Source: Bacteroidales bacterium (GTDB lineage: Bacteria; Bacteroidota; Bacteroidia; Bacteroidales; GWA2-32-17). Taken from it: DNA of 55,952 bases. Both the position numbers and the translations under genes were made by a program. Shown here piece by piece: positions 1-55,952 of the stretch. The notes under the pieces are model-generated. The model did not search any database and was not told where the DNA came from. It worked only from the letters and a program-made list of their open reading frames with translations. The stretch covers positions 1 through 55,952 of the forward strand of contig JABUFC010000021.1 in assembly GCA_013314715.1 (NCBI GenBank), read 5' to 3'. Within the stretch, counting starts at the first letter, position 1. Every line of letters begins with the position of its first letter.

Positions 1-259
1 TAGCACCTTCGTATTGAATATCACCGTTTTGTTGAACTAATTTTAACTTAGTTTGAGCATTTATTTTGTCTTTTAGAGCTTCAGTAAATACATTACTTAA
101 CGAAGGATTGACAAGGGTTGCTTGATTCTGAAAAAAATCAACACTAAATGTTTGTGTATCAGCAGAATATGATGCACCTGAAAAAGTATAATTTATCTTA
201 CAAGAAGAGAATCCCACCAAACAAGCAATAATAAAAATCAAATATGTTTTAGTATTCAT
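1..259 (-). CDS. lptE: LptE-like lipoprotein (partial, C-terminus outside window)
   Basis: Only the first 86 or so codons are present; the gene runs off the left edge. The start ATG is at 259. The product begins with a short hydrophobic signal peptide ending in a lipobox (GFSSC, Cys20), so it should be an outer-membrane lipoprotein. The following stretch (FSGASYSADTQTFSVDFF, then NPSLSNVFTEALKDK) fits the Bacteroidota LptE family, the lipoprotein plug of the LptD translocon that delivers lipopolysaccharide to the cell surface. It starts 3 nt after the stop of the upstream sigma-54-type regulator, so the two are probably co-transcribed, an order common in this phylum. Family assignment is from sequence pattern. 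Confidence 0.75.
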   Translation of the reverse strand, partial: MNTKTYLIFIIACLVGFSSCKINYTFSGASYSADTQTFSVDFFQNQATLVNPSLSNVFTEALKDKINAQTKLKLVQQNGDIQYEGA

Positions 260-262
260 AAA

Positions 263-1468
263 CTACAATTCGTATTCTTTAATTTTTCTGTAAAGTGTTC
301 GTTCGCTAATGCCCAATTCTTGAGCGGCTAATTTTCGTTTTCCGTTATGCTTTTGGAGTGCCTTTTTAATCATTTCTTTTTCTTTTTCTTGTAGCGATAA
401 TGTTTCGTCTTCGAGAATTTCAGTATCTTGAATATTTTCGTCAATAGGTATTTTTGTTAAATCAGAATTGGTTATAACATTTACATTCTCTTTATAAATA
501 GGCGCAATATGAGCATTGGCTGTGTGCCCTAATGCACTTTCGTGCATTAACTCGTGAACTTGCTTTTTTAACTCAGCCATATCTTTTCGCATATCGAACA
601 AGATTTGGAATAAAATTTCGCGTTCGGTATTAAAAGTTTTTTGGTCAACAAAATCATTGCTAACAAGTGCGGGCAATTTCGAATTAAAAGCATCGGGTAA
701 ATATTTTTTTAAGGTGGACGCGTCTATTTCTCGTTCTTGTTCAATAATAGATATTTGTTCGACAATATTTTTCATTTGACGTACATTACCGGGCCACGAA
801 TAGTTGAGCAAAACTTGTTGCGCATCGGGTAAAAAACGCAAAGCCGGCATGCGATATTTTTCAGCAAAATCAGCAGCAAACTTACGAGCTAAGAGCAAAA
901 TATCGTCTCCACGTTCGCGTAATGGTGGAATTGTTATTGGAATAGTGCTCAAACGATAGAACAAATCTTCACGAAAACGACCTGTTTGAATAGCTCGATG
1001 TAAATCGACATTGGTGGCAGCAACAACTCTCACGTTTGTTTTCTGAGGTGTACTGCTTCCTACTTTAAAAAATTCACCTGTTTCGAGTACTCGCAACAAA
1101 CGAGCTTGAGTTGCTAAAGGCATTTCGGCAACCTCATCTAAAAAAATCGTTCCTTTATCGGCGACTTCAAAATAACCTTTACGTTTATCGGTAGCACCTG
1201 TAAACGAACCTTTTTCGTGACCAAACAGTTCAGAATCGATGGTTCCTTCAGGTATTGCACCACAGTTTACCGCAATATATACATTGTGTTTACGAGGACT
1301 AAATTGATGTATAATTTGTGGAAATACTTCTTTACCGGTTCCACTTTCACCGGTTATTAATACACTCAACTCCGTTGAGGCGACTTGTACAGCAACTTCA
1401 ATTGCCCTATTTAAAGCAGGCGCATTACCTATAATACCAAAACGGTTTTTTATGGTTTGTAATTCCAT
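263..1468 (-). CDS. Sigma-54-type AAA+ transcriptional activator without receiver domain
   Basis: A 401-residue NtrC-family activator consisting of the AAA+ domain and a Fis-type DNA-binding domain, with no N-terminal receiver or other sensor. Visible motifs are Walker A GESGTGKE (residues 40-47), the sigma-54 contact loop GSFTGA (87-92, with Ser in place of the usual Ala of GAFTGA) and Walker B GTIFLDE (106-112). A C-terminal helix-turn-helix lies near residues 365-398 (RKLAAQELGISERTLYRKI). Proteins of this family hydrolyse ATP to open sigma-54 promoters. Without a sensor domain, control is probably by its own expression or a partner protein. It lies immediately upstream of lptE, which suggests an envelope role, but its targets cannot be read here. 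Confidence 0.88.
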   Translation of the reverse strand: MELQTIKNRFGIIGNAPALNRAIEVAVQVASTELSVLITGESGTGKEVFPQIIHQFSPRKHNVYIAVNCGAIPEGTIDSELFGHEKGSFTGATDKRKGYFEVADKGTIFLDEVAEMPLATQARLLRVLETGEFFKVGSSTPQKTNVRVVAATNVDLHRAIQTGRFREDLFYRLSTIPITIPPLRERGDDILLLARKFAADFAEKYRMPALRFLPDAQQVLLNYSWPGNVRQMKNIVEQISIIEQEREIDASTLKKYLPDAFNSKLPALVSNDFVDQKTFNTEREILFQILFDMRKDMAELKKQVHELMHESALGHTANAHIAPIYKENVNVITNSDLTKIPIDENIQDTEILEDETLSLQEKEKEMIKKALQKHNGKRKLAAQELGISERTLYRKIKEYEL

Positions 1469-1522
1469 TCAATCTATTTTAAAACTGACAAAATTACAAA
1501 TTATTGACAAAAAAGCATGTTT

Positions 1523-2434
1523 TTAAAGTAAAATTTTTAGCAAAGTCCGAATGCTTAATCCAATAATAATCACCCCCACTAAATACATTGCCCAACGACT
1601 ATTTATTTTATGACAAAGAAAGGCAGCTAAAGGAGCAGCCAAAATTCCGCCTAAAAGCAAACCTAAAATAATAGTCCAATGCTTAATACCAATTATCATC
1701 GTAAAAATGCTTGATGATGCAATGGTAACTAAAAACTCAGCTGCATTCACCGTACCTATGGTAATTTTTGGATCTTTACCTGTTCCTACTAAGGTGGTGG
1801 TAACTACAGGTCCCCATCCCCCACCACCCGATGCATCAACAAAACCACCAATTAAACCTAAAATCGAATATTTTTTAAACTTTTTTGAGTCGATGTTAAT
1901 CTTTTTATAAGCTTTGTATATTATTCTAACTCCCATTAAAAACAAGTAAATAGTAATGTATGGCTTTAACAAATTGCCATCGAAAGATGACAAAAAATAC
2001 GCACCCAAAATAGCTCCTATTACACCCGGTAAAGCTAATTGCAGAAACAACTGTTTATCAACATTTTTAAACTTCCAATGCGATAAACCAGAAATACCCG
2101 AAGTAAAAATTTCGGCTGTATGAACGCTTGCACTTGATATTATTGGCGAGACTCCAGTTGAGATTAGAAAACTTGTAGAGCTTACACCATAAGCCATTCC
2201 TAATGTCCCATCAATAAGCTGTGCAAAAAAGCCAACCAAAATATAGAGGTAGATATGAGTAGAAAAATTTTGTGCTAAAAACATTTTAAAATCCACATAG
2301 CTTATCACACCAAACACATATATCAATAAAAAAACAGAGATCGCTAACAAAGCGAACAAAATACCGGTCAACATAGCATACCATTGCCATAATGATTTTA
2401 ATGTAATATTTTTTTCGGTCATTTTTTTTTGCAA
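1523..2434 (-). CDS. TauE/SafE-family permease (sulfite/organosulfonate exporter type)
   Basis: A very hydrophobic protein of about 300 residues with roughly eight predicted membrane segments. It carries the TauE/SafE pattern twice: AQLIDGTLGMAYGVSSTSFL in the first half and GLIGGFVDASGGGGWGPVV in the second, the pseudo-repeat expected of the family. Members export sulfite, sulfoacetate or related anions, or act as sulfur-compound permeases; the substrate here cannot be deduced. Two starts are possible: ATG at 2434 or the in-frame ATG at 2422 (MTEKN), the second leaving a more usual N-terminus. It is transcribed away from the divergent TonB receptor gene and appears monocistronic. Confidence 0.85.
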   Translation of the reverse strand: MQKKMTEKNITLKSLWQWYAMLTGILFALLAISVFLLIYVFGVISYVDFKMFLAQNFSTHIYLYILVGFFAQLIDGTLGMAYGVSSTSFLISTGVSPIISSASVHTAEIFTSGISGLSHWKFKNVDKQLFLQLALPGVIGAILGAYFLSSFDGNLLKPYITIYLFLMGVRIIYKAYKKINIDSKKFKKYSILGLIGGFVDASGGGGWGPVVTTTLVGTGKDPKITIGTVNAAEFLVTIASSSIFTMIIGIKHWTIILGLLLGGILAAPLAAFLCHKINSRWAMYLVGVIIIGLSIRTLLKILL

Positions 2435-2562
2435 ATATACACCATTTCTCTATATATTATATAGACTTTTAATAAAATTATTAAGGCATTTAGTAATGAA
2501 TCATTTTTTCATTTGTAATAAAACTTTTACCTTTACCATTGAGAACTTTTATGTATCTATAA

Positions 2563-4935
2563 ATGAAAACTATTGGTATTTTAACATTATTTCTTTTTAC
2601 TACCATGCTTGCTGTATCACAACGCTACACTATTAGTGGTTACATTAGCGATGTAAAAACCGGCGAAAAACTTATAGCAGCTTCCGTTTATGATACCATT
2701 AGTAAAAAAGGAGCAATTACCAATAATTATGGTTTTTATAGCCTAACGCTTCCCGAAGGCAAGGTAGCACTTATTGTTTCGTATGTAGGCTATTCGCTAA
2801 AAACTGATGTATTTGAACTTAAGAGTAATATTGTAAAAAACATAATGCTCAATCCAACAATTGAATTAAAAGAGGTTGAAATAGTTGCCGAACGAGCAAA
2901 ACATGTAGAATCGAGCCAAATGAGCATGACACAAATCCCTATTCAAACCATAAAATCGTTGCCTGTATTTTTCAGCGAAGCCGATATACTAAAAACCATT
3001 CAGCTATTGCCCGGTGTACAATCGGGAGGCGAAGGAACATCAGGGTTATACGTACGCGGAGGAGGACCTGACCAAAATTTAATCCTGCTCGATGGAGTGC
3101 CGGTTTATAATTGCGATCATCTTTTTGGCTTTTTCTCTGTATTTAATTCCGATGCTATTCAAAATGTTACCTTAATCAAGGGTGGATTCCCTGCCCGCTA
3201 CGGAGGTCGTTTATCGTCAGTGCTCGATATTCGAATGAAAGAAGGTAACCTAAACGAATATCATGGCACATTCTCCATTGGCTTAATATCTTCTAAATTT
3301 ATGATGGAAGGACCGTTGATCAAGAAAAAATCTTCGTTTGTAGTATCGGCACGCAGAACCTACATCGACATTTTGGCACAACCCATTATCCGTTCTGCCG
3401 GTGATGGAACTTCCGGAGGATATTACTTCTACGATGTTAATACTAAGCTCAACTATATTTTTAGCGACACCAACCGTTTATTTTTAAGTATATATTTAGG
3501 AAATGATAAAGCTTATTCAAAAATAAAAGACCAATACAACGATAATGGAATTAATTATGAAAACAAAGAAAAAGCTTCGTTGAGTTGGGGCAATATAATA
3601 ACCGCTCTTCGTTGGAACCATTTGTTCACACCTAAGCTTTTTAGCAATGTTACTGCAACTTTTAGTCGCTATCGTTTTCAGGTAGGCATGGAAAGTAATA
3701 CTCAACAAAACAACAATGGAAGCATTTCAAAATCGTCGTTTGCATATAAATATTTTTCGGGAATATATGATTTTGCTGGTAAGATAGACTTCGATTACCA
3801 TCCATCGCCCAACCACAATATTATTTTTGGAGCATCGGAAATCTATCACACCTTTTCGCCCGGTGTAAATGTATTTAAAGGGGAAGAAAACAACGACCCC
3901 ACTACAAAAATTGATACCAGCTTTGGCAATTCCAATATTTTTGCACACGAAATTGCCTTATTTATAGAAGATGATATCACCATTAACGCCCTTTTAAAGG
4001 CTAATATTGGAATTCATCAAAGCATGTTTTTGGTGCGCAATAAATTTTATTCTAACACCCAACCGCGTCTATCGCTCCGCTATTTGATGCACGAAAAATG
4101 GTCGCTCAAAGCTGCGTATTCGCAAATGAATCAATACATCAACCTGCTAAGCAATAGCGGCATTGGTTTGCCAACCGACTTATGGCTACCCTCTACCAAC
4201 CGCATTAAACCTCAAGCCTCTCAGCAATGGGCATTAGGAATATTTAATGTCCCAGCCAAGGGATTTGAAGCTAGCATCGAAGGCTATTACAAAACAATGA
4301 AGAATCTTATAGAATACAAAGAGGGTGCAACCTTTTTCTCCGAAGGCGAATCGTGGGAAGATAAAATCGAAATGGGCAATGGTTGGGCATACGGAGCAGA
4401 GTTTTTTTTTAAAAAAAACAAAGGAAAAACAACAGGATGGATTGGCTACACCCTTGCATGGTCGTGGCGTAAATTCGAAAAACTTAATTTTGGCAAATCA
4501 TTCCCCTACCGATACGACCGCAGACACGACATTAGTATAGCCATAACTCATTTCATTAACGAAAAAATCGACATCGGGGTTGTTTGGGTTTATGGCACGG
4601 GAAATGCCGTATCATTGCCCATTGAGCAATATCCAATGCTTGAATTTCCATCTATGCCACAAAATGGATATTATTATGAACCAAATATGGTCGAATATTA
4701 TGATGGCAGAAACGGATTCAGAATGCCGCCTTATCATCGCCTCGACCTTAGCTTTAATATGCACAAAAAACTAAAAAGAGCCGAACGCACGTGGAGTATT
4801 GGCATTTACAACGTTTATAATCGCAAAAATCCCTATTATCTATACTTTAGTTACGACGAACAAGGCAATAAACGATTAACACAAATAAGCTTGTTCCCAA
4901 TTATTCCATCATTTTCGTATAATTTAACATTTTAA
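2563..4935 (+). CDS. TonB-dependent outer-membrane receptor with carboxypeptidase-like N-terminal domain
   Basis: A 790-residue outer-membrane protein. A signal peptide covers residues 1-20, followed by a CarboxypepD_reg-like beta-sandwich (about 22-107, starting YTISGYISDVKTGEKL). The plug domain follows, recognisable by LPGVQSGGEGTSGLYVRGG and LILLDGVPVYN, then a C-terminal 22-strand-type barrel ending in an aromatic residue (YNLTF). This is the receptor type commonly paired with a DUF4249 lipoprotein, which is exactly the next gene, rather than a SusC/SusD pair. Substrate unknown. A weak Bacteroidota-type -7 element, TACCTTTA, sits at 2528-2535. Confidence 0.9.
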   Translation: MKTIGILTLFLFTTMLAVSQRYTISGYISDVKTGEKLIAASVYDTISKKGAITNNYGFYSLTLPEGKVALIVSYVGYSLKTDVFELKSNIVKNIMLNPTIELKEVEIVAERAKHVESSQMSMTQIPIQTIKSLPVFFSEADILKTIQLLPGVQSGGEGTSGLYVRGGGPDQNLILLDGVPVYNCDHLFGFFSVFNSDAIQNVTLIKGGFPARYGGRLSSVLDIRMKEGNLNEYHGTFSIGLISSKFMMEGPLIKKKSSFVVSARRTYIDILAQPIIRSAGDGTSGGYYFYDVNTKLNYIFSDTNRLFLSIYLGNDKAYSKIKDQYNDNGINYENKEKASLSWGNIITALRWNHLFTPKLFSNVTATFSRYRFQVGMESNTQQNNNGSISKSSFAYKYFSGIYDFAGKIDFDYHPSPNHNIIFGASEIYHTFSPGVNVFKGEENNDPTTKIDTSFGNSNIFAHEIALFIEDDITINALLKANIGIHQSMFLVRNKFYSNTQPRLSLRYLMHEKWSLKAAYSQMNQYINLLSNSGIGLPTDLWLPSTNRIKPQASQQWALGIFNVPAKGFEASIEGYYKTMKNLIEYKEGATFFSEGESWEDKIEMGNGWAYGAEFFFKKNKGKTTGWIGYTLAWSWRKFEKLNFGKSFPYRYDRRHDISIAITHFINEKIDIGVVWVYGTGNAVSLPIEQYPMLEFPSMPQNGYYYEPNMVEYYDGRNGFRMPPYHRLDLSFNMHKKLKRAERTWSIGIYNVYNRKNPYYLYFSYDEQGNKRLTQISLFPIIPSFSYNLTF

Positions 4936-5077
4936 TATAAAAAGCCATGAGAACCAATGCTAACCAACCGAAAAAGACATTATCACTCACCAATAAGCCT
5001 TGCTCTTCATTCGAATGGCGTATTATATCTCTTCATAATGACATGAACCTTAATTTTAGAAATAAAAATAATTGCAG

Positions 5078-5920
5078 ATGAAAACAACACTTATGAAAAT
5101 TATAACATTATTGACCATTTTGCCATTTTTTATGGCATGCAAAAAATACCTCGATATGGATATTATCGATAAAGGCCGTAAACCGGTTGTAAATGCATTG
5201 TTTATAGTCGATTCAGTACCTTCAGCAACTGTATTTCAAAGTACTCATATTTTAGATCCGGCGGAAAGCAATAATATTACAAATGCAAAATTTATAGCTA
5301 TATACAATCATCAAGTTTTTGATACATTATACTTTTCAAACACTTTAAATCAATATATAAGTTACAATCACATTATTCAAAGTAATGAAAAAATAAAAAT
5401 ACAGGTTGAAACAAATGTAGGAACCGTCGAATCAGAAATAACCACCCCTACCAAAATCCAATTTAATTCAGCTGACACCTTCCCTTATTATGGAAACTCA
5501 AGTACACGACAAGGTACCGAAATAAAATTAAGCTTTAACGATCCTTCGGCTACAAAAGATTATTACATTATTTATACTCTTATGGGCAATTATATTAACG
5601 CAACAGGGTATAATGGTAACGACCCTTCTATTGAAGAATTAAATAATCACCTTTTTATAGAAGACCTAACATTTAACGGCAAGCAAAAAAATATTTCGCT
5701 TATTTTTTACAACAATTTTGATGAATACATGTCAAATACACTTTGTATTTATTTGATGCATGTAGATGAACATTATTACAAATATGCATATTCGGCATAT
5801 AAACAACAGAATACAGGAATTTCACCTTTTTCAGAACCTGTTATGGTTTATAATAATATAAAAAACGGATATGGAATTTTTGGAACAGCAGCCATTAGCG
5901 TCATAAACATTAATTTTTAA
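5078..5920 (+). CDS. DUF4249-family lipoprotein, partner of the TonB receptor
   Basis: About 280 residues. The N-terminus (MKTTLMKIITLLTILPFF, then MACKK) is a lipoprotein signal with Cys after MA. I take ATG 5078 as start rather than the in-frame TTG at 5072; ATG 5093 is also possible. The body shows the DUF4249 pattern: a beta-rich N-terminal part on one theme (VNALFIVDSVPSATV), threonine-rich strands and a TEIKLSFNDPSATKDYYII block. DUF4249 proteins are surface or periplasmic lipoproteins encoded beside TonB receptors in Bacteroidota, probably assisting substrate capture. At 280 residues it is somewhat shorter than many members. Function beyond that is not established. Confidence 0.75.
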   Translation: MKTTLMKIITLLTILPFFMACKKYLDMDIIDKGRKPVVNALFIVDSVPSATVFQSTHILDPAESNNITNAKFIAIYNHQVFDTLYFSNTLNQYISYNHIIQSNEKIKIQVETNVGTVESEITTPTKIQFNSADTFPYYGNSSTRQGTEIKLSFNDPSATKDYYIIYTLMGNYINATGYNGNDPSIEELNNHLFIEDLTFNGKQKNISLIFYNNFDEYMSNTLCIYLMHVDEHYYKYAYSAYKQQNTGISPFSEPVMVYNNIKNGYGIFGTAAISVININF

Positions 5921-6277
5921 ATTGGTACTTTCTATTTATCATTATAAGTCATTGATTGAATAAATTTATTTGATTATTGACGCCTTTAAAACTTTTCGAT
6001 ATGTGAGCTAACTAAATTTTATAAAGAACTCATTAAATATTAAAATTATCAAACAAATAGTGGACAAAAAAACGAGTACTGAACTCTTTTTTTTTTCATA
6101 AATAAATCATCGATATAAAACTTGAAAAAATAACAACTTCTCATATTCAATTCATTTATAAATCGTATGTTTTCGATATTAGTTTACAAACAAATATGAG
6201 CTTTAAAATAGAATCTTAAGCTTAACAATTGAATTAAAATTTACATAAAACTATTTTTAAATTTTCAAATTAAAACA
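5921..6277. other. AT-rich intergenic region between DUF4249 gene and malic enzyme
   Basis: No convincing reading frame or RNA gene. The only structure seen is a short GAGT/ACTC hairpin followed by a T run (listed separately) and the malic enzyme promoter at its right end. Confidence 0.6.
6066..6097 (+). terminator. Possible intrinsic terminator after the DUF4249 gene
   Basis: GAGT (6074-6077) pairs with ACTC (6083-6086) across a 5-nt loop. The stem is flanked by an A run on the left and about ten T on the right, which can extend it. It is short and lies about 150 nt after the stop codon, so the call is weak. Confidence 0.35.
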
Positions 6278-6285
6278 TACCTTTG
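6278..6285 (+). promoter_or_regulatory. Bacteroidota-type -7 element TACCTTTG upstream of malic enzyme
   Basis: TACCTTTG matches the TAnnTTTG consensus exactly. A T run about 19 nt upstream can serve as a degenerate -33 element. Predicted transcription start is around 6291, giving a leader of under 20 nt. Confidence 0.55.
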
Positions 6286-6307
6286 CTATTATAAAAACAG
6301 AATAATT

Positions 6308-7765
6308 ATGGGAAAAATAAATATGAATTTAGACAATCTTGATGCCGTTTTGTCTGAAAAATTAAACGAAGCTCAAAAAGCCAAAGCAAAAACCATATTT
6401 TTAAAAAAATTAGCAGAATTATCGCATAAATATTATAAAGGTAAAATAGTAACGATGCCAAAAGCCCCAGTTCCGGGTTTTAATTGGTTTAATGTTTGGT
6501 ACACACCGGGCGTTTCAGTAGTGTCAACCAGCATTCGTGACAATAACGATGCTTCATTCGATTTAACTAACCGTGGCAATTTAGTTGCCGTAGTTAGCGA
6601 TTCAACCCGCGTATTAGGCGATGGCGATTGTACACCCTCAGGCGGCTTAGGCGTTATGGAAGGCAAAGCTTTTTTAATGAAATATTTAGGCGGAGTGGAT
6701 GGTATAGCCTTATGTATCAATAGCAAAGACGCCAATGGCAACCCCGATGCACAAAAAATCATAGATTTTGTTAAAATGCTTGAACCAAGCGTAGGAGCTG
6801 TTAATTTAGAAGATATATCGCAACCCAATTGTTTTAAGGTATTAGATGAATTACGCGAAGAATGCGAAATACCCGTTTGGCACGATGATGCTCAGGGAAC
6901 TGCCAGCGTTACTCTAGCGGGTGTTATTAATGCACTAAAACTTACTAATCGCAATATAAACGACACTAAATTTGTTTTGTTTGGTGCAGGAGCATCAAAT
7001 ACAACAATAGCTCGTTTGTTGATAGCCGACGGTGCCGACCCCAACAAAATGATAATATTCGACTCCAAAGGTGGTTTGCATCGTAGTCGCAAAGATATTG
7101 AAGCCGATACCCGTTATTATCGCAAATGGGAACTTTGCCTACAAACCAATCCCCAGCAAATCGATAAAATTGAAGATGCCATGAAAGGGGCAGATGTGCT
7201 AATTTCACTCTCTACGCCAGGACCCGATACAGTAAAGCAAGATTGGATTCGTTCTATGAATTCAAAATCAATTGTTTTTACATGTGCTAACCCTATTCCC
7301 GAAATTTATCCCTATGCTGCAAAAGAAGCAGGAGCCTATATTGTTGCTACCGGTAGAGGCGACTTCCCCAATCAAGTCAATAATTCACTTGGTTTTCCCG
7401 GTATTTTAAAAGGTGCTTTATTGGTTCGTGCACGTAAGATTACCGATAATATGGCAATTGCAGCGGCTCACTCATTGGCTAATTATGCCGAAAAGAATGG
7501 CATGCACCCCGACAAAATAGTTCCTACTATGGACGAAGCAGATGTTTTTCCTGTAGAGGCTGCCGACGTTGCTATTCAAGCCATTAAAGATGGAGTTGCT
7601 CGCATTCAAATGACTTGGGACGAAGCTTACACGATAGCCAAAAACGATATTGCTCATGCACGTAAAACCATACATCATTTAAGCGAACAAGGTTTTATCG
7701 AAATGCCACCACAACATTTAATTGACGAAGCATTAGAATTCACTTTTAATTCATTTAAAAAATGA
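6308..7765 (+). CDS. NAD(P)-dependent malic enzyme
   Basis: A 485-residue enzyme that oxidatively decarboxylates malate to pyruvate in the cytoplasm, supplying NAD(P)H. The N-terminal malic domain has WYTPGV, the catalytic Lys region GGLGVMEGK (Lys120), the metal ligands NLEDIS (Glu168, Asp169) and WHDDAQGT (Asp193, Asp194). The Rossmann domain has FGAGAS (225-230). It lacks the phosphotransacetylase-like extension of MaeB proteins, so it is the short form. The C-terminal 100 residues are helical. The last codon overlaps the ATG of the next gene (ATGA at 7762), pointing to translational coupling. Confidence 0.92.
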   Translation: MGKINMNLDNLDAVLSEKLNEAQKAKAKTIFLKKLAELSHKYYKGKIVTMPKAPVPGFNWFNVWYTPGVSVVSTSIRDNNDASFDLTNRGNLVAVVSDSTRVLGDGDCTPSGGLGVMEGKAFLMKYLGGVDGIALCINSKDANGNPDAQKIIDFVKMLEPSVGAVNLEDISQPNCFKVLDELREECEIPVWHDDAQGTASVTLAGVINALKLTNRNINDTKFVLFGAGASNTTIARLLIADGADPNKMIIFDSKGGLHRSRKDIEADTRYYRKWELCLQTNPQQIDKIEDAMKGADVLISLSTPGPDTVKQDWIRSMNSKSIVFTCANPIPEIYPYAAKEAGAYIVATGRGDFPNQVNNSLGFPGILKGALLVRARKITDNMAIAAAHSLANYAEKNGMHPDKIVPTMDEADVFPVEAADVAIQAIKDGVARIQMTWDEAYTIAKNDIAHARKTIHHLSEQGFIEMPPQHLIDEALEFTFNSFKK

Positions 7766-8202
7766 AAAATTTCAAACTGTTTAAAGTTAAAACCATCGAA
7801 AATTCATGGTTAATAGGAGTTAAAGGTAAACTATTCGATACTAAAGGCTTTTTTATCATCGATACCGGTGCACAGGTTAGTATGATAAATCGCTCGTATT
7901 GTAAAACCGAAAAAAACATAGATATTCAAGAGGTTGAAGTCATGGGAATATCGACTAATACTTTAGAAAACGTTGAACTTGCTAAACGTATTCCTATAAA
8001 ATTAACCCAACATAACTATACATTAAAAAAAGCACTTATTATGGACATTAACCATGTAACCGAAAAGTTTAAAAGCAATTACACCATTCTGGGGTTAATT
8101 GGCAATGATTTTTTACACGAAAACATAGCAACACTCGATTATTATTACATGGAAATGAATCTTAGACTTGATGATGATAATAAAGTAGGCTATATTATTT
8201 AG
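7762..8202 (+). CDS. Retropepsin-like aspartyl protease family protein
   Basis: A 146-residue protein with the single-lobe aspartyl protease signature: FIIDTGAQVSMIN with catalytic Asp34-Thr-Gly, and the downstream hydrophobic-Gly motif YTILGLIGNDFL (109-114) that forms the psi loop of clan AA enzymes. As in retropepsins the active enzyme would need to be a dimer. No signal peptide is visible, so a cytoplasmic location is likely. The start codon overlaps the malic enzyme stop (ATGA). Homologues are common in Bacteroidota as hypothetical clp-like or gag-polyprotein-type putative proteases; substrate unknown. Confidence 0.75.
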   Translation: MKNFKLFKVKTIENSWLIGVKGKLFDTKGFFIIDTGAQVSMINRSYCKTEKNIDIQEVEVMGISTNTLENVELAKRIPIKLTQHNYTLKKALIMDINHVTEKFKSNYTILGLIGNDFLHENIATLDYYYMEMNLRLDDDNKVGYII

Positions 8203-8223
8203 AAATTGATTAAAAATATATTT

Positions 8224-9969
8224 ATGAAGAAGATTATTAGTTTTATTTCCGCGTTTATTTTGGTAAATAGTTTATTGTTTAGCCAAGAAATGGGATTGCC
8301 TCATTATTTAAGCAACAAAGAGGCATCTGAGTTACCAAATTACAACCCTCCCACTCCCAAAGGAATAACTCATCCGCCGGTTTCTCCTATTCGCAATGCT
8401 GCAGAATGGGAAGAAATGCAAGGTGTGTTAATCTCATGGAAATCGGGATATGAGAGCTTTTTAAGTCAAATTATTAAGTATGCACGCGAAGAAGCCAAAG
8501 TGTATGTTTATTGTTCCGATTCTACAACAGTAAAAAACTATTTAATCAACAACAACATTCCTACTACTAATATTCGATATCTCATTTCATCGCTCAATAG
8601 TGTTTGGATTCGCGATTTCGGTCCAAATAATATTTATACCAACGAAGTTGATTCATTGTATTTGGTCGATTGGGTATATAATCGCCCACGCCCACAAGAC
8701 GATGCTTCGCCGCAACAGTTTGCAACCCTTATGCAATTGCCATTATACCAATGTACTCAACCCCCTACCGATTTAGTGGCTACCGGTGGAAACTGGGTAA
8801 GCGATGGTTTTGGAACTGCTTTTAGTAGTAAGCTCATATTAGACGAAAACGCAACAACAAGCAGTTATAATCAAACTCCCAAAACAGAAGCCGACATAAA
8901 CAATATCGTTCGCGATTATTTAGGCATCGACCGCTATATTAAAATGGATGTACTACCTTACGATGGTATTCATCATATTGATATGCACTTTAAATTGTTA
9001 GACGAAGAAACCTTGTTAGTAGGTCAATATCCCAATGGTATTTCCGATGGTCCTCAAATTGAAGCCAATTTGAATTATATTTTAAATAACTTCAATTCGG
9101 TTTTTGGTACACCTTACAAAGTAGTTCGTATTCCCATGCCTCCCAGTACCAGTGGCACTTGGCCCAGTGATGGTGCTTACTATAGAACTTACACAAACTC
9201 ACTTATAATCAACAAAACCATTCTTGTTCCTACTTACTATGCTCAATACGATACAATTGCTCTTCGAATTTATCGTCAAGCGATGCCAGGTTACAGAGTT
9301 GTAGGCATCAATGCTAGTTCTATTATTTCGCAAAGCGGTGCTATTCATTGCACTACTCACGAAATTGGTGCAGTTAATCCATTACTTATTTCGCATCAGG
9401 CATTGCCCAATACCGATAACATATGGACCAATTATCAAGTAAATGCTTATATTCATCATAAAACAGGTATTCAAGAAGCTCGTATTTATTACAGAACCGA
9501 TACAACACAACCGTATGTATGGGTTCCTATGCAATTAACCAATAACACTAATCACACTTGGACAGGCGAAATCCCCGTTCAACCATCGGGCACCTATGTT
9601 TATTATTACATTTGGGCAAGAGCGAACTCTGGTAAAGAACAAGTACGCCCTATGCCAGCACCTGCTGGATATTGGAAATTTCGAGTTTATAATCCAACTG
9701 CCGTTCAAGAATTAACTGCCGATAATTTTATATGTAGAGCTCATTATATGGCAGAACAATTAACCATAAATATCTTTTCAAGCACTGAAACCACTGCTAA
9801 TATTACTCTATTTAATAATGTTGGACAACCCGTCGAAGTATTGTACAAAGGGAAATTATTGCAAGGGGCACAAGAATTAACCAACAACATCCATTTAGCA
9901 AAAGGCTTATATTTTATTAATATAGAAACCAATAAAGGCAAAAAGGTTGTTAAATTAGCCATTTATTAA
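8224..9969 (+). CDS. Secreted PPAD-like (agmatine deiminase-family) enzyme with T9SS sorting domain
   Basis: A 581-residue secreted protein starting at ATG 8224; an upstream in-frame TTG at 8206 is less likely. Order: signal peptide (1-21), agmatine deiminase/peptidylarginine deiminase catalytic domain (about 45-395), Ig-like domain (about 400-490) and a type IX secretion C-terminal domain (last 75 residues, with LAKGLYFINIET and KKVVKLAIY). Catalytic positions of the guanidine-modifying superfamily are present: Asp131 in WIRDFGP, His251 and Asp253 in HHID, and Cys376 in GAIHCTTHEIG. The motif YNRPRPQDD (Arg154, Arg156) resembles the paired arginines that bind the substrate carboxylate in Porphyromonas PPAD. 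The domain order is also that of PPAD. It may convert C-terminal arginine of peptides to citrulline, or free agmatine; the choice is inference. Confidence 0.85.
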   Translation: MKKIISFISAFILVNSLLFSQEMGLPHYLSNKEASELPNYNPPTPKGITHPPVSPIRNAAEWEEMQGVLISWKSGYESFLSQIIKYAREEAKVYVYCSDSTTVKNYLINNNIPTTNIRYLISSLNSVWIRDFGPNNIYTNEVDSLYLVDWVYNRPRPQDDASPQQFATLMQLPLYQCTQPPTDLVATGGNWVSDGFGTAFSSKLILDENATTSSYNQTPKTEADINNIVRDYLGIDRYIKMDVLPYDGIHHIDMHFKLLDEETLLVGQYPNGISDGPQIEANLNYILNNFNSVFGTPYKVVRIPMPPSTSGTWPSDGAYYRTYTNSLIINKTILVPTYYAQYDTIALRIYRQAMPGYRVVGINASSIISQSGAIHCTTHEIGAVNPLLISHQALPNTDNIWTNYQVNAYIHHKTGIQEARIYYRTDTTQPYVWVPMQLTNNTNHTWTGEIPVQPSGTYVYYYIWARANSGKEQVRPMPAPAGYWKFRVYNPTAVQELTADNFICRAHYMAEQLTINIFSSTETTANITLFNNVGQPVEVLYKGKLLQGAQELTNNIHLAKGLYFINIETNKGKKVVKLAIY

Positions 9970-10580
9970 TGTTCACTCTTTTTATTATTTTCATTGTTGG
10001 CATAACAAGCTTTTTGGCGTTTCAAAATCGTACCATGTTTGCCAAGGGTGCCTTTATACCATACGACATTGCACGATTCAATCAGCATTATCGATTTTTG
10101 TCGCACATTTTTTTGCACGTATCATGGGAACATTTAATTTTTAATATGCTGACACTCTACTTTTTTGGTATGCTGGTTGAATCGGGCTTTGCTTATTATT
10201 TTGGCAAGTGGGGAAAATCGATTTATTTAATAGAATTTTTTATCGCTGGCATTATAGCCACTATTCCATCGTATTTTAAACACAAAAATAACCCATCTTA
10301 TATTGCCGTTGGAGCATCTGGAGCCGTTTCGGCCATATTGTTTAGTTCTATTTTACTCGATCCTATCAATAAAATTTACATTATGTTTATTCCCATTGGC
10401 ATTCCTGCTTATGTTTTTGGTCCTGTTTACCTTTTATATTGTATGTACATGGCAAAACGTAATATCGACCATGTAGCTCACGATGTCCACTTTTGGGGTG
10501 CCATTTTTGGTTTTGTGTTTCCTATCGTGTTGAAGTTTGAGATTTTAAAAGTGTTTATTGAAATAATTGTAAGCTCATGA
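9969..10580 (+). CDS. Rhomboid-family intramembrane serine protease
   Basis: A 203-residue membrane protein with about six membrane segments. The rhomboid signatures are present: HLIFN (His55 to Asn59, the HxxxN oxyanion motif), GASGA with nucleophile Ser117, and the last-helix His in AHDVHFWGA (His174). Such enzymes cleave single-pass membrane proteins within the bilayer. The ATG overlaps the stop of the deiminase gene (TAATG at 9967), so it is co-translated with it. Substrate unknown. A bacterial rhomboid following a surface protein gene may be incidental, since the following genes are metabolic. Confidence 0.88.
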   Translation: MFTLFIIFIVGITSFLAFQNRTMFAKGAFIPYDIARFNQHYRFLSHIFLHVSWEHLIFNMLTLYFFGMLVESGFAYYFGKWGKSIYLIEFFIAGIIATIPSYFKHKNNPSYIAVGASGAVSAILFSSILLDPINKIYIMFIPIGIPAYVFGPVYLLYCMYMAKRNIDHVAHDVHFWGAIFGFVFPIVLKFEILKVFIEIIVSS

Positions 10581-11065
10581 AACGAAAAGTAGTTTTTTTC
10601 GACCGCGATGGAGTAATCAACAACAATGGACTTTACTATACCTATAAATGGGAAGATTTCTCATTTAATACAGGAGTGATAGAAACATTAACTTTGCTCC
10701 AACAAAAAGGTTTTGAATTTATTGTTGTAAGCAATCAAAGCGGTATTGCCAAAGGTTTATATACCATACTCGATGTAGAGCAACTACATAAACAACTAAG
10801 CCAATACTTACAAAAGAATAATATTCATATATTAGAATATTATTATTGCACTCATCATCCCGATTTTGGAAATTGTCTCTGTCGAAAACCATCGTCATTG
10901 TTGTTTGAGAAGGCAATTGCTCGTTTTAATATTGACACAACCCAATCGTGGATGATTGGCGACCAAGCACGCGATATAGAAGCATCTGAAAAAGTTGGCA
11001 TTAAAGGCATTTTGATTGAACCCAATAGTGACTTAAGACAGATTTTAAATGTAATTCTAAAATAA
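10577..11065 (+). CDS. HAD-IIIA phosphatase, GmhB-like (heptose bisphosphatase/histidinol phosphatase type)
   Basis: 162 residues with all HAD motifs: FDRDGV (Asp9 nucleophile, Asp11), VSNQSG (51-56), Lys in CRKP, and IGDQARD (Asp129, Asp133). The Cys/His cluster Cys91, His93, Cys100, Cys102 (CTHHP then NCLCRKP) matches the zinc loop of GmhB, which removes the 7-phosphate from D-glycero-D-manno-heptose 1,7-bisphosphate in LPS core synthesis. Histidinol phosphatases of the same clan are the main alternative. It overlaps the rhomboid gene by ATGA and is followed by the aminotransferase gene with a 1-nt overlap. Confidence 0.8.
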   Translation: MKRKVVFFDRDGVINNNGLYYTYKWEDFSFNTGVIETLTLLQQKGFEFIVVSNQSGIAKGLYTILDVEQLHKQLSQYLQKNNIHILEYYYCTHHPDFGNCLCRKPSSLLFEKAIARFNIDTTQSWMIGDQARDIEASEKVGIKGILIEPNSDLRQILNVILK

Positions 11066-11922
11066 TGAATACACTCGGCACGTTTGTAATTGTTAATGAT
11101 AAATTGACTCGCCGAAATGAGGTTGTATTTGGTCTTGAATCGAGAGCTGTACGCTTTAGCGATGGTTTTTTCGAAAGCATGCGTGCATTTGGATTAGATG
11201 TCCCTCTTTTGGCTTTCCATTACGAACGAATTAAAAAAGCATGGTGTATATATCGCTTCGATTCCGAAATACCCTCCATAAAAACCTTATCCGATGCTAT
11301 TGAACGGCTACTAAAGTCGAACAAACATTTTGGCAGTGCACGTATTCGGTTAACCTTCTACAGGTCAGGAGAAGGGCTTTACTTACCCACAAAAAATCAA
11401 GCCGATTGGTATTTAGAAACCTTTGCATCGGACGACAAAGAATTTACACTCAACACCAAGGGTAAGCAAATAGGTATTTATAGCGATTTTTATAAACCAT
11501 CGCATCCTTTTTTTAACATAAAAACCAATCAAGCGTTGATTTATACACAAGCCGCTTGGTGGGCTCAGATAAACAACCTCGACGATGCCATTTTACTAAA
11601 TAAACAACAATGCCTTATAGAAGCCACTTCGTCTAATATTTTTGTCTGTATAGGAAACATTGTTTATACTCCTCCTTTAACCGATGGTTGCGTTAATGGA
11701 GTCATGCGACGTTTTTTAATACAAGAATTATTTCCAAGTTTGGATATCGAATATAAAGAAGTATCGCTAACAAAACAATTTTTATTAGATGCCGATGAAG
11801 TTTTTCTTTCCAACGCAGTACAAGGAATCCAATGGGTAGTGGGTTTTCAAAACAGAAGGTACTTTAACAGCCTCGCTAAAAAAATAACACAAAAACTGAA
11901 CGACTTTCGTTTACAGAGTTGA
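11065..11922 (+). CDS. Class IV pyridoxal-phosphate aminotransferase/lyase (PabC-like)
   Basis: 285 residues of fold type IV. The PLP Lys is Lys153 in FFNIKTNQAL, and CLIEATSSNIF (Glu186) is the conserved cofactor-holding block. The N-terminal RFSDGFFESMRAF is also typical. Members include branched-chain aminotransferase, D-amino acid transaminase and aminodeoxychorismate lyase (PabC, which makes 4-aminobenzoate for folate). The length and lack of a branched-chain arginine pattern favour PabC-like, but no pabB is nearby, so the substrate remains open. It is the last gene of the plus-strand overlapping series and converges on the PorE-like genes 15 nt downstream. Confidence 0.8.
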   Translation: MNTLGTFVIVNDKLTRRNEVVFGLESRAVRFSDGFFESMRAFGLDVPLLAFHYERIKKAWCIYRFDSEIPSIKTLSDAIERLLKSNKHFGSARIRLTFYRSGEGLYLPTKNQADWYLETFASDDKEFTLNTKGKQIGIYSDFYKPSHPFFNIKTNQALIYTQAAWWAQINNLDDAILLNKQQCLIEATSSNIFVCIGNIVYTPPLTDGCVNGVMRRFLIQELFPSLDIEYKEVSLTKQFLLDADEVFLSNAVQGIQWVVGFQNRRYFNSLAKKITQKLNDFRLQS

Positions 11923-11937
11923 AAATAGGGAATAAAA

Positions 11938-13530
11938 TTACTTCACAATGCCAATCTCATCCATCTCAAGAGGTCTTTGCAATAAATAAAACGACGAATT
12001 ATCGGGCACCTCTAATTGATTCTTTTCAAAAACTACTGAGTTCTCTTTAGAGCTAATCGTATAATGTTGTTTTGCCTTTGGAAGCACAAGGGTATATTTT
12101 CCTGTTGTTTTATTTGGTTTAAAATCGCCTATTAAGTTATTACTTGCATCATACACCGAAAGTATAATGTCTTTCATAACTTCGCCATGGGTATTTTTGA
12201 TAAAACCCGTAACAACAACAACAGAACGTTCGGGCACTGAAAGTAAATCAACTAAGTAAATATCTCTTCCTCCACAAGCTCCTTCTTGAACAGTTGAATA
12301 ATATCCGCGTTTTCCATCGGCCGATATAACATAAAAAGCATCGTTATCGATAGAATTTATAGGATATCCCATATTATCGGGTTTTGTAAATGTACCATCT
12401 TCTTTCAATACACTGTAAAAAAGATCATAGCCTCCCATTGAGTTGTGTCCTTTGCTCGAAAAATAGAGGGTTGTTCCATCGGGATGTATAAATGGTCCAT
12501 TTTCATCTTTATCGGTATTAATAGTAGCACCTGCATTGGTAGCTAAACTCCATTCGCCATTGGGCAGTTTGTGGCTAATATAAATATCATAACCGCCAAA
12601 ACCACCTGGACGATTACTACTAAAATAAAGTGTATTCCCATCTGCAGAAATTGACGCATGGCTTTCGTCATAAGTTGAATTTATATTCGATGATAATAAA
12701 ACAGGCTTGGTCCATTCGGTGCCATTAAAAGTACTAATGTATAAATTACCATCGCCTACATCGTCTTTATATATAATAAGTTCATTACCATCGGCACTTA
12801 AAGCAACCGAAGCTTCGTGCTCCATAGTATTTATATGTTCGCTGATTTTTAATGGCGTTTGCCATTGGTCGTCAATTTTGTGGCTAATATAAATATCTTC
12901 AAAATATTGGCCGTCGGTAGTTTTGAAGTTGCCCGTACTCCCTTTACGCTTAGATGTAAAAATCATTGTTTTTTCGTCGATACTAAAAACTGGGCTATGA
13001 TCATCGTAATTGGAGTTAACATTACAGCCCAAATTAATAATATTTATTTTAACCGGATGATTAACCAATTCTATCGAATTTTGAATGTATTTTTTTAAAT
13101 CAATGGCCTCGTCTTTATTTGTTGGATTCGATTGTATATATTCTTCTATAATAGATAAAGCTTGATTAAATTTATAATTTTTATAATAGGCTTTTGCTAA
13201 CATAAAAAGGGCTTCGGTGGGAGCATTACGTTCTTTGGGGTCTGCATCTTGATATGTTTTGCTAATAGGTTTGGCTTTCTCTAAATATGGTATGGCTTTT
13301 TTTAAGCTTACATCACTTAAAAAGTAAGCTTTACCTAATAAATAATTGATATTTCCATTGGTGCTATCTTTTGAAAAACACCATGTTAATTTATCAATAG
13401 CTTGCTGATATTCTTTAAGTTGAATATGCTTTGAAGCATCGATAATATATTGTTTTAACGATGGTTTTTGACCCCATACTATATTAAAACAAAAAAGAAG
13501 CGATATAAATAAAATGATTTGTGTTTTCAT
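11938..13530 (-). CDS. TPR/PD40 beta-propeller envelope protein, PorE-like paralogue lacking the OmpA domain
   Basis: About 530 residues from ATG 13530 (an upstream in-frame start at 13557 would spoil the signal peptide). Signal peptide ending in VWGQ, then TPR-like helices (about 20-145), PD40/WD40-like propeller repeats with recurring SADG and SSNRPGGFGGYDIY blocks (about 165-420), and a carboxypeptidase-regulatory-like beta domain (about 430-500). It ends there, without the OmpA peptidoglycan-binding domain of its neighbour at 13573. The two are clearly paralogues, sharing SSKGHNSMGG and PGG-GG-DIYI segments. PorE-family proteins anchor the type IX secretion system to peptidoglycan; a role for this shortened form is inferred from similarity only. 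Confidence 0.82.
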   Translation of the reverse strand: MKTQIILFISLLFCFNIVWGQKPSLKQYIIDASKHIQLKEYQQAIDKLTWCFSKDSTNGNINYLLGKAYFLSDVSLKKAIPYLEKAKPISKTYQDADPKERNAPTEALFMLAKAYYKNYKFNQALSIIEEYIQSNPTNKDEAIDLKKYIQNSIELVNHPVKINIINLGCNVNSNYDDHSPVFSIDEKTMIFTSKRKGSTGNFKTTDGQYFEDIYISHKIDDQWQTPLKISEHINTMEHEASVALSADGNELIIYKDDVGDGNLYISTFNGTEWTKPVLLSSNINSTYDESHASISADGNTLYFSSNRPGGFGGYDIYISHKLPNGEWSLATNAGATINTDKDENGPFIHPDGTTLYFSSKGHNSMGGYDLFYSVLKEDGTFTKPDNMGYPINSIDNDAFYVISADGKRGYYSTVQEGACGGRDIYLVDLLSVPERSVVVVTGFIKNTHGEVMKDIILSVYDASNNLIGDFKPNKTTGKYTLVLPKAKQHYTISSKENSVVFEKNQLEVPDNSSFYLLQRPLEMDEIGIVK

Positions 13531-13572
13531 ATAGAGTATGTTTATATTTATTTTCATTGTTATTACATAATT

Positions 13573-15963
13573 TTATTTAGGCGATGAAAATATTTCAGGT
13601 TTGTTTAAAAATTCGATATCTGCATTTTTTATATTCGATATTTTAAACTCTACTCGTCGGTTAAGTTGGCGTCCTTCGGCAGTTTCATTCGATGCAACAG
13701 GATTTTTCTTACCCATAGGAATGGTAGTAAGTCGTTTAGCTTCTATTCCAAGCTCAATAAGTTGTTTTTTAACAAATTCGGCACGACGTTTACTAAGTTT
13801 CATGTTATAATCGTCGCTTCCCATATTGTCAGTATGCCCTATTATTTGAAGCTTTGCTTTTTTATTATTTTTTAACCAAATGGCTAGCTTATGAAGATTT
13901 TCTTCGTTGGCTTGGCATATAAATTTGTCGAAAGTAAAATAAATAGGGAAAATAACAAGTTTTGTCGATTTATCTTTTATTTCCGGTTCTTTAATAGGCT
14001 CATTCTTCATTTGAATATTGGTCTGGGCGGTTAATTTATTTAAAGAGGGGGCGCTATCGTTAGCAAATATAAATAAATTTATAACATTAGGGTTCGACGA
14101 TGGAGTATTTTCGACATGAATTCGTGTTAGCGGAATGCCTTTATCTGTTAAATTTTCGGTGAGAATATCGGCTCGAATTTCGTTTAATTCGGGTTGTTGG
14201 TTTTCTTTAGGTAATACAATTCGAGCACTAAATTCGGGCAAATAATTTAGTATTTTAGCTATTTTTATAAACGACATCCCTTCTTCGGATGATAGTTCGG
14301 TTTGATTCGATTTGAAATGATATTCAAATTTTCGCTGTACATTGTTAATGTTAATGGGTTCAAGCATTATAGGACGTTCAATTTTTTGATAAGAAGTACT
14401 ATCACTAACGTCTATTACTTCTGTATAAGGCAAAAACACATCACTTTCGACCGATATTAAATAACGTCTTCCCGATTTTAATATAAATAAATATTTTCCC
14501 GTTTTTGAATTAGGTGTATAAGTGCCAATCAATTTTTTGGTTTGCTCGTCGGTAACGGTTATACTAACATTTTCTGGTAATTTGCCATTACCCATAGTAA
14601 TATAACCACTCATAACAGTTAAGAGCTTTTCTTCGCTTTGTGGCAAAGTAATTAAATAAATATCGTTACGCCCTATTCCTCCTGTTTGTTGCGAAGCATA
14701 ATAAGCTCTGGCACCATCGGGGGTTGGTACATAAAAAGCATCGTCGTTAGGGGTATTAATGGGATAACCCAAATTGGTAGGCGTATTCCATTCTAAACTA
14801 TCGTCGCGAATAGCAAAAAAGATATCGAAGCCACCCATCGAATTATGTCCTTTGCTACTAAAGAATAATGTAACTCCATCAGGATGGATATAAGGACTTA
14901 TTTCGTCTTTTGCTGTATTAACTTTTGGACCAGCATTTTGGGGTATCGACCACTCACCATTGGGCAATCGTTTGGCTATATAAATATCCAATCCACCATA
15001 ACCACCCGGTCTGTCGCTGGTAAAAAATAATTCTTGACCATCGGCAGATATACTTGCATGATTTTCGTTGTATTTGGTATTCACATTTAATTTTAATGGA
15101 GTTGTCCACACATCGCCGACTAAATTACTTACATAAATGTTTCCATCGCGAGGATTGAGCATGGTTGACTCATCTTTGTATATATATAATTCTTGTCCAT
15201 CGGGCGAAAGACCAATAGAAGCCTCGTGTGTAGCACTATTTATATTGGAGCTAATTGGAACAGGAATTTCCCATTGACCATCAGATAACTTTTTGCTGAT
15301 GTATATATCTTCGTAGTATTGCCCATCTTCGGTTAAAGCTGGGTGTATTTCCGATTTGCGTTTGGAAGTAAAAATAAGCACTTGTTCGTCGGCGGTAAAA
15401 ACTGGACTATGTTCATCGAATTCCGTGTTTATGACACCTCCTAAATTTGTAATTTGCATTTTAATGGGGTATTTCATTAAAACTTGTCCATTTTTACAAT
15501 ATTGTTCAAGTTCATCAACATTTTCGGTAAAGTCTTTTTTATAATTTGGCAAAATTATTTTTAACGAATCTATTATCTTCAAGGCTCTATTAAACTGATA
15601 ATCATGATGATATGCTTTTGCAAGAAAAAATAATGCTTCGGGAGGAGCTGCCAATTCGTCGGGATCGTCAATATCGGCATTGGGATTTATATCTTGAACT
15701 GCTTTTTCGAGGTATTCTATTGCTTTTGACTTCTCGAGCACAGTACTTAAATAACAAAAGCCGGTTTTAAAATTTAAGTTAGCGTTATCGGGTTCTTCGG
15801 CAAGTAGCTCTTTGTAAACTACTAAAGCCGAAGGAAAATCGCCCTTTTCAATTAATTGCTCACCTCTTAAAAACTTTTGCTCAAATGCTTCGCTATGCCG
15901 CTGTGCTGTTAAATTATTTACAAGCACAAAAAAAATGATAAATATTATAAATCTTATCATCAT
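13573..15963 (-). CDS. PorE-like OmpA-family protein (TPR, propeller, CRD, OmpA domains)
   Basis: 796 residues. Signal peptide to LTAQ, TPR region (about 22-130), six-odd PD40 repeats (about 165-445), carboxypeptidase-regulatory-like domain (about 455-525), a degenerate OmpA-like segment (about 545-650) and a C-terminal OmpA/MotB domain (about 680-785). The last contains the peptidoglycan-binding pattern GHTDNMGSDDYNMKLSKRRA and GRQLNRRVEF. This is the domain order of PorE, the periplasmic type IX secretion component that ties the outer-membrane machinery to the cell wall. The window also encodes a T9SS cargo (8224-9969). Start could be Met1 (15963) or Met2 (15960). No porP or other sec-IX genes are adjacent, so orthology to PorE is inference. 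Confidence 0.85.
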   Translation of the reverse strand: MMIRFIIFIIFFVLVNNLTAQRHSEAFEQKFLRGEQLIEKGDFPSALVVYKELLAEEPDNANLNFKTGFCYLSTVLEKSKAIEYLEKAVQDINPNADIDDPDELAAPPEALFFLAKAYHHDYQFNRALKIIDSLKIILPNYKKDFTENVDELEQYCKNGQVLMKYPIKMQITNLGGVINTEFDEHSPVFTADEQVLIFTSKRKSEIHPALTEDGQYYEDIYISKKLSDGQWEIPVPISSNINSATHEASIGLSPDGQELYIYKDESTMLNPRDGNIYVSNLVGDVWTTPLKLNVNTKYNENHASISADGQELFFTSDRPGGYGGLDIYIAKRLPNGEWSIPQNAGPKVNTAKDEISPYIHPDGVTLFFSSKGHNSMGGFDIFFAIRDDSLEWNTPTNLGYPINTPNDDAFYVPTPDGARAYYASQQTGGIGRNDIYLITLPQSEEKLLTVMSGYITMGNGKLPENVSITVTDEQTKKLIGTYTPNSKTGKYLFILKSGRRYLISVESDVFLPYTEVIDVSDSTSYQKIERPIMLEPININNVQRKFEYHFKSNQTELSSEEGMSFIKIAKILNYLPEFSARIVLPKENQQPELNEIRADILTENLTDKGIPLTRIHVENTPSSNPNVINLFIFANDSAPSLNKLTAQTNIQMKNEPIKEPEIKDKSTKLVIFPIYFTFDKFICQANEENLHKLAIWLKNNKKAKLQIIGHTDNMGSDDYNMKLSKRRAEFVKKQLIELGIEAKRLTTIPMGKKNPVASNETAEGRQLNRRVEFKISNIKNADIEFLNKPEIFSSPK

Positions 15964-16071
15964 AAAAACAATGTTAGTCTATAAAAAATATATATTGATA
16001 AATAACCAACACAAAATAAATAACTTATTTGTATAAATGCAAATTTATTTTGAAAAACAGGCATTTTTTGT

Positions 16072-16755
16072 TTATTCTTTAATAATTCGCACTTCAGTAC
16101 GACGGTTTTTAGCCCTCCCCTCTTCGGTATTATTCGAAGCAATAGGTTGAGTATCGGCATAACCCTTAGCTACTATACGTACATCGCTAATGCCTTTGCT
16201 TACTAAGTATTTTTTTACGCTATTAGCCCGTTCTTGCGAAAGTTTTAAATTATGTTCGAATGTTCCTATATTATCGGTATGACCAGCTATTTCAATAACT
16301 AAATTGGGCTTAGCCTTGAGGGCTTCGTACAAATTATTCAAAGCGGCATACGAGTCGTTGGTTAAAGTAGCACTCCCTGTTTCGAAATGAACATTTTTTA
16401 ATGTGTAAGTTTTTGCCGGCTCAAATTTTATTGCTAAATCGTAAGTATATGCACCGGGCTGATTGGGAATTTCTATCGAAGAATATTCTTGTTGCTCCAT
16501 AAAATCGCGATATTGAATATCGTAGGTATGCCCTTCGGGTAATAAAATCCTTGCCGTTCCATCTTTGGCTGTTTGTGTTTGATATTGTTTTTTATCTTTC
16601 TTACTTATAAAAATAACCATTTCTCCGGCTAATGGCTTTTGACTAAAATTGGTAACTTTTAAATTTAATAAAGCTTTATCTTCGGTTGGACTTAAATTTT
16701 GAGGGCGAACATGTATAAATGAAAGTATAAATAATGCAAAAAAAATGGTTTTCAT
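16072..16755 (-). CDS. Small OmpA-family peptidoglycan-associated protein
   Basis: 227 residues: signal peptide (1-19, to RPQ), a beta-sandwich of carboxypeptidase-regulatory type (about 27-100) and an OmpA domain (about 112-227) with HFETGSATL, GHTDNIGTFEHNLKLSQERA and GRAKNRRTEVRI. It would bind peptidoglycan from the periplasm. It lies upstream of the PorE-like pair on the same strand, about 108 nt apart, so the three genes may form one envelope unit. It is divergent from the GH16-like gene at 16807. Confidence 0.88.
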   Translation of the reverse strand: MKTIFFALFILSFIHVRPQNLSPTEDKALLNLKVTNFSQKPLAGEMVIFISKKDKKQYQTQTAKDGTARILLPEGHTYDIQYRDFMEQQEYSSIEIPNQPGAYTYDLAIKFEPAKTYTLKNVHFETGSATLTNDSYAALNNLYEALKAKPNLVIEIAGHTDNIGTFEHNLKLSQERANSVKKYLVSKGISDVRIVAKGYADTQPIASNNTEEGRAKNRRTEVRIIKE

Positions 16756-16806
16756 ATCATTAAAAAGTTGTTTCTTATACGTATTTTTGTCAAAAAATGT
16801 TCCTTT

Positions 16807-18798
16807 ATGAGATGGCTCTTGTTTTTTATCATGATTCTTTTTACTTTATTAATGGTAAAATGTCAACCCAACATTTCTGATATTTTTATCAAAAACATAA
16901 AAATTGGTTATAATTTACCGGCTAAAAATAGAGTTTTTACAATAAACACCGAAGACGTAATTACTCAAGGCATAGTATTCCCTTATAATTTAAAAAACAA
17001 TGAAACTAAAACAATCGAAAACACTATTAAATTTAGTTTCACTGTAAATAATAGAAAAAAATATTATTACAAAATTTATTATCAAAACGAGTCGTATAAA
17101 TGGGACGAAACACACGAATGGAGTAGCGAAAATTTCTATGGTTCATGGAACGATACTACTATTGGTTTCAAAGAAATAAAAGAGACAACGGTTATTGATT
17201 CGTTTAAAATAGTTGGAAATCCTCGTTTTGAAAAGAAATACTTCGGTGCTCCATTCGACGATTTTTTTATTGATGAAAACAAAATTCAATCGGTAATACA
17301 AGCCATCCAAAACTCGCCCGATTGGAAAGCCGATGTATTAAAAAAGGCAAAGCAAAATCATTATACATTCGAAGAACAAGCTACCATGGACGCACTTTGG
17401 GTTTTAAAAGATAATAGAAACAAAGGAAATGTAAATCACCCATGGAAACGAAACCCACGTATGGGGAAATACAGTGACAGTGCATTAATAGTTGTTTGTA
17501 CTGAGGAAGCTTTAAAAAACATTCCCGAATATATTCAATTTATTCATAAAAAAAACGAAAAAGGCGAATATGTCAATCCTTATCGCTATTTTTTACACGA
17601 CAATACAAATAGAAATGATATTTCGGTTTACTTAGATTCTTGCATTTTTAGTCTTTCTGCATGCATTAAACCTGGCAATGGTATATTTGTCGATAAAACC
17701 AAACTTCCATACAAAAACTTAAATTTTAAAGACGACACCCTTTGTGGATCATCGATTGAATTTTTTAATAAAGCTTTATTTGAACAGTTTTTTAGCCATG
17801 AAAACAAAAATTTTAAAATTAATACCATTCCTGTTTTAGCCGATTGGGAAAAAGATGAATATACTCCCGAAACTTATATCACCAATAAAAACAAATATCT
17901 CCACGACACCCTTCATCGCGTGCACTCATGGATTCGAAATGTTGAATGCCCATGCAAAGAAGTATATGACCGTAAAGAATATATCGAAATCTTCAACCCC
18001 GAAAACAAAAATCTCGAGAATGCCGCCAAATTAAATGTTGGAGTTATGACTAGGGTTGGTTTTACCTATGGAAAAATTACTGCAAAAGTTAAATTACCTC
18101 ATTTGCTCAACAAACATCATGTTTGGAATGGGGTTACCAATGCTATTTGGCTTATTACACAAGACTTAAGCGAATGGAACAACCGAAGATACAGCCATAC
18201 GGGTTATACACCTAAAGGGAACCCCGATGGCGAAAGAATCCATACCACAGCTTATTCTGAAATTGATTTTGAAATTATTAAGGCTAGCCCATATTGGCCT
18301 TATCAATACTATAAAAACAGCACTTTAAAAGAAAAATCGAAACTTTACAATGGCAAATACAACGATACCATTATTGTAGCAGCTACTAACTGGGATTTAG
18401 CCAGCCAAGACCCGCCCAAGTTCGATTATCCTATTCAATACCTAAACCATGGCGATAAAGAATATGAAGCCATGCGTTGGAACGAAAAATACCAAGCACT
18501 AACCATTAGAACTCCTGCCTTAGATAATGAATTGTTTGGGAAAGAATTCTATTATTTTCAGATTGAATGGCGACCCGACGAAATCATTTGGCGGATAGGT
18601 CCGTCAAAAGATAAAATGTACGAAGTGGCTTATATGAGCGAAAAACAAACAAGCATACCCAACAACCAAATGGTCATGATTATCAATCAGGAATTTCATT
18701 TAGCCGAATGGTGGCCTGTTCCGGTTTACGAACAAGATTATATCCCTTTCCTAAAAAACAGGAATATTGGGAAAATATACGAAATAACCATAGAATAA
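16807..18798 (+). CDS. GH16-like lipoprotein (concanavalin-A-like glucanase fold)
   Basis: About 663 residues from ATG 16807, chosen because it gives a clean lipoprotein signal (WLLFFIMILFTLLMVKC); an upstream start at 16768 adds 13 residues. The C-terminal half carries glycoside hydrolase family 16 traits: YGKITAKVKLP, the catalytic EIDFE (Glu485, Asp487, Glu489) and YFQIEWRPDEIIWRIG. GH16 enzymes cleave beta-1,3 or 1,4 glucans and galactans. The first 400 residues match nothing I recognise. Sequence around the active site is divergent, so activity is uncertain. The stop codon directly abuts the mtnA start, with no spacer. Confidence 0.65.
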   Translation: MRWLLFFIMILFTLLMVKCQPNISDIFIKNIKIGYNLPAKNRVFTINTEDVITQGIVFPYNLKNNETKTIENTIKFSFTVNNRKKYYYKIYYQNESYKWDETHEWSSENFYGSWNDTTIGFKEIKETTVIDSFKIVGNPRFEKKYFGAPFDDFFIDENKIQSVIQAIQNSPDWKADVLKKAKQNHYTFEEQATMDALWVLKDNRNKGNVNHPWKRNPRMGKYSDSALIVVCTEEALKNIPEYIQFIHKKNEKGEYVNPYRYFLHDNTNRNDISVYLDSCIFSLSACIKPGNGIFVDKTKLPYKNLNFKDDTLCGSSIEFFNKALFEQFFSHENKNFKINTIPVLADWEKDEYTPETYITNKNKYLHDTLHRVHSWIRNVECPCKEVYDRKEYIEIFNPENKNLENAAKLNVGVMTRVGFTYGKITAKVKLPHLLNKHHVWNGVTNAIWLITQDLSEWNNRRYSHTGYTPKGNPDGERIHTTAYSEIDFEIIKASPYWPYQYYKNSTLKEKSKLYNGKYNDTIIVAATNWDLASQDPPKFDYPIQYLNHGDKEYEAMRWNEKYQALTIRTPALDNELFGKEFYYFQIEWRPDEIIWRIGPSKDKMYEVAYMSEKQTSIPNNQMVMIINQEFHLAEWWPVPVYEQDYIPFLKNRNIGKIYEITIE

Positions 18799-19839
18799 AT
18801 GAAAGTTAATAACAAACACTATCGTTCCGTTTGGGCCGAAAAAAATGCGGTAATTATTATCAATCAACAAAAATTACCGTTTGAGTTTGAATTGCTACGG
18901 CTAACAACTTTAGACGAAGTTATCGAAGCCATTAAAACACTCAAAGTACGAGGTGCACCAGCTATTGGTATAACAGCTGCATGGGCTATGTGGCTCGAGT
19001 TTATTAATAATGGCACCATCGACAAAACAGCCTATCAGAAATTAATTCAATGCCGACCAACCGCAGTAAATATAAAACGAGGGGCCGACGCCGTATATCA
19101 TACATTTTTAAACCAAACACAACAAGCAAAACAATTGTGGCAAGCCGCTCAACAATTTGCCGATAGCGAAATAGAAGCTTGTAAACTTATTGGACAGCAT
19201 GGATATAAGCTACTTCAACAATTATATAAAGAAAAACAAAAAACCTTAAATATACTCACCCACTGCAATGCTGGCTGGTTAGCATGTGGCGATTATGGTA
19301 CCGCCCTCGCTCCAATATTTGAAGCACATAGCAATGGCTTGCCCGTACACGTATGGGTTGACGAAACTCGCCCGCTTAACCAAGGAGCACGACTCACAGC
19401 TTGGGAACTCGCCAACGAACAAATTCCATTCGATATTATCAGCGATAACTCCGGAGCACTCCTTATGATGCTTAATAAAGTAGATGCCGTAATGGTGGGA
19501 GCCGACAGAATTGTAAAAAATGGCGATTTTGCCAATAAAATTGGTACCTACCAAAAAGCTCTGGCAGCTCGCGAACACCATGTGCCATTTTGGGTTGCTG
19601 CACCCCATACCACATTCGATTTATCAATCGACAATGGATTGCAAATTCCCATTGAACAACGACACGGTAACGAACTACAATTTATTAGCGGTATGTATCA
19701 ACAGCAACGTATTGAAATTGCTTTATTCCCCAATTCGTTCTCTTCGGTCAACCATGCTTTCGATATCACACCCGCATCGTTGGTCAATGCCTATATAACC
19801 GAAAAAGGCATATTTGAAAACATAAAATCATGGTTATGA
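18799..19839 (+). CDS. mtnA: S-methyl-5-thioribose-1-phosphate isomerase
   Basis: 346 residues with the aldose-ketose isomerase fold of the eIF2B-like family. Diagnostic features are VRGAPAIGI (50-58), catalytic Cys156 in THCNAGW, VWVDETRPLNQGARLT (185-200) and catalytic Asp236 in VGADRIVKNGD. The enzyme converts 5-methylthioribose-1-phosphate to methylthioribulose-1-phosphate in salvage of the methylthioadenosine by-product of polyamine and other SAM-dependent reactions. The next gene, overlapping by 10 nt, is a class II aldolase that probably acts on its product. Confidence 0.93.
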   Translation: MKVNNKHYRSVWAEKNAVIIINQQKLPFEFELLRLTTLDEVIEAIKTLKVRGAPAIGITAAWAMWLEFINNGTIDKTAYQKLIQCRPTAVNIKRGADAVYHTFLNQTQQAKQLWQAAQQFADSEIEACKLIGQHGYKLLQQLYKEKQKTLNILTHCNAGWLACGDYGTALAPIFEAHSNGLPVHVWVDETRPLNQGARLTAWELANEQIPFDIISDNSGALLMMLNKVDAVMVGADRIVKNGDFANKIGTYQKALAAREHHVPFWVAAPHTTFDLSIDNGLQIPIEQRHGNELQFISGMYQQQRIEIALFPNSFSSVNHAFDITPASLVNAYITEKGIFENIKSWL

Positions 19840-20459
19840 ATCATCAAGCTTATTGCAGCGAAGTTGCTTATTTTATGCAACGATTATACCGGCAAAAGCT
19901 TACCACAAGCTTAGGAGGTAATATAAGTTTACGCGTAGAAAATTTTGTTTATATCACACCCTCGCAAGTTGATAAAGATAGACTCAGTGCCAATGATATC
20001 ATCATAATGGATTTACACCGTCATGTACTTAAAGCCATTCATAAATCGAGTATGGAAACTAGTATGCATTTATCGGTTTACCATACACGACCAGATATTA
20101 AAGCCATTGTGCATGCACATTCATTTTGGGCCTCGCTGCTTGCCCTATCCAACTTGCAATTAGTGAATGATATAAGCGACGAAGCATATTATGCCATTAA
20201 GCGATTGGCTTTTTGCAATTACCAGACTATGGGAACAAGCGAGTTGGCAAACGAAGTCGCCTGTAAAGTTAAAAATGCCGATACGCTTATACTTAAAAAT
20301 CATGGTATATTAACCACGGGCAAAACATTGGTCGAAGCTCTTGAACGTCTCGAAGTACTCGAAAACATAGCACACTATAGTTACTTAGCCAATAAAAATA
20401 TTGGTTTACAATCGATATCAGCAGAAGCTAAAAAAAGAATTGACGAATTGTATTTATAA
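19830..20459 (+). CDS. Class II aldolase/adducin-family enzyme (MtnB-like or methylthioribulose-phosphate aldolase)
   Basis: 209 residues (ATG 19830, or 19836 giving MNHQAY). The class II aldolase pattern is present: SLGGNIS (27-33), catalytic Glu76 in SSMETSMH, zinc ligands His95 and His97 in IVHAHS, and His158 in LKNHGI. It overlaps mtnA, so its substrate is probably methylthioribulose-1-phosphate. Two reactions are possible within this family: dehydration (MtnB, universal methionine salvage) or retro-aldol cleavage to DHAP and methylthioacetaldehyde (the DHAP shunt). No mtnC, mtnD or mtnK is present in the window, which slightly favours the second. A generic fuculose-phosphate aldolase is the remaining option. 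Confidence 0.82.
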   Translation: MVMNHQAYCSEVAYFMQRLYRQKLTTSLGGNISLRVENFVYITPSQVDKDRLSANDIIIMDLHRHVLKAIHKSSMETSMHLSVYHTRPDIKAIVHAHSFWASLLALSNLQLVNDISDEAYYAIKRLAFCNYQTMGTSELANEVACKVKNADTLILKNHGILTTGKTLVEALERLEVLENIAHYSYLANKNIGLQSISAEAKKRIDELYL

Positions 20460-20526
20460 ATGCACGTTTATATTTTAAATTTTACGTACTAATAAAGCTA
20501 TTTAAATTCAAGTACAACCCATGGTT

Positions 20527-22148
20527 ATGGTGATTTGCTTTACTCACTCCGCTCGTGCGATTGCTTCGCTAAGATCATTTTTGTATCTTTGATCGGTTCT
20601 TTTCAGCACGGTCATTTGTGCACGTACGTCTCCCATAGTTGTGATTTGCTTACATTTTTGTATCTTTGATAGGTTCTTTTCAGCTAGAAGGAGAAGCAAT
20701 AGATATAGATAGCTGTTGTGATTTGCTTACATTTTTGTATCTTTGATAGGTTCTTTTCAGCAATTGACTACGTTGAAAGCATAAGAAATTCGTTGTGATT
20801 TGCTTACATTTTTGTATCTTTGATAGGTTCTTTTCAGCGTTTTGTTTGCGTGGAAATGTTTGAAGATAGTTGTGATTTGCTTACATTTTTGTATCTTTGA
20901 TAGGTTCTTTTCAGCGACAAGAACCCTTTCGATACCTATAAGATGGTTGTGATTTGCTTACATTTTTGTATCTTTGATAGGTTCTTTTCAGCCTGCGTTG
21001 CGGTTGGCATCTGCTGCTGTATGTTGTGATTTGCTTACATTTTTGTATCTTTGATAGGTTCTTTTCAGCTTAAACGTGTTGTGTTGCCTAACGAACAAAT
21101 GTTGTGATTTGCTTACATTTTTGTATCTTTGATAGGTTCTTTTCAGCTTTGGTGCGTGAACATAACTACTTAACCATGTTGTGATTTGCTTACATTTTTG
21201 TATCTTTGATAGGTTCTTTTCAGCTAACATACTGGAAGATCCCCCAAGTGATGAGTTGTGATTTGCTTACATTTTTGTATCTTTGATAGGTTCTTTTCAG
21301 CTAACATACTGGAAGATCCCCCAAGTGATGAGTTGTGATTTGCTTACATTTTTGTATCTTTGATAGGTTCTTTTCAGCTGAGATTGGCACAAGTTCGATT
21401 TCGGTATCGTTGTGATTTGCTTACATTTTTGTATCTTTGATAGGTTCTTTTCAGCTGAAAATAATGATTTAATAAAACTTATTATGTTGTGATTTGCTTA
21501 CATTTTTGTATCTTTGATAGGTTCTTTTCAGCATTACGTCGCCCTTTTCATCGATTGCAATGGTTGTGATTTGCTTACATTTTTGTATCTTTGATAGGTT
21601 CTTTTCAGCACATTAACATTAACAAAAGCAAGAACGATAGTTGTGATTTGCTTACATTTTTGTATCTTTGATAGGTTCTTTTCAGCTATTTATATTTTTA
21701 TTTTAAAAATTTATTAGTTGTGATTTGCTTACATTTTTGTATCTTTGATAGGTTCTTTTCAGCTTTGTATCCTGAACACAGACATAATCCAATGTTGTGA
21801 TTTGCTTACATTTTTGTATCTTTGATAGGTTCTTTTCAGCTTTATTTATCATTCAATTAACTTCATACCTGTTGTGATTTGCTTACATTTTTGTATCTTT
21901 GATAGGTTCTTTTCAGCTAAATTATTTAAAAATGTTTCTGCTTCAAAGTTGTGATTTGCTTACATTTTTGTATCTTTGATAGGTTCTTTTCAGCTTTCAA
22001 ACCGCTGCAAATAATACCGTCTAAGTTGTGATTTGCTTACATTTTTGTATCTTTGATAGGTTCTTTTCAGCATACACCACTTTCTGCTGTACTGCCTTTT
22101 GGTTGTGATTTGCTTACATTTTTGTATCTTTGATAGGTTCTTTTCAGC
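20527..22148 (+). CRISPR. Type II-C CRISPR array: 20 intact 47-nt repeats, one split repeat, 20 spacers
   Basis: The repeat starts GTTGTGATTTGCTTAC and ends GGTTCTTTTCAGC. Intact repeats begin at 20638, 20715, 20792, 20869, 20946, 21023, 21101, 21178, 21255, 21332, 21409, 21486, 21563, 21640, 21717, 21794, 21871, 21948, 22025 and 22102. A split, mutated repeat occupies 20527-20607. Spacers are 30 nt, except one of 31 (21070-21100). Two adjacent spacers (21225 and 21302) are identical. The plus orientation is set by the tracrRNA anti-repeat, which pairs with repeat bases 2-20. Repeat bases 24-31 (TATCTTTG) form a promoter -7 element. Intact repeats are identical as far as I can read. Confidence 0.98.
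20544..20576. other. 33-nt insertion splitting the first CRISPR repeat
   Basis: Left of the insertion, GTGATTTGCTT matches repeat bases 4-14. Right of it, 20577-20607 matches bases 17-47 with a single change (A to C in GATCGG). The inserted bases (start TCACTCCGCTCG, end TTCGCTAAGATC) do not resemble repeat or spacer and are richer in GC than the surroundings. Confidence 0.7.
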
Positions 22149-22208
22149 AAATACAGCTAAAATTAGCACCAGTGGCTGAAAATATGTAAAAAACAGAAAG
22201 AAAAAAAA

Positions 22209-22250
22209 CTGAAAAAGAACCAAAAAATCCCGCGATTGCGGGATTTTTTT
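22209..22250 (+). terminator. Array-end anti-repeat followed by intrinsic terminator
   Basis: ATCCCGC (22228-22234) pairs with GCGGGAT (22239-22245) over a GATT loop, flanked by an A run and a seven-T run, so it can terminate both strands. Just before it, CTGAAAAAGAACC (22209-22221) is complementary to the last 12 or so bases of the final repeat (GGTTCTTTTCAG) with one extra A. Confidence 0.8.
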
Positions 22251-22455
22251 ATTTCTGTTTTTAACCCAGATTACACATTAGAAATGCGTAAACGATAAAG
22301 TTCTTGTAATCAATTCCATAAATTGGAATTGAAACAATCACTAAATCGAGATTTCGCAAACTAAATCAGGTAGTTCGTCTTGTCTCGTTATTTAATAACG
22401 AGACGAAACTCCTATTGATTAATTTGGATTTAAACTATTTGTTTTATATAACTGG
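22251..22455. other. Non-coding stretch with two inverted repeats beside the array
   Basis: No gene seen. CAATTCC (22311-22317) and GGAATTG (22325-22331) form a 7-bp inverted repeat. GTCTCGTTATT (22382-22392) and AATAACGAGAC (22394-22404) form a perfect 11-bp palindrome around T22393. Either could be a mobile-element end or a protein site. Confidence 0.5.
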
Positions 22456-23092
22456 TTAGTGTTCTAAAATATAATCTTCTGTATGGTAAAGGCTATCTAA
22501 ATGAGCTATTTTCAATGTTTCGATAGTATCGAAGTAGTTAAATATGAGTTTTTTGGATATAAAGCTTTCTTCTTCAAGAACATAAGCGTTATATGACGAA
22601 AAATTCCATTCATCGGGCTTTTTTACAAATCCATGCTTTACAGGATTGTTTTGGATATAAATACCTGATTAAGATATTCTTCCGAAGTAATTTCTTTACG
22701 TTTATAATTAGAAACAAATAAATTTCCACGACGGTTATAGACTTTATTGAATGATTTTGTATAAGAGTTAAAAAGGTTGCTAAATCATTGCGAAATATAA
22801 CTATCGAAAATTACCCTATCCCTCTCTCCTGATAAACTCTCAAGGTTTTGCCAGGCTTTGTACCAGTTAAACCTTGAGAATTTTCAATCACCTTCCTCAA
22901 CTCTTCTTAATCTTTAATTTTTATTAAAAAATGAAAATGATTGGGCATTAAACAATGTGCAAACGTTTTGGCAATAGGCAAAATATAAAATTGATATTTT
23001 TCTAAAAAGAAGCGAAAATTTCGTTCTTCTATAAAGATGTTTTCAAACCCATTGGCATGGTTGTATATGTGGTAATATTTTAAAGGACGCAT
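22456..23092 (-). pseudogene. Decayed REP-associated tyrosine transposase (RAYT, Y1/IS200-like)
   Basis: The first 61 codons (23092-22907) are intact and carry the HUH motif LMPNHFHFLIKIKD, then hit TAA. In-frame remnants continue (EELRKVIENSQG), followed by another stop, a TGA, then SNLFNSYTKSFNKVYNRRG and KRKEITSEEYLNQV. A one-base frameshift near 22680 leads to IYIQNNPVKHGF and EWNFSSYNAY, ending at a natural stop at 22456. These blocks in this order are those of RAYT transposases, which process REP palindromes. At least three stops and a frameshift make it non-functional. It lies between the array and cas9, oriented like cas9. Confidence 0.85.
22838..22879. repeat. REP-like palindrome inside the RAYT pseudogene
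   Basis: TCTCAAGGTTT (22838-22848) and AAACCTTGAGA (22869-22879) are perfect 11-bp inverted copies separated by 20 nt. A palindrome inside a RAYT gene suggests that the element family inserted into its own transposase or that its coding sequence gave rise to one. Confidence 0.6.
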
Positions 23093-23205
23093 TACATTTG
23101 AAAATAAATATTCAATTTATTTTTTATAATATGCCACTATTTCATCGCTTTACATTACTTATATTGTTATATTTAAACATGTTAGATTAATTATTGGTTT
23201 ATGCT

Positions 23206-26200
23206 TTAAATATTGTCTAAAAAATAAATTTGACCTAATAAATCAATTTTAACTTTAATCGGGTTTAAATCATATAATGCGTTAATACTTTGTATTAAAT
23301 AAAAACGTTTGCTAAGTTTAGCTTCGGCACTGTCGTTTATTTGTGTCTCTAGATGATGTCGAAACATATAATTTTTTTGAGCTATTTTTTGCACTCTATA
23401 TAAATGTTCGCTAAGCTTAGAGTAGTTCTGTGTGTCGATGCATTGTTTAATATCTTCGTTTTTTAAACCCAATAAAAACATTTCGTTTAGCTGCATACTA
23501 AACAATAGTGTCCATTGGTCGTTGGGTAGTTTTTCAATAAAACTTTGTGGAAAAGAATGGTTTTGATTTAATATTTTATTCCACACCTCTTGTGTATCAT
23601 AAATAATAATAGGTATTCCGTATTTTTTTCGTTCAACTGCATGCCAAAAAGTGCAAACGTGTTCGTATTTATTACCATTTTGATCGGTGTAAATTGCAAT
23701 GTGATGGTTATTGCCGGGTTTTACAAAGCCAATGTCGTTACCATTTTCGTCTTTTTTAATAGGCTCAACTTTTGTAAGCCCAGTAAAACATCGAACGGTT
23801 TTTATGGGGATTGTTTTTTTATCATCTAAATATAAAGGATCTTTAAATGCTTCTTTTTCTTTATCTTTATATTGTTCTAATCGTTGTGTAACAAGCTCTC
23901 TAATTTTTTTATCAACAATAGAATTGGCATCTTTGGGTTTAATTGTTTGTAGAGGATATTTAATAACGTATTCTTCTTTGTAGCAATGAGCTTTCTCGAG
24001 TTTAACTTTTTTATCGGGATCGAGGTATATGGGTGCATTTTTAAGCGATGCTAAGGCTTTTTTAGAATTGAATTGATAAAATTGTAAACGTTCCAAAACA
24101 AGTTGTTTTACATGCTGATTTATAATAAGTTCGTAATTTTCGAATAAATATTTTACATCTTTATCTTTTTCAATAATTTTAATTTTTCCGTAAATGCTTT
24201 CTTCGCTTAAAGGTCCGCGTGGTGTAATAATTTTTTGTTGAACTATAACTTTTTTTCCATTCTGGTTTATTTTGCGTACACTATAAGTAGCAACTTTTTT
24301 ACCTGCTTTATAAGAAACAAGAATATTAGCTACCTTTTCTTTAACCTGTTGTGTAGTAAATGGTCTTTTTGAAATAAGATATTTATCGAGTAAACTTAAT
24401 TTCTTTTTATATGTTTCGGTTTGGTTTTCAAGTTCTGCTAACATTTCGGTTTTGGTCGTTTGCGATGCTAAAGTGTTTATACGTTGAACAAATCCTTGCT
24501 GTGTACAAGCAATAACCAGAGCATCGATGGCATGGTGTCGCTGATCGTCGCGTTTTGTCCAACCTTTAATAACTTCTTTTTGGTGAATTTGTCCATCTAT
24601 TTCTATTTCTATAATTTCAGTAAGACCCACTGCTCTATATTTAGGCAGTTGCAATTCCATTAAAACATCGTCCCATCCCCAAATTCTCCGCAAATGTTCT
24701 GTAATACTCCCGCTTGTACTACAAACATTGTAACAAATAGCACCAAGTATTTGTTTAGCTTTACGAGCAATATATTGCGATTCTCTTAGCTGACGACTGA
24801 TAAAATCTTTGGGTATTTTACTAGCAGGCATTAAAAGCTTATCGCGTTTAGATTTGGTAATGAGTTTATCTTTAAAAAGTTTATCAACTCGTTCGATGTA
24901 TTCGTTAAATTTATCATCGCCTAAGCTTTTCATATAATCATAGGCTGTATTTTGCCCTTTTGCTGCATTGCAATGCCGATGCGACAATGTTTTATTGTTT
25001 TGTGAATCGTCGAATAATAGCGATTTAGGAATAATATGTTCTATATCAATGTTATTTCCAGTTAATGCATCGCTAAATCCAAATGGTTGTCCGCAATAAA
25101 TACAAATAGCATTAATACGCGCCTCCTGTTCATTTGTTATTTCATGAAATAAACGCCATTTAATAATATTGTTACGTGTAGGTTTTAATCCGTATTCTTT
25201 TTCGAGTCGTTCTGCAATTATTTTATTTTGTTTTTCACGTTCGCGTTGCAACTTAAATGCTTCGTTACGTTCTTCTTTGCTCGATGTGAGTTCTCGAGCA
25301 AGTTCAACTCGTATCTCAAAATTGTTGCTAATACGGTCTTGTCGTGTAACCCAACCCCTATTTTCGTCGATAATTTCGTTTACCAAATTGATAAGTTGAT
25401 TTAATATTTTTTCAACAATAGGTTGCCTCAAACTGTTTTTGGGCAAAAGTTCGAGTTTGTCTTTTAATTGATTTTGTAACAATTCTTCTTTCGTCAGACT
25501 AAATGAATGATTATATCCAGCCAAAGAACAAGCATTGCTGTAATTGTAGCCATCCATAAGATATGGCAATATTTTACGCATCGCTTTTACCGATTTGTTG
25601 CCATAACCCGAAGTTTTAAAATCGATATTGGCTAATTTTTCGGCTAGCTGTTCAGAAAGATTAAATTTTTTAATAAGTGCCTGTTTACATTCTTGTGTGC
25701 CATCAATAGAATAAATGGTGTGCCAAAGTTGGTAAAATGGCTCTTGTTCAATATTATGTAAAACTACTTTTTTGTTAGTAGTAATATATTCGCCTGTTTT
25801 AGTGTCAACTAAACTAACTTCCTCATGGAACTCATTTATTTCAATATTAAATTGTAAAATATGGGCATCAAATTCTTGCCCTTCCAGAGCTTTAAGTATT
25901 TTTACTTTTGTAATATTGCCTTGAATACCGTTATTGATTTGTTTATTGCCATACCATCCATCTTCTTTTTTTATTTCAAGAATCTTAAATAGTTCGTTAG
26001 TTGTTAATTTTTCGTTTTTATCTAAATATTCAAAAATAGCTCTTTTTTTATCAATAGGGATATTAATTTGTTCTCCATTTTTATTTTTAAGTTTAAGGTT
26101 ATTGATAGTTTCCCAAATTTTGGTAATTTGAAAAATGGGCGAACTTTTGGGTGCCACTTTTGGACCCACAAAAATTTCTTTACCGTTGATAATAATCCTT

Positions 26201-26931
26201 CTTCCTTCGAATTCGCATACACAAACTAAACCTTTTTGCGATTTTAACGGTCGTTGATAATAAATAATTTCGTTTTTAATTTTATTGACAAGCTCTTCGG
26301 TTAAAACATGTGGATAATATTTTTTTTGACATTCAATAATCTTATCGAATTCTTCGATATATGCCTCCCTAGGAAAAACTTGTTCTTTAGTTCTATAATA
26401 TGGATTTTGTTTTAACTCTTCGTAAAATTTTTGCCCAATGGTTAGGTTTTGCTCTTTAATGAGTTGATATCTATTTTTTACTTCTTGAACATATTCGGTT
26501 TCTTTTTTTTCGAGCGAACTAGCTTTTGTAGGACTTTTATAGCCTCTTTTTTGATTCAAATGATACAATATGCGACCTAATTCGGTAAGACTTATTTTTT
26601 CATTAACCGCTTTTGCCCTAAGCCCCCACAATTCAAGTTGTTTTAAATTGAAAAGATTCGGATCGAACATATTATTCTTAAGAAGCACTTCCGTTAATGC
26701 TTTTCTTCTTAGTTGGTATCGATCGTAACCTTTACGCTGTGTACGTTTTTCAGTTCTTTTTTGATTTTTTGATATAGCATTTCCTTGCATAAACTCATCT
26801 TTATCATCTGGGTTCAAGGGTATAATTCGCGACCCCATAGCAATGATTTTACTGTTATTTTCAGTTTCTTCTATTAATGCCCATCCAATAGAATTTGCAC
26901 CTAAATCGAGTCCTAAAATTTTTTTTGCCAT
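23206..26931 (-). CDS. cas9: CRISPR-associated endonuclease Cas9, type II-C
   Basis: 1241 residues. RuvC-I ILGLDLGANSIGWAL (Asp9), arginine-rich bridge helix RKGYDRYQLRRKAL, RuvC-II IRVELARE (Glu543), HNH with zinc-ribbon-like CIYCGQ and IDIEHIIP (His632), and RuvC-III RHHAIDALV (His799, His800, Asp803) are all intact, so both nuclease sites should cut. A PAM-interacting domain of about 350 residues follows. It is longer than the roughly 1000-1100 residues typical of compact II-C enzymes but within the larger forms seen in Bacteroidota. No csn2 or cas4 is nearby, which fixes subtype II-C. I found no TAnnTTTG element directly upstream; it lies 206 nt after cas2 on the same strand, with the tracrRNA gene opposed in between. 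Confidence 0.97.
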   Translation of the reverse strand: MAKKILGLDLGANSIGWALIEETENNSKIIAMGSRIIPLNPDDKDEFMQGNAISKNQKRTEKRTQRKGYDRYQLRRKALTEVLLKNNMFDPNLFNLKQLELWGLRAKAVNEKISLTELGRILYHLNQKRGYKSPTKASSLEKKETEYVQEVKNRYQLIKEQNLTIGQKFYEELKQNPYYRTKEQVFPREAYIEEFDKIIECQKKYYPHVLTEELVNKIKNEIIYYQRPLKSQKGLVCVCEFEGRRIIINGKEIFVGPKVAPKSSPIFQITKIWETINNLKLKNKNGEQINIPIDKKRAIFEYLDKNEKLTTNELFKILEIKKEDGWYGNKQINNGIQGNITKVKILKALEGQEFDAHILQFNIEINEFHEEVSLVDTKTGEYITTNKKVVLHNIEQEPFYQLWHTIYSIDGTQECKQALIKKFNLSEQLAEKLANIDFKTSGYGNKSVKAMRKILPYLMDGYNYSNACSLAGYNHSFSLTKEELLQNQLKDKLELLPKNSLRQPIVEKILNQLINLVNEIIDENRGWVTRQDRISNNFEIRVELARELTSSKEERNEAFKLQREREKQNKIIAERLEKEYGLKPTRNNIIKWRLFHEITNEQEARINAICIYCGQPFGFSDALTGNNIDIEHIIPKSLLFDDSQNNKTLSHRHCNAAKGQNTAYDYMKSLGDDKFNEYIERVDKLFKDKLITKSKRDKLLMPASKIPKDFISRQLRESQYIARKAKQILGAICYNVCSTSGSITEHLRRIWGWDDVLMELQLPKYRAVGLTEIIEIEIDGQIHQKEVIKGWTKRDDQRHHAIDALVIACTQQGFVQRINTLASQTTKTEMLAELENQTETYKKKLSLLDKYLISKRPFTTQQVKEKVANILVSYKAGKKVATYSVRKINQNGKKVIVQQKIITPRGPLSEESIYGKIKIIEKDKDVKYLFENYELIINQHVKQLVLERLQFYQFNSKKALASLKNAPIYLDPDKKVKLEKAHCYKEEYVIKYPLQTIKPKDANSIVDKKIRELVTQRLEQYKDKEKEAFKDPLYLDDKKTIPIKTVRCFTGLTKVEPIKKDENGNDIGFVKPGNNHHIAIYTDQNGNKYEHVCTFWHAVERKKYGIPIIIYDTQEVWNKILNQNHSFPQSFIEKLPNDQWTLLFSMQLNEMFLLGLKNEDIKQCIDTQNYSKLSEHLYRVQKIAQKNYMFRHHLETQINDSAEAKLSKRFYLIQSINALYDLNPIKVKIDLLGQIYFLDNI

Positions 26932-26935
26932 ATTT

Positions 26936-26967
26936 TTTGTATTTTAATATTTTTCTTTATATCTTTG
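26936..26967 (+). promoter_or_regulatory. tracrRNA promoter (TTTG-N20-TATCTTTG)
   Basis: TTTG (26936-26939), 20-nt spacer and TATCTTTG (26960-26967) match the Bacteroidota primary sigma consensus exactly. Transcription should start about 26972-26975, at the first base of the anti-repeat. The -33 element is only 5 nt upstream of the cas9 start codon on the other strand. Confidence 0.8.
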
Positions 26968-26971
26968 CATT

Positions 26972-27053
26972 AAATGTAAGCAAATCACAATAAGGATTAT
27001 TCCGTTGTGAAAACATTTAAGGTGGTTCTTAGAAAAAAGAATCGCCTTTTTTG
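26972..27053 (+). ncRNA. tracrRNA
   Basis: About 80 nt. Bases 26972-26990 (AAATGTAAGCAAATCACAA) are the exact reverse complement of repeat bases 2-20, giving a 19-bp crRNA:tracrRNA duplex. A small nexus-type hairpin follows (AAGGA, TTA, TTCC), then a linker and a 10-bp terminal hairpin, GGTGGTTCTT with AAGAATCGCC (two G-U pairs), ending in a T run. The anti-repeat at the 5' end also sets the array's transcription direction as plus. The gene is antisense to the cas2-cas9 intergenic part of the cas message. Confidence 0.9.
27021..27053 (+). terminator. tracrRNA intrinsic terminator
   Basis: GGTGGTTCTT (27021-27030) pairs with AAGAATCGCC (27036-27045), followed by at least six T. On the opposite strand no T run follows the stem, so it should not stop cas2-to-cas9 transcription. 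Confidence 0.8.
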
Positions 27054-27137
27054 TTTTACTTATCATTATATGCCTTATTTTTTTGCTAAGTTATGAAAAA
27101 AAACAACAACTTTTAACTAATTTTTTATTTTTTATTA

Positions 27138-27473
27138 TTAAAATAGTTCGAGTTGTAAAGGTGTTTCAGGAGGTCGTTTGGCTTTTTTCCCGTAATAAAT
27201 TTCCATTTTTTCAAATTGTTTGTCTGTAATTTCTAAAACACCCACCACACCTTCATCAGGCACAATACTTCTAAGTCTTCGTTTTTGTACATCGGCTGTT
27301 TCACTACTAGGACAATGTCTTAAATAAACAGAAAACTGAAACATATTAAAGCCAAAACTCATAATGGTTTTACGAAATTGAGCATACCGCTTTCGTTGCT
27401 GTTGGGTTTCAGTAGGTAAATCAAACATTACCATAAGCCACATAATTCTATAAGCATTTAAACGGTTTAACAT
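27138..27473 (-). CDS. cas2: CRISPR-associated endoribonuclease/integrase subunit Cas2
   Basis: 111 residues with the Cas2 ferredoxin-like core: MWLMVMFDLPTETQQQRKRY (Asp18 in the FDLP motif), FQFSVYLRHC and the acidic-hydrophobic strand VVGVLEITDKQFEKMEIYYG. With Cas1 it forms the complex that inserts new spacers. The C-terminal LQLELF tail is typical of type II Cas2. It starts 20 nt after the cas1 stop, clearly one transcription unit. Confidence 0.95.
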   Translation of the reverse strand: MLNRLNAYRIMWLMVMFDLPTETQQQRKRYAQFRKTIMSFGFNMFQFSVYLRHCPSSETADVQKRRLRSIVPDEGVVGVLEITDKQFEKMEIYYGKKAKRPPETPLQLELF

Positions 27474-27493
27474 ATAAATTAATTTTTATAATA

Positions 27494-28432
27494 TTATGTA
27501 AATTCAGGTAAAGATAATTTTCGTTGCTTACCTTCAAAGCATTTTTGAAGCGATCGAGCTGTTTTAAGAGCTGCAATATGCAATGGACTAATTTCACCAT
27601 TCATTTTACAATCGACATAATTAATTGACATGAGCTCTTTTTTAACATCTTTATGGAGTTCATTAACTACACCAAATTTAACAATTGTTTTATAAACTAA
27701 ATAATCTACCCATGGTCGATAAGGCTCCATAAGATCGTCGGCTAAACAATAAGCATTATAACGATTATGATGATGAATACCTAATGTGGGCAAAAGTCCA
27801 GCCTCAACTATACATCGTGCTAAGGTTGCTCTTAAAATAGCATAACCATAATTTAGCATATTATTAGGCGGAAGACCGTCTCTATTTCTAGTAAAATTAT
27901 CGATAAAAGAAAATATTTTCGACCAATAAACCGAAGCTGCAACTGCCTCGCGATTGTCACTATCTCCACTTTTTACACTTTTACTTAACTTTAATAAATA
28001 ATCTATATCATTTTTTTCGTTTATTTTTTTGAGTACTTGCGATTGATTCCAAATTTTTTGCTGAATAATTTGTGCCCATAGTTGCTTTTTTAATGGTTCT
28101 GATGCTTCCAATTGTTCTTTATAACGCTCACTTTGTAACGTATTTGAATGTAAGGCTAATAACAAACCATGAGGATGATGAGTTTCATTGCAACTAACAA
28201 TAGCAACATTACAACTTATAAGTTTTGAAATAAGAGCATGTGAAATTGTAATTTGTGGATGATCTAAAATAATCATGCCTAGATCTTCTATCGGAAAAGT
28301 AATTTCGCCTTTATTTTCGACTATTTTCTTAATCTCACTATTTTTCTCAATTTCAGGAAATCTTAATAAAAGCTGTTCATTTTTAAGACTAAGAATGCTT
28401 GGATTACCAAAATATAAAGTTCTTTTTATCAT
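27494..28432 (-). CDS. cas1: CRISPR-associated integrase Cas1 (type II)
   Basis: 312 residues. The metal-binding catalytic residues are Glu162 in DNREAVAASVYW, one of His220-222 in LGIHHHNRYN, and the acidic cluster of CLADDLMEPYRPWVD (Asp232, Asp233, Glu236). The N-terminal beta-domain opens IKRTLYFGNPSILSL, as in type II-C Cas1. It cuts and joins DNA to integrate spacers. It is first in a cas1-cas2-cas9 order, reversed relative to the cas9-cas1-cas2 order usual for the subtype, and has a well-matched promoter upstream. Confidence 0.95.
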   Translation of the reverse strand: MIKRTLYFGNPSILSLKNEQLLLRFPEIEKNSEIKKIVENKGEITFPIEDLGMIILDHPQITISHALISKLISCNVAIVSCNETHHPHGLLLALHSNTLQSERYKEQLEASEPLKKQLWAQIIQQKIWNQSQVLKKINEKNDIDYLLKLSKSVKSGDSDNREAVAASVYWSKIFSFIDNFTRNRDGLPPNNMLNYGYAILRATLARCIVEAGLLPTLGIHHHNRYNAYCLADDLMEPYRPWVDYLVYKTIVKFGVVNELHKDVKKELMSINYVDCKMNGEISPLHIAALKTARSLQKCFEGKQRKLSLPEFT

Positions 28433-28526
28433 AATTTATTTTTTATAACTTAATTAAGCTCATATAACTAACTCATTTTATTAAACCTGAGTTTTTTTAC
28501 ATCTCAATCTAGCTATATTCCGTAAT

Positions 28527-28557
28527 CAAAATTATAAAAATTTTGAAAAAAAGCAAA
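28527..28557 (-). promoter_or_regulatory. cas1 promoter (TTTG-N19-TAATTTTG, minus strand)
   Basis: Read on minus, TTTG (28557-28554), a 19-nt spacer and TAATTTTG (28534-28527) fit the Bacteroidota consensus. Predicted start is about 28520, leaving a leader of roughly 88 nt before the cas1 ATG at 28432. Confidence 0.6.
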
Positions 28558-28642
28558 TACTTCAGCCATTTTTGTTTTTATTTTTTAATTTTTTACATCG
28601 TATTACCAGCTTTTTTCGTCATCTTTGCAAAAAAAACTGCTC

Positions 28643-30091
28643 ATGAATGCTTGGGAGTTATTTATCATTTTCTTATTGTATTTTTCTGTAATAATGCTCA
28701 TAGCGTGGTTAACTTCGCGTGGGGCAACTTCGCATACTTTTTTTAATGCCAATCGACGCAGTCAATGGTATTGGGTTGCTTTTGGAATGGTGGGCACTTC
28801 GTTGTCGGGAATTACCTTTATGTCGGTACCAGGATGGGTTGGCACTACTCAATTTTCGTATATGGCTATGGTTATGGGTTATATTGCAGGATATTTTCTT
28901 ATTGCTTTTATATTATTGCCCTTATACTATAAACTCAACTTACCTTCTATATATTCTTACCTAAATCAGCGTTTTGGCGTTGCTTCGTACAAAACAGGAG
29001 CAGCTTTTTTTATTTTATCGCGAAGCCTTGGGGCTGCATTTAGAATGTATATCGTTATAAACGTATTACAAATTTTTGTATTCGATGCATGGAACATCCC
29101 TTTTAGTATAACAGCCCTTATGTTTTTATTTTTGATGCTACTCTACACTTATAAAGGTGGAGTAAAAACCTTGGTTTATACCGATACGTTACAAACATTA
29201 GGCATGTTAATAGCTGTTAGTTTTACCATATATTACATTGCACAAGCATTAAACAGCCCTATTGCGGATTTAATTTCTCAGGTTAAACAATCGCACATGT
29301 CTGATTGGTTTTTCTGGGGCGACTGGTCTGATAAGCGTCATTTTCTGAAACAATTTCTAGCAGGTATGTTTATAACGTTGACCATGACCGGTTTAGACCA
29401 AGAAATGATGCAAAAAAACCTGAGTTGCAAATCGGTTGGCGATGCTCAAAAAAACATGATCAGTTATAGTTTAGTTATAGCCATTGTAAATTTAATGTTT
29501 CTCTTTTTAGGTGCTTTGCTATATATCTATGCCGAAAACCAAGGTATTGCAATTCCAAATAAAACCGACGATTTATTTCCTATCATAGCCCTACAACATA
29601 TAGGTGGTATAACAGCTATCATCTTTTTAATTGGTGTTGTGTCGGCAGCCTTTCCGAGTGCCGATGGAGCACTCACTTCGCTAACCACTATTTTTAGCAT
29701 CGATATACTCGGTTTAACCCGAAAAAATCTTCCCGAAGCAAACATAAAAAAAACAAGAATAAAAGTTCATATTGCTTTTGCAGCCTTGTTATACATTATA
29801 GTAGTAGTTTTTAGCTTTATCAACAACGAAGCTGTAATTAGCGAATTGTTCACGGTTGCAGGTTATACGTATGGTCCTTTATTAGGATTATATGCATTTG
29901 GCTTGCTTACACGTCGTATCGTAATCGATCGTCTAGTGCCTTATATTGCTATTTTATCGCCGATTATATGTTATTTATTAAATCGTTATTCAACCTCGCT
30001 TTTTGGAAATTATAAATTTGGTTTTGAGCTTATATTGGTAAATGGTTGTATCACTTTTTTATTGCTATTGATTTTTTCTAAAAAGAAATAA
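28643..30091 (+). CDS. Sodium:solute symporter family transporter
   Basis: About 482 residues from ATG 28643 (MNAWELFIIF). The in-frame TTG at 28625 lies in a probable promoter-like segment (CATCTTTG). It is a SSS-family protein with about 13 membrane helices: the GTSLSGITFMSVPGW and YIAGYFLIAF segments of helices 2-3, GGVKTLVYTDTLQT, GLDQEMMQKNLSC and SAAFPSADGALTSL in helix 8-9. Such proteins use the sodium gradient to import sugars, amino acids or organic acids; the substrate is not readable. It is transcribed away from cas1 and converges with the aspartate aminotransferase gene. Confidence 0.88.
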   Translation: MNAWELFIIFLLYFSVIMLIAWLTSRGATSHTFFNANRRSQWYWVAFGMVGTSLSGITFMSVPGWVGTTQFSYMAMVMGYIAGYFLIAFILLPLYYKLNLPSIYSYLNQRFGVASYKTGAAFFILSRSLGAAFRMYIVINVLQIFVFDAWNIPFSITALMFLFLMLLYTYKGGVKTLVYTDTLQTLGMLIAVSFTIYYIAQALNSPIADLISQVKQSHMSDWFFWGDWSDKRHFLKQFLAGMFITLTMTGLDQEMMQKNLSCKSVGDAQKNMISYSLVIAIVNLMFLFLGALLYIYAENQGIAIPNKTDDLFPIIALQHIGGITAIIFLIGVVSAAFPSADGALTSLTTIFSIDILGLTRKNLPEANIKKTRIKVHIAFAALLYIIVVVFSFINNEAVISELFTVAGYTYGPLLGLYAFGLLTRRIVIDRLVPYIAILSPIICYLLNRYSTSLFGNYKFGFELILVNGCITFLLLLIFSKKK

Positions 30092-30094
30092 AAA

Positions 30095-30118
30095 AGAGGC
30101 ACCTTGACTAGTGCCTCC
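30095..30118 (-). terminator. Intrinsic terminator between convergent genes
   Basis: GAGGCAC (30096-30102) and GTGCCTC (30111-30117) form a perfect 7-bp stem over an 8-nt loop. On minus the stem is followed by TTTTTTATTT, so it mainly terminates the aminotransferase gene. Confidence 0.75.
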
Positions 30119-30144
30119 ATAAAATAATGGTTGAGCTTGTTTTA

Positions 30145-31371
30145 TTAAAATAGTTTTGCAAGCGAAGCTTTAATACGTTTTACAGCTTCAATAATTTTTT
30201 CGTCAGAAGTAGCATACGAAAATCGGATATATCCGGGTGTTCCAAATGCCGATCCTCCAACCAATGCGACATTCGCATCGTTGAGAAGATACATACATAA
30301 ATCGTTATCGTCATTGATTGTAACTTCGCCATTCGTACGTCCCATATAATTATTAACATCGGCAAAAACATAAAATGCACCTTCGGGCACATTGGTTTTC
30401 ATATCGGGAACCTCTTTCAATAAAGACAATATTAAATCGCGACGGTGTTTAAAAACATCACGCATAGCATAAATAGTACTATTATCGTGCGTCAAAGCTC
30501 CTAGTGCAGCCATCTGAGCAATTGATGATGGCGAAGACGTCATTTGTCCCTGAATTTTGATAACAGCTTTGGCCAACCAAGTGGGAGCTACCATATAACC
30601 AATACGATATCCGGGCATAGCATAGCCCTTCGACACACCATTAATAACCACAACCTGATCGCGTACTTCTTCGAATTGAGCAATACTTTCGTGTTTACCA
30701 ACAAAATTGATATGTTCGTAAATCTCATCCGAAACAATCATCACATGTTTATGACGTGCAAATACTTGTGCAAATGCCTTAAGTTCATCTTTGGTATATA
30801 ACGAACCTGTTGGATTCGATGGCGAACTATATAAAAATATTTTTGTTTTATCGGTAATAGCATTTTCGATTTGCTCCGGTGTAACTTTAAAATCATTTTC
30901 GATAAACGACTCAATAACGACTGCCTTACCTCTTGCCAAACGAACCATTTCGATATAGCTCACCCAATAAGGAGCAGGAATAATAACCTCATCGCCAGCA
31001 TTTACCAAGCTAAGTATAACATTCATAATAGAATGCTTAGCACCATTCGAAACAACAATCTGTTCAGGCTTAAACTCAAGATTATTATCGCGTTTAAATT
31101 TATCGACAATTGCTTTTCGTAAATCGTCGTACCCAGCAACAGGTGGATAATACGAATAATTATCATCAATAGCTTTTTTAGCAGCTTCTTTTATGTGCTG
31201 TGGAACTGTAAAATCAGGTTCACCAATACTAAGATTGATAACATCTACTCCCTTTGCTTTTAACTCACGACTTTTTTGAGTCATGGCTAAAGTTTGCGAT
31301 TCAGAAAGGGCTTTTACACGGTCGGCTATTAAATCCATTGGATTGATTTTAAAACTTATTTCTGTATCCAT
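30145..31371 (-). CDS. Pyridoxal-phosphate aspartate aminotransferase (class I, subgroup gamma-like)
   Basis: 408 residues of fold type I. INLSIGEPDF near the start, the cofactor-binding NGAKHSIMNVILSL and YSSPSNPTGSLY blocks, VSDEIYEHI and the Schiff-base Lys in INGVSKGYAMPGYRIGY are all present, with the substrate carboxylate Arg in YIRFSYATS. Such enzymes exchange the amino group between aspartate and 2-oxoglutarate. A -7 element TACCTTTG on minus (31411-31404) lies 33 nt upstream of the ATG, without a good -33 box. Confidence 0.9.
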   Translation of the reverse strand: MDTEISFKINPMDLIADRVKALSESQTLAMTQKSRELKAKGVDVINLSIGEPDFTVPQHIKEAAKKAIDDNYSYYPPVAGYDDLRKAIVDKFKRDNNLEFKPEQIVVSNGAKHSIMNVILSLVNAGDEVIIPAPYWVSYIEMVRLARGKAVVIESFIENDFKVTPEQIENAITDKTKIFLYSSPSNPTGSLYTKDELKAFAQVFARHKHVMIVSDEIYEHINFVGKHESIAQFEEVRDQVVVINGVSKGYAMPGYRIGYMVAPTWLAKAVIKIQGQMTSSPSSIAQMAALGALTHDNSTIYAMRDVFKHRRDLILSLLKEVPDMKTNVPEGAFYVFADVNNYMGRTNGEVTINDDNDLCMYLLNDANVALVGGSAFGTPGYIRFSYATSDEKIIEAVKRIKASLAKLF

Positions 31372-31469
31372 TAAATAAATATACTAAAATGATTTAGATA
31401 CGGCAAAGGTATGAAATTATTTGCGAAATTTTGTGTAAACTTGCGAAATTTTTTAACAACTTATCAACT

Positions 31470-31991
31470 ATGAATGAATGGGCTACGGTAATTTTAATGG
31501 TAATGGTTGGAGCAATACTGTTTGCTACTGCTTACTATTTATTAAAACTATTTTTTGACAACGAACGCAATAAACGCACATGGGAATTTAAAGCCGAACA
31601 CATGAAAGTTACCATACCCCTTCGCCTTCAAGCATACGAGCGTATGATTTTATTTCTAGAACGCATGTCGCCCAATTCGTTAATAGTTCGCCTACAAACA
31701 CCCCAAATGAACGCTCGTCAACTGCAAATGGATATGCTAAGTCTTATTAGAGCAGAATTTGAACATAATTTAGCTCAACAATTATACATGTCAAAACCAG
31801 CATGGGATGTAATTGTGAATGCAAAAGAAAATGTTATTAAAATTATTAATCTTGCTGCCGAAGAAGTAGATGCTAATGCTCCTCACATGGAATTAAGCCA
31901 AAAAATTATGGCTCATTGGCTATTATTAAACCCTACACCCATTAGAACTGCTATTGATTTTTTAAAAGACGAAGCAAATCAACTCTTTTAA
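31470..31991 (+). CDS. Conserved membrane-anchored protein (DUF7935-like)
   Basis: 173 residues from ATG 31470 (MNEWATVILMVMVGAILFAT), the start that places the single membrane helix at the N-terminus; an upstream start at 31431 adds 13 unlikely residues. After the helix comes a charged, helical cytoplasmic region (WEFKAEHMKVTIPLRLQAYE, ERMSPNSLIVRLQTP). This pattern is conserved in Bacteroidota under a domain of unknown function. Function is unknown. It stands alone between the divergent aspartate aminotransferase and the following gene, which has its own promoter. Confidence 0.7.
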   Translation: MNEWATVILMVMVGAILFATAYYLLKLFFDNERNKRTWEFKAEHMKVTIPLRLQAYERMILFLERMSPNSLIVRLQTPQMNARQLQMDMLSLIRAEFEHNLAQQLYMSKPAWDVIVNAKENVIKIINLAAEEVDANAPHMELSQKIMAHWLLLNPTPIRTAIDFLKDEANQLF

Positions 31992-31994
31992 TTT

Positions 31995-32024
31995 TTTGAA
32001 ATTCGATAAATTATATTACCTTTG
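31995..32024 (+). promoter_or_regulatory. Promoter TTTG-N18-TACCTTTG before the FlgT/LPP20-like cluster
   Basis: TTTG (31995-31998) and TACCTTTG (32017-32024) are separated by 18 nt. Predicted start near 32030 gives a leader of about 60 nt before ATG 32092. Confidence 0.65.
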
Positions 32025-32091
32025 TCAAAATTCTTATTTTCATGGCATAAATTTTGAAAAAGCACCGTTTGTTAAACTAAAAATAATTTTT

Positions 32092-33180
32092 ATGAAAACT
32101 TTTATTTTGTTACTAGTTAGCTTATTGCTTGTTTTACCAGAAATTTCTGAAGCTCAAAACAAAAAAAACAAGAAAAAAAATAAGAAAGAAAAAACCGAAC
32201 AAGTAAACTCGCAAACTCAAAAAGAAGCAAGTCCATCGCTGCAAACTCAACCCATAAATACCCAACCAACCGAAGCCAAACCCGTTGAATCGAAACCAGC
32301 AGAAGCCCAACCCGAAAGTGCCGTTTCAAAACCGATAGAACCAGAAAAACCTCAAACAGCCGCTCCCATTGATGCCAAACCTATAAATATAGAACAATTA
32401 ATTGCACAATCGAAACCCATTATCCAAGAAAAACCCAATGGTTCAATTAACTGGACAGAACAATACATTGAAGCCAAAGGTGCCTCCGTTATCGATAATG
32501 AACGTTTTAAAAATGCTGCGCAAGCCAAGCTTATGGCAAAAAGAGGCGCTATAGTTGATGCTCAACGCAATTTGCTTGAAATTATTAAAGGCGTTAATGT
32601 TACAAGCGAAACTACTGTAAACGATATGATAACCACCCGCGACTACATTTACACCCGTATCGACGGTGTTATCAAAGGTGCTCAACTCGTAGGCGAACCC
32701 ATTGAAAAAGATGGCACGATTGAAGTAAGAATGCGTGTAAAACTATACGAACAAAACGGAATTGCTCCAGCTATCTATAGCGATATTCCAACTCTAAAAA
32801 AGACCGCTAACATCAGCGACGTTGTTAATCAAGTACCACCCGAAATAAAAGATCAAGTATTGCAAGGCTTAGCTTTCAATATGAATGGTAAAAAATTCGA
32901 CCCCAGTATGTTCCCCGTTATAGTTGACGAAAACAATAACCTTGTGTTAGATATGACTAAACTTTACGACCCAAAAACAGGCAAGTTTCCTCAATTACTC
33001 AATACTACCGAACAACTTATGAAAGAAATCGGATTCAAAAAAGGAGTAGAAGTGTTAAACGTCATCAAAGCCGAATCGGGCAAATTGGTTATCGATAACA
33101 AAAGCTTGAAAAAAGTAAACTGGCAAAAAATTGGTCAAGTCGCCGGTAAAATTGGTAAGTTCTTAATGATGTTAATCTAA
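32092..33180 (+). CDS. Secreted Lys/Pro-rich protein with LPP20/FlgT-like domain
   Basis: 362 residues from ATG 32092 (the frame is open upstream to 31996 but that includes the promoter). A signal peptide ends near EAQ, then a Lys-rich and Pro/Gln/Glu-rich linker (about 23-110) and a folded domain beginning near IEAKGASVIDNERF, with AQAKLMAKRGAIVDAQRNLL and EVRMRVKLYE. That domain resembles the LPP20/FlgT N-terminal fold: a conserved run of Ala-rich helix followed by strands. Exported, probably periplasmic or outer-membrane associated. The next gene has a related domain, so this looks like a duplicated family. Function unknown. Confidence 0.65.
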   Translation: MKTFILLLVSLLLVLPEISEAQNKKNKKKNKKEKTEQVNSQTQKEASPSLQTQPINTQPTEAKPVESKPAEAQPESAVSKPIEPEKPQTAAPIDAKPINIEQLIAQSKPIIQEKPNGSINWTEQYIEAKGASVIDNERFKNAAQAKLMAKRGAIVDAQRNLLEIIKGVNVTSETTVNDMITTRDYIYTRIDGVIKGAQLVGEPIEKDGTIEVRMRVKLYEQNGIAPAIYSDIPTLKKTANISDVVNQVPPEIKDQVLQGLAFNMNGKKFDPSMFPVIVDENNNLVLDMTKLYDPKTGKFPQLLNTTEQLMKEIGFKKGVEVLNVIKAESGKLVIDNKSLKKVNWQKIGQVAGKIGKFLMMLI

Positions 33181-33195
33181 AAATATTTTGCTATT

Positions 33196-34479
33196 ATGAA
33201 ACGTTTAATATTTCTGACATTTATTGTGTCAATCATAGCTTTTAACCCTGTAGAAGCTCAAAAAAAGAAATCCAAAAAATCAAAATCAACCAGTACCGAA
33301 ACAACTCAACCTAACGCTACTCAACCTGTTCAATCAACTCAACCAAGTTCAGTTACCATGAATGCATCGCTAGCAAATGATAACAGCTTAAAAGAAGTTG
33401 AAGCCAAAGGCGTAGGTTTAAAACGCGACGATGCATTACAAGATGCTCTCCGAAATGCAGTAAGCCAAGCTGCAGGCGTAGCCATAAGCTCCGAAACAAG
33501 CATGGAAAATTTTATGGTTGTTCGCGATGCTGTTTCTGCCAAAACCGAGGGTTACGTAGCTTCATACAACGTTATTAAAGAAACACCCTTCCCCGATCGA
33601 TATGAAATTATCATTCAAGCAAAAGTAAGCTTAAATCCTTTAAAAGCCGATATGCAACTCTTATCGAAAGCAATTGGCGGAGTTCGCTTTTTGGTTATGT
33701 ACGATGCCCGCAAAGTAAAACCCGAAGAAAAACCATATTACGACTATGCTGTAGAACGTATCAATGAATTTCTTGCCGAACGCAAATATCGTTATATCGA
33801 AAAAGAACGTGCCTCACAATTGTTAAAAGAAGCCGAAGGTATTTATCAAAACAGTGAAACCAATCAGGAATCTTATGTTCAACACATTGGTATGAAAGCC
33901 GATGCACAATTTATTATTCTTATCAGCAATATATCTACCTCTTCAAGAAGCGAAGCATTCGATACGCGTACTGCTACTAAAGTTATTATTGAAGCTAAAG
34001 CTTATGACAATTGTACTGCCGAGGGCTTAGGAACTATAGCCTTAGAAAGCGACTGGAAAAGCGGAATGGATGCTAAATCGACAATGTACGAAAATATTAA
34101 AGAAGGCGTAAATAAAGGCATTACCAAATTATTATATTTGTTTAATTCATATATTGGCGGCTGGGTAAACAACGGCACTCCATTCGAATTGCGTTTTTAT
34201 TCTATAGGCACTTTCCGCGATTTCAGAGAGCTTAGAAACAAAATGCTCTCCGATTCGCGTTTCGGAGGACAAATAGAAATCGTAAGCTTTGATAATTATA
34301 CCAAACTTAATCTAACTTATAAAGACCGCCCTGATGAATTGGCATATAAAATCCTCGATTTTGCCGATGCTATTCCAGAATTTAAACAAAAAGTTTTAGA
34401 TGTAAAATTAATATACGGGCGTCAAATAAATTTTGCTCCACAAAAAGTTAAAGTTCAAGAATTAGAAATAAAAAAATAA
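33196..34479 (+). CDS. Secreted protein with FlgT-like N-terminal domain
   Basis: 427 residues. Signal peptide to EAQ, a Lys/Ser/Thr/Gln-rich linker (about 22-65), then VEAKGVGLKRDDALQDALRN, AVSQAAGVAIS and GYVASYNVI, the pattern of FlgT N-terminal domains (a helix-rich module followed by beta strands). A second domain from about 160 (GGVRFLVMYDARKVKPEE) resembles the nucleotide-free, TolB-like middle domain of FlgT. The bacterium shows no flagellar genes here, so it is a non-flagellar relative. It lies 15 nt after the preceding related gene and 6 nt before the next. Confidence 0.65.
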   Translation: MKRLIFLTFIVSIIAFNPVEAQKKKSKKSKSTSTETTQPNATQPVQSTQPSSVTMNASLANDNSLKEVEAKGVGLKRDDALQDALRNAVSQAAGVAISSETSMENFMVVRDAVSAKTEGYVASYNVIKETPFPDRYEIIIQAKVSLNPLKADMQLLSKAIGGVRFLVMYDARKVKPEEKPYYDYAVERINEFLAERKYRYIEKERASQLLKEAEGIYQNSETNQESYVQHIGMKADAQFIILISNISTSSRSEAFDTRTATKVIIEAKAYDNCTAEGLGTIALESDWKSGMDAKSTMYENIKEGVNKGITKLLYLFNSYIGGWVNNGTPFELRFYSIGTFRDFRELRNKMLSDSRFGGQIEIVSFDNYTKLNLTYKDRPDELAYKILDFADAIPEFKQKVLDVKLIYGRQINFAPQKVKVQELEIKK

Positions 34480-34485
34480 TTGAAT

Positions 34486-35463
34486 ATGAGAACCATTGTA
34501 TTATTTGCTTTAGTAGTATTATATAGCTTTGCTAACGCTCAAAGCGGTTATTTATCGTTTTACAGCCAAGATGGCGATAAATTTTGGGTTGTAATTGACG
34601 GTAAAAAAATAAATAAAGAACCTCAATATAATGTCGAAAAATTCCCCGTTGAAATGAAATGGGGTAAAGCCAAAATTATTTTCGAAGACCCAAAACTAGG
34701 TACTATTGACCATAAATTTCAAGTTGTAGATGTCAATGGCAATAGTTGTTACGTTAAGTATATGATACGCAAAAATAATAAAGGTAAATACGAAATTCGC
34801 AACAGAGATGCTACTTGGGAAGTTCTTTCTTCGTCTAATATTGCAAATTCGCCTACCCAACCCGCCACTCAGCCAACTGAAACCACCGTACAAACACAAC
34901 CTACCAACACGCAAACAGTCCAACAAACCACCACCATTACCAACCCTACCACTAATACCAACGTTAATATGGGTGTGGGTGTAAATGTTACCGAAACTCA
35001 AGATGGCGTTAACATGAATATACATATGCCAGGCATTCAAACGAATACCCAAACTTCGGCTGTAACTACAACTACCACAACAACCACTACTGTAAGTCAA
35101 CCAGTTCAACAAGAACAAACAACCATTAAACCCAAACCACAAGTTCAAGCTCAACCAATCGGTGGTTGTGCTAATCCTATGAGCGATGTCGATTTTCAAT
35201 CAGCGAAAAAATCAATAGCTTCTAAATCGTTCGAAGACTCAAAACTTACTACAGCCAAACAAATAGTAAGCTCCAACTGCATGTTAAGCTCACAGGTAAA
35301 AGAAATCATGGATGTTTTTGGGTTTGAAAGCTCTCGCCTCGAGTTTGCTAAATATGCATATAAATATACCTACGATAAAAACAATTATTTTAAAGTTAAC
35401 GAAGGATTTAAGTTTGAATCGTCAATCGACGAATTAAACGAATTTCTTCAAGGAGTAAATTAA
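34486..35463 (+). CDS. Secreted DUF4476 protein with Thr/Gln-rich linker
   Basis: 325 residues from ATG 34486 (the TTG at 34480 is an alternative). Signal peptide ending FANAQ, a beta domain (about 20-115), a low-complexity linker of Thr, Gln, Pro and Asn (about 120-225) and a C-terminal DUF4476 domain (MSDVDFQSAKKSIASKSFED, then LTTAKQIV and IMDVFGFESSRLEFAKYAY). DUF4476 occurs in exported Bacteroidota proteins of unknown function. Third gene in the cluster; a terminator follows. Confidence 0.8.
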   Translation: MRTIVLFALVVLYSFANAQSGYLSFYSQDGDKFWVVIDGKKINKEPQYNVEKFPVEMKWGKAKIIFEDPKLGTIDHKFQVVDVNGNSCYVKYMIRKNNKGKYEIRNRDATWEVLSSSNIANSPTQPATQPTETTVQTQPTNTQTVQQTTTITNPTTNTNVNMGVGVNVTETQDGVNMNIHMPGIQTNTQTSAVTTTTTTTTTVSQPVQQEQTTIKPKPQVQAQPIGGCANPMSDVDFQSAKKSIASKSFEDSKLTTAKQIVSSNCMLSSQVKEIMDVFGFESSRLEFAKYAYKYTYDKNNYFKVNEGFKFESSIDELNEFLQGVN

Positions 35464-35493
35464 ATTGTCTGCAAAAGATAAAAGTAATAAAAG

Positions 35494-35522
35494 AGGCTGC
35501 ATTAAAAGGACAGCCTTTTTTT
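35494..35522 (+). terminator. Intrinsic terminator after the DUF4476 gene
   Basis: AGGCTG (35494-35499) pairs with CAGCCT (35511-35516), followed by seven T. Confidence 0.85.
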
Positions 35523-35560
35523 GTATTTGAAAATTTCATATCTTCACACAAAAAATAAAT

Positions 35561-37015
35561 ATGACCTCAGAAGTTCAATACATCATTGTACTGGTAGTTT
35601 ATTTTGTTGCTATTTTATTGTTTGGTTTATATCAAGGTCGAAAAGTCAAAAACCAGAGCGATTTTTCTATTGCTGGTCGTTCTTTGCCGGGTTGGGTTGC
35701 TGCTCTATCGGAGCGCTCGGCAGGTGAATCCTCGTGGGCATTACTGGGATTACCTGGTTATGCTTATGCGGTAGGACTTTCGAGCATATGGACAGCCGTT
35801 GGCTGTGTTTTAGGTATCGTAACCTCATGGTGGTTACTTGCATGGCGTTTACGCAACGAAGCCGAAAAATATCAGGCCGAAACCTACACCGATTATCTTG
35901 CCAAACGCTTTGGACACCATGCAAAATTACTACGCTTAGTTGCCAGTATGGTCATTGTATTTTTCTTCTTTTTTTATGTAGGAGCTCAATTTTTAGGCGG
36001 AGGCAAAACATTCAACACCTTATTTAGCATTGATGCTTCACTGGGAATGGTATTAATAGCCCTAATAATTGTTCCTTACGCTGTTTACGGTGGATTTAAA
36101 AGTGTAGTTTATGCCGATGTCGTTCAGTCGCTCATTATGATTTCAATTTTAATTTTTGCACCTATAGCAGGATTGATTCAATTGACCCACAATCCGAATT
36201 CTTATGCTGTTTCAATTACCGAAGCACTTCAAAAGGCGGGTCCTTCTTATTTATCATGGTTTGGCGACACCGGCAATGGCATGGCTTTGGGAACATTTTT
36301 GGGTGGCATTTCGTGGTTCTTTGGATATTTAGGAGGACAACCTCAACTTAGCATGCGTTTTATGGCTATTAAAGATCATAAAAATGCAAAAATTGCTCGA
36401 AATGTAGGCATTTTTTGGACGATTATTGCATATATGGGCGCATTAACCATTGGTTGGCTTGGCATAGCCTTTTTTGGTCCTGTAGGCAGTGGCTTGGCCG
36501 ATGCCGAAAAAGTAATGCCACAATTATTACTTTATTTGTTTCCACCCACTGTTGCAGCTATTTTAATTACAGGTGTTATTGCAGCAATTATGAGCACAGC
36601 CGATTCATTATTGATATTATCAGCTACAGAACTTTCAGAATCGCTTATAAAGCCATACTTTCTAAAAAAACATTCTTACTCAATGTTTATCTCTAGGTTG
36701 GTTCTCGTAATTATTGCAGCATTAGCTTTACTAGCAGCTTTTTTGGCACCTACGAATTTAATTTACACTTTAGTTGGCTATGTTTGGGCTGGCATTGGAG
36801 GAACCTTTTCAGTAATTATTTTACTAGCACTTTTCTGGAAACGCTTTCATGCATTAGCAGCTGTAATAACCATTATTATAGGAATCAGCTTTACCATTAT
36901 TTGGATATCTACAGGAATGGAAGAAGCGATTACATCACGAATTTTAACTTTCTTTGTAGCTGCTTTTACAGCCGTTTTATCGACTTATATCGTTAAAGTA
37001 AAACCATCAATATGA
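35561..37015 (+). CDS. putP: Sodium/proline symporter (PutP-type SSS transporter)
   Basis: 484 residues and about 13 membrane segments. Features of PutP are the early DFSIAGRSLPGWVAALSERS block, SSWALLGLPGYAYAVGLSSI, AVYGGFKSVVYADVVQSLIM and GVIAAIMSTADSLLILSATE, the last containing the Ser/Thr pair of the second sodium site in helix 8. It imports proline with sodium. Its stop overlaps the pyruvate kinase start by ATGA, so the two are co-translated. Substrate assignment rests on overall resemblance. Confidence 0.87.
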   Translation: MTSEVQYIIVLVVYFVAILLFGLYQGRKVKNQSDFSIAGRSLPGWVAALSERSAGESSWALLGLPGYAYAVGLSSIWTAVGCVLGIVTSWWLLAWRLRNEAEKYQAETYTDYLAKRFGHHAKLLRLVASMVIVFFFFFYVGAQFLGGGKTFNTLFSIDASLGMVLIALIIVPYAVYGGFKSVVYADVVQSLIMISILIFAPIAGLIQLTHNPNSYAVSITEALQKAGPSYLSWFGDTGNGMALGTFLGGISWFFGYLGGQPQLSMRFMAIKDHKNAKIARNVGIFWTIIAYMGALTIGWLGIAFFGPVGSGLADAEKVMPQLLLYLFPPTVAAILITGVIAAIMSTADSLLILSATELSESLIKPYFLKKHSYSMFISRLVLVIIAALALLAAFLAPTNLIYTLVGYVWAGIGGTFSVIILLALFWKRFHALAAVITIIIGISFTIIWISTGMEEAITSRILTFFVAAFTAVLSTYIVKVKPSI

Positions 37016-38445
37016 AACCTACATCATCTAAAACAAAAATCGTAGCCACCATAGGTCCGGCCACTTCATCGAAAGATAAATTAAAAGAACTTATTTTAGC
37101 CGGTGTAGATGTATGTCGGTTAAATTTTTCGCATGGTAGTTACAACGATCATGCTAAAGTTATTCAAACAGTTCGAGAATTAAACAAAGAACTTAATACC
37201 GAAGTAGCTTTACTTGTAGATTTGCAAGGTCCTAAATTGCGCATTGGCGATATAGAAAACAATCAAATCTTTTTAAAAGATGGAGAAGAGTTTTGCATTG
37301 TAACAACTCCCTGTATAGGCAACGAAAAACGAGCCTATTTAACTTATGAGCAGTTTCCTCAAGACGTAAACGAAGGCGAAGAAATATTAATTGACGATGG
37401 TAAAATTCGCCTAAGAGTACTTTCAACCAACCGCAAAGATAGTGTTGTAACAAAAATTATAAACGGAGGTATATTATCATCGCATAAAGGCGTAAACCTT
37501 CCCGATACTGCCGTTTCACTTCCTTGTTTAACAGAAAAAGACATTGAAGACTTAGAATTTGCTTTATCGCAAAATATTGATTGGATAGGACTATCGTTTG
37601 TTCGCCGTGCAACGGATATTATTGAATTAAAAGAACGCATAAAAAAAGCGAAAGCCCATTCGTTTGTTGTTGCAAAAATTGAAAAACCAGAAGCCTTGAA
37701 AGAACTCGATAATATTATAGATTTGAGCGATGGAATAATGGTAGCCCGAGGCGATTTAGGGGTCGAAATATCATTCGATAAAGTACCATTGATACAAAAA
37801 CAAATCGTAAAAAAATGTTTGTTGCAAGCGAAACCGGTAATTATTGCCACTCAGATGTTAGAAAGTATGATTTCTACTTTTCGACCCACGCGAGCCGAAG
37901 CAACCGACATTGCCAACGCTGTGCTTGACGGCGCCGATGCACTTATGCTTAGTGGTGAAACATCGGTAGGAAAGTTTCCTATCGAAGCCGTAAGAGCTAT
38001 GCAAAGTATTATTAATTTTACTGAAGAAACAGCTTATAATTATTACAAATATCATCCTACAAAAGAAAACGACCGTACATTTTTATCGGACAATATCTGT
38101 GTTACAGCATGTAAATTAGCACAACAAGCATGTGCTAAAGCTATTGTTGTTTTTAGTCATTCGGGTTATACTGCCTATCAGGTAGCTTCGTATCGCCCTA
38201 AAGCTGATATTTATATTTTTACTAACAACGACAAATTATTACCCAAATTGTCGTTACTTTGGGGGGCTAAATTGTACTATGCACCAACTTTTAATTCTAT
38301 TGACGATGCAGTAGAAGAAGCTACCAAAAAATTAATTGAACAAGGTTTAGTAAAAAACGACGATGTGGTAGTATTTGTTGGTAGCACTCCCATTCAAGCC
38401 AAAGGACGTACCAATATGGTAAAACTTACTAAGATCATGATTTAA
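37012..38445 (+). CDS. pyk: Pyruvate kinase
   Basis: 477 residues. TKIVATIGPATSS at the N-terminus, RLNFSHG, VDLQGPKLRIG, the active-site segment IVAKIE-like FVVAKIEKPEAL (Lys of the PK signature), MVARGDLGVEI and ATQMLESMI are all present. The C-terminal domain includes a Ser/Thr-rich allosteric-like segment (VVFSHSGYTAYQVASYRP). It makes ATP and pyruvate in glycolysis. The start codon overlaps the upstream putP stop. A run of 35 nt with no clear terminator separates it from the convergent Ig-like lipoprotein gene. Confidence 0.96.
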   Translation: MKPTSSKTKIVATIGPATSSKDKLKELILAGVDVCRLNFSHGSYNDHAKVIQTVRELNKELNTEVALLVDLQGPKLRIGDIENNQIFLKDGEEFCIVTTPCIGNEKRAYLTYEQFPQDVNEGEEILIDDGKIRLRVLSTNRKDSVVTKIINGGILSSHKGVNLPDTAVSLPCLTEKDIEDLEFALSQNIDWIGLSFVRRATDIIELKERIKKAKAHSFVVAKIEKPEALKELDNIIDLSDGIMVARGDLGVEISFDKVPLIQKQIVKKCLLQAKPVIIATQMLESMISTFRPTRAEATDIANAVLDGADALMLSGETSVGKFPIEAVRAMQSIINFTEETAYNYYKYHPTKENDRTFLSDNICVTACKLAQQACAKAIVVFSHSGYTAYQVASYRPKADIYIFTNNDKLLPKLSLLWGAKLYYAPTFNSIDDAVEEATKKLIEQGLVKNDDVVVFVGSTPIQAKGRTNMVKLTKIMI

Positions 38446-38480
38446 TTGTGAAAACAACCATAAAGTTAAATAAAACTTAT

Positions 38481-40124
38481 CTATTTTTCTATTTTCCAGT
38501 TTAACTCTAAATCCCAATTGGCTCTGAGTTGAAAAGTTTGAGGATATATATATACTTTTTCAGGTTGTTTTTTCAAAATGTAGTAACCATTATCCCACTT
38601 ACCATTTTGGTTCTCATCGATAAAACAACGTAAATTATATTTACCAGGTTCTAAATGTTGAATGTTAATGGTTTGATTTTCGGTTATTGTATATGTTCGT
38701 AATCTTTGATTTTTATCGTTTAAAAGCTCTATAACCAAATATTTATTTTTAAAAGGAATAGTCATATTCAGTTTTAAGTTTGCAAAATCTTCGGGTTGCA
38801 ATGTTTGTATAATTAACGTATCGCTCAATAATTTATGTTGATATGGAGAAGTAATGTTATTGGCATTTAATACAAATCGATACTTTTGACCAGAGAGCAA
38901 TGATGTTTGAATATTCCATCTGAGGGTATTTTTATTGTCTTTTTGTACTAAAGTTGAAATTTTTTTAAAAGTGGAATCCGCTAACATTTGCTCTATAATA
39001 ATTGCATTTTCTACATTTAAAACCGGTTCACTAAACTCTATGTGCAGAGGTTCGCTGGCAGGTATCTTAAAGTTTTTTACCGACCACTGAAATGTTAAAG
39101 AACCAGAAGATATTTTTTTGTCAGCATTATATGGCAATTCAACATATTCAGTTTTATATACTTTATTTAATAAGCTATCAAAATAAGCATATGTAATATT
39201 AAAGCGAATTGTATCGTTTGCATATTGAGACGAATCAGCAAAAAAAATAAAAATAGAGTCGTTATTATGGCTCACGTATGTATCTAACAATTTAGCTGTT
39301 GATTGTAATACCTTAGGTGGTTCGGGTGATGGTGCATTAAAATATAATTCTGCTTTAAATCGATACTTTCGATCTTTCTTTTTTATGTATTGCTTTGTAC
39401 GGTCTTCATCAAAACTATATAGTTTAAGCGTATCTATATATTTATCTAAATTAATTGGCTGGCTAGCGAAGGCAATTTTTTCGCTACCAGCATCAAACAA
39501 ATAATTGTTATTCTTATCGCTTATAGCAACTAATTTGTAATAACCTTTTTGCAGATGATTAAATTGAAAAATACCATCGGCATTAGTTTTTGTTAGATAA
39601 TTTGGTTTCTCTTTGAATGGCACGCTATCGGTAGTATCGCTATAGAGTAATACCAAAAAGTTTTTTTCGGGCTTTAATGTTAATGCATCAACAATGCTAC
39701 CTCCTAATTTAATAGAGTCAATAATTTCTCCTGTTGAAAACACTAAATTAAAATCGTTCAATACATTGTTTTCGTTTAAATCTTGAATGGCATCGGCAAA
39801 ATAAAAATTATAGGTTGTATTTTTTTTAAGTGTATCTTTTATAATAAGGCTAAATCCTTTTGCACGTAATTTCAACTCAGGTGTATATTTTAACGGAGGT
39901 GAAACCAATAGTTTCTGATTTATTGATTTTACTTGGATAAATTCATCAAATTCAAAATCGAGTTGTTGAGATTGTACATTTATTTCAGCATTTTGAGGCA
40001 CTGATTTAATAAGTTTTGGTGGATTATTATCACGAGGCCCCCCTCCCAATGGCGCTTGGCTTGCACAGCTATATAGAAAAAAGCTGAGAATAGAATAATA
40101 AAATATTTTTATCGCCAAATTCAT
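38481..40124 (-). CDS. Ig-like (SbsA-type) domain lipoprotein
   Basis: 547 residues. Lipoprotein signal with FLYSCAS, then the pattern APLGGGPRDNNPPKL found at the start of these Bacteroidota lipoproteins, an Ig-like SbsA-type domain (about 35-130, with FDEFIQVKSINQKLLVSPP and LKKNTTYNFYF), a carboxypeptidase-type segment (NADGIFQFNHLQKGYYKL) and a C-terminal strand-rich part with YNLRCFIDENQNGKWDNG. It is most likely an outer-membrane or surface lipoprotein with an unknown structural or binding role. A terminator sits between it and the next upstream gene. Confidence 0.75.
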   Translation of the reverse strand: MNLAIKIFYYSILSFFLYSCASQAPLGGGPRDNNPPKLIKSVPQNAEINVQSQQLDFEFDEFIQVKSINQKLLVSPPLKYTPELKLRAKGFSLIIKDTLKKNTTYNFYFADAIQDLNENNVLNDFNLVFSTGEIIDSIKLGGSIVDALTLKPEKNFLVLLYSDTTDSVPFKEKPNYLTKTNADGIFQFNHLQKGYYKLVAISDKNNNYLFDAGSEKIAFASQPINLDKYIDTLKLYSFDEDRTKQYIKKKDRKYRFKAELYFNAPSPEPPKVLQSTAKLLDTYVSHNNDSIFIFFADSSQYANDTIRFNITYAYFDSLLNKVYKTEYVELPYNADKKISSGSLTFQWSVKNFKIPASEPLHIEFSEPVLNVENAIIIEQMLADSTFKKISTLVQKDNKNTLRWNIQTSLLSGQKYRFVLNANNITSPYQHKLLSDTLIIQTLQPEDFANLKLNMTIPFKNKYLVIELLNDKNQRLRTYTITENQTINIQHLEPGKYNLRCFIDENQNGKWDNGYYILKKQPEKVYIYPQTFQLRANWDLELNWKIEK

Positions 40125-40154
40125 TGCACAAATATAATGAACAAAAATAAAAAA

Positions 40155-40187
40155 AGGCTATTCCTCAAACGAAGAACAGCCTATTTT
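40155..40187. terminator. Bidirectional-looking intrinsic terminator
   Basis: AGGCTATTC (40155-40163) pairs imperfectly with GAACAGCCT (40174-40182) and is flanked by A and T runs. On minus it terminates the outer-membrane protein gene at 40205. Confidence 0.75.
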
Positions 40188-40204
40188 TATGTTAAATAGT
40201 AGAT

Positions 40205-41065
40205 TTAGAAATGGAACATCATATAGATGCAACCGCCAAAATTATCGGTATCAAATCCCATATAACCGCCACCACCAGTTTTGGTTTCAGTTGTTTTAAC
40301 CGTACTATTAGCAAAATCCCATGCTTCTGTGGTAAGTTTGCCATCGCCTTGAGTAGCTATAGTTAAGCCCCAACCAAACTCACCGCCAACAGAAAATTTA
40401 GGTGCAATAAAATATTCAACGCCAGCAAAAGCACGAACACCTAAACCAATAGTAGAACCACTTTTTGATTTTGTAATTCTGGCACTTGCACCTAATACAT
40501 TAGGATCAGCAGCATCAAAATTGGTCATGGTTGGAGTAGTATTGCTTGAAGAGAAGGCATTTCCATAAGTATATTTTTTACTACTGCCAGCAAATAAAAT
40601 TTGAGCTTCAGCACCATAGAAACCTTGTAAACGGCTAACGCCACGACGTTTTTCCATTCCAAGTCCTAAAATAATATTAGTATTTCCTATTTTTGCTTTA
40701 TCTTCAACAGTAACTAATGGGTCTGATTGACCATCTTGCATCACGTATTCTTTATCAGTAGTTGAAGTTAAACCAATACGAATATTGGCTCGATAAGCAG
40801 TTTTAGCATCAACAAAATACTTCGCAAAAATAGCATTATTAGTATTAACAAAATTCCAAGAACTTGGATCGTTAAAAGCTACAGCACTGTTAATTTTCAC
40901 AAAGTTTCCAAAGAAATTGAAAACAGGAGTTGCATCAATACCTAAAGCATAATCACCCGCAGCTGGTAAAATAGGAACACCTTGTTTGTTTTTTAATTCT
41001 TCTTGTGCATTAGTTATAAATGCAACAAAAAGCATTACACTTAATAAAACGGTTACTTTTTTCAT
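40205..41065 (-). CDS. Outer-membrane beta-barrel protein
   Basis: 286 residues from ATG 41065 (MKKVTVLLSVML; the TTG at 41071 is not needed). Signal peptide ending NAQ. The rest alternates short aromatic and polar strands (TAYRANIRIGLTS, SRLQGFYGAEAQILFAG, IGLGVRAFAGVEYFIAPKFS) and ends with CIYMMFHF, a terminal Phe typical of outer-membrane barrels. A Gly-rich stretch (KTGGGGYMGFD) precedes the last strand. Function unknown; abundant porin-like or assembly-related roles are possible. A -7 element TACCTTTG on minus (41101-41094) lies about 30 nt upstream. Confidence 0.72.
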   Translation of the reverse strand: MKKVTVLLSVMLFVAFITNAQEELKNKQGVPILPAAGDYALGIDATPVFNFFGNFVKINSAVAFNDPSSWNFVNTNNAIFAKYFVDAKTAYRANIRIGLTSTTDKEYVMQDGQSDPLVTVEDKAKIGNTNIILGLGMEKRRGVSRLQGFYGAEAQILFAGSSKKYTYGNAFSSSNTTPTMTNFDAADPNVLGASARITKSKSGSTIGLGVRAFAGVEYFIAPKFSVGGEFGWGLTIATQGDGKLTTEAWDFANSTVKTTETKTGGGGYMGFDTDNFGGCIYMMFHF

Positions 41066-41204
41066 AGGCAAAAATTTAATTGGTTAATCAAGACAAAGGT
41101 AAATCATTTTTTATTGTAGGGTAATGATATTGCTTCAAACAAAGAAAATGTATGTTAATAACTTTACTTAATACGTTAATTATCAATCTTTTAAAAGCTT
41201 GTGC

Positions 41205-42608
41205 TTAATCCTGTATTGTTGATAAAATTTCTAATAGTACGATATTTTCTACATGGCTAGTATGTGGAAACATATCAACCGGTTGAGAATAAACAATTTT
41301 ATAATGATTTTTTAGTAAAGCTAAATCGCGGGCTTGAGTTGCAGCATTACAGCTAACGTAAATAATTCGCTTAGAAGCTATTTCGACCAAGCTTTGAATA
41401 ACATCGGGATGAACTCCCGAACGTGGAGGATCAAGCACTATTAAATCGGGTTTACCATATCTTTTAATATGATCTTTAATTATAATATCTTTTACATCGC
41501 CTGCCTCAAAATATATATTATGAATATTATTTTTTTGCGCATTAGAATAAGCATTATCTATTGCCTCTTTAACATATTCGATACCAATTACAAAACGGGC
41601 TTGTTGTGCTAATAAAAGCGAAATAGTTCCTGTACCACAGAATAAATCATATACTAATTCATCGCCTTTTAAAGCAGCCCATTCTTTTACTTTAGTATAA
41701 AGTTTTTCGGTTTGATATAAATTGGTCTGAAAAAACGATACGGGATGTATATCAAATTCAAGGTTAAGCAACGATTCTTTGATTAGCTCCTGACCATATA
41801 AAAGTTTAAGTGGAACATTCTCTAACGAATCATTCAATTTATTGTTTAGAGCTATATAAAACGATTTTACCTCAGGTACATTCTTACGTATAAGCTCTTT
41901 TATGCTATCAATCCATTCGTGTTGCTCATATGCAACCGAAAGTATAAGCATAAATTCTCCCTTACGATTATTGCGTATAATTAAATTACGCAAAAAGCCC
42001 TCGTGATTTTTTAAATTATAAAAAGGAATATGCGCCTCATATGCAAACTGGCGTATAAGATTTCTTATTTTATTGGATGGTTCGGGTTGAAAAAAACAAT
42101 GTTCTATATTGAGTACTTTGTCGTAGCGTCCAGGAATATGAAAACCCAATACAGGACGTATAACATCATTCGTATTTATTAACCATGGATTTGTAGAAAA
42201 AGTAAAATCGAGTTTATTGCGATAATATTGTATTGGATTACAAGCTAGAATAGGATATTTGGTTTCAATTTGCAATTTGCCAATTCGCTCAAGCTGATCA
42301 TAAACCTGTTTTTCTTTATACTTTAACTGAGCATTATAGCTCATATGTTGCCATTTACATCCCCCACATAATCCAAAATGTTGACAAAATGGTTTTGTTC
42401 TATCGTCTGAAGAACTTAATATTTCGACTGTTTGCGCTTCGTAATAACGTCTTTTTTTGGCGATAACACGAATTAATAATTTATCGCCCGGCACTCCATT
42501 ATCGACAAAAAATATTTTATCGTCTAATTTAGCCACCCCTTTACCCTCAACAGTGGTATCAATAATTTCTACTTCAAATAGTTGTCCGTGTAATTTGGTT
42601 CTGCTCAT
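41205..42608 (-). CDS. rlmD: 23S rRNA (uracil-5-)-methyltransferase RlmD
   Basis: 467 residues. An N-terminal TRAM RNA-binding domain (about 5-60, LFEVEIIDTTVEGKGVAKLD), a four-Cys iron-sulfur cluster region (CQHFGLCGGCKW) and the class I methyltransferase domain with VYDLFCGTGTISLLLA, LVLDPPRSGVHP and the catalytic IIYVSCNAATQARDL. It methylates uridine C5 in ribosomal RNA with SAM. TrmA-like or RumA-like substrate choice is not certain. The start overlaps the NUDIX gene by 35 nt, so translation is coupled. Confidence 0.9.
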   Translation of the reverse strand: MSRTKLHGQLFEVEIIDTTVEGKGVAKLDDKIFFVDNGVPGDKLLIRVIAKKRRYYEAQTVEILSSSDDRTKPFCQHFGLCGGCKWQHMSYNAQLKYKEKQVYDQLERIGKLQIETKYPILACNPIQYYRNKLDFTFSTNPWLINTNDVIRPVLGFHIPGRYDKVLNIEHCFFQPEPSNKIRNLIRQFAYEAHIPFYNLKNHEGFLRNLIIRNNRKGEFMLILSVAYEQHEWIDSIKELIRKNVPEVKSFYIALNNKLNDSLENVPLKLLYGQELIKESLLNLEFDIHPVSFFQTNLYQTEKLYTKVKEWAALKGDELVYDLFCGTGTISLLLAQQARFVIGIEYVKEAIDNAYSNAQKNNIHNIYFEAGDVKDIIIKDHIKRYGKPDLIVLDPPRSGVHPDVIQSLVEIASKRIIYVSCNAATQARDLALLKNHYKIVYSQPVDMFPHTSHVENIVLLEILSTIQD

Positions 42609-43233
42609 TAAATATTTGTTTTAATATGCTTAAGCATTCATTCCATATCATGGATGTTGCACCCCATATTATGTTATCGTTTAGCAAAAAGCAAGGCACA
42701 TGGTATTCTTTTTGGTTATAATAAATGGTAGAAGTAGATAAAACATCTGAATTCAAAAAATCTTTTACTGAAAAAATAAGTATCTTTTCAACTTCAGCTT
42801 TATTAATATTTAATACTGGGAGATGTTCGCAAAAAAACACAAATGGGTAAACCAAAAATTTGCTTACTGGTATATAAAGTGAACTTAAAGATGCAATAAA
42901 AGTTAAATCTTGTTTTTTTACACCGATTTCTTCTTCTATTTCGCGATAAGCTGCATCTAAATGGGTTTCATTAATTTCTTTAGCACCACCGGGAAACGCA
43001 ATTTGTCCGCTATGAGGTCCAGGATCGGGTGTGCGTTTTATAAATAAAACTGAAAGTTCATTGTTTTTAATAAATAAAATAATTCCAACAGCTGCTTCAT
43101 ATTGATGTTGAGTATTTTTTTGTAGCTGTTCGTTGCGAAAAGTAGGCGAAAACAAATGTTGGGCATTCCATCCCGGAAGATCAACATTTGTAAATAAAGC
43201 CTTAAGTGTTTGTATATTAATTTTAGCTGACAT
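42574..43233 (-). CDS. NUDIX hydrolase, CoA pyrophosphatase-like
   Basis: 219 residues. The NUDIX box GGAKEINETHLDAAYREIEE (followed by EIGV) is complete, and the preceding LFIKRTPDPGPHSGQIAFPG carries the NudL/CoA-hydrolase pattern. It would cleave CoA or acyl-CoA to phosphopantetheine and adenosine 3',5'-bisphosphate. It starts one base into the gatD stop (43233) and its end overlaps rlmD. Other pyrophosphate substrates are possible. Confidence 0.87.
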   Translation of the reverse strand: MSAKINIQTLKALFTNVDLPGWNAQHLFSPTFRNEQLQKNTQHQYEAAVGIILFIKNNELSVLFIKRTPDPGPHSGQIAFPGGAKEINETHLDAAYREIEEEIGVKKQDLTFIASLSSLYIPVSKFLVYPFVFFCEHLPVLNINKAEVEKILIFSVKDFLNSDVLSTSTIYYNQKEYHVPCFLLNDNIIWGATSMIWNECLSILKQIFNEQNQITRTTI

Positions 43234-44621
43234 TATTTATGGAATTTCCTTAAAAATTCTTCTACTTCGGGAACTCCTCCTTGATAAACTAAATATCCAT
43301 TATAGGGCTCACGTTTGGTAATCTCATCATTAATAGGAGTTAGCATTAAACGTTTAACTTCTTCGGGGTCGTTGGTTTGGCCTAATACCCAGCCTAATTT
43401 AATATAAGCTGTTTCTGGTAACATATTTTCGGCGGGAATAATTCCTTTTGCCATTAAATCGCGTCCCGTGTCATATACATACATATGACAAAAGCCATAA
43501 AGTGTCTGTACGGTCATAAATATATGTACACCTTTTTTAGTAGCTCTTTCAATAGCTGGATATAGTGGTTTATTAATATGTCCTAAACCTGTCCCAGCAA
43601 TAACAATCCCTTTATATCCATTATCAACTAATGAATCTATAATATCGGGCTGCATATTAGGATAATAATAAACGAGGCTTACTTTCTCTTCGAAATAAGG
43701 TTTAATAATAACATTTTTATCCTTTCGGCGATGATTATAAACTTCTTTAATAGGTTTAACTCCATCTTTGCGAGATACGGTAGCTAAAGGTGTATCGCTC
43801 AATGTTCTAAAAGTAGAACGATACGATGAATGCATTTTACGTACACGTGTTCCACGATGTAAAAAGCCATATTCATCGCTTGTAGGGCCAAACATACAAA
43901 CCATAACTTCGGCAATATCGCCATGACCAGCTGTAATAGCTGCATGAATAAGATTAAGGGCAGCATCAGATGATGGTCGGTCGCTTGAGCGTTGTGAACC
44001 GACTAATACTATGGGCACGGGTGGATTTTGAACCATAAAAGTTAATGCAGCAGCAGTATGACTCAATGTATCCGTGCCATGTCCGATAATAATACCATCG
44101 ATGCCTTTTTCTATTTCTTTACCAATAGATATGGCAAGTTTTTTATATTGTTCGGGACCCATATTTTCGCTAAAAACTGCAAATAATTTTTCGGTCGAGA
44201 TATTGCAAATATCGGCCAACTCGGGCACTGCACCATAAAGCTCACCGGGCGAAAAAGCGGGTATAACAGCACCTGTTCTATAATCGAGACGAGAAGCAAT
44301 GGTTCCTCCCGTTCCAAACAACTTTACATTGGGATTTTTGGGGTTTACTGGAAATTCTTTTTCTGGAATTTTATAATGTGCTTCTTTATAGCCTAATTCC
44401 TGCATACTTTGAATGGTAGTAACATCAATGCCAATGTTGTATCCAGTTGCAACCTTTACAACAATGTGCATATCGTCGTCGTTTTCTGCTCTAGGAAGTA
44501 CTGTTCCATTAAATTCACCACGCGAAGTAACTATGCGGGCTTGTCCCCATACTCTAACATTAAATTGCTGAAGTAAAGCTAGAGCTCTACCTTTATATCC
44601 TTTAAATACATCGTCTGCCAT
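43233..44621 (-). CDS. gatD: Glu-tRNA(Gln) amidotransferase subunit D
   Basis: 462 residues. The N-terminal SH3-like domain (about 8-95) includes VTSRGEFNGTVLPR and GYNIGIDV. The asparaginase-like domain follows with LFGTGGTIASRLDYRTGAVI. Catalytic positions are Thr104, Thr183, Asp184 (GHGTDTLSH) and Lys262 (RVRKMHSSY), equivalent to the archaeal enzyme's Thr, Thr, Asp and Lys. GatD releases ammonia from asparagine or glutamine, which GatE uses to convert Glu-tRNA(Gln) to Gln-tRNA(Gln). GatDE is considered an archaeal enzyme; bacteria normally use GatCAB or glutaminyl-tRNA synthetase. It starts 4 nt after gatE. A stand-alone L-asparaginase is excluded by the N-terminal domain and the partner gene. 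Confidence 0.93.
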   Translation of the reverse strand: MADDVFKGYKGRALALLQQFNVRVWGQARIVTSRGEFNGTVLPRAENDDDMHIVVKVATGYNIGIDVTTIQSMQELGYKEAHYKIPEKEFPVNPKNPNVKLFGTGGTIASRLDYRTGAVIPAFSPGELYGAVPELADICNISTEKLFAVFSENMGPEQYKKLAISIGKEIEKGIDGIIIGHGTDTLSHTAAALTFMVQNPPVPIVLVGSQRSSDRPSSDAALNLIHAAITAGHGDIAEVMVCMFGPTSDEYGFLHRGTRVRKMHSSYRSTFRTLSDTPLATVSRKDGVKPIKEVYNHRRKDKNVIIKPYFEEKVSLVYYYPNMQPDIIDSLVDNGYKGIVIAGTGLGHINKPLYPAIERATKKGVHIFMTVQTLYGFCHMYVYDTGRDLMAKGIIPAENMLPETAYIKLGWVLGQTNDPEEVKRLMLTPINDEITKREPYNGYLVYQGGVPEVEEFLRKFHK

Positions 44622-44625
44622 AACG

Positions 44626-46587
44626 TTATAATTCTATAAGTTTATATACTTCGTTTAATTCTACATTCCCAATTGCTTGTGGTCGAATTACACCCATTAT
44701 CCAATTGCTCATGAGTGTTTTTTTCTTTTCTTTCTTAGGTGTAAATTTATTTTTTAATAATTGTGCTGCATTCATAATTTCTTCCTTTGTTTTGGGCTGA
44801 AATTTTATGCTGTGCAGTATACTTTGAAAGTCCATTTCGGGGTGTAAATAAATTTCTTTTAAAAGTGGGTAAGCTAATTGAGTTGTATATTGGTTCTGTT
44901 TTATAAATGCTAATAGGTCGTAAACTTGTTCAAAACGGAATTGAGATTTATTTTTTGCTTTTCCTTGTAAGTGTTTTAGGCGGTGAGCCAATAAGGTAGC
45001 AACAAAAATTGGGTTAAATCCCAATTCAATATTTATTTTCTCAATGAGCGGGACAAGATTATTACGTAATAAATAGGTATAAGTATCTTTTGGTACTTTC
45101 CATTCAACTAATTGTTGAAAACGCTTGTTAATTGGCACAGGAAGTTTTTCTGCAATTTTTTCAAGATATTCATTGGCTAAGGGTATCGGTGCCGAATCAG
45201 TGTCGGGATACATACGATCAGCGCCAGGCAATACGCGTTCAAAAATTGTGATTCCACTGGGCAGCGATTTTCGGGTTTCTTTAGGCACTCCCTTAAAAGC
45301 CATTTGACAACGTTCCTGAATGACTTCAAGAGCAGTAGGAATATCATCAACTGGCGACCAGAAAAGTAATACTGCATCGTTTTCGCTTACATTTAAAAGT
45401 TTGTATGTTTTTTCAAAAATATCATCACTTACATTTTTTTCCCAATCTTCGTCGTGGGTCATATTGGGCTGTTCGATACAAGCAATAACTTTTAATCTTT
45501 CGCTAATTTCGTGAGCAAAACAACGTCCAGGTTGAGTAAAATGCGACATAGCACCTCTAAAATAGGGCAACTTAACGGCTATAAGCTTATGACCTTGTGC
45601 TATCGCATTTTTTAAGGGTGTATAATTAAAATCAAAAAATTGTGGATTTATTTCTAACGATTCAATTTTCCAATTGTTAATATCAGGAACTTTTTTTAAC
45701 AATTCATCACGTAGGTGTAATAAAGCCCATTGACGGAAGGCTTCATTATGAGTAAGTTCAGGTATCCATTTATTATGCGAAACTCCCTTTATTTCGACAC
45801 GAGTTCCGCCTTTACAACTTACATTTACATCTTGACGCCCAGCCCCAATTCCAATACGAACCTTACCCGTGCTTCTATTTAAAAAACGAATATAATCGGC
45901 AACTTCTTTGACTTCATCAGGGTACTGCATATCGGGATAAGTAACCGTTTCAATGAGTGGCATGCCTAAACGGTCGGTCATATATACTCTTCTGTGCCCA
46001 ACATCACTAACTTCGCGGCAAGAATCTTCTTCGATACTAAGTTGAATAAGTCTTATTTTTTTGTGTGGCATATCCAATTCGCCTTCAACTCCAAGTATGG
46101 CTGTACGCTGAAAGCCTGTAGGAATACTACCATCTAAATATTGTTTTCGAGTAATATGTACTTCGCCAACAATATTAAGTTTGCAAAGCATAGCTATTTC
46201 AAGAGCTATTTCAAGGGCTTCACGGTCAATTTTAAAGGGGGGAGTGTCGTCTATTTCGTAAGTACATGCAGTTTGATGTTTGATTTGATATACAATTTCT
46301 TTTCGTGTTTTAAATTCCATCAAAGCAGTGCCATCGTATTCGCCAAGTTCACTCAGTGTTGGCCTCATATGACGAATAATTTCAGCATCGTAATCATGAG
46401 GCTTTTGATAAATCCCTGCAGGACAATGACAAAAAAGTTTTTCTTTCGTTTTTAATTGTTGATGAACTTCTAATCCCGACATGAAACCTATTCGTTTATA
46501 ATCATCGAGAGTAGCTTTTTTTCTTGGAATATATCCAATGGCTTGTTCTGTTTTTTTGTAATTTTCTAAAGCATCAAATTTTATCAT
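44626..46587 (-). CDS. gatE: Glu-tRNA(Gln) amidotransferase subunit E
   Basis: 653 residues, first gene of the gatE-gatD-NUDIX-rlmD unit. The GatB/GatE core opens with IGFMSGLEVHQQLKTKEKLF and CHCPAG, then RPTLSELGEYDG, the kinase-like region and GAGRQDVNVSCKGGTRVEIKG. The GAD insertion domain that separates GatE from GatB lies in the middle (about 290-400, including GRCFAHEISERLK). The C-terminal tail is the Yqey-like tRNA-binding helical region. GatE activates and amidates Glu-tRNA(Gln). Its upstream region has a possible structured leader. Confidence 0.93.
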   Translation of the reverse strand: MIKFDALENYKKTEQAIGYIPRKKATLDDYKRIGFMSGLEVHQQLKTKEKLFCHCPAGIYQKPHDYDAEIIRHMRPTLSELGEYDGTALMEFKTRKEIVYQIKHQTACTYEIDDTPPFKIDREALEIALEIAMLCKLNIVGEVHITRKQYLDGSIPTGFQRTAILGVEGELDMPHKKIRLIQLSIEEDSCREVSDVGHRRVYMTDRLGMPLIETVTYPDMQYPDEVKEVADYIRFLNRSTGKVRIGIGAGRQDVNVSCKGGTRVEIKGVSHNKWIPELTHNEAFRQWALLHLRDELLKKVPDINNWKIESLEINPQFFDFNYTPLKNAIAQGHKLIAVKLPYFRGAMSHFTQPGRCFAHEISERLKVIACIEQPNMTHDEDWEKNVSDDIFEKTYKLLNVSENDAVLLFWSPVDDIPTALEVIQERCQMAFKGVPKETRKSLPSGITIFERVLPGADRMYPDTDSAPIPLANEYLEKIAEKLPVPINKRFQQLVEWKVPKDTYTYLLRNNLVPLIEKINIELGFNPIFVATLLAHRLKHLQGKAKNKSQFRFEQVYDLLAFIKQNQYTTQLAYPLLKEIYLHPEMDFQSILHSIKFQPKTKEEIMNAAQLLKNKFTPKKEKKKTLMSNWIMGVIRPQAIGNVELNEVYKLIEL

Positions 46588-46612
46588 AATTTATGTAAAT
46601 TTTTAATTTTTC

Positions 46613-46657
46613 CTCCCTACCTATTAAACGAAGCATATTTTCGTTTTTAACGGGGAG
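46613..46657 (-). promoter_or_regulatory. Possible structured leader of gatE with an enclosed purine-rich site
   Basis: On minus, CTCCC (46657-46653) can pair with GGGAG (46617-46613). Inside this, AAACGAA and TTCGTTT (46646-46640 with 46632-46626) form a 7-bp hairpin. The GGGAGGA strand lies about 25 nt upstream of the gatE ATG at 46587, and could be masked by the outer stem. Confidence 0.4.
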
Positions 46658-46735
46658 TTTTATCCAGATTTCTTTTGTAATTGATAAACGTTTACTCACA
46701 CTATTGTAGATGATAATCCTGATTTATGAATGCTA

Positions 46736-46743
46736 CAAACTTA
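46736..46743 (-). promoter_or_regulatory. Candidate gatE -7 element (TAAGTTTG, minus strand)
   Basis: CAAACTTA on plus reads TAAGTTTG on minus, matching TAnnTTTG. The nearest -33 candidate is poor (ATTG at 23 nt), so the promoter is tentative. It would give a leader of about 140 nt including the structure at 46613-46657. Confidence 0.35.
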
Positions 46744-46884
46744 CATAAAATTTAATAAAATATAATCAATTGATAATAAATTTTTAAAAGTACTTAAGCG
46801 TAAAATATTTGTTGTCTTTAAATAAGTATTGAGACCTTTGCAAAACTTTTTTTTCTTATGTAATTGAAAAAAAATTGAAAATAA

Positions 46885-47011
46885 AAGACATTTGCAAAAC
46901 TCCTTTTTCGTCATGGCGATCCCGAAAAATCGGGATCACAACACAATACCAAACCTTCATTTGCAATGACAGGAAGGAATTGTTGAGATAAAAGAGTTTT
47001 GCAAAGATCTT
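46885..47011. repeat. MITE-like element, copy A
   Basis: 127 nt. Left end AAGACATTTGCAAAACTC, right end (reverse complement) AAGATCTTTGCAAAACTC, an 18-nt terminal inverted repeat. Inside are CGTCATGGCGATCCCGA and TTTGCAATGACAGG. It differs from copy B at only a few positions. A further left-type end, GAGACCTTTGCAAAACT, lies at 46831, suggesting nested insertion. Confidence 0.75.
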
Positions 47012-47260
47012 GTATCGTATGCGAGTGTTAGGAAAGGATGTCTCACCACAAATTATACGTCAATCGTTGTTAAGTGTACAACTAAGTATTTTACGTGATA
47101 AAAAACGAATAAACGCTATGTTATTCCGTCAAATATAACTCAACAAGCAAAAGAAATTTATCAATCCGTAGGATTAAAAATATCAAATATGCCATTTATG
47201 ATCGTATAATGAATTGACATATAATTACTTAGGTCTAATAAGTGGCGAAGTCGTGGGAAG

Positions 47261-47281
47261 ATCCCGCAACAAGTTCGGGAT
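47261..47281. repeat. REP-like hairpin ATCCCG/CGGGAT
   Basis: ATCCCG (47261-47266), AACAAGT loop and CGGGAT (47276-47281), followed by GACG. This is a dispersed Bacteroidota palindrome type. Confidence 0.55.
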
Positions 47282-47338
47282 GACGAATGGTGTGGTGAGT
47301 ATTGCCTATTTCAAAAGACCATCATACTAGCCTCCAAG

Positions 47339-47538
47339 CGTCATACTGAATTTGTTTCAGTATCTCCTCAAACTACAACACTACCTCCCGACCGTCATAC
47401 TGAACTCGTTTCAGTATCCAATCAAACACATCATTTCCTTCATACTATCCCTTATACGTCATGCTGAACTTGTTTCAGTATCTCTACCAAAACCCAACAC
47501 TCACCCAAAAACCATCATACTGAATTTATTTCAGCATC
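47339..47538. repeat. Cluster of four REP-like palindromes (TCATACTGAA type)
   Basis: Copies at 47339-47364, 47393-47418, 47457-47482 and 47513-47538. Each reads like CGTCATACTGAA, a four-base loop region, then TTCAGTATC, with ACTGAA pairing to TTCAGT. Spacing is 54, 64 and 56 nt, and copies 2 and 4 share a CCAATCAAA tail. Confidence 0.8.
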
Positions 47539-47563
47539 CAATCAAAAATATTATTCACATCAT

Positions 47564-47690
47564 GAGACATTTGCAAAACTCCTTTTTCGTCATGGCGATC
47601 CCGAGAAATCGGGATCACAACACAATACCAACCCTTCATTTGCAATGACAGGAAGGAATTGTTGAGATAAAAGAGTTTTGAAAAGGTCTT
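47564..47690. repeat. MITE-like element, copy B
   Basis: 127 nt, the same length as copy A and more than 95 percent identical by eye. Ends are GAGACATTTGCAAAACTC and, on the reverse complement, AAGACCTTTTCAAAACTC. No transposase is encoded in either copy. Confidence 0.75.
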
Positions 47691-47923
47691 GTATTACAAA
47701 TATCGATTTAGCGAATTGATTATTTTTTGTATTTATTAAAAAACTTTTAGTTTTGTAATTATAGTATAAACTAAATCCAATTGATTGACTAACTAAGAAA
47801 ACTTATTGACTGGAATTGTATTTATAAATTAGGTAACAATCTTAAATATAATTAAAAGCTAAATGCTTTTAGCTAAAAATCTATAAAAGTAAAACTAAAA
47901 TTAACGAACACCCGCGTAAAAGA

Positions 47924-48052
47924 TTAAGCTTTATCTACCTGTTGACTTTGACTAACTTCACCGTATGCTGGGCAATGTTCGCTACTTTTGCAGGATTGAA
48001 AAAATACTGCTAACGTAAATAGAGCAACTATAATTACAACGACTTTTTTCAT
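47924..48052 (-). CDS. Small lipoprotein (42 residues) with CPAYG motif
   Basis: A short frame starting ATG at 48052 and ending at 47924. It encodes a signal-like stretch (MKKVVVIIVALFTLAV) with lipobox FFQSC (Cys21), then KSSEHCPAYGEV and a Gln/Ser tail. After acylation the mature peptide would be 22 residues. The coding ending, lipobox and the second Cys in a CPAYG motif make it likely real; small Bacteroidota lipoproteins with this motif occur. Role unknown. It is divergent from the nitroreductase gene. Confidence 0.7.
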   Translation of the reverse strand: MKKVVVIIVALFTLAVFFQSCKSSEHCPAYGEVSQSQQVDKA

Positions 48053-48171
48053 TATACAAGCTTTTTAACATTTGCAAATATACAACTTTTTCGAAAAAAG
48101 AATAAAGATATTCAAAAAAATTTTTCAACATATATATTTATTTATATACAATAGCTAATAGACCTTAAATT

Positions 48172-48203
48172 TTTGCTTATTAATAAAGAAACTTGTATGT
48201 TTG
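48172..48203 (+). promoter_or_regulatory. Nitroreductase promoter (TTTG-N20-TATGTTTG)
   Basis: TTTG (48172-48175) and TATGTTTG (48196-48203) with a 20-nt spacer. Predicted start is around 48209, about 10 nt before ATG 48219, so the mRNA is almost leaderless. Confidence 0.75.
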
Positions 48204-48218
48204 CATAAAAAAATTAAA

Positions 48219-48965
48219 ATGGAAGCAATATTTAATCATCGTTCAATTCGTAAATATAAAGACACTCCCTTATCAGATGAAACCTTAAATAAAATTCTTT
48301 TAGCTGCAAGCAGGGCTTCTACCACAGGAAATATGCAAGTTTACAGCATCGTTGTTACCCGCGATTCTAACCTTAAACAACAACTTTGGGAAGCTCATTT
48401 TAAACAAAATATGGTTTTGCAAGCTCCCGTTATTTTAACATTTTGTGCAGATTTTAATCGTTTTAATAAATGGTGCATACAACGAAAAGCCGTTCCTGGT
48501 TATGATAATTTTCTTTCATTTTTTACAGCAGCAATCGATGCCTTATTAGCCGCCCAAAATGCAGCACTCGAAGCAGAGCATTTAGGCTTAGGGATTTGTT
48601 ACTTAGGAACAACTACCTATATGGCTAAACGAATTATCGAAATATTACAATTACCCAAAGGTGTAGTTCCAGTTACCACCCTTGTAGTGGGTTATGCCGA
48701 CGAAAATCCCCCCCTCACAGACCGTTTACCATTAGATGGAATTGTTCATTACGAAAAATATAACGATTATAACCCTGAAGACATTGATCGTATTTATGCA
48801 GAAAAAGAAGCGTTACCGCTAACCAAACAATTACTCGAAATAAACAAAACTGAAACCCTTGCTCAAATATTTACCGAAAAACGATATACCCAAAAAGATA
48901 ATGTTACCTTTTCAAAAGCTTTATTGCAAGTATTACACGAACAAGGATTTATGAACAACGAATGA
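48219..48965 (+). CDS. NfsA-like FMN nitroreductase family protein
   Basis: 248 residues from ATG 48219; the TTG at 48201 overlaps the promoter. It has the nitroreductase fold: IFNHRSIRKYKD at the start (FMN phosphate-binding Arg-Ser-Ile-Arg), ASTTGNMQ, AAQNAALEAEHLGLGICYLG and the NfsA-type VPVTTLVVGYADENPPLTDR. It uses NAD(P)H and FMN to reduce nitro compounds, quinones or flavins. The true substrate is unknown. The stop overlaps the next gene's ATG (48962). Confidence 0.88.
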   Translation: MEAIFNHRSIRKYKDTPLSDETLNKILLAASRASTTGNMQVYSIVVTRDSNLKQQLWEAHFKQNMVLQAPVILTFCADFNRFNKWCIQRKAVPGYDNFLSFFTAAIDALLAAQNAALEAEHLGLGICYLGTTTYMAKRIIEILQLPKGVVPVTTLVVGYADENPPLTDRLPLDGIVHYEKYNDYNPEDIDRIYAEKEALPLTKQLLEINKTETLAQIFTEKRYTQKDNVTFSKALLQVLHEQGFMNNE

Positions 48966-50626
48966 AGTTGTTCGTTATCATAGTGCTTCTGTGGTTAATC
49001 CATTGTACCCTTCAGGCACAAGATAAAGTATTTATTTCTTATATCAATCGTACCGAATACAAAAAACTTGCTTTTAGACGCGATAGCATCGTTAATGAGG
49101 CTAATGAAATAAAACATTACCAAGAGTATGTTATGCAAAAAATACCGTTTTTTTTACAACTCGATTCTATTACTAAAAACAATAATGAAATAGCTTTTTA
49201 CTGGTCAAAACCTATTGAACAAAAATTATATTTTCAATTATTAGACACACAAAAAAAATTTATCGAAAAAAAAAGTTGGAACAAACATGCAGCAGTATTA
49301 CTCAAAAAAAGATTAGACAATCATCTTAAAATACTCGAAAATAATGGGTTCCCATTTGCAGAAATAACATTAGACACTTTATATATTCTTGATAAAAATA
49401 AATTATTTTTATCATATTGCATTGCTTTTAATCAACGTATCACATTCGATAGTTTGGATGTAATTGGAAAACCTATCTTATCCAAGTCTTTTTTATCTGC
49501 CTATACTGGTATTATTCCAAATTCAACTTACCAAGAAAAAAAAATTAAAAATGTTAATCATTTAATAAACGAACTACCATTTGTACAAACAACACATTCG
49601 CCCGATTTGTTTTTTATTAACCAAAAAGCAAAACTACGCATATATTTAGCCAAAAAAAATGCCAATAGCTTTAGTGGCTTACTTGGAGTTGGTAATGGAG
49701 ATAACAATAAAGTAAAAGTAACAGGTAACTTAACAATTGCTTTAAAAAACATTTTTAAACACGCTGACGACTTGAATGTTATGTGGAAGACAATCGGTAC
49801 AAAATCGCAACAGCTTGATTTTTCGTTTTCGTATCCCTATATACTCCATTTGCCTGTTGGGTTTACAGGTAAACTTCACATTTATAAGCAAGACAGTTCG
49901 TATGTTAACACGCAATATAAAATTGGAATTATGTTTTATACTCACGGATTCAATGGTATTTTAGCATATTACGAACAAAAACAAAGTAGCATTTACCAAA
50001 TACAATCTATCAACAACCCAAATATTACATCATTGAATGGAATTTATGGGGGCGTTAAAGCGGTTTTTTCTCAACAAAATGAACAATTATTACCCACGCA
50101 AGGCTATTATTTCACGATTGATGCAGCTTATGGGAATCGAACTATTTTCAAAAGCCCTTCTATGAGTGATTCTGTTTATAATTCAATACATAAAAACGCT
50201 GAACAATGGAAAGTGTATTTATACTCAGTCAAAATATTTCCATTATTTAACCCATTCTTTTTAAAAATTAAATTGGATGCCGGATACTTAAGTAAAGCCC
50301 AATTCAAAAATGAATTATATAGATTAGGTGGAAGTCAATCTTTACGTGGTTTTGACGAAGAAAGTCTGTTTGCATATTCATATTTTTTACCGTCTGCCGA
50401 ATGGCGTTGGATACTTGATAAAAATACTCAAATTTTTGCTTTTTATGACCAGTTGTTTTATAAATCGATACAACAACATGATAATCCTTGGGGTTTAGGC
50501 GTGGGAACCGAAATAAATACTAGTGCAGGTTTGTTTTTTATATCGTATGCATTAGGCAGTCAAAATAACGAACCGATTATTTTCAGAAATGCAAAAATTC
50601 ATTTTGGATATAAAAACAAATTTTAG
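48962..50626 (+). CDS. Omp85/BamA-family outer-membrane protein
   Basis: 554 residues. Signal peptide (to LQAQ), about two POTRA-like domains (about 90-230; FDSLDVIGKPILSKSFLSAYTG), then a 16-strand-type barrel (about 235-554). The diagnostic RGF motif of loop 6 is LGGSQSLRGFDEESL, and the last residue is Phe. The form with two POTRA domains and no long POTRA array suggests a TamA-like or lipid/protein insertion role, not the essential BamA. It is co-translated with the nitroreductase. Confidence 0.82.
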   Translation: MKLFVIIVLLWLIHCTLQAQDKVFISYINRTEYKKLAFRRDSIVNEANEIKHYQEYVMQKIPFFLQLDSITKNNNEIAFYWSKPIEQKLYFQLLDTQKKFIEKKSWNKHAAVLLKKRLDNHLKILENNGFPFAEITLDTLYILDKNKLFLSYCIAFNQRITFDSLDVIGKPILSKSFLSAYTGIIPNSTYQEKKIKNVNHLINELPFVQTTHSPDLFFINQKAKLRIYLAKKNANSFSGLLGVGNGDNNKVKVTGNLTIALKNIFKHADDLNVMWKTIGTKSQQLDFSFSYPYILHLPVGFTGKLHIYKQDSSYVNTQYKIGIMFYTHGFNGILAYYEQKQSSIYQIQSINNPNITSLNGIYGGVKAVFSQQNEQLLPTQGYYFTIDAAYGNRTIFKSPSMSDSVYNSIHKNAEQWKVYLYSVKIFPLFNPFFLKIKLDAGYLSKAQFKNELYRLGGSQSLRGFDEESLFAYSYFLPSAEWRWILDKNTQIFAFYDQLFYKSIQQHDNPWGLGVGTEINTSAGLFFISYALGSQNNEPIIFRNAKIHFGYKNKF

Positions 50627-50653
50627 TTTCTTATGAACAAGTTCTACTACAAT

Positions 50654-51553
50654 TTAAAAATATATACCATGCCCCTTTAGTTTATTTTTTGAAAATTCTA
50701 AAGCTGGGAGAGGAAATTTAATAATATCAAAAGATTTTAAAATCGTTTTCAACAACTTATTGTTGGTTTTAATACCTCTAGGGTTTATATCGAGAGATAG
50801 AAAATATTGACGATAAGCTTTGTCTTCATTTGATAAGGCCTTATTATCAGTACCATTCAACATATTATAACCCGAATAACCGATTGCTATATTCAACCAT
50901 GATGGCATGGGCTTGATTCCAGCATCATGCATATTTATGCTTAACCAATAGGTTTGCCCATTATAGTCTTTTAAAATTTCTTCGTACCAATATTCACCTA
51001 AAGCATCAGGACGCTTATCCGCTAAAGAAGTTGGATGATATGAAAATTTAACAGTAAACATGGGTTCGTCTAAGAAATAATGTTGTCCCAAAAAGATTAT
51101 TGTCCCAGTGGCATTAGCCAATATATCAGAGTACGATGCTCCCCATTTGATAGAAAAAGCATCAAATGCTTCAATACTTGTTATCGTAGCAAACGAAACA
51201 ATGCTGCTATACAATACTGCTTGTTTTGGATTGTAACCCGCCCAACAAAAACCTTTATAGCTTGCTTTTGAAAGTTGATAAGAACTAAATAAATGTCCTG
51301 CTTTATCCATTTGTAGCCATTCTTTACTATCGTCGAACCAATGAAATGAACTGCGAGGATAATGACTATACCAACTTTGATACAACCAAGTCATTCCAAT
51401 CGTATAGCCCAAACCATAACCCGACCAAAAAATAATTTTTCGCCTACCAAAAAGGCTATCAACTTTCTGCCCAACAGTTGCCGTAGGATTCGTTATGTAT
51501 AACCCTACTAAGCTCAAAATAAGTAAATAACGTTTGATATTATTTCTTATCAC
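50654..51553 (-). CDS. DUF2279-family envelope protein
   Basis: 299 residues. A hydrophobic N-terminus (YLLILSLVGLYITNPTATVG) is followed by WYSHYPRSSFHWFDDSKEWL, MDKAGHLFSSYQLSK and SDILANATGTIIFLGQHYFLDEP, the order of DUF2279. Homologues are predicted periplasmic or outer-membrane associated and of unknown function. The start codon overlaps the end of the small membrane protein gene by 14 nt. Confidence 0.8.
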   Translation of the reverse strand: MIRNNIKRYLLILSLVGLYITNPTATVGQKVDSLFGRRKIIFWSGYGLGYTIGMTWLYQSWYSHYPRSSFHWFDDSKEWLQMDKAGHLFSSYQLSKASYKGFCWAGYNPKQAVLYSSIVSFATITSIEAFDAFSIKWGASYSDILANATGTIIFLGQHYFLDEPMFTVKFSYHPTSLADKRPDALGEYWYEEILKDYNGQTYWLSINMHDAGIKPMPSWLNIAIGYSGYNMLNGTDNKALSNEDKAYRQYFLSLDINPRGIKTNNKLLKTILKSFDIIKFPLPALEFSKNKLKGHGIYF

Positions 51554-51746
51554 TATCTTTTATAATCACCGAAAATATAAACAACACAACAACCGAAGCT
51601 ACAAAAACAATAAAAATTGAAGAAAGTACTTTTCGCATTACTTCCTGTACATCAATTATATCCCAAATTGCTAAAAGACCAATAATCGTCGAAAAAACAA
51701 TTAAAGATATTAAAACATAAGCTGTAATTTTTTTAATTGCATTCAT
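51540..51746 (-). CDS. Small two-helix membrane protein
   Basis: 68 residues with two membrane segments (ITAYVLISLIVFSTIIGLLA and SSIFIVFVASVVVLFIFSVI) and a charged tail IKDSDKK. Overlaps the DUF2279 gene. I recognise no family; it is a likely accessory membrane protein of unknown role. Confidence 0.6.
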   Translation of the reverse strand: MNAIKKITAYVLISLIVFSTIIGLLAIWDIIDVQEVMRKVLSSIFIVFVASVVVLFIFSVIIKDSDKK

Positions 51747-51757
51747 AATTTTATTTT

Positions 51758-52741
51758 TTAGTTTGTAAATAAATATTCTATTAACTGATATAAATTGTCA
51801 AATTCTTTTAATATCATATTATCTTTTTTTAATAACCAAACGGTTTTCGAAAAAGAATGTTGTTTTATTATAACGGAAAAATGACAATTATGGTTACATT
51901 CTGTATTAATTCCATACCGATGAAGAGCATATTGAGTATATTTAAGCGGCAAACCATCGCCTACTAAACGAATATATATTTGACTTCGACTATGATGCCT
52001 CTTTAAGGGATGCATTTCAAACAATAGTTCATTTTTTTTCAATTCATCATCAATTATTATTTGTTCAGGTATTTTTTCAATAAAAGAATGATTTCCAAGC
52101 AACCATATTTTATGTGCATAATTCATTGCTTCACTTATAGTATGAGTAGAAAAAATTACAGTTTTATTTTTTTGATGGCATAAGCTGTAAAATAATTCTA
52201 AAGTTAAATGCTGATGTTTTGGATCGAGGTGCGAAGTTGCTTCATCGAAGAGCATAATAGGCGTATTTTGAACTAAAACACGTGCGATGGCCGCCCTTTG
52301 CATTTCGCCATCGCTCAACTGATTTAAAAAATAATTTTTTTTATGATAAATGTCGGCTTGTTGCATTGCATCGTCAATTATTATACTGGCGTTTTGAGGC
52401 TTTGAATATGGAAATAAACCCATGGCAACGTAATCTTTTACCTGTATATATTGTATTTTTGAATTAAATGCTGGTAAAAAAGATATATAACATGCACGTT
52501 GATTTATTTTAATTTTATTAATAGGTTTTTCATTGATATAAATGCTTCCTTTTAACGGTTTTTGCAATCCTGCTAATGTTTTTAATAATGTTGATTTTCC
52601 AACACCATTTCTTCCAATTACTGCAATCAACATTGGTTTGTTAATACTAATATTTAATTCATAAGAAGGAAAAGCTATCTCTTTGGATGTTTCTTTATAT
52701 CCACAAATTAAGTTATGTGTTGTTAAGGTAGTTACATCCAT
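51758..52741 (-). CDS. Iron/cobalamin-type ABC transporter ATPase
   Basis: 327 residues. Walker A GRNGVGKS (43-50), signature LSDGE (142-146), Walker B IMLFDEAT (Asp166, Glu167) and the H-loop STHTISEA are present. It energises the permease encoded immediately upstream (start codons overlap by 10 nt). The C-terminal 90 residues extend beyond the usual FecE length and contain CNHNCHF, a Cys/His stretch of unknown purpose. Confidence 0.9.
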   Translation of the reverse strand: MDVTTLTTHNLICGYKETSKEIAFPSYELNISINKPMLIAVIGRNGVGKSTLLKTLAGLQKPLKGSIYINEKPINKIKINQRACYISFLPAFNSKIQYIQVKDYVAMGLFPYSKPQNASIIIDDAMQQADIYHKKNYFLNQLSDGEMQRAAIARVLVQNTPIMLFDEATSHLDPKHQHLTLELFYSLCHQKNKTVIFSTHTISEAMNYAHKIWLLGNHSFIEKIPEQIIIDDELKKNELLFEMHPLKRHHSRSQIYIRLVGDGLPLKYTQYALHRYGINTECNHNCHFSVIIKQHSFSKTVWLLKKDNMILKEFDNLYQLIEYLFTN

Positions 52742-53757
52742 AATTCTCTCTTTTTAAAGAACAGAAAAAGCAATAATGGCAATGACAATAACGATGTAAT
52801 GGTATTTAAAGGGACAAAAACACCTTCGAAAAATTGAGCAAAAATTTGTAGAATGATATCAGAAATTAAAACCATTTGTACCCCTATTAATGAAGTAGCA
52901 ACAAAAATTGTTTTATGTAGGTTTGTAGAAAAAATAATTCGTGCGATATGTGGGCTAATTAACCCAATAAAAGCAATAGGGCCATAAAAGGCTGTTGAAA
53001 AACCGATCAATATACTTGTTAATCCAAAAGTTAATAACATAAACGTAGTTTTTCGAACACCTAACGAAGCAGCTTGTTCTTCACCAATCAACCAAATATC
53101 GAATTTCGTAGCATTTCCCCATAGTATAATAAGTGAAATAATACCAACAGCTAAAATAATACTCGAAATATAAGATGGTGTGTTATTAATATTCCCCATA
53201 TTCCATAAGACAAATGATTTTAGCTCTATACTACCTGCACTATATTGTAATAAAGTAGTAATAGCATTAGCAAATGTGCCTAACAACAAGCCTGCTATTA
53301 AAACCGTTAATGATTGTTGAATACGTAGAGAAATAAGAAATATTATTAACATAAAACTCAACGAGCTAAGTACAGCAAAGCCGCTTATTCCAATCGATAT
53401 AAGATTTTCATTTAAAAACATTTGCAATAAAGGATATGCCAATATAAAAAGCGCAACTCCAAGCGTAGCTCCCGAACTAATACCCAATACATAAGGTCCA
53501 GCCAAAGGATTTTTAAAAAACGTCTGCATAAGCAAACCACTTAGCGATAAACATATTCCGGCTGCCATTGCCGCTAATACTCTTGGTAAACGCAATAAAT
53601 CGAGAACTACATATTGTGAATCTACATTTGAAAGCTGAAAGCTTAGATATTGCATGACTTTAGATAACGAAACAGAACTTGTTCCTAATGAAAAATCAAT
53701 TAAAAATAATAGCACTAGCGTAAGTGAAAGCAACAAAAATTTGATTTTTGAATTCAT
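52732..53757 (-). CDS. FecCD/BtuC-type ABC transporter permease
   Basis: 341 residues with about ten membrane segments. Family blocks are LPRVLAAMAAGICLSLSGLL, FKNPLAGPYVLGISSGATLG and FYGPIAFIGLISPHIARII. It forms the membrane channel for a ferric chelate, heme or cobalamin importer. It is read with the substrate-binding lipoprotein gene (1-nt overlap at 53757) and the ATPase gene. Confidence 0.92.
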   Translation of the reverse strand: MNSKIKFLLLSLTLVLLFLIDFSLGTSSVSLSKVMQYLSFQLSNVDSQYVVLDLLRLPRVLAAMAAGICLSLSGLLMQTFFKNPLAGPYVLGISSGATLGVALFILAYPLLQMFLNENLISIGISGFAVLSSLSFMLIIFLISLRIQQSLTVLIAGLLLGTFANAITTLLQYSAGSIELKSFVLWNMGNINNTPSYISSIILAVGIISLIILWGNATKFDIWLIGEEQAASLGVRKTTFMLLTFGLTSILIGFSTAFYGPIAFIGLISPHIARIIFSTNLHKTIFVATSLIGVQMVLISDIILQIFAQFFEGVFVPLNTITSLLSLPLLLFLFFKKRELWM

Positions 53758-54848
53758 TATAATACCTTTTGATAATAATGAAATTGAAAATTGCTGTCGT
53801 TATTAAAAATATGTATTAAATCCTCTAGAATTAAATGAGGTTTAACAACACCACTTTCCCAAAAATCATTGCCTCCTTGTAATGTTATTCGTTTGGTATG
53901 ATTATATATAGCATTGGTTTTAAATGCCTTAAAAAGCTCATATCGCTTATCTGCTTTCAATAATTCTTTTTTTGACTGATAAATACCCGGGTTTAACCAA
54001 ATATCGGCATTTTGAGCATGCAACAAAACTTTTTCAAAATCAAATTTAAGTATAACAGCTTTTTGCTGATTGCAAAAAATATAATTCCCTCCTGCATCTT
54101 TTGTCAATTGAGCAAAATACGAATTACCATTGGGCATATACCAAACTTCTTGATACGGAATATTGAAAAATACCGTAGGTCGATGACTTAGATGAATATT
54201 ATTTTTTATCGTTTTATAACAATTTTCTATTTGCTCAAAAATACTATCAGCAAGCTGCTTTTTTTGAAAGAAAACACTAAAAAACTTAATCCATTCAGCT
54301 CTTCCTAAAGGATTTTCTTCCATAAACTCTGCAACATAAACAACAGGTATATGAAGCATCAGAAGTTTGTTTACATAAGGCATATTTTCCTTTCCTACTG
54401 AATAAATAAAAACCACATCGGGATGCAATGATAAAATTTGTTCAAAATTGATATTATTTTCGTAACCAACTTCTAAAATATGATTTTGTTCTATTTCATT
54501 TCTCAATTTGGAGTTGTAAACCATCGAAGTACCAGATATCGCTTTTATTGCTTTTAATTCGTTTAGAGCTTCAAAATAACCAATGTAAGTAGTACTAAAC
54601 AAAACGGCTCGTTGAATAGGGATATGAATGCTATTAGGTTTTGAATAAGCAGATAAATAATAAGTAAATGTGTCATTTTCTGAACCTTGATAAGGATTAA
54701 TAACTTTTAATATGTATGAAGAATCCTGAAGCACTTTTATTAAAAAATGATTGGCATAACGATTCGTAACTATATTGTTTAACTGTTTATTATTCGATTG
54801 ACAAGCCCATAAAAAGAATAGTATAGACAAAAGAAAAAGAAAACGCAT
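53757..54848 (-). CDS. ABC transporter substrate-binding lipoprotein (FecB/BtuF-type)
   Basis: About 363 residues from ATG 54848, which gives a lipoprotein signal (FLLSILFFLWAC); the in-frame TTG at 54866 is not needed. The type III binding-protein fold is shown by YIGYFEALNELKAIKAISG, LSLHPDVVFIYSV and the DIWLNPGIYQSKK region. It captures a metal chelate or corrinoid for the permease at 52732. No TonB receptor lies beside it. The start overlaps the stop of the TPR gene upstream. Confidence 0.87.
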   Translation of the reverse strand: MRFLFLLSILFFLWACQSNNKQLNNIVTNRYANHFLIKVLQDSSYILKVINPYQGSENDTFTYYLSAYSKPNSIHIPIQRAVLFSTTYIGYFEALNELKAIKAISGTSMVYNSKLRNEIEQNHILEVGYENNINFEQILSLHPDVVFIYSVGKENMPYVNKLLMLHIPVVYVAEFMEENPLGRAEWIKFFSVFFQKKQLADSIFEQIENCYKTIKNNIHLSHRPTVFFNIPYQEVWYMPNGNSYFAQLTKDAGGNYIFCNQQKAVILKFDFEKVLLHAQNADIWLNPGIYQSKKELLKADKRYELFKAFKTNAIYNHTKRITLQGGNDFWESGVVKPHLILEDLIHIFNNDSNFQFHYYQKVL

Positions 54849-54849
54849 A

Positions 54850-55952
54850 TTATTTTTTTGTTTCAATTAAAAAGAGATTTTTAGAAATGGATTGACCGTT
54901 TTTAAAGAAAAATTCCCCTCCCCAACTATGTGTTACTTGTCTGTATTCATTAGCAACGCCTTCTCTGTTTACAATGATGCGTTTAATTTTCTTCGATTTG
55001 TCTTCATAATTTTCTTCTGTTACACCTTCGGGATAAGTTTTAGCTAATTCAGATAAGTACTTTTGTACTTCTTCTTTGTCATTGAAATTTATTTCTTCTA
55101 ATTTTTTTAGTTTTGCTTGTTGCTCATCAATCTGTTTTTGTCTTTCTTCAGCCAAACGACGTTGCTCTTCTTCGTTACGCTTTTTTAGTAAGTCTTGACA
55201 TTCTGCTATTTTTTGTTTTGGATAAGATTCATTAGGCTTTTGCTTTAGAGCAGTCTGATAATAGGTAATGGCATTCGTATATTCTTTTAGTGCAAATGCT
55301 TTATCCGCTTTTGTTATTGCATCGTTATAAGATTGTTCCTTTTGATTTATTTCTTGTTCTTTCTTTTGTTTTTGAGCTAAAATATTTTCTATTTCTGTAA
55401 TTTTATTTTTTGAATATGAATCATCCGGTTTTATTTTTAAAGCTTCTAAATATGCTTGCTTTGATTCTGTTAATTGCATTTTTTCAAACGCTGCATCGCC
55501 TTTCGCAACGGCTGACTTGTATTGCTCTTCTTTGGCTTTGGCTTCAGCTTCCGCTTTTTCTTTAGCGGCTTTGTCGGCTAAGAGTTTGTCGATTTCAGAT
55601 AGTTTTGTCTTGGGATAAGTTTCATTCGGTTTGATGCTCAAGGCTTGATTGTAAGCTGTTTTGGCTTCGTCGAACAATTGTTTCGATAACGCTGCATCGC
55701 CTTTCGCAACCGCTGACTTGTATTGCTCTTCTTTGGCTTTGGCTTCGGCTTCCGCCTTTTCTTTAGCGGCTTTGTCGGCTAAGAGTTTATCGATTTCAGC
55801 CAGTTTTGTCTTGGGGTAAGTTTCGTTCGGTTTGATGCTCAAGGCTTGATTGTAAGCTGTTTTGGCTTCGTCGAACAATTGTTTCGATAACGCTGCATCG
55901 CCTTTCGCAACCGCTGACTTGTATTGCTCTTCTTTGGCTTTGGCTTCGGCTT
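54850..55952 (-). CDS. Repeat-rich TPR/coiled-coil protein (partial, N-terminus outside window)
   Basis: The frame is open to the window's right edge, so only the C-terminal part is present. It has tandem 67-residue units, each a TPR-like helix pair (FDEAKTAYNQALSIKPNETY) followed by an Ala/Lys/Glu-rich coil (KAAKEKAEAEAKAKEEQYKS). Two to three units are nearly identical at DNA level with a 201-bp period. Later units are more diverged, ending in an Arg/Glu/Lys coiled coil and a C-terminal globular part (YEDKSKKIKRIIVNREGVA, WGGEFFFKNG). Such proteins are common as exported or cytoplasmic scaffolds. It appears to start the transcription unit that includes the ABC importer. Confidence 0.8.
   Translation of the reverse strand, partial: AEAKAKEEQYKSAVAKGDAALSKQLFDEAKTAYNQALSIKPNETYPKTKLAEIDKLLADKAAKEKAEAEAKAKEEQYKSAVAKGDAALSKQLFDEAKTAYNQALSIKPNETYPKTKLSEIDKLLADKAAKEKAEAEAKAKEEQYKSAVAKGDAAFEKMQLTESKQAYLEALKIKPDDSYSKNKITEIENILAQKQKKEQEINQKEQSYNDAITKADKAFALKEYTNAITYYQTALKQKPNESYPKQKIAECQDLLKKRNEEEQRRLAEERQKQIDEQQAKLKKLEEINFNDKEEVQKYLSELAKTYPEGVTEENYEDKSKKIKRIIVNREGVANEYRQVTHSWGGEFFFKNGQSISKNLFLIETKK

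Follow-up and report, generated by a model that had tools for sequence, protein, structure and literature searches.

In the two-subunit amidotransferase GatDE, GatD frees ammonia from glutamine or asparagine and GatE activates and then amidates the glutamate of Glu-tRNAGln. The passages of a 2022 review that deal with this enzyme assign present-day GatDE to archaea alone, link the special archaeal tRNAGln to the archaeal lack of GlnRS, and describe archaeal GatDE as reading the A1:U72 pair and the D-loop of tRNAGln (PMC9499178). According to the relevant section of a 2014 paper, no bacterium was then known in which both routes are encoded, and the same source provides a parallel case in bacteria that retain GatCAB beside AsnRS for tRNA-dependent asparagine formation (PMC4206432).

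The window analyzed here, a stretch of 55,952 nucleotides from a Bacteroidales bacterium (contig JABUFC010000021.1), contains neighboring genes for both GatDE subunits, followed by two further genes on the same strand:

44626..46587, minus strand: gatE, 653 amino acids, kinase/transamidase subunit of Glu-tRNA(Gln) amidotransferase
43233..44621, minus strand: gatD, 462 amino acids, asparaginase-like amidase subunit with GatD_N (SH3-like) domain
42574..43233, minus strand: NUDIX hydrolase gene, overlapping the gatD stop by 1 base
41205..42608, minus strand: RlmD-type uracil methyltransferase gene, with TRAM and tRNA_U5-meth_tr domains

Only 4 bases separate gatE from gatD, and both products exceed the curated cut-offs of the NCBIfam equivalogs (GatD, TIGR02153 with 501.5 bits against 324 and NF003217 with 504.8 against 310; GatE, TIGR00134 with 411.7 bits against 319.55 and NF003107 with 486.1 against 456), as expected from the initial annotation, which had described both subunits as complete. 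Since the NCBI models are passed, automatic annotation probably already names these genes GatD and GatE. Pfam detects GatD_N, Asparaginase and Asparaginase_C in GatD and GatB_N in GatE, and the nearest solved structures by sequence are, for both proteins, 1zq1 (GatE, E=4.8e-94; GatD, E=7.3e-116), the GatDE entry of Pyrococcus abyssi, and 2d6f (GatE, E=2.3e-88; GatD, E=1.1e-113), that of M. thermautotrophicus. Identity to the two archaeal sequences amounts to 33.8 and 37.7 percent for GatE and to about 45 percent for GatD. The SH3-like domain and the catalytic residues Thr104, Thr183, Asp184 and Lys262, which had been pointed out in GatD, were both found, the four residues being invariant in all 33 aligned GatD rows, two of them archaeal.

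GatE consists of a catalytic cradle (about 35-300), an AspRS-like (GAD) insertion (303-435) and a helical C-terminal part (about 486-653) with a probable YqeY tail. The GAD insertion, also predicted earlier, stays below the Pfam cut-off (13.9 bits against 23.4) but is recognized in the AlphaFold model by a structure search, in which residues 303-435 resemble the AspRS insertion with Z 8.1 to 10.7. Similarly, the YqeY tail scores 14.8 bits under a Pfam cut-off of 27, and residues 597-653 of the model match a YqeY structure with Z 7.5 over 52 residues, a match that is weak by itself. The whole GatE model aligns with 2d6f, a GatDE-tRNAGln complex, with Z 27.8 over 487 residues at an rmsd of 8.9. 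In the alignment, GatE motifs are common to the Bacteroidales rows and both archaeal structures, and the 31 Bacteroidales rows additionally contain conserved stretches that are absent from the archaeal rows. GatB, the corresponding subunit of bacterial GatCAB, shares the catalytic cradle and the tail fold with GatE but differs in lacking the AspRS-like insertion and a neighboring gatD. A misread GatB or asparaginase is ruled out by the curated GatE and GatD cut-offs, the GatD catalytic residues and the fold and insertion of GatE. These results clearly show that the two genes encode a complete, genuine archaeal-type GatDE in a bacterium.

Nesting of GatE within the GatB clade, a placement considered in the initial annotation, was not obtained, as the tree puts GatE outside that clade with full support. 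This GatE tree was built with 8 of 25 GatB rows and without L218 and the broken Natrinema row L224. With only two sound archaeal rows in the trees, the bacterial rows cluster together and apart from both of these, supported by 89/47 for GatE (GatB-rooted) and by 100/100 for GatD. This grouping would fit a deep bacterial branch as well as transfer from an unsampled archaeal group, and the trees cannot tell these apart. For 27 genomes, GatE and GlnRS trees were correlated (Mantel r 0.55, 0 of 2000 permutations), but no more than 4 of 24 splits were common to both, against a random mean of 0.27 and a random maximum of 4; L223, a locus from another class, fell among Bacteroidales in a GatE tree that likewise lacked L218. 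In view of the few shared splits and the position of L223, GatE may also have been transferred between families. Pattern scans of viral_contigs revealed no relative that would indicate a mobile origin. Among the plasmid matches listed, the only long one of GatE type was a broken archaeal copy from Natrinema; the other listed matches to plasmids (best 20 of 23 and 20 of 27) and phages (10 of 10) were partial, had less than 35 percent identity and, where annotated, were named gatB.

Of the 295 genomes sampled from the order, 123 contained GatE and the remaining 172 gave no match to it, and its presence is patchy even within the genus of the window, where the window's genome and G456 possess it and G651 does not. 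In other classes of the phylum 29 of 32 genomes, a pre-selected set, contained GatE, and further loci carry the record labels Aminicenantes, Acidobacteria and Cloacimonadota, taken as given. One operon belongs to Perlabentimonas gracilis, which is presumably cultured, given its named-strain title. Bacterial GatDE is a widespread group rather than a single transferred operon, a scale that the initial annotation had not noticed.

The two subunit genes stand next to each other in the same orientation, gatE first, at 70 of 80 named loci, 57 times within 100 bases; at the remaining 10, no gatD lies within the sequence stretch covered. Beyond gatD, the NUDIX gene recurs downstream at 14 of 101 loci, a set in which at least 10 break off before its position is reached, and an RlmD-type next gene is conserved at 2 of 101, both from the window's family. 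No link to translation was evident among recurrent neighbors other than gatD and the NUDIX gene, several of which are on the opposite strand. Two loci (L067 and L068) have a gene between gatE and gatD that by eye resembles a secreted peptidase, and at L063 a repetitive protein follows gatE; these genes were taken as insertions.

The NUDIX hydrolase and rlmD genes had been recognized as neighbors before, which their Pfam matches bear out, and the order gatE-gatD-NUDIX-rlmD recurs in one same-genus and one same-family genome, in line with the old acquisition that had been suggested. In the comparison with same-genus G456, dN was 0.055 for gatD, 0.181 for gatE, 0.261 for gltX, 0.354 for rlmD and 0.418 for the NUDIX gene, and in that with same-family G559 it was 0.103 for gatD and 0.187 for glnS, synonymous sites (dS) being near saturation in these comparisons. 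In both cases gatD had the lowest dN (of five and six genes, respectively) and gatE a lower one than gltX. It is evident that gatE-gatD is under purifying selection and long resident, and the genes are probably used, as had been proposed. A relic of transfer with no present role might be suspected from the patchy presence and from the foreign genes between gatE and gatD at two loci, but these low dN values, and the reporting of a stop within the GatE match in only 4 of the 123 genomes, make this very unlikely.

The window's genome also encodes a complete GlnRS (L001, 746 bits against a cut-off of 425.8). The archaeal type of the enzyme, recognized in the initial annotation, is confirmed, whereas a GatDE standing in for GatCAB or GlnRS finds no support. 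In the order, GlnRS was detected in 112 of 123 GatE-positive and in 159 of 172 GatE-negative genomes and so is about equally frequent with or without GatE, from which it follows that GatDE is no replacement for GlnRS. GatDE as the main or only route to Gln-tRNAGln in at least some lineages might be suggested by eight GatE-positive genomes of the order without detected GlnRS and GatB (G428, G468, G533, G571, G593, G637, G641, G644), two of which reach a completeness of 96 and 99 percent. However, GlnRS is missing from 11 of 123 genomes with and 13 of 172 without GatE, as expected of assembly gaps (Fisher p 0.83, computed with 14 GatE-negatives, one too many as G394 lies outside the order sample), same-genus relatives of G428, G468, G571 and G637 carry GlnRS, and G287 and G314 from another class, which lack GlnRS, have GatB alongside GatE. 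With GlnRS present in the window's own genome as well, a main route through GatDE is highly improbable.

GatB was not found in the window's genome, in which PF02637 had no match and PF02934 matched GatE only. This could point to amidation of Asp-tRNAAsn by GatDE in place of GatCAB, but AsnRS is encoded here too, and a search of 52 GatE-positive genomes detected it in 51 (exception G511), so that substitution for AsnRS was rejected, and archaeal GatDE is described as a glutamine enzyme in the pertinent part of the review (PMC9499178). We consider a role in asparagine formation extremely improbable.

The only GluRS found in the window's genome has the arginine of the discriminating type (Arg358-type), a residue which, according to the passage concerned, is an imperfect marker of discrimination (PMC3927822). 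The same residue occurs in 31 of 31 GluRS sequences, including 15 of 15 GatE-positive and 15 of 15 GatE-negative relatives, and a misacylating GluRS was accordingly rejected as a correlate of GatE. The genome survey suggested in the initial annotation revealed GlnRS and no GatB, and its check for a misacylating GluRS leans against the initial reading. In the bacteria with AsnRS and GatCAB, direct and indirect routes likewise stand side by side, but there, in the portion of the paper dealing with them, asparagine and a non-discriminating AspRS are involved (PMC4206432), while here it is glutamine and a non-discriminating GluRS is not evident.

All 36 tRNAGln examined, two from the window's genome, have U1-A72, and none has A1-U72. 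As archaeal GatDE is reported to read A1:U72, tRNA recognition by bacterial GatDE would therefore have to differ. Among the first 15 GatE-positive and 15 GatE-negative genomes, a tRNAGln 73-74 bases in length, its D-loop being extended, was prominent in GatE-positive G397, G458, G490, G511, G587 and G589. Such tRNAs were rejected as GatDE partners when a second examination, downstream of glnS, showed them in 4 of 20 GatE-positive and 3 of 20 GatE-negative genomes, among them G400 and G426, for which none had been seen in the first set.

Because the cell also has GlnRS, a working GatDE would be an accessory, second route to Gln-tRNAGln, a reading that we regard as evenly poised and that builds on the intact genes, the GatD catalytic residues, the domains, the coexistence with GlnRS and AsnRS and the purifying selection; what we infer is the reaction itself, the tRNA on which it acts and its physiological purpose. 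GatD would supply ammonia from glutamine or asparagine, and GatE would activate the glutamate of Glu-tRNAGln, most likely formed by GluRS at a low level or in particular conditions, and amidate it to Gln-tRNAGln. The purpose might be the clean-up of mischarging or a supply of tRNA-bound glutamine when free glutamine is short. Since GatE was not found in so many genomes of the order, G651 included, such a route would be dispensable. The uniform Arg358-type GluRS, with no sign of non-discrimination and no difference between GatE-positive and GatE-negative genomes, speaks against it, as do the U1-A72 of tRNAGln and the lack of any neighbor gene pointing to translation.

Alternatively, GatDE might have been re-purposed, keeping its chemistry but acting on another substrate, such as a different RNA charged with Glu or an acceptor that is no tRNA, or serving mainly as a tRNA-controlled asparaginase/glutaminase. 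With GlnRS and AsnRS present the classical role is unnecessary, the archaeal A1:U72 pair is missing from tRNAGln, GatD is unusually conserved and GatE contains the Bacteroidales-specific stretches; yet GatE retains the motifs of both archaeal rows and the overall architecture, and no recurrent neighbor suggests another pathway. Re-purposing therefore appears unlikely, although not negligibly so.

The coexistence of GatE and GlnRS bears on the mutual exclusion of GatDE and GlnRS, on what GatDE reads in its tRNA and on how old the tRNA-dependent synthesis of glutamine is. Given about 150 examined genomes with both GatE and GlnRS (112 from the order, 26 from other classes and 15 via named loci, at least one being counted twice), both statements in the cited passages of the 2022 review look out of date (PMC9499178). 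In the papers covered by our search, we found no discussion of these GatD and GatE genes. It is possible, if somewhat doubtful, that these genes represent a deep bacterial GatDE branch in several phyla, which would have evolved for U1-A72 tRNAGln beside GlnRS in the first organisms with both routes to Gln-tRNAGln; the archaeal-only, GlnRS-exclusive view would then be wrong and GatDE may be early in both domains. The retention of both routes is testable in Perlabentimonas gracilis.

The gatE and gatD genes are separated by 4 bases on a common strand:

44626-46587, minus strand, gatE, above the curated GatE cut-off
43233-44621, minus strand, gatD, above the curated GatD cut-off

A NUDIX gene downstream overlaps the gatD stop by 1 base and is followed by an rlmD-type gene. 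For both subunits, the closest solved structures by sequence are two archaeal GatDE structures, and GatE shares 37.7% identity with its counterpart from P. abyssi (515 columns) and 33.8% with that from M. thermautotrophicus (536 columns). The initial annotation had described a complete archaeal-type GatDE in a bacterium, which is correct and extends further than was described there; the four GatD catalytic residues it cited are all present and invariant in 33/33 GatD rows. For GatE as modelled with AlphaFold (mean pLDDT 82.3, pTM 0.70), the top structure match was the GatDE-tRNA complex 2d6f (Z 27.8, 487 residues, rmsd 8.9), with residues 303-435 matching the AspRS insertion and residues 597-653 weakly matching a YqeY protein. 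As model confidence is lowest at residues 75-91, 149-159, and 453-457, all in highly conserved parts, the model is of little help with details there.

Upstream of gatE, 1.6 kb without a credible gene (46588-48200) contain a 149-base direct repeat (91%) and four 53-base copies at a spacing of 54-64 bases, resembling short interspersed repeats. Elsewhere in the window, a Cas9-type protein (23206-26931, minus strand, 1241 aa, RuvC_III and HNH_4) and an adjoining repeat array (20561-22178; about 20 units, period 77 bases) form a type II CRISPR locus, and positions 8206-9969 encode a member of the Porphyromonas-type peptidyl-arginine deiminase family that carries a type IX secretion tail.

GatE was detected in 123 of the 295 sampled genomes of the order, 121 of them above the cut-off, in a survey in which 4/4 archaeal and 0/10 bacterial control genomes were positive. 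In other classes of the phylum, it was present in 29 of 32 genomes searched, these having been pre-selected from 395 by GatB_N matches. A scan of named records gave at least 576 relatives, and the best 80 of them, which were taken on, are mostly titled Bacteroidales or Bacteroidetes, with further record labels of Aminicenantes, Acidobacteria, Cloacimonadota, Chlorobiota, Neomarinimicrobiota, and Alphaproteobacteria. In the GatE tree, an Aminicenantes/Acidobacteria pair (loci L157 and L182) and a Cloacimonadota locus (L188) fall outside the Bacteroidales rows (support 87; 89/96 in a second tree). The loci labelled Alphaproteobacteria, Neomarinimicrobiota, and Chlorobiota and two other Aminicenantes nest among Bacteroidales rows and may be mislabelled bins. 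The GatE of G644, from the order sampled, is identical to one in a record titled Bacteroidales, which makes Bacteroidales the probable order. A broken, unannotated GatE was also seen at 3001-4664 of L224, on a 987 kb replicon of Natrinema thermotolerans that is recorded as a plasmid.

Mean GatE identity between clade I (other classes) and clade II (Bacteroidales and relatives) is 42.7%, and these bacterial clades show 35.3 and 33.1% identity to two archaeal rows, which share 54.8% with each other. For GatD, the corresponding values are 68.4% between clades, 47.4 and 45.4% to the archaeal rows, and 56.5% between the latter. In a GatB-rooted tree, GatE as a whole stands apart from GatB at full support, with the caveat that long branches meet, and the bacterial GatE rows group together (support 89/47); as only two archaeal rows were included, this grouping is compatible with transfer or with a deep bacterial branch. 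L221 forms a long odd row in the GatE tree, and L223, from another class, lies inside clade II.

The gatE-gatD-NUDIX-rlmD order is common to this locus and to genomes of the same genus and family (G456 and G559), and gatE-gatD-NUDIX recurs in 12 more of 101 loci examined. Among the best 80 of at least 576 named relatives, 70 carry gatD downstream of gatE, 57 of them within 100 bases, and of 29 loci from other classes, 28 have the two genes side by side. At L067 (192-1508) and L068 (211-1455), a gene between gatE and gatD has, judged by eye, a secreted-peptidase look. Values of dN against the same-genus genome were 0.055 for gatD, 0.181 for gatE, 0.261 for gltX, 0.354 for rlmD, and 0.418 for the NUDIX gene, and against the same-family genome 0.103 (gatD), 0.187 (glnS), 0.279 (gatE), 0.344 (gltX), 0.491 (rlmD), and 0.616 (NUDIX). 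As dS was at least 1.35 or beyond estimate in both comparisons, the low dN of gatD is not explained by recent exchange. GatE and GlnRS trees for 27 genomes agree above chance, if weakly.

The role implied in the initial annotation, replacement of GlnRS or GatCAB, fails for this genome. In its assembly (3.0 Mb, 100 contigs, 99.5% complete), the Glx synthetase catalytic domain has two matches, a 577-aa GlnRS (746 bits, cut-off 425.8) and a 509-aa GluRS of bacterial type. AsnRS and both tRNAGln UUG and CUG are present, and GatB was not found by profile search (PF02637 without a match, PF02934 matching GatE alone). On present knowledge, then, no translation step needs GatDE. Within the same 295 genomes, 271 have GlnRS and 14 have GatB at E < 1e-80, with GatE also present in 8 of the 14. 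GlnRS accompanies GatE in 112 of 123 genomes; the other 11 comprise 3 with GatB and 8 with neither. Among GatE-negative genomes, 13 of 172 lack GlnRS, and these similar rates are consistent with assembly gaps. A further set of 48 genomes, including this one, has GlnRS in 44. Genome G043 lacks both GlnRS and GatE, and G251 has GatE without GlnRS, which is present in G055 of the same genus. G287 and G314 (loci L198 and L197) have two GatB_N matches, GatB and GatE, and thus both amidotransferases within one bacterium, with GlnRS not found. Among the genomes surveyed, there was no well-supported case of GatDE as the sole Gln-tRNAGln route.

An arginine at the position equivalent to Thermus Arg358, a mark of a discriminating GluRS, occurs in the GluRS of this genome and in those of 15/15 GatE-positive and 15/15 GatE-negative genomes. 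As a sign of discrimination here, this residue is only suggestive, because mutation of its equivalent in H. pylori GluRS1 had no such effect, according to PMC3927822. All 36 tRNAGln from 30 genomes have U1-A72 (a 31st, G605, yielded none), whereas, according to passages of PMC9499178, which also report A73 in archaeal tRNAGln, the archaeal enzyme recognises A1:U72 together with the D-loop. Bacterial GatCAB reportedly requires U1-A72 on tRNAAsn (passages of PMC4206432). A73 was found in 34/36, the other two being of uncertain register. Irrespective of GatE, tRNAGln in the genomes of L060 and L257-L285 mostly carries the A73 described as archaeal, in place of the G73 stated for bacteria. Within the order, several genomes, GatE-positive and -negative alike, have glnS immediately followed by a tRNAGln(CUG) whose D-loop is longer (L315, L316, L332, L333, L338, L341, L361, L367, L369).

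GatDE is placed in archaea only in passages of PMC9499178 and PMC8007984, is mentioned in a passage of PMC9976931, and occurs in PMC13047044 only in the reference list. Searches for GatDE, or GatD and GatE, with Bacteroidetes/Bacteroidota, GlnRS, or gene transfer found no paper treating bacterial GatDE among the matches listed, in a corpus with little subscription literature. The main rival explanation is a GatDE with a changed substrate; in the best reading, GatDE here is a putative accessory route to Gln-tRNAGln.
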